A stretch of DNA of 32,079 nucleotides from Verrucomicrobiales bacterium. Lineage in GTDB: Bacteria > Verrucomicrobiota > Verrucomicrobiia > Limisphaerales > UBA1100. Position numbers and translations under genes: made by a program. Shown here piece by piece: positions 1 to 32,079 of the stretch. Position 1 is the first letter of the stretch. Every line of letters begins with the position of its first letter. The DNA lies in assembly GCA_005809105.1 (NCBI GenBank), contig SYLI01000082.1, positions 1 to 32,079 on the forward strand, in the 5' to 3' direction. The notes under the pieces were generated by a model, which was not told the origin of the DNA, did not search any database, and saw nothing but the letters and a program-made list of their open reading frames with translations.

Positions 1-392
1 GCGGGATCGCCGTCAAAGGCCGCGTCCACGTCGGTCTTGAGCTGGTCGCGCAGGTCGGGCAGGCGCGCCAGAAGGCGCATCGCCAGCGAACGGGCGGCGG
101 CGCGCGGGTTGGCCTTGGCGGCGTCATCGGGGGGCTCGTGCTCGATGCTCTTGAGAAACTCATCCTCCAGCCGGCCCAGCACCGAATCCATGAGCAGCGC
201 CGTCTCCATCTTGAGTTCGGAGGAGTGCAGCGTCTTGCTGTCGAAAAAACCCGGAAAGAGCAGCCGGAGCAGATCCTTGGTGACTGAAACAATGGTGCTG
301 CGCGAGGGAAGGTTCTTGCCGTCAAGATAGTTGATGCCGCCCACCCGCGCGTAGGACGCCATCAACTGGTCGGTCAGCTCGGTCACCTTCAC
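1..392 (-). CDS. Serine O-acetyltransferase (EpsC/SatA type), N-terminal part, cut by window edge
   Basis: Reading the minus strand gives an open frame running off the window start. It holds GGINYLDGKNLPSR, then DLLRLLFPGFFDSK, and ends in TDVDAAFDGDP. This is the N-terminal helical domain of serine acetyltransferases of the EpsC/plant-like branch, which make O-acetylserine from serine and acetyl-CoA, the first step of cysteine synthesis in the cytoplasm. The catalytic left-handed beta-helix lies outside the window. The start is uncertain: GTG at 392 (chosen because homologues begin about ten residues before the QLMASY segment), with in-frame GTG codons at 386, 416 and 434. The last would nearly abut the waaF stop at 436. 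No strong ribosome binding site decides it. The gene follows lpxK-waaF in the same direction and is probably co-transcribed. Family recognised from motifs only. Confidence 0.75.
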   Translation of the reverse strand, partial: MKVTELTDQLMASYARVGGINYLDGKNLPSRSTIVSVTKDLLRLLFPGFFDSKTLHSSELKMETALLMDSVLGRLEDEFLKSIEHEPPDDAAKANPRAAARSLAMRLLARLPDLRDQLKTDVDAAFDGDP

Positions 393-435
393 TTGGAGGG
401 GAGTAGAACGCAGCACCCGCCCGAAGGCAAGCACC

Positions 436-1527
436 TCAGCCCGCGCGCTCCCATGCGCGCCCGGTTGCGATGAGCACCTGCTCCACTGTGATGCCGGCCA
501 TGCACCGATGGTCAACAGGGCACGCCCGCAGGAAACAGGGCGAGCACGGTGCCGATGAAGCCACCACCTCATGCCTTGGATCGCCGGGCAGTCCCGGTGC
601 GGTGAGATCGGCGTTCGTGCTGCCAAAGGGCGCCACCACCGCCGCACCCACCGCCGCCGCCAGATGCATGGGGCCCGTGTCATTGGCCACCACCACGCGG
701 CACGCGGCAAGAGTGGCGGCCAGTTGGCGCAGTGTCGTTTTGCCCGCAAGATTGGCTGCAGTTCCTTGAGGCAAGGCCGCGGCCAGTTCGCCCGCCTTGT
801 CACGGTCGCCAGCGCCCCCAAGAATCACGACATGACAGGAGTGACGCGCCCGCATCGCGGCGGCCACCGCGGCAAACCCTTCGATGGGCCATCGCTTGGA
901 GGGGCCATATTCCGCGCCGGGCACAAGCCCCAGCAGCGGCCCGGGGGGAAGCTGGAGAGATGATCTTGCATCGGCCACGTCGTGCGCTGCCACTTCCAGG
1001 CGCGGCGCAACGGGGTTGCTGGATGCACCCAGCGCGCTGGCGAGGTGCAGGTAGTGGTGCATGTGATGGGCGCTTTGGGGCAGGCGCACGGGAGCGGCCG
1101 GGTGCGCGATGAGGCGGTGAATGTCGGCAGGAGTGCGTTTCTGCATCGCCACGAATGAGGGCGCATCTTCAAGTGCCTGGGTGAGCAGCCATCGGCGCCA
1201 TGCGGCCGCACGTCCGATGCGTCGGGGAATCCCGGCCAGAGAGCATTCCAGCGCCGACCTCAGGGAATTGGGCAGCACCAACGCGGCATCACAGCCCAGA
1301 GGGCGCAACTGGCGGCCCACTCTCCACGGGTTTGCGCCGGGGGCGATGGCAACCACGGCGTCCACGCACGTGTGCAGCCGCCAGAGATCGGCCAGCTTCT
1401 CTGGTGCCAACACCGTGATGCGCGTGGCGGGCAGTGCTTCGCGCAGGCGCTGGAGGGCGGGCATGGCCATCACGGCATCCCCCAGCCAGTTGACACTGCG
1501 CACCAGCAGGTGAGTGGGCGCGGCCAT
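436..1527 (-). CDS. waaF: Lipopolysaccharide heptosyltransferase, WaaF-like (GT9 family)
   Basis: A 363-residue protein of the GT9 family, which transfers heptose from ADP-heptose to the growing LPS inner core at the cytoplasmic face of the inner membrane. It starts with the family signature SVNWLGDAVMAMPAL. The C-terminal half has PGAEYGPSKRWP, the sugar-nucleotide site NDTGPMHLAAAVG, FGSTN, and the cysteine-rich tail motif CSPCFLRACPVDHRC typical of WaaF. Length matches the family. The ATG at 1525-1527 lies one base after the lpxK stop, so the two are translationally linked. It could be assigned to another heptosyltransferase number (I/III), but the NWLGD start and cysteine motif favour type II. 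Confidence 0.88.
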   Translation of the reverse strand: MAAPTHLLVRSVNWLGDAVMAMPALQRLREALPATRITVLAPEKLADLWRLHTCVDAVVAIAPGANPWRVGRQLRPLGCDAALVLPNSLRSALECSLAGIPRRIGRAAAWRRWLLTQALEDAPSFVAMQKRTPADIHRLIAHPAAPVRLPQSAHHMHHYLHLASALGASSNPVAPRLEVAAHDVADARSSLQLPPGPLLGLVPGAEYGPSKRWPIEGFAAVAAAMRARHSCHVVILGGAGDRDKAGELAAALPQGTAANLAGKTTLRQLAATLAACRVVVANDTGPMHLAAAVGAAVVAPFGSTNADLTAPGLPGDPRHEVVASSAPCSPCFLRACPVDHRCMAGITVEQVLIATGRAWERAG

Positions 1528-1528
1528 G

Positions 1529-2704
1529 TCAGCGCAGCAGGATCTGCCGGACGCAGTCGTCGAAGTCTTTGGCGCCGCTGATGATCTTGATTTCCACGCG
1601 CATGAAGTAGAGAGGCAGGTCGCGCCGATCGAGCTTGGGAAGGCGCACGGCGTCCTTCTGCGTGGTGATGATGAATTCAGCCTGCCGCTTCTTGGCGCGG
1701 TTGATGGTGTTGATCACCTCCTGCTGGCTAAAGCGGTGGTGGTCGGCAAATCGCTTGGCATAGACGAGGTTCGCACCCAGTTCACGAAGACTGTCCTCGA
1801 AGCTGCGCGGCTGGGCGATGCCGCTCAGCGCAGCCACGTTGCGGCCCTTGAGGAAATCCAGCGGGCGACGGTCGTCCGAATCGAACACGTCCTCAAAGTA
1901 CAAGGGCGCGTGGATGCACTGCACGATGCCCGCCTTGGCATTGTGGGCGCGGATGCGGGCGATGAGCTCGTCGTTGTGACCGTTGGACTTGGTGATGAAG
2001 ATGGTGTGGGCGCGCTTCAAGTGCGAGATGGGTTCGCGGAGCGTCCCGCGGGGCAGCAGCATTTCGTTGCCGAAGGGCTGCTGGGCGTCGATGAGGACGA
2101 TGTCGCGGCGGCGTCCGGCCAGATTCCAGTACTGGAACCCGTCGTCCAGCAGGAGCGTGTCGCACCCAAAATGCTCGATGGCGTAGCGGCCCGCCTTCAC
2201 GCGGTCCTTGTCCACCAGCACCACGACGTCGCTGAGGTTTGAGGCGAGCATGTAGGGCTCGTCACCGGCCTCGTCGGAATTGAGGAGCAGGTTGCGCGCA
2301 TCGGAGACGATGCGCGGCGGGGTGACGTCGTCCTTGAGCAGCAGTTTGTTTTGCAGCCGGCCCCAAAGCGGCGGCGGTGTGGAGCGGTATCCGCGCGAAA
2401 GGATGGCGACCTTGCGCCCGCTGTCCTGGAGCACGCGCGCGAATTTTTCAACCACGGGGGTCTTGCCCGTTCCACCGACGGTGAGGTTGCCAATCGCGAT
2501 CACCTGAACGCCCAGCGTGGTGTCTCTGAGCAGGCGCTTCTCATAGAGCACCCGCCGGGCCTTGACCCCGACGAGGAAGACCTTGGAGAGACCAAAGAGC
2601 ACGCCGCGCAGGCAGGTGGCCCACTTGTCGCGGCGCTGCCCGAAGATCACCTCCAGGGCGAAGGTCTCGAATTGTTCCTGCCAGGCGCGCAGCGTTTCGC
2701 GCAT
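1529..2704 (-). CDS. lpxK: Tetraacyldisaccharide 4'-kinase LpxK
   Basis: LpxK phosphorylates the 4' position of the lipid A disaccharide precursor using ATP, at the inner membrane. The protein has an N-terminal hydrophobic/amphipathic region, then the Walker A region IAIGNLTVGGTGKTP (about residues 69-83), SRGY, SDEAGDEPYMLA, LDDGFQ, and DIVLIDAQQPFGN with LLPRGTLREP, all hallmarks of the family. The C-terminal FADHHRFSQ and TTQKDAVRL motifs are present. At 391 residues it is slightly longer than the E. coli enzyme. The frame extends to a TTG at 2722, but the ATG at 2704 is the likelier start. It heads the minus-strand envelope cluster with waaF and serine acetyltransferase, divergent from nfeD across about 85 bases. 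Confidence 0.93.
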   Translation of the reverse strand: MRETLRAWQEQFETFALEVIFGQRRDKWATCLRGVLFGLSKVFLVGVKARRVLYEKRLLRDTTLGVQVIAIGNLTVGGTGKTPVVEKFARVLQDSGRKVAILSRGYRSTPPPLWGRLQNKLLLKDDVTPPRIVSDARNLLLNSDEAGDEPYMLASNLSDVVVLVDKDRVKAGRYAIEHFGCDTLLLDDGFQYWNLAGRRRDIVLIDAQQPFGNEMLLPRGTLREPISHLKRAHTIFITKSNGHNDELIARIRAHNAKAGIVQCIHAPLYFEDVFDSDDRRPLDFLKGRNVAALSGIAQPRSFEDSLRELGANLVYAKRFADHHRFSQQEVINTINRAKKRQAEFIITTQKDAVRLPKLDRRDLPLYFMRVEIKIISGAKDFDDCVRQILLR

Positions 2705-2789
2705 CGCCAGCGATGGTGCCAACGCACGCGGCGCGGGGCAAGGCCGCCGTGGGCTTGCCCTCGGAGTCGCGTTTGCCTAGAGTCGCTCC

Positions 2790-4280
2790 ATGAGAATGAG
2801 CCATGCGTTGCTGGCTTTGCTCTGCAGCGTGGGTGGGTTGGCCGCGGATCAGAATGCCACGCCCGCGGTGCCGCCGGCCAACCCCGTTGTCGTCGCCATC
2901 GTCCCCATCCGCGATGACATCACCGTCCCCATGTTGCACCTGGTGCGGCGCGGCATCGCCCAGGCGCACGCCGCCGGCGCAGGCATCCTGATCCTCGACA
3001 TCCACACCAACGGCGGCCGCGTGGATGTGACCGAGCGGATTCTGGCAGAGCTGGGCCAGTTCAAGGGGTTTACCGTGGCGTATGTGAACTCCAAGGCCAT
3101 TTCCGCGGGTGCGCTGATTTCCATCGGAACCCAGCGCATCTACATGGCGCCAGACGGGCGCATCGGCGACGCGGCGCCGGTGATGATGAGCCCGGGTGGC
3201 GCGAGTGTGGAGAATCTGCCCGGCACCATGGAGGAGAAGGTGAATTCCTACGTGCGGTCGCTGGCACGCACGCACGCGCAGCGCAACGGGCATAATGTCG
3301 ATGTCGTCGAGGCCATGATCAACAAGGGGCGCGAGGTCGTGATTGACGGCGAGGTCGTCTCGCAAAAGGGCGAGCTTTTGACCCTGACGGCGCGTGAGGC
3401 CGAACGGCTCGTGGGCGCGCCTCTGCGGCCGATGCTCTCGGCAGGCACCAAGGATCGGATGGGGGACGTTCTGGCCGCGCTGGGTGTGTACGATGCGAAC
3501 AAGGGGCGCCGGCACCAGGAAGAAGCTGGTGGCCTGCTGCCGGTGCATGTGGTGCGCGTGCAGCCCACCCTGCCGGAATTGCTGGCGTTCTGGTTCGACA
3601 CCGTCGGCATCCTGCTGCTCATCGTGGGCATTGTTGCCGTCGTCCTCGAATTGAAGGCGCCGGGCTTTGGCCTTCCGGGCATCATCGGTATTCTTGCATT
3701 TGCGGCCTATTTCGGCGGCAGCTACGTGGCTGAGTTGAGCACGGCGCAATGGGCGATCATCTGCTTTCTTCTTTTAATCGGAGGTTTGGCGTTTGTGGTG
3801 ATTGAAATGCACTGGTTTCCTGGGACGGTCGTGATCGGGGTCGTAGGCGCACTGGCGGTGCTCTCGGCCATCGTGCTCATCTCGATGGACATGTCGCAAA
3901 GCGGCTGGCGCTGGCCCACGCCGATGGAACTGAGTCGTTCGATGCGCAGCCTCGCGGCGGGAATCGGCGGTTCCATTGCCATTCTGCTGATGCTGGCGCG
4001 GCTCCTGCCGCAGACGTCGTTTTACAAGCAGTTGCTGCCGGCCTCCGCCAGCGGTATGGCGACGGTGGTGGCCACGCGGTCGTCGCACCTCCAACAGGTT
4101 GGTTGGATTGGCGTCTCGCAGTCGCCCTTGCGTCCGAGCGGCAAGGCGATGTTCGGCGAGACGCTGCTCGACGTCATGACGCAAGGCGAAATGTTGGGAG
4201 CAGGCCAGCGCGTTCGCGTGGTGGGCCACAGCGGCACCGTGGCCGTGGTCGCGGCCGAGAGCGACGTGCTACCGACTTGA
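2790..4280 (+). CDS. Long-form NfeD family membrane serine protease
   Basis: A 496-residue protein of the NfeD1b/ClpP-class family. A signal peptide (about residues 1-19) is followed by a ClpP-fold protease domain with DIHTNGGRVD, the nucleophile region NSKAISAGALIS (Ser105), and a following EEK (Lys150) matching the Ser-Lys dyad known for this family. Four or five membrane segments lie at about residues 270-380, and a C-terminal OB-fold-like NfeD domain covers about 410-496 (GMATVVA, then GEMLGAGQRVRVVGHSGTV). Such proteins usually pair with an SPFH/stomatin-like protein in membrane quality control; no SPFH gene is adjacent here. The 3' end overlaps the convergent neighbour by 12 bases. Exact substrates are unknown. 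Confidence 0.88.
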   Translation: MRMSHALLALLCSVGGLAADQNATPAVPPANPVVVAIVPIRDDITVPMLHLVRRGIAQAHAAGAGILILDIHTNGGRVDVTERILAELGQFKGFTVAYVNSKAISAGALISIGTQRIYMAPDGRIGDAAPVMMSPGGASVENLPGTMEEKVNSYVRSLARTHAQRNGHNVDVVEAMINKGREVVIDGEVVSQKGELLTLTAREAERLVGAPLRPMLSAGTKDRMGDVLAALGVYDANKGRRHQEEAGGLLPVHVVRVQPTLPELLAFWFDTVGILLLIVGIVAVVLELKAPGFGLPGIIGILAFAAYFGGSYVAELSTAQWAIICFLLLIGGLAFVVIEMHWFPGTVVIGVVGALAVLSAIVLISMDMSQSGWRWPTPMELSRSMRSLAAGIGGSIAILLMLARLLPQTSFYKQLLPASASGMATVVATRSSHLQQVGWIGVSQSPLRPSGKAMFGETLLDVMTQGEMLGAGQRVRVVGHSGTVAVVAAESDVLPT

Positions 4281-4778
4281 GGTTCGATTGCCCGGTGTGG
4301 GCAGGGGAGGTGTGGGGCGGGAACCATTGCCATCGGGATGGCCCGTGAAAGGATCCACCGTGTATGGCGAGGTGCCATTGGAATGCGGCTGGCCCGGAGG
4401 GCGGCCAAACCGGTGCCACGGGAGTTTCTCAAACCGCCGGGCCTGTTCATCAGTCAAGACCGCGCGGATGGATTCGTTGAGGCGCCGTTGCTCCTCGTGC
4501 AGGCGCAGGCGAGCCGGTTCCAAGAATTGCCTCATGCGCTCGCGGCTTTCGTCGTAGACCGCCTGGACTTGCAATTCCTGATCGTAGGAGAGTGTCAGCC
4601 GCGCATCCAGGTCGGCAACCGTAAGCTGGGTGAGGAACGGTTGGGCGGGCCCCTCGGTTCCCCGTTGAAGGGCGACCCTTCCACCCGCAGGGGCAGGGGA
4701 CGTTCCTAGAAAATACCCGGTGACCAAGCCGGCGGAAAAAATCGCCAGCGCGGCAAGGATGGGTTTCCAAGGCTGCAT
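4269..4778 (-). CDS. Membrane-anchored Spy/CpxP-like periplasmic protein
   Basis: A 169-residue protein with one N-terminal membrane segment (about residues 5-25, ILAALAIFSAGLVTGYFLG). The helical periplasmic part contains LTLSYDQELQVQAVYDE, a charged helix with RMRQFLEPARLRLHEE, and AVLTDEQARRFEKL. This spacing of an early Leu/Gln helix and a late LTxEQ-type helix resembles the Spy/CpxP/ZraP class (LTXXQ) of periplasmic chaperone or metal-stress proteins. The tail from about residue 128 is Pro/Gly-rich and disordered. The ATG at 4778 overlaps the stop of the upstream small membrane protein (ATGA), so I preferred it to upstream in-frame codons in a 222-codon open frame. It is the third gene of an ECF sigma module and a likely envelope-stress sensor or effector. 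Function inferred, not certain. Confidence 0.7.
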   Translation of the reverse strand: MQPWKPILAALAIFSAGLVTGYFLGTSPAPAGGRVALQRGTEGPAQPFLTQLTVADLDARLTLSYDQELQVQAVYDESRERMRQFLEPARLRLHEEQRRLNESIRAVLTDEQARRFEKLPWHRFGRPPGQPHSNGTSPYTVDPFTGHPDGNGSRPTPPLPTPGNRTSSR

Positions 4779-5074
4779 CACTTCGCCGGCAAATCGACCG
4801 CCATGGCGGCGATCTGTTCCAGTTCCGGATCCTGCGAGAACCGATCCGTCTGGGCCGGCGAGAGGGACAACCATGCGGCCACCACCACGGCCACGGCCGC
4901 AGAGGGCGCCACGGCCTGCCAGAGGGCACGCCCCCACACCGACCAGATGTCGGCCGTGGGTTGCTCGGCGATGCGGGCCATGATGCGCTTTTCGAAGGCG
5001 TAGGGCACGCGGTCGCTCGGGCGGTCTTCCCGGGCTGCCGCGAGCAGTTTGTCGATGAGGTTGTCCAGTTTCAT
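4778..5074 (-). CDS. Small single-pass membrane protein, probable anti-sigma partner
   Basis: A 98-residue protein encoded 39 bases downstream of the ECF sigma gene. The first ~50 residues are soluble and charged (MKLDNLIDKLLAAAREDRP, then PYAFEKRIMARIAEQ). A hydrophobic segment at about residues 57-72 (PSAAVAVVVAAWLSL) is followed by a short acidic, presumably periplasmic tail. Size, topology and position match minimal anti-sigma factors encoded with ECF sigma factors, but no zinc-binding ZAS motif (HxxxCxxC) is present, so the role is inferred from context alone. The stop codon overlaps the start of the next gene (ATGA), indicating coupled translation. Confidence 0.6.
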   Translation of the reverse strand: MKLDNLIDKLLAAAREDRPSDRVPYAFEKRIMARIAEQPTADIWSVWGRALWQAVAPSAAVAVVVAAWLSLSPAQTDRFSQDPELEQIAAMAVDLPAK

Positions 5075-5113
5075 AACCCTACACCAACACTGACGGGCGA
5101 TGGTTACTGCCGG

Positions 5114-5695
5114 TTACAAATACTTTTCAGGGGCGATTCTAGCCAGCATTTTCCGCATTTCCAGCCGCGCACGGTGTGCCCTGACCTTGATCATCGATTC
5201 AGACCAGCCCGTGAGTGCCGCAATCTCCTTCACCGACTTCTCCTCCAGATCCAGCAGGGTGATGATCATGGCATCCTTCGCGTCCAGCCCGGCCAGCAGC
5301 CGATCCAAGAGCTGCCGGGTGGCGGACCGATCCACCTCCGTCCGGGCCTTGTCGTCATCGCCCACACGCTCCAGCCAGTCTTCCTCGGCATCGGAAATGT
5401 CGCTGATGTTGTACTCGCGGTTGCGTTCGTGATTTCGCAGAAAGTCATAGCAGGTATGCACCGTGATGCGCATGAGCCAGTGGTCAAAGGGCGCTTCCGA
5501 GCGGTATCCAGACAGGCGCCGGAAGGCCTTGATGAAGACTTCCTGAACAATGTCTTCGACCTCATTCTCGCGCCGCGCATAACGCCGTGCCGTCGCAAAG
5601 ACCCGCGGCTGGTGGCGCACAATCAACACCTCGAAGCAGGATGCGTCGCCTTGAAGCACGGCGCGAATCAGCTCGTGGTCGGATTGCTCGTCCAT
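5114..5695 (-). CDS. ECF-type RNA polymerase sigma factor (RpoE-like)
   Basis: A 193-residue sigma-70-family factor with only regions 2 and 4. Region 2 contains FEVLIVRHQPRVFATARRY, the DIVQEVFIKAF core-binding motif (2.2), and FDHWLMRITVHTCYDFLRN. Region 4 contains LLDLEEKSVKEIAALTGW and SESMIKVRAHRARLEMRK, the helix-turn-helix that reads the -35 element. The start ATG is preceded by the purine-rich stretch aagaggcgggggg. It directs transcription of an envelope or redox stress regulon and heads a three-gene unit with a small membrane protein and a Spy-like protein. The exact ECF group cannot be set from reading alone. Confidence 0.92.
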   Translation of the reverse strand: MDEQSDHELIRAVLQGDASCFEVLIVRHQPRVFATARRYARRENEVEDIVQEVFIKAFRRLSGYRSEAPFDHWLMRITVHTCYDFLRNHERNREYNISDISDAEEDWLERVGDDDKARTEVDRSATRQLLDRLLAGLDAKDAMIITLLDLEEKSVKEIAALTGWSESMIKVRAHRARLEMRKMLARIAPEKYL

Positions 5696-5738
5696 CCCCC
5701 CGCCTCTTTATCAGCAATCCGCAGGTATCCAAAAGCAG

Positions 5739-5764
5739 AAAGCCACCGTGTGTACGGTGGCTTT
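5739..5764 (-). terminator. Hairpin terminator behind the repeat-protein gene
   Basis: A perfect 11-base-pair stem (5739-5749 with 5754-5764) and 4-base loop lies 25 bases beyond the stop of the 5789-7237 gene. On the minus strand the stem ends in GGCTTTCTGCTTTT, a modest T-rich tail. It separates that gene from the ECF sigma module that follows in the same direction. Confidence 0.7.
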
Positions 5765-5788
5765 CGTTGAATTGATGAGCGCCTTTGG

Positions 5789-7237
5789 CTAGCGGCGTCC
5801 GCTCGGACCACGTCCAAAAGGCTGCGGCGGCGGGCCACTGGGACGGCGGCCATGGTCATCTCCACCTCGCGCCTGCGGAGGCTGCTGCCGGTGAAATTCC
5901 TGCGGGCCCGGTCCACGGCGATCAGCCTGCGGCGGCGGGCCACTGTGCCCGCGACCACGATCATCTCCGCCACGCGCCTGCGGAGGCTGCTGCCGGTGAA
6001 ATTCCTGCGGGCCCGGTCCACGGCGATCAGCCTGCGGCGGCGGGCCACCGTGCCCGCGACCACGATCATTCCCGCCACGCGCCTGCGGAGGCTGCGGCCG
6101 GCGCATGTCCTGCGGGTTCGGTCCACGACGGTCAGCCTGCGGCGGCGGGCCACCGTGCCCGCGACCACGATCATTTCCGCCACGCGCCTGCAGAGGCTGC
6201 GGCCGGCGCATGTCCTGCGGGTTCGGTCCACGACGGTCAGCCTGCGGCGGCGGGCCACCGTGCCCGCGACCACGATCATTTCCGCCACGCGCCTGCGGAG
6301 GCTGCTGCCGGCGGGATTCTTCCGAAGTTCGTCTGGCGCGATCCCTATCGTCCGCCATCACGAATGTCGTTCCGTCAATTGCTTTGGTAGTTCCATCGCT
6401 TTCCGGCCGCCGCTCGCGCGGGCGATCTTCTCCCTTGCCCTTCGGCCGAGGCTCACCATCGGGGCGCGGATTGGGGCGAACTCCCTCACCATCAGGACGT
6501 CTTCCCGGGGGCCGAATGCCATCACCACCGGGGCGTCCTCCGGGGGGCTGAACGCCATCACCACCGGGGCGCCGAACGCCGCCGCCCTCAGGACCACCGG
6601 GCCCGCCCGGACCGCCAAAGCCTCCACCGAATCCACCACCAAATCCGCCGGGACCACCGGGCCCGCCCGGACCGCCAAAGCCTCCACCGAATCCACCACC
6701 AAAGCCACCCGGTCCACCGAAGCCACCGCCGCCGCCCAGTGCCATGCGCTTAAACATTTCTTGAGCTTCGGCAGGAATGGTCTTGCTCACCTTGTCATAG
6801 GCAGCTCGGCGTTTGAGTGCCAGCTCGCCCTCGAGCTTGCCTAAGGCTGCTGCTTTGGCCTGAATGTCAGCCGCGTCAACCTTATCCGCCATGATTGCTT
6901 CATTGAGTTCGCGGCGTGCGCCACCCACCTTTTGAGCCAAGTCACCGGTTTCTTCGCGCAAAGATTCCATCGCCTTCTGGAACGCTGCCCGTTGATCCTC
7001 CGTCAAGGGGGTGAAATTTCCACGGCCTTGCGGAGGTTGTCCGGGTCTTTCCTCACCACGTCCGGCGGGAGGGCGTTGGCGGTCGTCGGGTCCACCCGGA
7101 CGGCGAGGCTCATCGCGCCCACGTGGCGGTTCAGATTTCGGGCGAGGCTGGTCTTGTGCAATGGCGCAGAGGCTGAGCGCACAAAAGGCGCCCACCAAAC
7201 TGGCGGTAAGGGTTCGAGGGATTGCTTTCATGGTCAT
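5789..7237 (-). CDS. Secreted Spy/CpxP-like protein with Gly-rich and Pro/Arg/Gly tandem-repeat tail
   Basis: A 482-residue protein with a clear signal peptide (LVGAFCALSLCAIAQ, cut near residue 27). A charged, proline-rich linker leads to a helical domain at about residues 75-165 containing LTEDQRAAFQKAMESL and AEAQEMFKRM, which resembles the LTXXQ/Spy-CpxP class. After it come a glycine-phenylalanine stretch (GGFGGGFGGGFGG, duplicated), a Pro/Arg/Gly/Asp-rich stretch, and five copies of a 35-residue unit around QARGGNDRGRGHGGPPPQADR, the last one degenerate. The tail is surely disordered and strongly basic; it could bind anionic envelope polymers, nucleic acid or metals (His/Asp). It sits directly upstream of the ECF sigma module, whose third gene is a second Spy-like protein. 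ATG 7237 is used; an alternative ATG lies at 7231. Confidence 0.72.
   Translation of the reverse strand: MTMKAIPRTLTASLVGAFCALSLCAIAQDQPRPKSEPPRGRDEPRRPGGPDDRQRPPAGRGEERPGQPPQGRGNFTPLTEDQRAAFQKAMESLREETGDLAQKVGGARRELNEAIMADKVDAADIQAKAAALGKLEGELALKRRAAYDKVSKTIPAEAQEMFKRMALGGGGGFGGPGGFGGGFGGGFGGPGGPGGPGGFGGGFGGGFGGPGGPGGPEGGGVRRPGGDGVQPPGGRPGGDGIRPPGRRPDGEGVRPNPRPDGEPRPKGKGEDRPRERRPESDGTTKAIDGTTFVMADDRDRARRTSEESRRQQPPQARGGNDRGRGHGGPPPQADRRGPNPQDMRRPQPLQARGGNDRGRGHGGPPPQADRRGPNPQDMRRPQPPQARGGNDRGRGHGGPPPQADRRGPGPQEFHRQQPPQARGGDDRGRGHSGPPPQADRRGPGPQEFHRQQPPQARGGDDHGRRPSGPPPQPFGRGPSGRR
5792..6313 (-). repeat. Five tandem 105-bp coding repeats
   Basis: A block beginning near the shared motif gcctgcggcggcgggccac recurs at an exact spacing of 105 bases (the base after the preceding cg falls at 5921, 6026, 6131 and 6236). 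Four full units cover about 5894-6313 and a degenerate 34-codon unit covers 5792-5893. The period is a multiple of three, so copy-number change would keep the reading frame. Confidence 0.92.
6591..6703 (-). repeat. Direct 53-bp duplication (60-bp period) coding Gly/Phe-rich stretch
   Basis: The 53 bases at 6591-6643 recur identically at 6651-6703, giving two copies of a 20-codon Gly-Phe-Pro unit in the secreted protein. It looks like a recent slippage duplication. Confidence 0.9.
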
Positions 7238-7386
7238 TTCAGTTCGGTTAGTCTGTTATGAGGGCTGATCTGCCTGTAGTCCGCTAATACACTTGAGATC
7301 AAGACGATGATTGGACTTATCTGTTACATCCACCGGGCTGGCGATGCAACACTAAGCTGGCGGGATCCGGACTGCCAAATTGAGAA

Positions 7387-7415
7387 TTGACAACGCGGCC
7401 ACCAGGCTCTAGCGT
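7387..7415 (+). promoter_or_regulatory. Possible sigma-70 promoter for rpsU
   Basis: A perfect -35 box TTGACA (7387-7392) is followed after 17 bases by a weak -10 TAGCGT (7410-7415). It would give rpsU a leader of about 70 bases. The rest of the 254-base gap between the divergent repeat-protein gene and rpsU shows no gene. Confidence 0.35.
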
Positions 7416-7491
7416 CCCTCCTCCTTTGACCAGAGGGGTTGTCACTGAAGGATTGAATTTGGCAGTTTTTTGTGGGTAAAGAGGCGAATCG

Positions 7492-7689
7492 ATGACTGAA
7501 ATCAGATTGAAAAAGGGCGAGCCGGTGGATCGCGCGCTGCGGCGGTTGAAGAAAAAAGTCGACCGCGAAGGCACGCTAAAGGCTGTTCGCGCCCGCCGGA
7601 CTTTTGAGAAACCTAGCGCCAAGCGCCGGCGCAAGCTCAAGGCCGCCCGATTCTCCGCCATGCTGGCGGCACGGTACGCCGATCTGTAG
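7492..7689 (+). CDS. rpsU: Small ribosomal subunit protein bS21
   Basis: A 65-residue basic protein of the bS21 family, a late-assembling 30S subunit protein near the anti-Shine-Dalgarno region that helps initiation. It begins TEIRLKKGEPVDRALRRLKK, with the family pattern of an acidic-to-basic start, then VDREGTLKAVRARRTFEKPS and a very basic C-terminal half KRRRKLKAARF. Length is usual. The ATG follows a weak gagg element. It is monocistronic, closed by a strong terminator. Confidence 0.95.
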   Translation: MTEIRLKKGEPVDRALRRLKKKVDREGTLKAVRARRTFEKPSAKRRRKLKAARFSAMLAARYADL

Positions 7690-7713
7690 CAGCCGATCTC
7701 ATCGGATGGACGA

Positions 7714-7739
7714 TGTGCGCCACGGCGCACATTTTTTTT
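7714..7739 (+). terminator. Rho-independent terminator of rpsU
   Basis: The stem TGTGCGC / GCGCACA (7714-7720 with 7725-7731) with loop CACG is followed directly by eight T residues (7732-7739), 25 bases after the rpsU stop. Confidence 0.93.
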
Positions 7740-7764
7740 GCCCGAGCCACATCCCAAGCCGCCT

Positions 7765-9081
7765 ATGCGCGAAAGGGCCACCAGCATCGTCCGCCGGCTT
7801 CGTGAAGCAGGGCACTGTGCCTACTTCGCCGGAGGTTGTGTGCGAGACATGCTTCGCGGCGTGTCCCCGCAGGACTTTGACATTGCCACCAGCGCACTGC
7901 CCGAGCAGGTCGAGGCACTCTTTCCAAGAACGATCGGCGTGGGCCGGCAGTTTGGCGTGATGCTCGTGCTGGAAGCGGGGGGGCAGTATGAGGTCGCCAC
8001 CTTTCGCAATGACGGTGGTTATTCCGACGGGCGGCGCCCCGATGCCGTGGAATTTGCCGATGCCCGCGCTGATGCGCAGCGCCGGGATTTCACCATCAAC
8101 GGACTCTTTCTGGATCCGCTCACCGGCGAGACCCATGACTGGGTGGGAGGCTCGGAAGACCTGCGCGCGCGGCGCGTGCGCGCCATTGGCGATCCATGCG
8201 CACGATTCGCCGAGGATCACTTGCGGCTGCTGCGCGCCGTGCGGTTTGCCGCGCAGCTCGATTTCCAGATTGAAGCCAGCACATGGGCTGCCTTGCAATC
8301 GCTCGCAGGCAGGATCCAGAGCGTTGCCGCCGAACGCGTGCGTGACGAACTGGTCAAACTCCTTCGCCCTCCCCACGCCGCGCACGGGCTGGACTTGCTT
8401 GAGCAGAGCGGACTCATGGCGTTCGTCCTGCCTGAGCTGGTTCCCACCGTGAATTGCGAGCAGCCTCCCGATCACCACCCGGAAGGCACCGTGTACCAAC
8501 ACATCCGCGCCATGCTCGCGCTGTTGCCGGCCGACGCGCCTTTCGCGCTGCCGTGGGCGGCGCTGCTGCTCGACATCGGCAAGCCCGCCACCGCGTCGAG
8601 GTCGCCCGACGGCCGCATCCATTTTTACGCTCATGAACAAGTCGGCGCCGACATCACTGCAGCACTGCTGGAGCGCCTGCGGTTTTCCCGCTCGCAGATC
8701 GAGGAAATCACGTTTGTCGTGCGCCATCACATGCAGCTCAAGGACGCGCCGCAAATGCGCAAGGCCACGCTGCGTCGCGTGCTGCTGCGTCCCACATTCG
8801 CGCTGGAGCTGGAGCACCTTCGGCTGGACTGCCAAGCGTCCCACGGCAAGATGAACCTCCACGAATTGCTGCTGCGTGAACAGGCCGAGCTGGCCTCCCA
8901 ACCGGCGCTGGCGGCGCCGTTGTTGCGCGGCGACGACCTGATCGCGCTAGGCTTCGTGCCCGGACCTGAGTTGGGCCGCATGTTGGAGGACGCCCGCGAC
9001 CGCCAGCTTTCAGGCGAACTGACCACGCGTGATGCGGCGCTGGCATGGGCCAAAGAAAGGGCTGCCCAACCGCCTCGCTGA
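7765..9081 (+). CDS. cca: CCA-adding tRNA nucleotidyltransferase / poly(A) polymerase family with HD domain
   Basis: A 438-residue class II nucleotidyltransferase that adds or repairs the 3' CCA of tRNAs. Motifs in order: YFAGGCVRDMLRG and the metal-binding DFDIATS (Asp37, Asp39), RRDFTINGLF, and DPCARFAEDHLRLLRAVRFA, which covers the template-reading region. An HD-like domain has HHPEGTVYQHI, LLLDIGKPATAS and FYAHEQVGA. The first part fits CCA-adding or A-adding enzymes; a poly(A) polymerase function cannot be excluded by eye. The frame extends to a TTG at 7738, but that lies in the rpsU terminator, so ATG 7765 is chosen. The next gene starts 22 bases after the stop. Confidence 0.9.
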   Translation: MRERATSIVRRLREAGHCAYFAGGCVRDMLRGVSPQDFDIATSALPEQVEALFPRTIGVGRQFGVMLVLEAGGQYEVATFRNDGGYSDGRRPDAVEFADARADAQRRDFTINGLFLDPLTGETHDWVGGSEDLRARRVRAIGDPCARFAEDHLRLLRAVRFAAQLDFQIEASTWAALQSLAGRIQSVAAERVRDELVKLLRPPHAAHGLDLLEQSGLMAFVLPELVPTVNCEQPPDHHPEGTVYQHIRAMLALLPADAPFALPWAALLLDIGKPATASRSPDGRIHFYAHEQVGADITAALLERLRFSRSQIEEITFVVRHHMQLKDAPQMRKATLRRVLLRPTFALELEHLRLDCQASHGKMNLHELLLREQAELASQPALAAPLLRGDDLIALGFVPGPELGRMLEDARDRQLSGELTTRDAALAWAKERAAQPPR

Positions 9082-9103
9082 GGCTATCGTGGACTGCACG
9101 AGC

Positions 9104-10516
9104 ATGGACAAATTGCTGCTGGTGGATGACGAAGCCGACGTGCGCTACTCCTTCGAGCGCATCTTTGGCGGCGATCCGTCCATGGTGCTCCGCTGCGCGG
9201 GCAGCGGCGAGGAGGCGCTGGGGATCATCCCGCAGTGGCAGCCGGATTTGGTCTTGATGGACATCCGCATGGGTGGCCAGAGCGGCATCGAAACGCTGCA
9301 ACGCCTGCGCGAATTTGACGCCCGGACGCCGGTGATTCTCATGACGGCCTTCGGCACGACGCAGGCGGCCATCCACGCCATGAAACACGGCGCGTACGAC
9401 TACGTGCTCAAGCCCTTCGAAGTGCCGCGGCTGCGGCAGCTCGTGGCCGACGCGCTCGCCGCTTCGCGGGCGATGAAGCAGACGGCTCCTGCCTTGCCGA
9501 TGCTTCCCCGCGAGGATTACGATCTGGGCATCGTGGGCCGCAGCCCGTCGATGCAGGAGGTGTTTAAGCTCATCGGCCAGCTTGCCGCCACCGACGCCAC
9601 GGCCCTCATCACCGGCCCCAGCGGCACGGGCAAGGAACTGGTGGCCCGCGCCATCCACCGGAACAGCGAGCGCAGCGGGCGGCCCTTCCTCGCCATCAAT
9701 TGCGCGGCGATCCCCGAGGCGCTGCTGGAAAGCGAACTCTTCGGGCACGAGAAGGGTGCCTTCACCGGCGCCACCTCGCAGCGCCTGGGCAAGTTCGAGC
9801 AATCCCACGGGGGCACGCTTTTTCTGGACGAGATTGGCGACATGAGCGCCACCACGCAGACCAAGATTCTGCGGGTGCTGCAGGATGGCGTGTTTGAGCG
9901 CGTGGGGGGTGCGCACGCCGTGCGTACCAACGTGCGCATCATCGCCGCCACCAACAAGCCGTTGGAGGAGGCCGTGGCTGCGCGCCAGTTTCGCGAGGAT
10001 CTTTTCTATCGCCTCAACGTCGTGCGCGTGCGCCTGCCTGCCCTGCGCGATCGTCCTGAGGATATCCCGTTGCTCGTCGACTTTTTTCTGGCAAAGGCCC
10101 GTCGGGCCGGAGCCGCTGCCGTGGCATTGCACCCACAGGCGCTCGAGGCGTTGCAGCGTCATGGCTGGCCGGGCACTGTGCGCGACCCGGCGACCGCCGT
10201 GCAGCGCGCGCCGGTGATCGCCAAGGGAGAGGTGATCCGCACCGGGGATCTCCCCCCGGAAATCCTCCAGCCGATCCCGGCGGCGCCGGTGGCGTCCGAC
10301 GATGTGGCCGCGTTGTCGGCCCGGCTCTTTGCATGGGCGCGCGCCGACCGGTCATTTAAGGTGATCGCCGCGGTGGAGCGCGAGCTCATCGCCAACGCCT
10401 TGCGCGAGACGGGCGGCAATCAGGTGCAGGCGGCGAAGCTGCTGGGCATCACACGCGCCACGTTGCGCAAGCGCATGGAAAAATTCGCCATCCGCAAGGC
10501 AACCTCGATCGAGTGA
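9104..10516 (+). CDS. NtrC-family sigma-54-dependent response regulator
   Basis: A 470-residue regulator in three parts. The receiver domain (1-120) has Asp8, Asp9, phosphoacceptor Asp53 in LVLMDIR, Thr81 and Lys103. The AAA+ domain has Walker A GPSGTGKE (171-178), the sigma-54 contact loop GAFTGA (218-223) and Walker B LFLDEI (239-244). A Fis-type helix-turn-helix lies at the end (GNQVQAAKLLGITRATLRKR). It would activate sigma-54 promoters when phosphorylated. The usual WPGNVREL element of the sensor-2 region reads WPGTVRDP (355-362), an unusual change. No histidine kinase is adjacent. ATG 9104 is chosen because the receiver fold begins there; the frame is open back to 9029, inside cca. Confidence 0.92.
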   Translation: MDKLLLVDDEADVRYSFERIFGGDPSMVLRCAGSGEEALGIIPQWQPDLVLMDIRMGGQSGIETLQRLREFDARTPVILMTAFGTTQAAIHAMKHGAYDYVLKPFEVPRLRQLVADALAASRAMKQTAPALPMLPREDYDLGIVGRSPSMQEVFKLIGQLAATDATALITGPSGTGKELVARAIHRNSERSGRPFLAINCAAIPEALLESELFGHEKGAFTGATSQRLGKFEQSHGGTLFLDEIGDMSATTQTKILRVLQDGVFERVGGAHAVRTNVRIIAATNKPLEEAVAARQFREDLFYRLNVVRVRLPALRDRPEDIPLLVDFFLAKARRAGAAAVALHPQALEALQRHGWPGTVRDPATAVQRAPVIAKGEVIRTGDLPPEILQPIPAAPVASDDVAALSARLFAWARADRSFKVIAAVERELIANALRETGGNQVQAAKLLGITRATLRKRMEKFAIRKATSIE

Positions 10517-10539
10517 TGCGCCGCCCTAGTTGAAGTTGT

Positions 10540-11550
10540 TCATCGGGGGAACCGGGGCGACTGGTGCACGCGCTCCACGCCCGCCTGCAGGGTGAGGATC
10601 CGCAGGCCGTGCGACGCGCCAAACCGCATGAGGCTCGCCTCCGGCCCCAGCACGCTGCACGCCGTCGCCAACGCGTCGGCCTCAAGGCACGTCGCTGCGG
10701 TGACCGTGCAGGAGAGAACCCCGTCCACCGGACGACCAGTGCGCGGATCGAGCAAATGGCCGTAGCGCACTCCATTCGCCTCGAAAAAGTTTTCGTAGTT
10801 GCCGGAGGTGGAGAGCGCGCCACCTCGCAGGGCGATGGGCACACGCTGCCCACGCTTGGCGGGGTCTTCAATCTGAACCACCCAATGATCCTGCCCGGGC
10901 GGCAGTCCCAGCACGCGAAGGTCGCCGCCGGCCTTCACCATCGCGGCGGTGACGCCGCAAGCGCGCAGGCGTTCAATGGCGCGGTCCACCGCATAGCCTT
11001 TGCCAAACCCACCGGGGTCGATGGACATTCCCGGCCTGTTAAAGCGCAGGGTGCGCGCCTTGTCGTCAAAGTGCACATGGCGGTGGCCGACGCGCCCGAG
11101 CGCCTCGCGAAGCTCCGGCTCGGAGGGCACGTGGAAGCGTTCTTTGTGGAGGAATCCCCAGAGATCCACGAGCGGGCGTACGGTGGGGTCGAACGCGCCG
11201 CCGGAGCGTGCTGCCAGAAGGAACGCCTCCTGCAAGACGCGAAAGAGTTCCGCATCGACACTTGCGGGCCCGGCTGCCGCGGCGAGGTTGAGGTGGCTGA
11301 GCCTGCTGTCCTCACGGTGAATGCTCAGGAGCTGGTCGGCCGCGCGAACCTCGGCAAATGCGGCGTCGATCGCCTGCTGCTGCGATGGCACGCTGCCTCC
11401 ATACACGCTGATGGTGACCAGCGTGCCCAGGAGTGGCTGGCTGCGCGTCAGGCGCTCAGCGTGCGGCGGGCCCGCCTGGCAGGCGCTCAGCAGGCAGGCG
11501 AGGGCGCACCACCAGCTGGTAGGAGGCCAGTACGCGTTTAACACCTTCAT
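10540..11550 (-). CDS. apbE: FAD:protein FMN transferase (ApbE), lipoprotein
   Basis: A 336-residue ApbE-family enzyme that attaches FMN covalently from FAD to a Thr (or Ser) of exported flavoproteins. It starts with a lipoprotein signal with lipobox LLSAC, so it acts in the periplasm, membrane-tethered. Family motifs: DSRLSHLN, AFDPTVRPLVDLWGF, SIDPGGFGKGYAVDRA, VKAGGDLRVLG, ALSTSGNYENFF, HLLDPRTGRPV, and the metal-site region CLEADALATA. All key motifs look intact. ATG 11550 lies inside the upstream FMN-binding gene, so the two overlap by 95 bases in different frames. The lipobox supports this start. Its natural substrate is very likely the protein encoded just upstream. Confidence 0.93.
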   Translation of the reverse strand: MKVLNAYWPPTSWWCALACLLSACQAGPPHAERLTRSQPLLGTLVTISVYGGSVPSQQQAIDAAFAEVRAADQLLSIHREDSRLSHLNLAAAAGPASVDAELFRVLQEAFLLAARSGGAFDPTVRPLVDLWGFLHKERFHVPSEPELREALGRVGHRHVHFDDKARTLRFNRPGMSIDPGGFGKGYAVDRAIERLRACGVTAAMVKAGGDLRVLGLPPGQDHWVVQIEDPAKRGQRVPIALRGGALSTSGNYENFFEANGVRYGHLLDPRTGRPVDGVLSCTVTAATCLEADALATACSVLGPEASLMRFGASHGLRILTLQAGVERVHQSPRFPR

Positions 11551-12040
11551 TGACGTTGCGGCAGGAGATGGTGGCACCGCTGATGTTGTGGATGTCCTCG
11601 CGAAACCGCAAGGGGTCCGCGGCGTCCTTTCCCGCGAATTGCGCGCGCCATTTGGCACCCCGCACCTCGTGGCCGTAGCTCTCGCGGTACTCGAGGATTT
11701 CCACCTGCCGGACGCGGCCGTCGCGGCCGATGGCGACGGCGTAGTCAATGGCTTCGTGCTTGCCCATCACGCGATCCAAGGCGAGGACGCCCACGGGAAT
11801 CCCCGATTTGCTGGCCAAAACGTAGGGAATGCCCCGCAGGGGGACGGTGACGCCGCAGGCCTTCTCGATGGCGCGCGATTCGTCGGCGGTGAAGGTCTCG
11901 ACGCGCCGCTCGAAGGCGTCGGCTTCGGGGAAGCACAGCTTTTGCGCGGCGTCGACGCTCAGGTATCTTTCCGCGCGCCCGTCCGGGGCGAAGCAGACGC
12001 AGAGGCAGGAGATGAGCCGAAGGGCGACTGAAAGGGTCAT
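11456..12040 (-). CDS. Exported FMN-binding domain protein (covalent flavoprotein)
   Basis: A 194-residue protein with an N-terminal export signal (about 1-23) and an FMN_bind domain (about 75-175), as in NqrC/RnfG. It contains AIDYAVAIGRDG, VEILEYRESYG, KWRAQFAGK and the flavin-attachment signature NISGAT with Thr157. FMN would be attached to this Thr by ApbE, encoded directly downstream. The acidic residue usual just before this signature (as in DAISGAT) is His151 here, with Asp149 two residues earlier. Likely role: periplasmic one- or two-electron carrier receiving electrons from the membrane cytochrome of the same cluster. It starts 9 bases after the porin stop. Confidence 0.87.
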   Translation of the reverse strand: MTLSVALRLISCLCVCFAPDGRAERYLSVDAAQKLCFPEADAFERRVETFTADESRAIEKACGVTVPLRGIPYVLASKSGIPVGVLALDRVMGKHEAIDYAVAIGRDGRVRQVEILEYRESYGHEVRGAKWRAQFAGKDAADPLRFREDIHNISGATISCRNVNEGVKRVLASYQLVVRPRLPAERLPGGPAAR

Positions 12041-12049
12041 GGCGCCGGG

Positions 12050-13375
12050 TTAAAAGTTGAAGCCAATCCCCACGGAAAAGATATTGTCGCTCTTCGTGGT
12101 GAGGCAGGCGGTGTAGTCGGCCTTCACCACGGTGTGATCGCTCAAGAACCAGGCGACACCGCCGGTGAGATAGTCCTTGTTGTTGGAGCGGGTCTTGGTC
12201 AGTCCCGATGCGTAATCGCCAGAGGTGGTGTGGATGTCAGCATAGCGGACAAAGGGCACCAGTCGCATGGCACCGCCTCTGCCGTGGTGCCATGAATCCG
12301 GCCAGATGTCGTAGGCCGCCTCGGCGTACCAGCCGTACATGCGGTTGCCCACGTCGTTGGTGGTCGTGCCGTCGTTGTTGGCACGCAGGTTTGCCGCGTC
12401 GCCAAAGTGCCACATGGCAACGTCGCCGCGCAGTTCCAGACGTTTCGCCCAAGCTGGACGGTAGCTGGCCTCAACATCCCATGCGCCGGCCGTGATGGGC
12501 TGGCTGTTGTGGCCGCTCAACTGCGTGACATATCCCGAGAGGCTGGTTTCCAATCCGGGCACGCCCGTGTAGGTGAACTTGGCGCCATAGGCCAGGCTGT
12601 CGGTCTTGTCATCGGCCTTGTCATAGAGCCGGGGACGCGCCCCGCGCATGCCGCCGCTTCCGGTGATCATGTTGTCGGTGTTGCGCTCGGAGATGCCGGT
12701 GCTGATCAGCGCCTCGTACTTGAGCCCCTCTCCAAGGTTGCCCCACACACCTCCTAGGCTTCCTTCCATCCAGGTGCTGGGGATGATCTCCTGGTACAAT
12801 CGCGGGCGTTCCACCGAGTAGAACGTCGTGGGTTCATGGCGCAGGTTGACGCGGCCCATGGGAACCAGCGAAATGCCCGGCGACCGGATGTTGAAGCGGT
12901 CATTGATCAGAAAGTCGGCATAGAACTGCTCCAGCTCGATCTCGCCATCGTAGAACCGCGACGTGGACTTTCCCGAGGCACCGCCATGCTCGATTTCGAT
13001 TTCAGAGTGAAATTGAATCCAGTCATTGGGTTTGAAGCTGGGAGAAAGCACAAACCGGTGAGGGTCGAAATAGTTGCCGTCGGCGCTGCGCGTCCACTTG
13101 TACTTGGCTTCGCCGTAGAATTTGAAGTTGAGCCCGCTGCTGGATTTTTTCTCCAATCCGGCGAAGGGATCCGCAAGGGTTGCCGCGCGATTGGACTTGA
13201 TTTGGCCGAGCTCCGCTTGCATGGAACGAATCTGCGCCTCCAACTGCTTCACTCGATCCTCCACCGATTGAGCCGATGCCGCCACATTGCCGGCCCAACA
13301 AGCCAGCACAGCGACTCTGAAAAGAGAACCCCGTCCCCGGCAAACCAAGCTAACGACATTGAGTATCATTCTCAT
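12050..13375 (-). CDS. Outer-membrane porin with N-terminal coiled coil
   Basis: A 441-residue protein with signal peptide (RVAVLACWAGNVAASAQ, cut near residue 36) and a short coiled coil (VEDRVKQLEAQIRSMQAEL) like those that bind peptidoglycan or trimerise porins. The rest is beta-barrel-like: alternating aromatic strands such as FKFYGEAKYKW, WIQFHSEIEIEH, FYADFLI, MYGWYAEAAYDIW and TGGVAWFLSDHTVVKADY, ending in SVGIGFNF with a terminal Phe, the outer-membrane insertion signal. It resembles phosphate-selective-type (OprO/P) porins, but the solute cannot be told. Its start overlaps a Fur box and a promoter lies just upstream, so iron is the likely signal. Confidence 0.82.
   Translation of the reverse strand: MRMILNVVSLVCRGRGSLFRVAVLACWAGNVAASAQSVEDRVKQLEAQIRSMQAELGQIKSNRAATLADPFAGLEKKSSSGLNFKFYGEAKYKWTRSADGNYFDPHRFVLSPSFKPNDWIQFHSEIEIEHGGASGKSTSRFYDGEIELEQFYADFLINDRFNIRSPGISLVPMGRVNLRHEPTTFYSVERPRLYQEIIPSTWMEGSLGGVWGNLGEGLKYEALISTGISERNTDNMITGSGGMRGARPRLYDKADDKTDSLAYGAKFTYTGVPGLETSLSGYVTQLSGHNSQPITAGAWDVEASYRPAWAKRLELRGDVAMWHFGDAANLRANNDGTTTNDVGNRMYGWYAEAAYDIWPDSWHHGRGGAMRLVPFVRYADIHTTSGDYASGLTKTRSNNKDYLTGGVAWFLSDHTVVKADYTACLTTKSDNIFSVGIGFNF
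13360..13374. promoter_or_regulatory. Fur box at the porin start codon
   Basis: TGAGAATGATACTCA on the minus strand fits the classic 7-1-7 Fur operator (TGATAATnATTATCA) with palindromic arms except for one pair. It overlaps the annotated porin ATG (13373-13375) and lies about 6-20 bases after the predicted transcription start. The fur gene is upstream in the same cluster. Seen directly; binding is inferred. Confidence 0.72.
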
Positions 13376-13387
13376 GAATTGAGGCGA

Positions 13388-13415
13388 ACGATATGCGACT
13401 GTGTCTCAATGTCAA
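13388..13415 (-). promoter_or_regulatory. Sigma-70-like promoter for porin-FMN protein-apbE
   Basis: On the minus strand a perfect TTGACA (13415-13410) overlaps the stop of the cytochrome-like gene. A 16-base spacer and -10 TATCGT (13393-13388) follow. It would start transcription about 6 bases before the porin ATG and just upstream of the Fur box, so the porin part of the cluster may be transcribed separately under iron repression. Confidence 0.5.
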
Positions 13416-13930
13416 TTGGCTTTTGAAACTTTCTTGGCCCATCGCCAAGCGCCAAGGAGGTGGCCCATCAGGACCGCCGGAAGCGCCAGTCCGAACCAAA
13501 GATGAAGCCGGCTTAGCTGCTCTCTCACTTTCGGATTCTTGGTTCCATCAATCACTTCGGGATAGTAGATGAGCATGCCTGTCAAAATCAGGCCGCCAAA
13601 GAGAATTGCGAGGGGAAGTCCCGACTTGATGTTAGCTCGCATGCGCCAGCCTCCCATCATGTGGGCGCGCCAAAGCCAGCCAAAGGCGACGCAGAGCAGG
13701 GGGTTCAAGGCGCCATGGATCGCACGGGCCACCGCCATCAGGCTCGAGTTTTCGCGAGCCTGCACCTCCGACGAGAAAAGCGACTGAGGGTCTCCCTTTT
13801 CACCGGCACTTGCTCCCCGCCACAAAACGAATCCGGATGCGAAACTCGCCAGCAGCAAGACCAGGAGCACCAACTGGATCGTGCGAGACAACCGTGTGGG
13901 GCGGCCTTCCGAAGCCTCGGTCTGAACCAT
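13412..13930 (-). CDS. Four-helix b-type cytochrome-like inner-membrane protein
   Basis: A 172-residue protein with four predicted membrane segments (about 18-37, 70-90, 105-123, 142-162). Helix 2 carries His72 and His90, helix 4 carries His143 and His157. Two histidines per helix at 14-18 residue spacing is the layout of a bis-heme b cytochrome that moves electrons across the membrane. I recognise the fold class, not a named family; it resembles small cytochrome b561/DUF4405-like proteins. ATG 13930 is one base after the fur stop (TGA-G-ATG); an alternative ATG at 13960 would overlap fur by 29 bases. Likely role: pass quinol electrons to the periplasmic flavoprotein encoded downstream. Confidence 0.68.
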   Translation of the reverse strand: MVQTEASEGRPTRLSRTIQLVLLVLLLASFASGFVLWRGASAGEKGDPQSLFSSEVQARENSSLMAVARAIHGALNPLLCVAFGWLWRAHMMGGWRMRANIKSGLPLAILFGGLILTGMLIYYPEVIDGTKNPKVREQLSRLHLWFGLALPAVLMGHLLGAWRWAKKVSKAN

Positions 13931-13931
13931 C

Positions 13932-14405
13932 TCAGCAATTCTTGTTGCGGCAGGCCCCAAGCCGCTTCAACTCTTCGCAGCTTCCCGTGATGCGCAGCTG
14001 CTGGCTCTTGATGGCGAAACCCAGCCGGTGTGTGATTTCGTTCTCCAACTGGTCGAGCTTGTCGCTCTCAAACTCGACGATCTTTTCGCAGTCGTTGCAG
14101 ATGATGTGATTGTGATTGGGATGGTCTGCGTAATTGGGGTCGTAGACCTTGTAGTCCTTGCCAAAGTCCATCTCATGCACCATGCCGCTTTCGGTCAGCA
14201 AAGGCAGCGTGCGATAAACCGTGGCGCGCGACACCGTGGCGTCCATTTTGCGCGCCATTTCCAGAAGCTGCTCGGCGGTGAAATGGCGGTCGGTGGCAAA
14301 CACCGTGTCAACGATCGCCCTGCGCTGGGAAGTGAGCCGCAGGTTTTTTTGCTCCAAGAACTGCAGGAATTTTTCCCGGGCCGCATGCCGCTCAACTTGA
14401 GGCAT
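13932..14405 (-). CDS. fur: Fur-family metalloregulator
   Basis: A 157-residue Fur-family repressor. The N-terminal winged helix (about 10-85) has LRLTSQRRAIVDTVF, HFTAEQLL and the recognition helix region VSRATVYRTLPLLTESG. The C-terminal dimerisation/metal domain has YDPNYADHPNHNHIICNDC, with His-rich metal site and a CxxC structural zinc pair (IICNDC); a second Cys pair lies at the end (CRNKNC). Fur rather than Zur or PerR is favoured by the nearby Fur box and the iron/redox neighbours, but specificity is inferred. It is the first gene of the cytochrome-porin-flavoprotein-apbE cluster. Confidence 0.9.
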   Translation of the reverse strand: MPQVERHAAREKFLQFLEQKNLRLTSQRRAIVDTVFATDRHFTAEQLLEMARKMDATVSRATVYRTLPLLTESGMVHEMDFGKDYKVYDPNYADHPNHNHIICNDCEKIVEFESDKLDQLENEITHRLGFAIKSQQLRITGSCEELKRLGACRNKNC

Positions 14406-14410
14406 GGGTG

Positions 14411-14441
14411 AGTATGCTGGGTTGACGGATCCAAAGTCAAC
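14411..14441 (-). promoter_or_regulatory. Possible fur promoter with inverted repeat GTTGAC-N9-GTCAAC
   Basis: On the minus strand TTGACT (14440-14435) and CATACT (14416-14411) are 18 bases apart, upstream of the fur ATG at 14405. An inverted repeat GTTGAC...GTCAAC (14421-14426 and 14436-14441) overlaps the -35 and could be an operator. The predicted start would make the fur message almost leaderless, so this is a weak call. Confidence 0.3.
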
Positions 14442-14488
14442 GAGGGCTTGTTCAATCTCCTTGCCACCGCCGCCGCCACCGCCCGACG

Positions 14489-15766
14489 ATGCGGCGCATG
14501 CGCGTGTCCCTCGTCAACACCGGCACCGAGCTGCTCCTGGGCCGCGTACTCAACACCCACCAGCAATGGCTGGGGGCGCGCATGGCGGCGCAAGGCTGGC
14601 CCATCACGCACCAATCCACCGTTCCCGACACGGGGCATGACATTGAACGCGCCCTGCGCGCGGAACTGGCTCAGGGCGGGGTGATCCTCACCACCGGAGG
14701 ACTTGGCCCCACCAGCGACGACCTGACACGCCAGCATCTGGCGGCCTTGCTGAAACTGCCGCTGCGCGAGGATGCAGAGGTCGCCCGTGCCATCCATGCC
14801 CGATTTGACCGGCACCAACGTCCCATGCCGCCCTCGGCTCTGGTGCAGGCGCTCGTGCCCGAAGGCGCCGCCGTGTTGCACAACGCGCAGGGCACCGCCC
14901 CGGGCTTGGCGATGGCGCTCGGTGCGCGTCCGGCCATCGCCACGAGCTGGCTCATCATGCTACCGGGCCCGCCGCGCGAATTGCGCCCGATGTTCGATGA
15001 GCAAGTGATTCCCTGGCTGCACGGTCACCTCCCGCGGCAGTCGCCCCCTCTCTCATTGACTCTGCGAACCACCGGAATGGGTGAATCGCGCGTCGAGGCG
15101 GCCATCGCGGAAATGCTGACACCGCTTCTGGCAGCCGGATTGGAAGTGGGCTACTGCGCGCACAGCGCGGGGGTGGATGTGCGATTATGCGCCAGCGGGC
15201 CGGAAGCGGCCGCCACGGTGAATTCCGCCGGGCTTCTCGTGCGGGGTGCGCTGGCGGCGCACATCTACGGCGCCGAGGACGAGACGCTGGAGGAGGTGGT
15301 CGTGAGGCGACTGGCGCAAAGCGGCCAGTCGCTGGCGGTGGCCGAGTCCTGCACCGGCGGTCTGCTGGCCCACCGCATCACGAACGTGCCCGGCGCGTCG
15401 GCGGTGCTGGTGGCGGGAGTCGTGGCTTATAGCAACCAAGCCAAGTGCTCGCTGCTGGGTGTGCGGGCCGAAACGCTCTCGGCGCACGGCGCCGTGAGCC
15501 AAGCCGTCGCGTGCGAGATGGCGACAGGGGTGCGCGAGCGAAACGGTGCAGACTTTGGCCTGGCCACGACGGGCATCGCCGGGCCGGGTGGTGGCAGTGC
15601 CGACAAACCCGTGGGCACGGTGTTGATCGCGCTGGCATCGGCGCGGGGCGTGAAGGCAGAGCGTCAGTTCAATCCGTTTGACCGGCCGACCTTCAAGGAG
15701 ATAACCACGCAACAGGCGCTGAATCGCCTGCGGGTCATGCTGGACGCGGGATCTGAGGCGACCTAG
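14489..15766 (+). CDS. cinA: CinA family protein (MoCF-like domain plus NMN amidohydrolase domain)
   Basis: A 425-residue two-domain protein. The N-terminal MoCF_biosynth-like half (about 1-170) has NTGTELLLGRVLNTHQQWL, TTGGLGPTSDDLTR and LPGPPRELRPMF, matching the ADP-ribose pyrophosphatase/COG1058 part. The C-terminal CinA/PncC half (about 265-420) has VAESCTGGLLAHRITNVPG, VVAYSNQAKCSLLGV and TTGIAGPGGGSADKPVGTV, the nicotinamide-mononucleotide deamidase motif set. It takes part in pyridine-nucleotide salvage. ATG 14489 with a second ATG at 14498. Divergent from fur across 83 bases. Its TAG stop overlaps the stop of the convergent ferredoxin gene (shared CTAG). Confidence 0.94.
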   Translation: MRRMRVSLVNTGTELLLGRVLNTHQQWLGARMAAQGWPITHQSTVPDTGHDIERALRAELAQGGVILTTGGLGPTSDDLTRQHLAALLKLPLREDAEVARAIHARFDRHQRPMPPSALVQALVPEGAAVLHNAQGTAPGLAMALGARPAIATSWLIMLPGPPRELRPMFDEQVIPWLHGHLPRQSPPLSLTLRTTGMGESRVEAAIAEMLTPLLAAGLEVGYCAHSAGVDVRLCASGPEAAATVNSAGLLVRGALAAHIYGAEDETLEEVVVRRLAQSGQSLAVAESCTGGLLAHRITNVPGASAVLVAGVVAYSNQAKCSLLGVRAETLSAHGAVSQAVACEMATGVRERNGADFGLATTGIAGPGGGSADKPVGTVLIALASARGVKAERQFNPFDRPTFKEITTQQALNRLRVMLDAGSEAT

Positions 15767-15999
15767 TCCGCGCCGTCGGGGCCAATGGCCTCGACGGGGC
15801 AGCCGGCCATCGCCTCTTTGCAGCGGGCCTCTTCGTCCTCGTTTTCGGGCTGTTTGAACACAAACGAATACCCGCCGTCGTCGTTGCGCTTGAAATTGTC
15901 CGGCGCCGTTTCACGGCAGAGATCGCAATCGATGCACTGCGTGTCACAGTAGAATTTACCGAGGACGTTGTCCGGGTAGCGGTCTGCCTTGTTCGCCAT
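15763..15999 (-). CDS. Small [4Fe-4S] ferredoxin
   Basis: A 78-residue soluble ferredoxin. Cluster ligands are likely Cys22, Cys25 and Cys28 (QCIDCDLC) and Cys67 in the AGCPVEAI motif, with the typical APDNF and DDGGYSFV segments. Extra cysteines at 18 and 60 flank them; one could serve as alternative ligand, so a 3Fe/4Fe mixture cannot be excluded. ATG 15999 is preferred to an upstream in-frame start at 16047 because the ferredoxin fold begins here. It follows nuoN in the same direction after a 69-base gap with no terminator seen, so it may be the last gene of the nuo operon. Confidence 0.9.
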   Translation of the reverse strand: MANKADRYPDNVLGKFYCDTQCIDCDLCRETAPDNFKRNDDGGYSFVFKQPENEDEEARCKEAMAGCPVEAIGPDGAD

Positions 16000-16068
16000 A
16001 GTTCGGAGCGAAAAGTTGCAGACTGCCGCGGGCAATTGCAAGAGCAAATCAGATGCGAGCTTCCAGGA

Positions 16069-17577
16069 TTACCTGAAGAGCGCCACCGCGTCGCCCAACC
16101 ATTCCAGCAATGCCTGTGGAAAAATCCCCACCCACAAGAGAATCAACCCGCAGGCGATCAGCAGCAGACGCGCGAGAGGCGGCACGGTGATTGCCTCCGA
16201 TTCGCCGGCTGGTCGCCCCGGAGAGATGCCGCCGCCCCAGTAGATGGCGCGGAGAATCCCAAAGTAGTAGTAGAGGGAGATCACCACGCCGCCGAGCGCC
16301 ACCACCATCAGCCACAGTTGCGCCGGATGGGGCGAGAGCACCTCAAACGCCGACTGCAAGAGCAGGAACTTCCCTAGGAAACCCATCAAGGGTGGCAGCC
16401 CCGCCATGGAAACCACCGAGAGGGTCAGCACCGTGGCCAGCAGCGGCGAGCGTGCGTGAAGGCCCGCCAGCACGGAGAGATCCTCGTCCTCGCCGTCAAG
16501 GTGGCAGAGGACGGTGAAGGCCGCCATCACCGCGATGAGATACCCCGCAAGGTAAAACATCATGGCATGGCAACCCTGGGCGCCCGAGGGCGACGCACCC
16601 GGCTGGGCGTTGAGCGCCAGCAAACCCAGCAGCAGATAGCCGGCGCTGGCGATGCCCGCATAGCCGAAGAGACGTTTGAGGTTGCGCTGGCGCAGCGCGC
16701 ACAGGCTGCCGTAGAGAATCGTTGCCCCCGCTAGGGCCGCCAGCACGGTGAGGGTCAGCTCGCGCAGGTCCGGGCGAAGGTGGTGGCAGAGGCGCATCAG
16801 CAGCGCAAAACCCGCCGCCTTGGATCCAACGGCCAGAAACGCCGTCACCGGGGCGGGCGCACCCTGGTACACGTCGGGCACCCAAATCTGGAAAGGGAAC
16901 GCCGCAATCTTGAATCCCAATCCGGCGATCACCAAGAGCAGCCCCAGTCGCAGGAGATGGTCGTGCTCGGCGCTGGGGCAGGCCTTGCCCAGCGCGGCAA
17001 ATTCCATGGAGCCGGTCGCGCCGTAGACCAGCGCGATGCCATACACCAGCACGGCCGAAGCCGCCGCACCCAGGATGAGGTATTTCACGCCCGCCTCCAG
17101 CGAACGCATCTGGCCGCGCTGAAAGCTGGTGAGGACGTAAAAGCTGACGGTGATGAGTTCGATGGACACAAAGAGGGTGATGAAGTTGGTGGCCGATGCC
17201 GCCGCCGACATGCCTGTGAGCGCGAAGAGCACCAGCGCGAAAAACTCGGCCAGCCGGGCTCGCAGCGTCCCCGCAAAATCCACCGCCATGAGCAGCACCA
17301 GAATGGCCGCCAGCAGGAAGAGGTGCTTGAAGTACCGCGCGAACGCGTCGAGCTTGTAGCCGGGGCCCTCGGTGATGGAATGGCCCGAGCTTAAGAGCGA
17401 AAATCCGTCCTGCACCTCGGGCATGAACACGCTCTGTAAGAGCAAGAGACTCATGAGAAACGCGGCGAGATAGCCCAGGTCGCGCTTGCCGCGCGCGGGC
17501 GTCCCCAGGTCCAGCATCAGGATTCCCAGGCCCGAGAGGACCATCGCAATCTCCATGCTGTAGAGCATCACGTTCAT
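16069..17577 (-). CDS. nuoN: NADH-quinone oxidoreductase subunit N
   Basis: A 502-residue antiporter-like membrane subunit of complex I, about 14 hydrophobic helices. The family core PFQIWVPDVYQGAPAPVTAF and the lysine-bearing VGSKAAGFALLMRL are present; LKRLFGYAGIASAGYLLLG and MAGLPPLMGFLGKF follow. It is one of the three proton-pumping modules in the membrane arm. The ATG is one base after the nuoM stop, and this is the last nuo subunit in the operon. Confidence 0.96.
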   Translation of the reverse strand: MNVMLYSMEIAMVLSGLGILMLDLGTPARGKRDLGYLAAFLMSLLLLQSVFMPEVQDGFSLLSSGHSITEGPGYKLDAFARYFKHLFLLAAILVLLMAVDFAGTLRARLAEFFALVLFALTGMSAAASATNFITLFVSIELITVSFYVLTSFQRGQMRSLEAGVKYLILGAAASAVLVYGIALVYGATGSMEFAALGKACPSAEHDHLLRLGLLLVIAGLGFKIAAFPFQIWVPDVYQGAPAPVTAFLAVGSKAAGFALLMRLCHHLRPDLRELTLTVLAALAGATILYGSLCALRQRNLKRLFGYAGIASAGYLLLGLLALNAQPGASPSGAQGCHAMMFYLAGYLIAVMAAFTVLCHLDGEDEDLSVLAGLHARSPLLATVLTLSVVSMAGLPPLMGFLGKFLLLQSAFEVLSPHPAQLWLMVVALGGVVISLYYYFGILRAIYWGGGISPGRPAGESEAITVPPLARLLLIACGLILLWVGIFPQALLEWLGDAVALFR

Positions 17578-17578
17578 G

Positions 17579-19207
17579 CTAGCGGGGGGCTGGGTGCGCG
17601 GCGTGGAGCCCCTTGTCGGTCATCGTCGGTTGGTAGCAGCGGTTCATTTTCTGCGTGATCAATCGGGGAAACACGCCCAGCAGCAGCAGCGCGCCCAAGA
17701 GCAGCACATAGGGCAGGCGCTCGTTCCAGGTGGTGGCGTCCACGTAGGCTTGATGGACGGCGGGCGTGGGGCCGTGAAGCACCTGGCGCACGGCGCGCAG
17801 CATGTACACGGCGCTGATGATGAGCGCCGCCCAGCACGCCAGCACCGTGGCGGCAGGCTGCGATTTCCAGAGGCCAAAGAGCACAGTGATTTCCCCGGCG
17901 AAATTGGCAAAGCCGGGCACACCGCATCCGGCCAGCAAAGCCATGAGCAGCGCCGTGCCCACGAAGGGCATCTCGCGCAGGAGCCCGCCCAGTCGCGCCA
18001 TCTCCAACGTCCGGCACTGCGCGTGCAGGTGGCCGGCCAACCCAAAGGACAGGGCCGCGAGTAGTCCGTGCGCCACCATGACAAGCACGGCGCCGGCGAG
18101 TCCCACCAAGTTCAGGCTGGCGATTCCCAAAAACACAAAGCCCATGTGGGCGACGCTGGAATAGCCCAGCATCCCGGTGAGATCCTTCTGGCGCATGGCG
18201 ACCAGCCCACTCCACAGCAGGCTGGCCAAACCCAGTGCCAAAAGCAGGTGCCACCAAAAATAGGTTGCATCGGCGAAAGGCTGCAGCGGCAGCACCACGC
18301 GGATCATCCCATAGAGTCCAAATTTCTTGATCACGCCTGCGTGCATCATTGCCGTGGCGGTGGGCGCGCTGGCGTAGGCAAGCGGCGCCCAGGTGTGGAA
18401 GGGCCAGAGCGAAACCAAGATTCCAAAGCCCAGCAGCAATGCGGGCAGGATGAGCGGCCGCAGTCCTTCGCCGAGCCCCGTGCCGTGCGTCTCGGAGAGC
18501 ATCCGGTAAAGTTCCAAAAGATTGTATCCGGAGAGTTCAGACGAGGGATAGGTGGCGCGGCAGAATTGCGCCAGGCCGATGAGTCCTGCCAGCACGAGGA
18601 TGGCGCCCGCGCTGAGGTAGAGGGTGACCTTGTAGGCCGCGTAGTTCCGGTTCTCGCCACGGCCCCACACGCCAATCATGATGAAGGTGGGGACGAGTGC
18701 GAGCTCGTGGAAGAGATACATGCCAAACAAGTCCAGCGAGACGAAGGCCCCGGAGATGCCCCCGGCCATCAGAAGCAGCAGCACATGAAATTCCTTTTGT
18801 CGCGCCGTCACGTCGCGTGCGCAGCAGGCGGCGGCAAATGCCACCAGCGTGGCCATCAGCAGCAGCGCGGCGCTGAGGCCGTCCACCCCCACGTGGTATC
18901 CGATGCCCAGCGAGGGCATCCACTGGGTCCGCTCAGTGTACTTGAACTGGTATTGCACCTCCAAAGGCGCGGCGGCCTCGTTGAATTGCGGGGACTGGCT
19001 GCGAGCGGCCGCCCACGCCGTGGCAAGGGTGCCTCTGCCCGCAGGCGCACTTTCGAGCGTGGCAAACACCAGCACCGAGGCGAGCAGGGGAAGCAGCGTT
19101 GCCACCAGCGTCAGGCGCCGGATGAGGCCCGTGTGCCGCGCCGGGAGCGCGAGGAGCACCAACGCCATCAGCAGGGGCACCAACCAAATGAGAGTCAAGG
19201 GCGACAT
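17579..19207 (-). CDS. nuoM: NADH-quinone oxidoreductase subunit M
   Basis: A 542-residue antiporter-like membrane subunit. It shows YHVGVDGLSAALLLMATL, the acidic-helix region FHELALVPTFIMIGVWG with the key Glu, SLWPFHTWAPLAYASAPTA with the family Lys in AGVIKKFGLYG, and MLGYSSVAHMGFVFLG. The loop reads HTWAPLAYASAPT rather than the common HTWLPDAHxxAPT, a variant seen in part of the family. It starts 6 bases after the nuoL stop. Confidence 0.95.
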   Translation of the reverse strand: MSPLTLIWLVPLLMALVLLALPARHTGLIRRLTLVATLLPLLASVLVFATLESAPAGRGTLATAWAAARSQSPQFNEAAAPLEVQYQFKYTERTQWMPSLGIGYHVGVDGLSAALLLMATLVAFAAACCARDVTARQKEFHVLLLLMAGGISGAFVSLDLFGMYLFHELALVPTFIMIGVWGRGENRNYAAYKVTLYLSAGAILVLAGLIGLAQFCRATYPSSELSGYNLLELYRMLSETHGTGLGEGLRPLILPALLLGFGILVSLWPFHTWAPLAYASAPTATAMMHAGVIKKFGLYGMIRVVLPLQPFADATYFWWHLLLALGLASLLWSGLVAMRQKDLTGMLGYSSVAHMGFVFLGIASLNLVGLAGAVLVMVAHGLLAALSFGLAGHLHAQCRTLEMARLGGLLREMPFVGTALLMALLAGCGVPGFANFAGEITVLFGLWKSQPAATVLACWAALIISAVYMLRAVRQVLHGPTPAVHQAYVDATTWNERLPYVLLLGALLLLGVFPRLITQKMNRCYQPTMTDKGLHAAHPAPR

Positions 19208-19213
19208 GGTGCT

Positions 19214-21070
19214 TTAGAGGAACAAGTAGAGCAGCAGCAGCAACCCCGCCGCCATCCAGAGCGCGTAGGTCTGGAGATTGCCCGATTGCAGCAGGCGCAA
19301 CGCGCTCCCCGCAAAGAGCGCCAGTCCGCTCGCCCCGCGCACCCCGGCGCCGGCAATGAGCCAGCGTTCGGCAAAATCAGACATGTGGCTTAAGAGCTCG
19401 TGCGACCAGCGGTTGAGCCAGAGGTAGAGCTCATCAAAATAAAATCGCTGGCGCATGGTGCGGGCAAGCACCCCCCACTGCAAGGGCAGCGGGTCGACGG
19501 CCGCACCGCGATAGAATCGCCAGGCCAGTGCCGCGCCCAGCAGCAGCGCGAGGGTTCCGCAGAGCATCGCCCACAGGCTGGCTAGCCTTGGCGGATGTAT
19601 TTCGGATGGGAACACGCCGAAGGGATGGTCCACCGCAACCAAGGCACCGCTTCCCGCGCTCAACGCAGCAAGGATGAGCATGGGCACCCACATGATGGCC
19701 GGCGATTCCTTCGCACGGCCGGCGGCTACATCGCGTGACGCGCCGCCAAAGACGACCAGCACCACCCGGAACATGTAGAGGGCGCTCAGCAGGGCGACGC
19801 AAACCCCCACCGCGAAGAGCGGGCGGTTATGGGTGAGCGCGTGGGCAAGGATCTCGTCCTTGCTGAAGAATCCGCCCAGTGGCGGCAGCCCGCCCAGCGC
19901 GAGCGTGCCGATGAGGAAGCACCAGAATGTGACGGGCATGCGCGAGCGCAGGCCGCCCATCTTCCAGATGTCCTGCTGGTGATGCAAAGCCCGGATGACC
20001 GAACCGGCCGCGAGGAAGAGCAGCGCCTTGAAAAAGGCGTGCGTGGAAAGATGGAACATCGCCGCCGAGGGCGCGCCCAGGCCCACTGCCATCACCATGA
20101 AGCCCAGCTGCGAAAGCGTGGAGTAGGCAAGCACGCGCTTGAGGTCGTCCTGTTGAAGGGCGATGAGCGCGGCGAGCAGGGCGGTGCCGCCTCCCACCCA
20201 CGAGATGACGTGAAGCGCGTCGGGGGTGAATAGGAAAAAGACCCGGCAGAGCAGGTAGACACCGGCGGCCACCATCGTCGCCGCGTGGATGAGCGCGGAG
20301 ACGGGCGTGGGGCCTTCCATGGCATCGGGCAGCCACACGTGAAGGGGGAACTGCGCTGACTTGCCCACGCAGCCGCAGAAAATCAGCAGGCCCGCCAGCG
20401 TCGCCGAGGTGCCCAGCAACTCGGGGTTGACGGCCAGTTTTTCGGCAAGCGCCCCGAGGCCGACGGTGCCCGTGATTGACCAGACCATCAGGATGCCGAT
20501 GAGAAAGCCCAGGTCGCCCACGCGGTTGATGATGAGGGCCTTCTTCGCGGCGTCGGCGGCGCGGGGTCTCTCAAACCAGTGCCCGATGAGCAGATAGCTG
20601 GAGACGCCCACCAGCTCCCAAAAAATGAAGAGTTGCACCAGGTTGCCGGCCATCACGATGCCCAACATGGAAAAGGTAAAAAGGCTCAAGCCCGCGAAGT
20701 ACCGGGGGATGGCGCGGTCCTCGCGCATGTAGCCCCACGAGTAGATGTGGATGAGGCTGGCCACACCCGTGACCACCAGCAGCATCCAGAGGCTCAGGTC
20801 ATCGAGCTTGAACCCGAAGCTAAGCGTCAATGAGCCGGCGGCCAGCGCGTCGCCAGCCTGAAGCCAGATGAGCGGATGTTCGGGCACTCCTTTGCCGCGG
20901 CAGGCGACCCAGAGGCCCACGCTGCCGATGAAGCTCAAGAGCACCCCGCCGATGGACAGCGCCGCGCTGGAGGCCGAGCTCATCCGGCCCCGCAGCAAAA
21001 TGGCCACCGCGGCGGCCAAGGGTGCGAGCAACACCAGCCAGGGCAGTGTGATGAGGAGAGACTCGGGCAC
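19214..21070 (-). CDS. nuoL: NADH-quinone oxidoreductase subunit L
   Basis: A 618-residue membrane subunit with the antiporter-like core and a C-terminal part including the long lateral-helix region. Motifs: LSFGFKLDDLSLWMLLVVTG, YFAGLSLFTFSMLGIVMAGN, FPLHVWLPDAMEGPTPVSAL, IHAATMVAAGVYLLCR and VLAYSTLSQLGFMVMAVG. The start codon is GTG (21070), two bases after the nuoK stop. It forms the distal proton-pumping module. Confidence 0.96.
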   Translation of the reverse strand: MPESLLITLPWLVLLAPLAAAVAILLRGRMSSASSAALSIGGVLLSFIGSVGLWVACRGKGVPEHPLIWLQAGDALAAGSLTLSFGFKLDDLSLWMLLVVTGVASLIHIYSWGYMREDRAIPRYFAGLSLFTFSMLGIVMAGNLVQLFIFWELVGVSSYLLIGHWFERPRAADAAKKALIINRVGDLGFLIGILMVWSITGTVGLGALAEKLAVNPELLGTSATLAGLLIFCGCVGKSAQFPLHVWLPDAMEGPTPVSALIHAATMVAAGVYLLCRVFFLFTPDALHVISWVGGGTALLAALIALQQDDLKRVLAYSTLSQLGFMVMAVGLGAPSAAMFHLSTHAFFKALLFLAAGSVIRALHHQQDIWKMGGLRSRMPVTFWCFLIGTLALGGLPPLGGFFSKDEILAHALTHNRPLFAVGVCVALLSALYMFRVVLVVFGGASRDVAAGRAKESPAIMWVPMLILAALSAGSGALVAVDHPFGVFPSEIHPPRLASLWAMLCGTLALLLGAALAWRFYRGAAVDPLPLQWGVLARTMRQRFYFDELYLWLNRWSHELLSHMSDFAERWLIAGAGVRGASGLALFAGSALRLLQSGNLQTYALWMAAGLLLLLYLFL

Positions 21071-21072
21071 GG

Positions 21073-21381
21073 CTAGAGTTTGAGCGAGGTGATGTCGGTG
21101 GCATCGGTGCTCTGGCGCTGGCGGTAGAGTGCAACGATGAGCGCCAACCCCACGGCAACCTCCGCCGCCGCGACGGTGATGGTGAAGAACACCATCAGTT
21201 GTCCGTCCAGATTGCCGTGGAACCGGGAGAAGGCCACGAGCGCCAGGTTCGCGCCGTTGAGCATCAGCTCCAGACCCATGTACATTTCAATCAGGCCGCG
21301 ATGGAGCAGCACGGCCAAGAGTCCGGTGCAAAAGAGTCCGGCGCTGACGACGAGATAATGAGGCAGGCCGATGTCCGTCAT
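21073..21381 (-). CDS. nuoK: NADH-quinone oxidoreductase subunit K
   Basis: A 102-residue, three-helix subunit. The middle of the protein shows MYMGLELMLNGANLALVAFS, with the conserved helix-2 glutamate (GLELM) of the proton path, and the third helix holds VFFTITVAAAEVAVGLALIV with the second conserved glutamate. The ATG overlaps the nuoJ stop (ATGA). Confidence 0.96.
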   Translation of the reverse strand: MTDIGLPHYLVVSAGLFCTGLLAVLLHRGLIEMYMGLELMLNGANLALVAFSRFHGNLDGQLMVFFTITVAAAEVAVGLALIVALYRQRQSTDATDITSLKL

Positions 21382-21869
21382 TCCGCCTCCCGTTGGCTCA
21401 GCATGATGACTCCCACCATCGCGACCAGCAGGAGCACCGAGACGATCTCGAATGGAAAGAGGTGTTGCGTGAAAAGGAGCCGGCCCAAGTCGCGCGTCGA
21501 GCCCACGGCCGCCTCCGTGCCTGCAGGTGCCTGCCGCAGCGCGCCGAAGAGCAGCGCACCCAAGCCCGAAACAGCGGCCAACCCCAGCACGGCGGCAAAG
21601 GCACCGACGCGGCGCCGTTCGCTCTCGCGCAGGTCCATGAGCATGATGACAAAGAGGAAAAGCACCATCACCGCGCCGGCGTACACGAGGACTTGGATGG
21701 CCGCCAGGAAGTAGGCATGCAGGAGCACAAAGAGGCCGGAGAGGGCGATCATGGCCAGCACCAGAAACATCGCGCGGGTCACCGGGTTGCGGCTGAAGGG
21801 ATTAAACGCCACCAGCAGGCCCGACATGAGCGCCAGCGCCGCGAACAGATAGAAAAGCGTCGCGTGCAT
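21378..21869 (-). CDS. nuoJ: NADH-quinone oxidoreductase subunit J
   Basis: A 163-residue subunit of five helices. It shows the family pattern NPVTRAMFLVLAMIALSGLF, LHAYFLAAIQVLVYAGAVMV with the pi-bulge region, and VLFLFVIMLMDL. The C-terminal part has LFTQHLFPFEIVSVLLLVAM and a short Glu-rich end. The nuoI stop directly abuts the nuoJ start. Confidence 0.95.
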   Translation of the reverse strand: MHATLFYLFAALALMSGLLVAFNPFSRNPVTRAMFLVLAMIALSGLFVLLHAYFLAAIQVLVYAGAVMVLFLFVIMLMDLRESERRRVGAFAAVLGLAAVSGLGALLFGALRQAPAGTEAAVGSTRDLGRLLFTQHLFPFEIVSVLLLVAMVGVIMLSQREAE

Positions 21870-22499
21870 CTATCCTTTCAAGGGGAAGGTTTGTTGATCG
21901 TCGGCCTCGCGCTGCTTGTGTTCCCACTTGCCATGCCCGTCCGCATGCGTGCCGCCGCGCTCGAGCAGCTCACGCATATTAAACACAAGGTCGCCGCGGC
22001 GCGTGGCGGTCAGCGCGTAGTCGCGGCGCATCAGCTTGGGGTCGTAGCCCGCGTAGTAATCCTTGGCCAGAAAGATGGCTTCCTCCGGGCACACCTCCTC
22101 GCAGTACCCGCAGAAGATGCACCGCAGCATGTCGATCTCAAACTCTGCGGGCATCTTTTCTGCGGGGGGACGGTCGGCGGGCGGGCCGTCCAAGCCCGGC
22201 GGGACGATCCGGATGGCCTTGGGCGGACAGACAAATTCGCAGAGCTGGCAGGAGACGCACTTGGTGTTTCCCTTTGAATCACTCACCAGATAGGGCGCGC
22301 CGCGATAGCCGGGCGGGACGGTCCAAAGTTCCTCGGGATAATTGAGTGTGGCCTTGAATTGCTGATCCCGTGTCTTGTCGCCGTAGACGCCCGACTTGCG
22401 CCACGAGAAAAGGTGCCCCAGCGTGACGCGCAAGCCCGCGTAGAGTGCGGGCAGGTACAGGCGCTCGTACCATTTCAACGTGGGCCTTGGGACAACCAT
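21870..22499 (-). CDS. nuoI: NADH-quinone oxidoreductase subunit I
   Basis: A 209-residue peripheral-arm subunit with two [4Fe-4S] clusters (N6a, N6b). The motifs are CVSCQLCEFVCPPKAI and CIFCGYCEEVCPEEAI, each CxxCxxCxxxCP. The N-terminal segment LGHLFSWRKSGV contacts the membrane arm. It has a charged C-terminal tail beyond the usual end (HADGHGKWEHKQREADDQ). Confidence 0.96.
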   Translation of the reverse strand: MVVPRPTLKWYERLYLPALYAGLRVTLGHLFSWRKSGVYGDKTRDQQFKATLNYPEELWTVPPGYRGAPYLVSDSKGNTKCVSCQLCEFVCPPKAIRIVPPGLDGPPADRPPAEKMPAEFEIDMLRCIFCGYCEEVCPEEAIFLAKDYYAGYDPKLMRRDYALTATRRGDLVFNMRELLERGGTHADGHGKWEHKQREADDQQTFPLKG

Positions 22500-22502
22500 G
22501 GG

Positions 22503-23591
22503 TCAGGACTTTGTGGATTGCCAGAACAACACCGCGGCGGTGGCCACAATGTTGGCCAGTGCCAGCGGCACCAGTCGCTTCCATCCCAGTTGCATCAGTT
22601 GGTCGTAGCGGAATCGCGGCAGCATCCAGCGCACCCAGATGAACACCGCCATCAGCACGATCACCTTGGCGAGGAACACCGCGATTTGCAGAACGCCAAC
22701 GCCCAGACTAGTCGCCGGCTGGTTGAGTCCAGCCACGGGCAGCGTCCAGCCGCCAAAGAAAAGCACCACCATCATCGCGCTGACCGCCACCATGGCGGCG
22801 TATTCGCCCAGGAAGAAGAGCGCAAATTTCATCGAGCTGTACTCGGTGTGGTAGCCTCCCACGAGTTCCGATTCCGATTCGGCCATGTCGAAGGGCAGCC
22901 GGTTGGTTTCTGCAAACGCCGCGATGAGGAAGATTGCAAAGGCCAGCGGCTGCTTAAACACGAGCCATGCACCGCCGGCTTGATAGGCGATCACCTGGCC
23001 CAGGTTCAAGTCTCCCACGAGCAGGAACACGGGGATGACGCTCAGTCCCATCGCAATCTCGTACGAAATCATCTGCGCGCTGGCGCGGATGCCGCCCAGC
23101 AACGGGTACTTGGAATTGCTCGCGTAGCCCGCCAGCACGATGCCGTACACGCTGAGCGAGGTGATGCCAAAGGTGTAGAGGATGCCCACGTTGAGGTCGG
23201 CCATCACCATGGGTTGCGCCCCCAACACCGAGCCAAAGGGGATGACCGCCAGGGTGAGCAGTGCGGGCACCATGGCCACCATTGGCGCGAGCCAGAAGTA
23301 GGCCGTGCGCACGTGCGCGGGCGTGAAGTCCTCCTTGAGCAGAACCTTGACGCCATCGGCCAGCGGCTGGCCCAGCCCCCAGACGCGGACGTTCGTGAAG
23401 GGAATCCCGACGCGGTTGGGGCCAACGCGATCCTGGATCCACGCGGAGATTCGCCGCTCGGCCACGACCGAATACGCCACCAGCGGCAGCACGATGGCAA
23501 ACACCGCCACGAGGATTTTCAAGAGGCCAAAGAGCGCAAACTGCTCCTGCGCCGACAGCCCTGCGATGGCGTTGTTGATCCAGTCGATCAT
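22503..23591 (-). CDS. nuoH: NADH-quinone oxidoreductase subunit H
   Basis: A 362-residue membrane subunit of about eight helices that forms the quinone-binding connection. Motifs: SAWIQDRVGPNRVGIPF, GLGQPLADGVKVLLKEDFTP and RLPFDMAESESELVGGYHTE with the conserved acidic loop, then YSSMKFALFFLGEYAAM. ATG 23591 overlaps the nuoG stop (ATGA), so an upstream in-frame start at 23633 was rejected. Confidence 0.96.
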   Translation of the reverse strand: MIDWINNAIAGLSAQEQFALFGLLKILVAVFAIVLPLVAYSVVAERRISAWIQDRVGPNRVGIPFTNVRVWGLGQPLADGVKVLLKEDFTPAHVRTAYFWLAPMVAMVPALLTLAVIPFGSVLGAQPMVMADLNVGILYTFGITSLSVYGIVLAGYASNSKYPLLGGIRASAQMISYEIAMGLSVIPVFLLVGDLNLGQVIAYQAGGAWLVFKQPLAFAIFLIAAFAETNRLPFDMAESESELVGGYHTEYSSMKFALFFLGEYAAMVAVSAMMVVLFFGGWTLPVAGLNQPATSLGVGVLQIAVFLAKVIVLMAVFIWVRWMLPRFRYDQLMQLGWKRLVPLALANIVATAAVLFWQSTKS

Positions 23592-25309
23592 GGCAGCGCG
23601 ATGGTCGCTCCTGTTTCGCCCAGACCGCCCCACGTCACCTTCGAGTAGGCGGGCAGGGCCGCTGCCATTTTGGCGAACACACCTTCCAAGGTGGGCGCGG
23701 CACCCGGCGCCCCTTTGCCGGAGATGAGCTCACTGAGAAACTCCCATTCGGCGCGCGCGTCGCCGGGCGGCTCCACCGCCTTCATGAATTTCTGCACGCG
23801 CCCCCCGGCATTGGTGAAGCTGCCGTGCTTCTCAAGATGGGCGCAACCCGGCAGCAGCAGATGCGCGGCGGCCGTGGTCGCGCTGGGCAGAATATCACTG
23901 ACAATGAGGGTCTCAAGCCGGGCCAGCAGTTCGGCGCTGATGCCGTGCCGCGTTACATCCTCGCCGAGGACGAAGAGTGTCCGGATTACACCCGATGCAA
24001 TGCCTTCAGCAATTTGAGGCAGTCGCGAGCCCATCGGCGCGCCAGCGATGCCCGCAATCCGTGCGCCATTGCTGTTGGGATTTTTATCGCCATGCACCAG
24101 CAGGGAGTCGCCTGCGCCGTCGCGTGGGACTGAGTCGGTGAGTGCTCCCAACCGATCTGCGAGGGTTTTTATCAGAAACAATTCCTCATTGGACAGGCGG
24201 GCGCTGGCCACGATCGCCACGCTGCCGGGTGCCGCGCGGTGGAGGCGGCCGGCGATGTCCCCCAACGCCACGTCCCAAGTGGACTTTTGCCCGCGCACCA
24301 GCACGTCCTTGAGGCGGTCGGCCCGCCCAACCCACCGGTGGTTCAATCGGCCCTGATCGCACATCCAGCAGTCATTGACCGCGTTGTTCTCCCTTGGCAC
24401 GAAGCGGTAAATCCTCTCCTCGCGCGAGCTGACCACGATGTTGCAGCCGGTGGCGCAGCTGGCGCAGACCGACTTGGTTTCCTTGAGGAACCACACGCGC
24501 ATCTGAAATCTGAAATCCTTGGAGGTCAGCGCGCCCACAGGACAGAGGTCCACGGTGTTGAGCGTGTAGTTGTTGTCAAAGCCGCCCTCGCTCCACGCGG
24601 CGATGGTGTTAAAGCTGCCGCGATTGACGATCCCCAGCGCATCGTCGCCGGCGATGTCGCGCGTGAAGCGGATACAGCGCGTGCAGAGGATGCACCGCTC
24701 GTCATCGAGCATGATGCGTGGGCCCAAGTCCACGGCCTTGGGCTTGTGAACCTTGGTCTCGACGAAATGACTCTGCGCCTGCCCGTGCTCGACGGAGTAT
24801 TCCTGCAGCTTGCATTCGCCGGCCTGGTCGCAGATGGGGCAGTCCAAGGGATGATTGACCAGGAGCGATTCCAGCACCGCCTCGCGCATTTGCTTCGTCG
24901 CGGGCGAACTGGGATAGATTTCCATTCCGGGCGAGACGGGAGTCGCGCAACTGATGGCGCCGCGCGGCGTGCCCGGCTCATAGGGCAGCACCGACTTGGC
25001 GATTTTTGGCGTGCCGTCGTCATTGAGTGCGGGCCTGCGGTCGGGCCCCATTGAAGGCGTGCCAAATTCGACCAGGCACATGCGGCAATTTCCCGCCACA
25101 GCCAGCTTGGGATGGTAACAGTAATGCGGCACCTCGACGCCCGCCAAATCGCACGCTTGCAGCATCGTCGTGGGCTGCGGCTTGCCCTGCCAGTCGGGCA
25201 TCAACTTCGGCACCTCGATCTCGCGGCCGTCCACCTTGATCTTGATCTTCTCGATCGGCGGCGGCGCGGCGGGCGCGGGCTTGGTTTCGGTTGTCGCTGG
25301 AGCGGGCAT
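23588..25309 (-). CDS. nuoG: NADH-quinone oxidoreductase subunit G (short form)
   Basis: A 573-residue iron-sulfur subunit. A Pro/Ala-rich leader (1-18) precedes the [2Fe-2S] domain with Cys64, Cys75, Cys78 and Cys121. The His-Cys cluster and [4Fe-4S] motifs follow: CPICDQAGECKLQEYS, CILCTRCIRFTRDI, NTVDLCPVGALTSKDF, and CASCATGCNIVV in the molybdopterin-oxidoreductase-like domain. The C-terminal domain is much shorter than in E. coli (about 900 residues). ATG 25309 is chosen because the ferredoxin fold begins at IKIKVDG; the frame is open to 25387. It starts 13 bases after the frameshifted gene that separates it from nuoF. Confidence 0.94.
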   Translation of the reverse strand: MPAPATTETKPAPAAPPPIEKIKIKVDGREIEVPKLMPDWQGKPQPTTMLQACDLAGVEVPHYCYHPKLAVAGNCRMCLVEFGTPSMGPDRRPALNDDGTPKIAKSVLPYEPGTPRGAISCATPVSPGMEIYPSSPATKQMREAVLESLLVNHPLDCPICDQAGECKLQEYSVEHGQAQSHFVETKVHKPKAVDLGPRIMLDDERCILCTRCIRFTRDIAGDDALGIVNRGSFNTIAAWSEGGFDNNYTLNTVDLCPVGALTSKDFRFQMRVWFLKETKSVCASCATGCNIVVSSREERIYRFVPRENNAVNDCWMCDQGRLNHRWVGRADRLKDVLVRGQKSTWDVALGDIAGRLHRAAPGSVAIVASARLSNEELFLIKTLADRLGALTDSVPRDGAGDSLLVHGDKNPNSNGARIAGIAGAPMGSRLPQIAEGIASGVIRTLFVLGEDVTRHGISAELLARLETLIVSDILPSATTAAAHLLLPGCAHLEKHGSFTNAGGRVQKFMKAVEPPGDARAEWEFLSELISGKGAPGAAPTLEGVFAKMAAALPAYSKVTWGGLGETGATIALP

Positions 25310-25322
25310 CGGGGAATTCAGT

Positions 25323-26188
25323 TCAAAGTTTCCATGACTGGCGAACCAACTTGGCAATCTCTGTGAAAAGCGCCGCGTTCGCTTCAATCATCTGCTTATC
25401 CACGGCCAACCTGAGGTATTGATTCTTCACCGTGTAGGGAATTCCTTTCTCGTCCAACTTGGCGCAGATTTCGGTCCTCTCGATCTCAGTCGCCGAAAAC
25501 ACCATCCGGGCCTTCTTCTTTGTCCTCTTTGCAGTCCCGGGGAACCAGAAGCACATGTCGTTGCCGAGATAAAACCGATGCAGGACTTCACGTAACCTAT
25601 TTCGACTCCCGGATAGTGGGGCTGGACTATTGGCAATAGAGCTTTCGCCGCCTCGACGACCCACGGGGCTTTTTCCTGCCAGAAATTTTCGTCCACGCGG
25701 CCAGACACTGAATCGCGCTCGATTTCCGGCTCTTCGTAGATGTCGAGTATGCGTGTGAAGTGCAAGCCCCGTTGTCCAGCCACTTCCACTACGGACACTT
25801 GAATCGCCATGATGGGAATGGAGAGGCTGAGAAGCTGAATGACGTTGAAGAAGCGACGGTTGATGGTTTCGGCAATCAGCACCGCAGTGTGTTGGCGCTG
25901 TGGCCAGCGTCTCTTTTCCAAATCCCAGTATTCAATCGTGCGGATGATGTGGCTTTCGTCAGTTGCACCCAACATCACCTCGACTTCATACATCGTATCG
26001 TCTTCCGGGTCTTTGAGCAGCAAGTCGAGCCTTCCACCGCTCGACTGCCGGCGCTCTCGTCGAACAGGCTCCAACTCACCAAGTCCAAGGATGCTTGGGT
26101 TGTTGAAAATCTGATCCTGCAGCCAATACTCATCGAGTCCGCAGTCGCGAATGCGGAGAGCCTTTGAGATGGAGATCGGGTCTGTCAT
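25323..26188 (-). pseudogene. PD-(D/E)XK-nuclease-like protein gene with one-base frameshift, inside nuo operon
   Basis: Frame 1 runs from ATG 26188 through residues resembling a NucS/RecB-like PD-(D/E)XK fold: WLQDQIFNNPSIL, GGRLDLLLKD (Asp55), then YEVEVMLGATDESH (Glu68, Glu70). At about 25600 the reading switches: frame 1 continues as an unrelated Arg/Ser-rich tail to 25427, while the next frame continues sensibly with NRLREVLHRFYLGNDMCFWF down to TGA at 25323. Adding one A in the AAA at 25600-25602 restores a 288-residue protein. The usual Lys of ExK is Glu here, so activity is uncertain. The ATG overlaps the nuoF stop (ATGA), so it is translationally tied to the operon. It may be a real decayed gene, a polymorphism or a sequencing error. 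No name can be given. Confidence 0.72.
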
Positions 26189-27585
26189 GGCTCGTGGTTA
26201 GGGGTTGCGGTGGTTTTCTGTGGGGCAACGGCACCCTTGGCTTCGAACTCGGGCTTGAACTTCTTCACGAAGCTCAGCACCGGCCATGCGCAGGCTTCGC
26301 CGAAGGCGCAGATGGTGCGGCCCTGGATGTTCTGGGAAATGTGTAGGAGCTGATCGGCGTCCTCCTTTCGGCCCTGCCCATGCGTCATGCGATGGAGCGC
26401 CTTGCTCATCCACAAGGCACCTTCGCGGCAGGGCGTGCACTGGCCGCAGCTTTCGTGGGCGTAGAACTCGGCAAGGTTGGCCAGACACTCGACCATGTCG
26501 CGCGTGTCATCCATCACGATGATGGCGCCGGAACCGGACATCGTGCCCGCGGCGGCGAGCGAGTCGAAGTCGTAGGGCAGATCGAGCAGCGGCACTTGGG
26601 CAGTGATCACCTGACCGTCGGTACCCTTGCGCTTGAGGGTGAACACCTCTCCGGCCTTGAGAACCTTTGCCGAGGATCCACCGGGAATCACGGCCTTCAA
26701 CGAACGGCCGGGCCGCAGTCCGCCGCCAAATTGTGGGTGGTGGATGAGTTCACCCAGCGTGACCTTGCCCACCTCGATTTCAAAGTAGCCGGGGCGCTGC
26801 ACGTCTCCGCTCAAACACACAATGCGCGTGCCGGTATTGTTGGGAGTGCCGAGGCGGGCGTATTCGGGCGCGCCCATCGCCACAATGTGCTTCACATGGC
26901 AGAGCGTCTCCACGTTGTTGACGATGGTGGGGCAAAGGTAGAGGCCCAGGGCGGCGGGGAAGTAGGGTGGCTTGATGCGCGGGTAGGCGCGCTTGCCTTC
27001 GAGCGACTCGATGAGGCCGGTTTCCTCGCCGCAGATGTAGGCGCCCGCGCCGCGATGCACCCAGATGTCCAGATTGTAGTCGGTGCCCAGAATGCTCTTG
27101 CCCAGAAAGTTCGCGGCCCGGGCCTCCTCGATCGCCCGTTCGAGAATCCTCGCTCCTTGGGCAAACTCGCCACGGATGTAAATGTAGGCCAGCTTCACGT
27201 CGTTGGCCCAGCAGGCGATGATCATGCCCTCGAGCAACTGGTGCGGATCCTTGTGGATGATCTGACGGTCCTTGAAGGTGCCCGGCTCGGATTAGTCGGC
27301 GTTGCAGATGAGATACACGGGCTTGCCGCTCTTGCGGTCCACGAAGCTCCACTTCAACCCGCACGAAAAGCCCGCGCCGCCGCGCCCGCGCAGACCGGAC
27401 GAGAGCACTTCCTTGCGAACCTTCTCCGGGCCGCTGACGGTGCCACCATCAGGCGAGACACGCGGCCCCATGGCGAAAGCCTTCTTCAAAGCCTCGTAGC
27501 CGCCGTGCCGCAGATAGCAGTCCAAGTCCTGCGTGTAGCCGGGCTGGTCGGCGTGCTTGAGGATGAGGCGGTATTCCTGCGGCAT
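26185..27585 (-). pseudogene. nuoF: NADH-quinone oxidoreductase subunit F with in-frame TAA at codon 98
   Basis: The frame from ATG 27585 to TGA 26185 encodes a full-length (466-codon) NADH- and FMN-binding subunit of complex I, but codon 98 (27292-27294) is TAA. Before it: [18 protein letters not shown] (NADH site, about 63-79) and YLICNAD. After it: SEPGTFKDRQIIHKDPHQL, GAYICGEETGLIESLEG (FMN site), ESCGQCTPCREGA and TICAFGEACAWP for cluster N3. The family has NADESEPGT, so the stop replaces the conserved Glu; a single G-to-T change (GAA to TAA) explains it. All else is well conserved, suggesting a very recent change, a sequencing or assembly error, or readthrough. The downstream part could only restart at poor codons (TTG 27237). 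Confidence 0.9.
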
Positions 27586-27632
27586 GGCTTGACTCTCAAT
27601 GCGAATTGCCTAGCGTAGCCCACGCGCCGCAC

Positions 27633-27706
27633 TGCCCGATGGTGTAACGGTAGCACAACAGACTCTGGATCTGTTTGTCATGGTTCAAATCCATGTCGGG
27701 CAGCCA
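27633..27706 (+). tRNA. tRNA-Gln (anticodon CUG), CCA encoded
   Basis: A complete cloverleaf can be folded: acceptor TGCCCGA with TCGGGCA, D arm GTGTAACGGTAGCAC, anticodon stem ACAGA/TCTGT with loop CTCTGGA (anticodon CTG), T arm CATGG-TTCAAAT-CCATG, discriminator G and encoded CCA. It lies antisense inside the nuo operon, between nuoE (stop at 27709) and nuoF (start at 27585). Confidence 0.96.
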
Positions 27707-27708
27707 AT

Positions 27709-28194
27709 TCATCGGCATCCCCCCAAGAGTTCATCCGCCCGCGAGGACGTGACGGCTTCGTGGAACTCCTCGTTGCACATCATGACTGGTGCGGTGCCGC
27801 AGCCCGCGATGCATTCGACGAACTCCACCGAGCAGCGGCCGTCGGGGGTCGTTTGCAATGCGTGGTCTTTGGGGTCAAGCCCGAGCCGTCCGCAAAGATG
27901 TGCATGCAAGTCGTGTGAGCCGGCCATGGCGCAGCTGAGCGTGCGGCACACCTTAAAAACATTCCGGCCTGCAGGCGCCTGCCGGAACATGGGATAGAAG
28001 GTGACAAGCTCGTGGATGTTGATGGGCGCAAGCCCCAGCTTGCGTGCGATCCATAGGGTGGCGTCGCGCGAGATGTGCCCGAAGTGCTCCTGCAGGGCGT
28101 GCAGCACCATGAGCGAGGCGCTGCGCCGCTCCGGATAGCGCGTGAGCAGCTCATCCACCCGTGATTCAAGCGAGGAGGGGACTTGGAAGCTCAT
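27709..28194 (-). CDS. nuoE: NADH-quinone oxidoreductase subunit E
   Basis: A 161-residue thioredoxin-fold subunit with one [2Fe-2S] cluster (N1a). It shows the N-terminal helical part ASLMVLHALQEHFGHIS, ELVTFYPMFR, then the four ligands in CRTLSCAMAGS and VECIAGCGTAPVMMCN. ATG 28194 overlaps the nuoD stop (ATGA), preferred to an in-frame start three codons upstream. Its stop lies only two bases from the 3' end of the antisense tRNA. Confidence 0.95.
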   Translation of the reverse strand: MSFQVPSSLESRVDELLTRYPERRSASLMVLHALQEHFGHISRDATLWIARKLGLAPINIHELVTFYPMFRQAPAGRNVFKVCRTLSCAMAGSHDLHAHLCGRLGLDPKDHALQTTPDGRCSVEFVECIAGCGTAPVMMCNEEFHEAVTSSRADELLGGCR

Positions 28195-29426
28195 CGGTCG
28201 CACTCTCCCATCACGAAGTCAAGCGAGCCCAGGATGCTCACGACGTCGCTGATCATGTTGCCCGGCAGCAGCCGCGGAAGGATGCTCAAGTTGCAGAACG
28301 AAGGGGCACGGATTTTCAGCCGGTGCGGCGTGCCTCCGCCGCGGGAGTTGATGTAAAAACCCAGCTCGCCCTTTGGGTTCTCCGCGCTGAAATAGACCTC
28401 GCCGGGTGGCGCGTTCACCCCCTGCGTGACCAAGATAAACTGGTGAATCAGTTCCTCCATGCGGGTGAGCACCTTGTCCTTGGGCGGCAGCACCACCTTG
28501 GGATCGGCGACGTTGATGGGCCCGCCGGGAAGCTGCTTCAAACACTGGCGCAGCAGGCGCACGCTCTGCCTCATTTCCTCCATGCGGACGAGATACCGGT
28601 CGTAGCAGTCGCCGACGGCGCCCACAGGAACCTCAAACTCCAGCCGGTCGTAGATCAAATAGGGATGCGCCTTGCGAAGATCATGCGCCACGCCGCTGCC
28701 TCGCAGGTTGGGGCCGCTTAAGCCCGAGTCCACGGCGTCCTTTGCAGAGATGATGCCCACGCCCTGGGTGCGGCCCATGAAGATGGGGTTGCGCGTGAGC
28801 AGCCGTTCCGTTTCGTCAAAGTTGACCTCCACCTCGTTTAGAAAAGTCTCAAGCTCGCTCGTCCAGCCAGCGGGCAGGTCGCGCGAGAGGCCGCCAATGC
28901 GCGTGTAGGTGGCGGTGAAGCGCGCGCCGGTCAGGGCCTCGATGAGGCTGTAGATTTTCTCGCGCTCTGTAAACGTGTGCAGGAACACCGTGAAGGCGCC
29001 CACGTCCATCGCAAACGCGCCCAGCCCCAGCAGGTGGGCGGAAATGCGGGCCAGTTCGCAGCAGATGACACGAATGTACTGGCAACGCTCTGGAAGCCGG
29101 TCGTGGATGCCCAGGAGCTTCTCCACCGCCAGCGCGTAGGCCACGTTGTTGGCCAGCGGCGCCAGATAGTCCAGCCGATCCGTGTACGGGATGAACTGGG
29201 TGTAGGTCATGTTCTCGGCGATTTTCTCATCGCCGCGGTGCAGGTAGCCAATCTCCGGCTGGGCGCGCACGATGACCTCGCCGTCCAGTTCCAGCGCCAG
29301 TCGCAACACCCCGTGCGTGGCGGGGTGCGATGGCCCCATGTTGAGAGTCATGATCTGACCGGGATCAGTGCCGCCCCGGCTGCGCGCACCGGTGTCTCCA
29401 ATCAGCAGGCTTTGGGAGGTGGACAT
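28191..29426 (-). CDS. nuoD: NADH-quinone oxidoreductase subunit D
   Basis: A 411-residue quinone-site subunit related to NiFe-hydrogenase large subunits. It has MGPSHPATHGVLRLALELDG with the quinone-contacting His, EIGYLHRGDEKIAE, PYTDRLDYLAPLANN, GARFTATYTRIGGLSRDLP, and the C-terminal SFCNLSILPRLL. The open frame runs 41 codons further upstream, into nuoC, but the ATG at 29426 is 4 bases after the nuoC stop with aaagag just ahead, so it is chosen. Confidence 0.96.
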   Translation of the reverse strand: MSTSQSLLIGDTGARSRGGTDPGQIMTLNMGPSHPATHGVLRLALELDGEVIVRAQPEIGYLHRGDEKIAENMTYTQFIPYTDRLDYLAPLANNVAYALAVEKLLGIHDRLPERCQYIRVICCELARISAHLLGLGAFAMDVGAFTVFLHTFTEREKIYSLIEALTGARFTATYTRIGGLSRDLPAGWTSELETFLNEVEVNFDETERLLTRNPIFMGRTQGVGIISAKDAVDSGLSGPNLRGSGVAHDLRKAHPYLIYDRLEFEVPVGAVGDCYDRYLVRMEEMRQSVRLLRQCLKQLPGGPINVADPKVVLPPKDKVLTRMEELIHQFILVTQGVNAPPGEVYFSAENPKGELGFYINSRGGGTPHRLKIRAPSFCNLSILPRLLPGNMISDVVSILGSLDFVMGECDR

Positions 29427-29430
29427 CTCT

Positions 29431-30009
29431 TTAGCCTTCGGATTGGCGTACGCGCGGTTCGCGCGCCTGGGTGTCGCGTCCCCCGGCGGCGGTGACAAAG
29501 GGGCCGCCTTCCAGTGGCGCGCGTTCGGTAAACGCGACCCCCGGTACATCCGTCGGACGGCCCGCCAGCGGAAAATCCTTTCTCAAGGGAAAGTACGGAT
29601 AGCCTTCCCACATGAGGATGCGGCGCAGGTCGGGATGGCCGGCAAAGCGCAACCCCATCATGTCGTAGATTTCGCGTTCGTGCCACTCGGCCGCGCGCCA
29701 CACACCGCACACGGTGGGCACTTCGCCCTGTTCCTCAGCGACGGCTGCTTTCAACCGCAGGCGGCACCCGTGACGCATGTTGTAGAGCTCGTAAACAAGC
29801 GTAAATCGGGGGGCCTCACCAAGGTTGTCGATGGCGGTGATGTCCGTGAGAAAATCAAATCCCAGCGAGTCCTTGGCGTGGGCGCAGACTTCCGCCAGGC
29901 GCGCGGCATCGGCCAATTGCAGCGTCACTTCGCCACGAAACTCCATCGGGCCGGACAACACCGCCCCAAAGGCTGTGCGCAAAGTTTGGGCTGACTCGAC
30001 TGCGGTCAT
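29431..30009 (-). CDS. nuoC: NADH-quinone oxidoreductase subunit C
   Basis: A 192-residue peripheral-arm subunit. It shows FDFLTDITAIDN, VWRAAEWHEREIYDMMGLRF with the family signature EREIYDMMG, and GHPDLRRILM with EGYPYFPLRKDFPL. The C-terminal tail after about residue 165 is Gly/Arg-rich. It starts 15 bases after the nuoB stop and is separate from nuoD, unlike the fused NuoCD of E. coli. Confidence 0.96.
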   Translation of the reverse strand: MTAVESAQTLRTAFGAVLSGPMEFRGEVTLQLADAARLAEVCAHAKDSLGFDFLTDITAIDNLGEAPRFTLVYELYNMRHGCRLRLKAAVAEEQGEVPTVCGVWRAAEWHEREIYDMMGLRFAGHPDLRRILMWEGYPYFPLRKDFPLAGRPTDVPGVAFTERAPLEGGPFVTAAGGRDTQAREPRVRQSEG

Positions 30010-30024
30010 CGGTCTGGATCCGAC

Positions 30025-30537
30025 TCAGACGGGAGTGGCTGCTATCGCCCTGCCGACGGGCTCCTTCGCCACGCGCTTTTGCAGGGTCAGCAGGGCTTCG
30101 AGCAATGCTTCCGGCCGTGGCGGGCAACCAGCCACATAGACATCCACCGGGATGATTCGATCGACACCCTGGAGCACGGCGTAGCTGCGATACATGCCGC
30201 CGGTGCTGGCGCAGGCTCCCATGGCGATGACCCATTTGGGCTCGGCCATCTGGTCGTAGATGCGCTTTACCGCCAGCGCCATCTTGTAGGTGACGGTGCC
30301 CGCAACGATCATGACATCGGATTGGCGCGGTGAAAATCGCATGACCTCGGAGCCAAACCGGGAGATGTCAAACCGGCTGCACCCTGACGCCATGAGCTCA
30401 ATGGCGCAGCACGCCAGGCCCATGGGCATCGGCCAGAGGGAGTTTTTCCGGAACCAGTTTAATGCAGCGTCCAGCTGCGTATGGATGCATTCCCCCTCCA
30501 CCTTCGAGTTGTAGCCAACATGAGTCATGTCCTTCAT
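30025..30537 (-). CDS. nuoB: NADH-quinone oxidoreductase subunit B
   Basis: About 170 residues; carries the N2 [4Fe-4S] cluster next to the quinone site. Motifs: [19 protein letters not shown] with the tandem cysteines, [31 protein letters not shown] and [15 protein letters not shown]. The start is uncertain. The frame is open to a TTG at 30597, with ATGs at 30552, 30537 and 30528; 30537 has an AGG six bases upstream and gives a usual length. It is the first gene of the operon; no nuoA precedes it. Confidence 0.94.
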
Positions 30538-30603
30538 GGCCGGCCTGCGCATCCCCTGCTTTGCAAACAGGCTAATGACGGCCCCAATGCCGGGCAAGTG
30601 AAT

Positions 30604-30621
30604 TTGTGATTTATTTCACAA
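30604..30621. promoter_or_regulatory. CRP/FNR-superfamily-type palindrome upstream of nuoB
   Basis: TTGTGA-TTTATT-TCACAA is a perfect 6-6-6 inverted repeat and matches the TGTGA-N6-TCACA consensus of CRP-type regulators (FNR would read TTGAT-N4-ATCAA). It lies 66 bases ahead of the chosen nuoB start, in the region between nuoB and the divergent rpoD. The regulator is unknown. Confidence 0.6.
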
Positions 30622-30725
30622 TCTTTGGCGGGGTACCCCTTCTGGGCAGGAATCGTGCCGGGCAACCCGCTTTCTAGGGGTCGGCTGCGTTTTCTGAATT
30701 TTGTCAAAAATGATGATGCGGTCAC

Positions 30726-30754
30726 TTGACAGTCGGGTGATTCGACAACATATT
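30726..30754 (+). promoter_or_regulatory. Sigma-70-type promoter for rpoD
   Basis: A perfect TTGACA (30726-30731) is followed after 17 bases by CATATT (30749-30754). Transcription would begin about 16 bases before the rpoD ATG. A Shine-Dalgarno AAGGA (30769-30773) precedes the ATG at suitable distance. Confidence 0.7.
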
Positions 30755-30776
30755 TCCCGGCATTTTTTAAGGATAC

Positions 30777-32079
30777 ATGGCCAAGAAACCCTCCTCAAAT
30801 TCGCCCCGCCCCGCCCCTCCGAAAGCCAAAGCAAGCCGAGGCGCAACCAAAGTTAATCGCCCTCGTCCCGCCACTCATTCGGGCGAGGCACCTGCTGCAA
30901 CGGCAACGAATGGGGCGCGAACGCGCGGGCGGCGACCTGCACCTTCCTCGTCCGTGGAAGATTCGCCCCGAACCCTCCCGATTTTGGCGCCGGCGCACGC
31001 CCAATTGCGCCGCGCCGAGAGCAAGGCGGCGGTGGAAGTGGGCGAGTACAACGCCGCTGAGAAGCTCAAGGAACTGCTCGCGCTGGCGAACGAACAGGGC
31101 CACCTGACGCACAATGATGTCAAGGAGGTCATTGCCGACTACCAGCTGACCCAGGAACAGCAGGACAAGCTCCATGCTGACCTTCGCAACCACGAGGTCG
31201 AACTGGTGGATCAGGCCGACGTCGACAGCGCCGATCGCGGCCGGCCGGCCGAGCAAGCGGAAGAGAAGGACAAGCTCGACATCCTCGACGACCCCGTGCG
31301 GATGTACCTGCGGCAGATGGGGCAGGTGCCCTTGCTGACGCGAGAGCAGGAAGTGACCATCTCCAAGCGGATCGAGGCGGCGGAGAATGAGGTCAAACGC
31401 ATCATCTATTCCTTGGGTTTTACAGGCAAGGACCACATTGCCCTAGCTGATAAGCTCCTCGGCGAACCACCGAAGGAGCGGTTTGACCGCGTCATCGTGG
31501 ACAAGAAAATTGACTCGCGCGACAAGCACCTCAAGGAACTGCGCGCGCTCATCAAGGTGGTCCGGGCCGTGGACCGGAAGGTGGATGAGAAGTTCATCGA
31601 GTTGCAGAAGGCGAAGCCCAAGGGGCGAGCGCAGGCTGAGAAACGCTTCCAACAACAGGATCAGCGGCTGCAAAAGACCTTCCCCAAGTTCTACTACAAG
31701 CAGCGAGTGATCGAAGAGATGGCCATTGTGGCGGACAATGTGCACGACAAGATTCAGGCCTGCTATGGCGCCCTGCAGCAATTGCGCAAGGAGAGGCCCA
31801 GTGCCCACAGCAAGTCCAGCATCGACACTGAGCAGCGCAAACTCGATGCGCTGGAGCTCTTAGCCCGTATGCCTGCGGAGGCCTATCTGGAGTCCTACCG
31901 GCAGCTTCAGCACTTCGCCCGACAGGCGCAGCAGGCCAAGACGGAGATGGTGGAGGCCAACCTGCGCCTCGTCATTTCCATTGCCAAGAAATACACGAAT
32001 CGCGGCCTGTCGTTTCTCGATCTCATCCAGGAGGGCAACATGGGCCTCATGAAGGCGGTTGAGAAATTCGAGTATCGCC
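30777..32079 (+). CDS. rpoD: Primary RNA polymerase sigma factor RpoD, 3' end cut by window
   Basis: 434 codons are visible, without a stop, of the housekeeping sigma factor. The first ~70 residues are a Pro/Ala/Arg/Lys-rich disordered extension. Next comes a region 1.1-like helical part ([19 protein letters not shown], then [19 protein letters not shown]), region 1.2 ([20 protein letters not shown]), a long non-conserved insert between 1.2 and 2.1, and region 2.1-2.2 ([20 protein letters not shown] and [20 protein letters not shown]). Regions 2.3-4 lie beyond the window. ATG 30777 has a good AAGGA site. Divergent from nuoB. Confidence 0.97.

Follow-up and report, generated by a model that had tools for sequence, protein, structure and literature searches.

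The window, which is the whole stretch of 32,079 nucleotides analysed here, is an entire contig of a 2.99 Mb draft genome (G000). Of the named relatives among the matches listed, Pedosphaera and other Verrucomicrobiota MAGs are closest. Between positions 10540 and 14405 five genes follow each other head to tail on the minus strand, in the order fur, cytochrome, porin, FMN_bind and apbE. This tight packing had been described in the first-pass annotation, and profile matches and coordinates showed that all five genes are present as it had given them. Together with two Fur-box-like palindromes, they are arranged as follows:

13932 to 14405, minus strand: Fur-family regulator, 157 aa (PF01475, 107.6 bits)
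13412 to 13930, minus strand: four-TM b-type cytochrome, 172 aa, with His72, His90, His143 and His157 (PF01292, 40.1 bits)
13395 to 13413, no strand assigned: Fur-box-like palindrome 2, GCGACTGTGTCTCAATGTC (PWM 16.4 bits; a genome-wide match at 2 mismatches)
13355 to 13373, no strand assigned: Fur-box-like palindrome 1, GACATTGAGTATCATTCTC (14/19 to the Fur consensus; overlaps the porin start)
12050 to 13375, minus strand: OprO/OprP-like 16-strand outer-membrane porin, 441 aa (AlphaFold fold; profile E 6e-8)
11456 to 12040, minus strand: exported FMN_bind protein, 194 aa, with Thr157 in SGAT (PF04205, 41.9 bits)
10540 to 11550, minus strand: ApbE (FAD:protein FMN transferase), a predicted lipoprotein of 336 aa (PF02424, 271.8 bits)

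The cytochrome ATG at 13930 lies one base past the fur stop, and apbE, with its simplest start at ATG 11550, overlaps the FMN_bind gene by 95 bases. The cluster is flanked by plus-strand genes: cinA at one end, a poly(A)-polymerase-like gene and an NtrC-type regulator at the other. A small single-cluster ferredoxin (Fer4_13, 15763-16047) is encoded between cinA and the nuo genes, a place that is kept in family f1.

The FMN_bind protein scores well above the PF04205 cut-off of 22 bits. The SGAT motif with Thr157, read earlier in this predicted exported protein, is present, and G155, A156 and T157 are invariant in 19 homologues. ApbE is identified as an exported member of its family by its PF02424 domain and by the lipobox LLSAC read in the sequence, in line with its earlier description as a lipoprotein. 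The nearest solved relatives of the FMN_bind protein are RnfG, the closest, and NqrC. Unlike for these proteins, no NqrB/RnfD family partner (PF03116) was found in the nine genomes tested, the window's genome included, and Rnf or Nqr, which had been expected as electron donor, was dropped on this result. The cluster's own FMN_bind protein is the only one in the window's genome. Since NqrB/RnfD is absent as well, it is the only recognised ApbE substrate there. The genome encodes three ApbE proteins; the two further copies (G000:C76:25364-26194 and G000:C80:21493-22347) are without a recognised FMN_bind or NqrB/RnfD substrate. In one relative (G054), FMN_bind and ApbE are fused in a single 528-aa frame (L066:8571-10154), so that modifier and target are in one polypeptide.

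The cytochrome scores above the cut-off of PF01292 (cytochrome b561 / Ni-hydrogenase cytochrome b; 40.1 against 30.1 bits) and just below that of DUF4405 (PF14358; 26.1 against 26.7 bits). We rejected membership of DUF4405 because of this score and because four TM helices are predicted for the protein, not six. The four histidines had been numbered correctly in the first-pass annotation; they account for four of the nine columns that are invariant in 50 homologues. The AlphaFold model (mean pLDDT 86) consists of four long helices (residues 16-42, 63-96, 101-122 and 133-171), and helices 2 and 4 each hold two of the histidines. The best fold matches were E. coli hydrogenase-1 cytochrome b (HyaC, Z 11.6), cytochrome b6 and bc1 cytochrome b. 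For a bundle of helices a Z of about 11 is modest, but the leading matches are dominated by heme proteins. Conservation, model and fold matches together back the bis-histidine four-helix cytochrome fold claimed earlier, in a protein that may be loaded with heme.

When we searched for conserved synteny across relatives, the co-occurrence of these genes was clear. In a set of 117 genomes the FMN_bind protein was found in 29 and the porin in 20; wherever both were found their genes were adjacent, usually with apbE next. Nearly all family members have the porin-FMN_bind-apbE trio side by side, and family f1 keeps the order cinA / fur-porin-FMN_bind-apbE / ntrC, with a fur orthologue in the same place. 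As fur thus belongs to a conserved cinA-to-NtrC backbone in family f1, its adjacency alone proves little. The trio is located away from fur in G048, and no fur homologue was seen beside it in G047, G054 and G061. At least 558 relatives were confirmed when genomes were scanned with the FMN_bind profile, and the best 80 of these loci were annotated with profiles. All four of barrel, FMN_bind, ApbE and four-TM cytochrome were present in 58 of the 80, mainly in Verrucomicrobiota and Proteobacteria. This four-gene module was complete in 14 of 28 Verrucomicrobiota loci and in 44 of the 52 loci without a Verrucomicrobiota assignment (mostly Proteobacteria), nearly always in the order barrel, FMN_bind, ApbE, cytochrome. 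Two loci (L217:4923-6089 and L231:4923-6088) carry paired FMN_bind genes in a row, and L217 also has paired porins. The position of fur within the family f1 backbone would be compatible with unrelated neighbours being packed by chance in a compact genome. However, the trio is near-constant in the family, the trio or the four-gene set recurs far from this backbone, and the four-gene module is found in two phyla. Chance grouping is ruled out by this synteny, and the probability that we leave to it is very small.

The cytochrome is the least constant member of the set. A copy between fur and porin is confined to the window's genus and some other families (e.g. G026); ten other family genomes and G107 yielded no cytochrome, even with a profile built from 50 sequences. 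A distant cytochrome elsewhere in family members without a porin-linked copy was expected, and the same profile detected none. Its earlier inclusion in the set thus holds for most relatives outside the family and fails for most of the window's own family. The absence from most of the family and from G107 indicates that the cytochrome is not an obligatory electron donor everywhere.

Searching the first relatives with the classical Fur consensus gave best matches immediately upstream of the porin. The operator is a 9-1-9 palindrome, GATAATGAGACTCATTATC, repeated with a period of about 35-40 bases, and tandem copies stand directly before the porin in the window and in most family members. Of the two copies in the window, palindrome 1 overlaps and palindrome 2 precedes the porin start. 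Shuffled sequence yields 0.03 matches per 32 kb at the 14/19 level of palindrome 1; its PWM score of 25.4 comes from a matrix trained partly on palindrome 1 itself. In the 3 Mb genome palindrome 1 is the only match with one mismatch to the palindrome pattern, six places match with at most two, two of these being the boxes of the window, and a reversed control pattern gave zero matches. Family f1, G048 and G054 likewise have the palindromes immediately ahead of the porin, and G057 and G098 have them ahead of a swapped barrel; no box was seen before the porin in G047 and G061. G061 has only one Fur-family gene, which was not seen beside the module, and box and linked Fur may be gained and lost as a pair.

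A matrix trained on porin-promoter sites only was then applied to feoB. Its best site lay upstream of the gene in 8 of 10 feoB loci, namely in G000 (second copy), G001, G004, G005, G011, G012, G107 and, weakly, G048; the fraction-of-windows null for these sites is inflated, with real boxes in its pool. No box was found at the other feoB copy of the window's genome, nor at feoB of G061. In the pattern scan of relatives, strong sites were also present upstream of bfd-bfr in G004, G005, G011 and G012 and upstream of feoB in G004. The gene bfd (PF04324), sought as a box control within the window's own genome, is absent there. The family f1 bfd-bfr promoters with the porin-promoter palindrome (L107, L108, L109 and L110) outline a Verrucomicrobiota Fur regulon. 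Among the 80 best loci, a classical Fur box of at least 14/19 was found near the barrel start in 14, where about 2 were expected (2.6% of random windows, in a null drawn from the same, Proteobacteria-rich loci), and a feoB or bacterioferritin gene lay within 5 kb in 16. Because the boxes are common to the feoB and bfd-bfr promoters and feoB and bacterioferritin genes are neighbours, there is good evidence, from comparison of boxes and neighbours, that the module is under Fur control through these putative operators. As the boxes are placed between cytochrome and porin, the iron-switched unit would be porin-FMN_bind-apbE, and a single Fur-controlled operon of five genes was rejected since the boxes fall after the cytochrome gene. 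Of the iron control proposed in the first-pass annotation, the predicted operators shared with feoB and bfd-bfr therefore stand, and the five genes as one iron-switched operon do not.

The window's genome and each family genome encode three Fur-family proteins, and any one of them may bind the boxes, the linked Fur being one candidate. The operators might then belong to another sensor of the family, responding to Mn, Zn or peroxide, with the module handling another metal or oxidative stress. Besides the number of candidates, this would fit the NCBIfam best match of the linked Fur, which is of PerR type and far below the cut-off, and the GAG-N-CTC core of the box, which departs from the classical GAT-N-ATC. 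The identical box before the iron genes feoB and bfd-bfr, on the other hand, speaks against another signal, and we consider this alternative highly unlikely.

The outer-membrane porin claimed earlier is predicted to be a 16-strand barrel, as AlphaFold model, fold match and profile agree. The model (pLDDT 81.5) also has an N-terminal coiled coil. OprO and OprP of Pseudomonas aeruginosa lead the fold search (Z 26, rmsd 3-4, about 305 aligned residues), and the porin shares a sequence profile with them. OprP carries an arginine ladder that selects phosphate. The window's porin has two glutamate repeats, ExExEH (E125/E127/E129) and GExExEQ (E145/E147/E149). E125, E127, E129, H130, E149, H180 and E181 are invariant in 35 porins; E145 and E147 are common but not invariant. 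The only conserved arginines are R107, R190 and R377. The glutamates alternate with hydrophobic residues on predicted strands and should therefore face the pore. The model thus suggests that the porin is lined by an acidic ladder, with a charge preference opposite to that of OprP.

In the six family genomes tested (drafts 90-96% complete), the TonB-receptor barrel, as judged by PF00593 alone, gave zero matches in all six; PF00593 matches are present in three other families of the order. Strong feoB genes were found in G000 (two copies), G001, G004, G005, G011 and G012. In G009 and G016 the only FeoB_N matches were weak and of GTPase type, so these genomes may lack FeoB or have it outside the assembled part, and the module is present nonetheless.

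Taken together, the cluster is probably, if by no wide measure, an assimilatory and TonB-independent system of reductive iron uptake, in which a Fur-derepressed periplasmic ferric reductase feeds FeoB. At low iron, Fur would leave the tandem operators before the porin and porin-FMN_bind-apbE would be expressed. ApbE would attach FMN to Thr157 of the periplasmic FMN_bind protein, while ferric iron or weak ferric complexes would cross the outer membrane through the acidic-lined porin. The reduced covalent FMN would convert periplasmic Fe(III) to Fe(II), for import by FeoB, whose promoter has the porin's box. For the window's genus and for most relatives outside the family, the proposed electron source is the quinol pool, with the bis-heme four-helix cytochrome passing electrons on to the flavin; relatives without the cytochrome would require another donor.

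The main rival to reductive iron uptake is an iron-sparing electron carrier, in which a periplasmic flavin replaces a c-type cytochrome at low iron and serves another reductase or acceptor, iron being the signal and not the substrate. Control by Fur boxes fits this equally well, and flavinylated proteins are said to suit iron-poor settings (PMC8238504). However, such a carrier would not account for the constant coupling to an outer-membrane channel or for feoB and bacterioferritin as neighbours, and the heme protein that accompanies most copies saves no iron; we regard it as rather unlikely. Less probable still, and in our view improbable, is a respiratory module that reduces, in the periplasm, an acceptor (organic or inorganic) taken in through the porin, driven by quinol and for energy rather than iron supply. 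The bis-His quinol-type cytochrome fold would suit it, respiratory uses of FMN_bind proteins are known, and many hosts among the matches listed are relatives of Sulfuriferula, Thiobacillus and Sideroxydans. Against this, the box common to feoB and bfd-bfr points to iron assimilation, and the module encodes no catalytic reductase subunit.

Already known are flavinylation by ApbE, carriers of the FMN_bind type and four-His cytochromes next to apbE (PMC8238504, PMC11334425), and links to iron uptake and Fur have been made for other flavinylation clusters (PMC8238504, PMC3751524, PMC5449479). The DUF4405-cytochrome/ApbE clusters (Huang et al. 2024, PMC11334425) resemble the window's in having a four-His membrane b-type cytochrome beside apbE and a flavinylated protein, and in counting Proteobacteria among their hosts. 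They differ in that DUF4405 is described as having six TM helices and is paired with Flavodoxin_4, whereas the window's cytochrome is of a four-TM, PF01292 type and is accompanied by FMN_bind, Fur boxes and an outer-membrane barrel; the text of PMC11334425 makes no mention of porin, Feo or bacterioferritin. PepSY/DUF2271/ApbE and MsrQ-like flavinylation clusters have been implicated in iron reduction (Meheust et al. 2021, PMC8238504), and Caulobacter has a Fur-regulated DUF2271-DUF4198-ApbE operon (PMC3751524). These systems share with the window ApbE-linked electron transfer under Fur repression, for which a part in iron reduction and assimilation is proposed. However, the membrane protein and the flavinylated domain of the window are of other types, with no PepSY, DUF2271 or MsrQ Pfam match in the five proteins, and the outer-membrane partner, if any, is a TonB receptor in those systems and a porin-type channel here. 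The ferrous iron cluster Sif of Bifidobacterium breve is induced by iron limitation and contains apbE and the FMN_bind protein SifE, called a predicted ferric reductase; its apbE mutant is sensitive to ferrous chelators (PMC5449479). In contrast to the window's case, its host is Gram-positive, and it has ABC permeases, no outer membrane and no cytochrome (PMC5449479). In the PMC open-licence literature, with subscription journals outside its scope, we found no description of this module of barrel, FMN_bind, ApbE and cytochrome, nor of a link between it and Fur boxes, Feo or bacterioferritin. What appears new here is this combination and the link to iron genes; ApbE-flavinylated electron-transfer systems as such are known.

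These findings bear on how Gram-negative bacteria without TonB receptors obtain ferric iron. It is conceivable, though we put it somewhat below even, that an acidic-lined porin or DUF6662 barrel, a covalent-flavin reductase and FeoB form a general TonB-independent route of Gram-negative iron acquisition, and the main entry route in Verrucomicrobiota lineages that lack TonB receptors. The module is widespread (at least 558 relatives), has a defined putative operator and counts cultivable Proteobacteria among its hosts (for example Variovorax paradoxus DS1452, Limnobacter humi and Sulfuriferula multivorans), which makes the question testable. If true, this would give a role to DUF6662 and to many ApbE/FMN_bind clusters; DUF6662 (PF20367) had no paper match in the PMC open-licence literature. 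The outer-membrane barrel is interchangeable, being either an OprO-like porin or a DUF6662 barrel of about 280 aa, and many Proteobacteria have both. In otherwise similar modules, a DUF6662 barrel stands in the porin's place at L067:7166-7978, L069:9093-10043 and L074:6785-7603.
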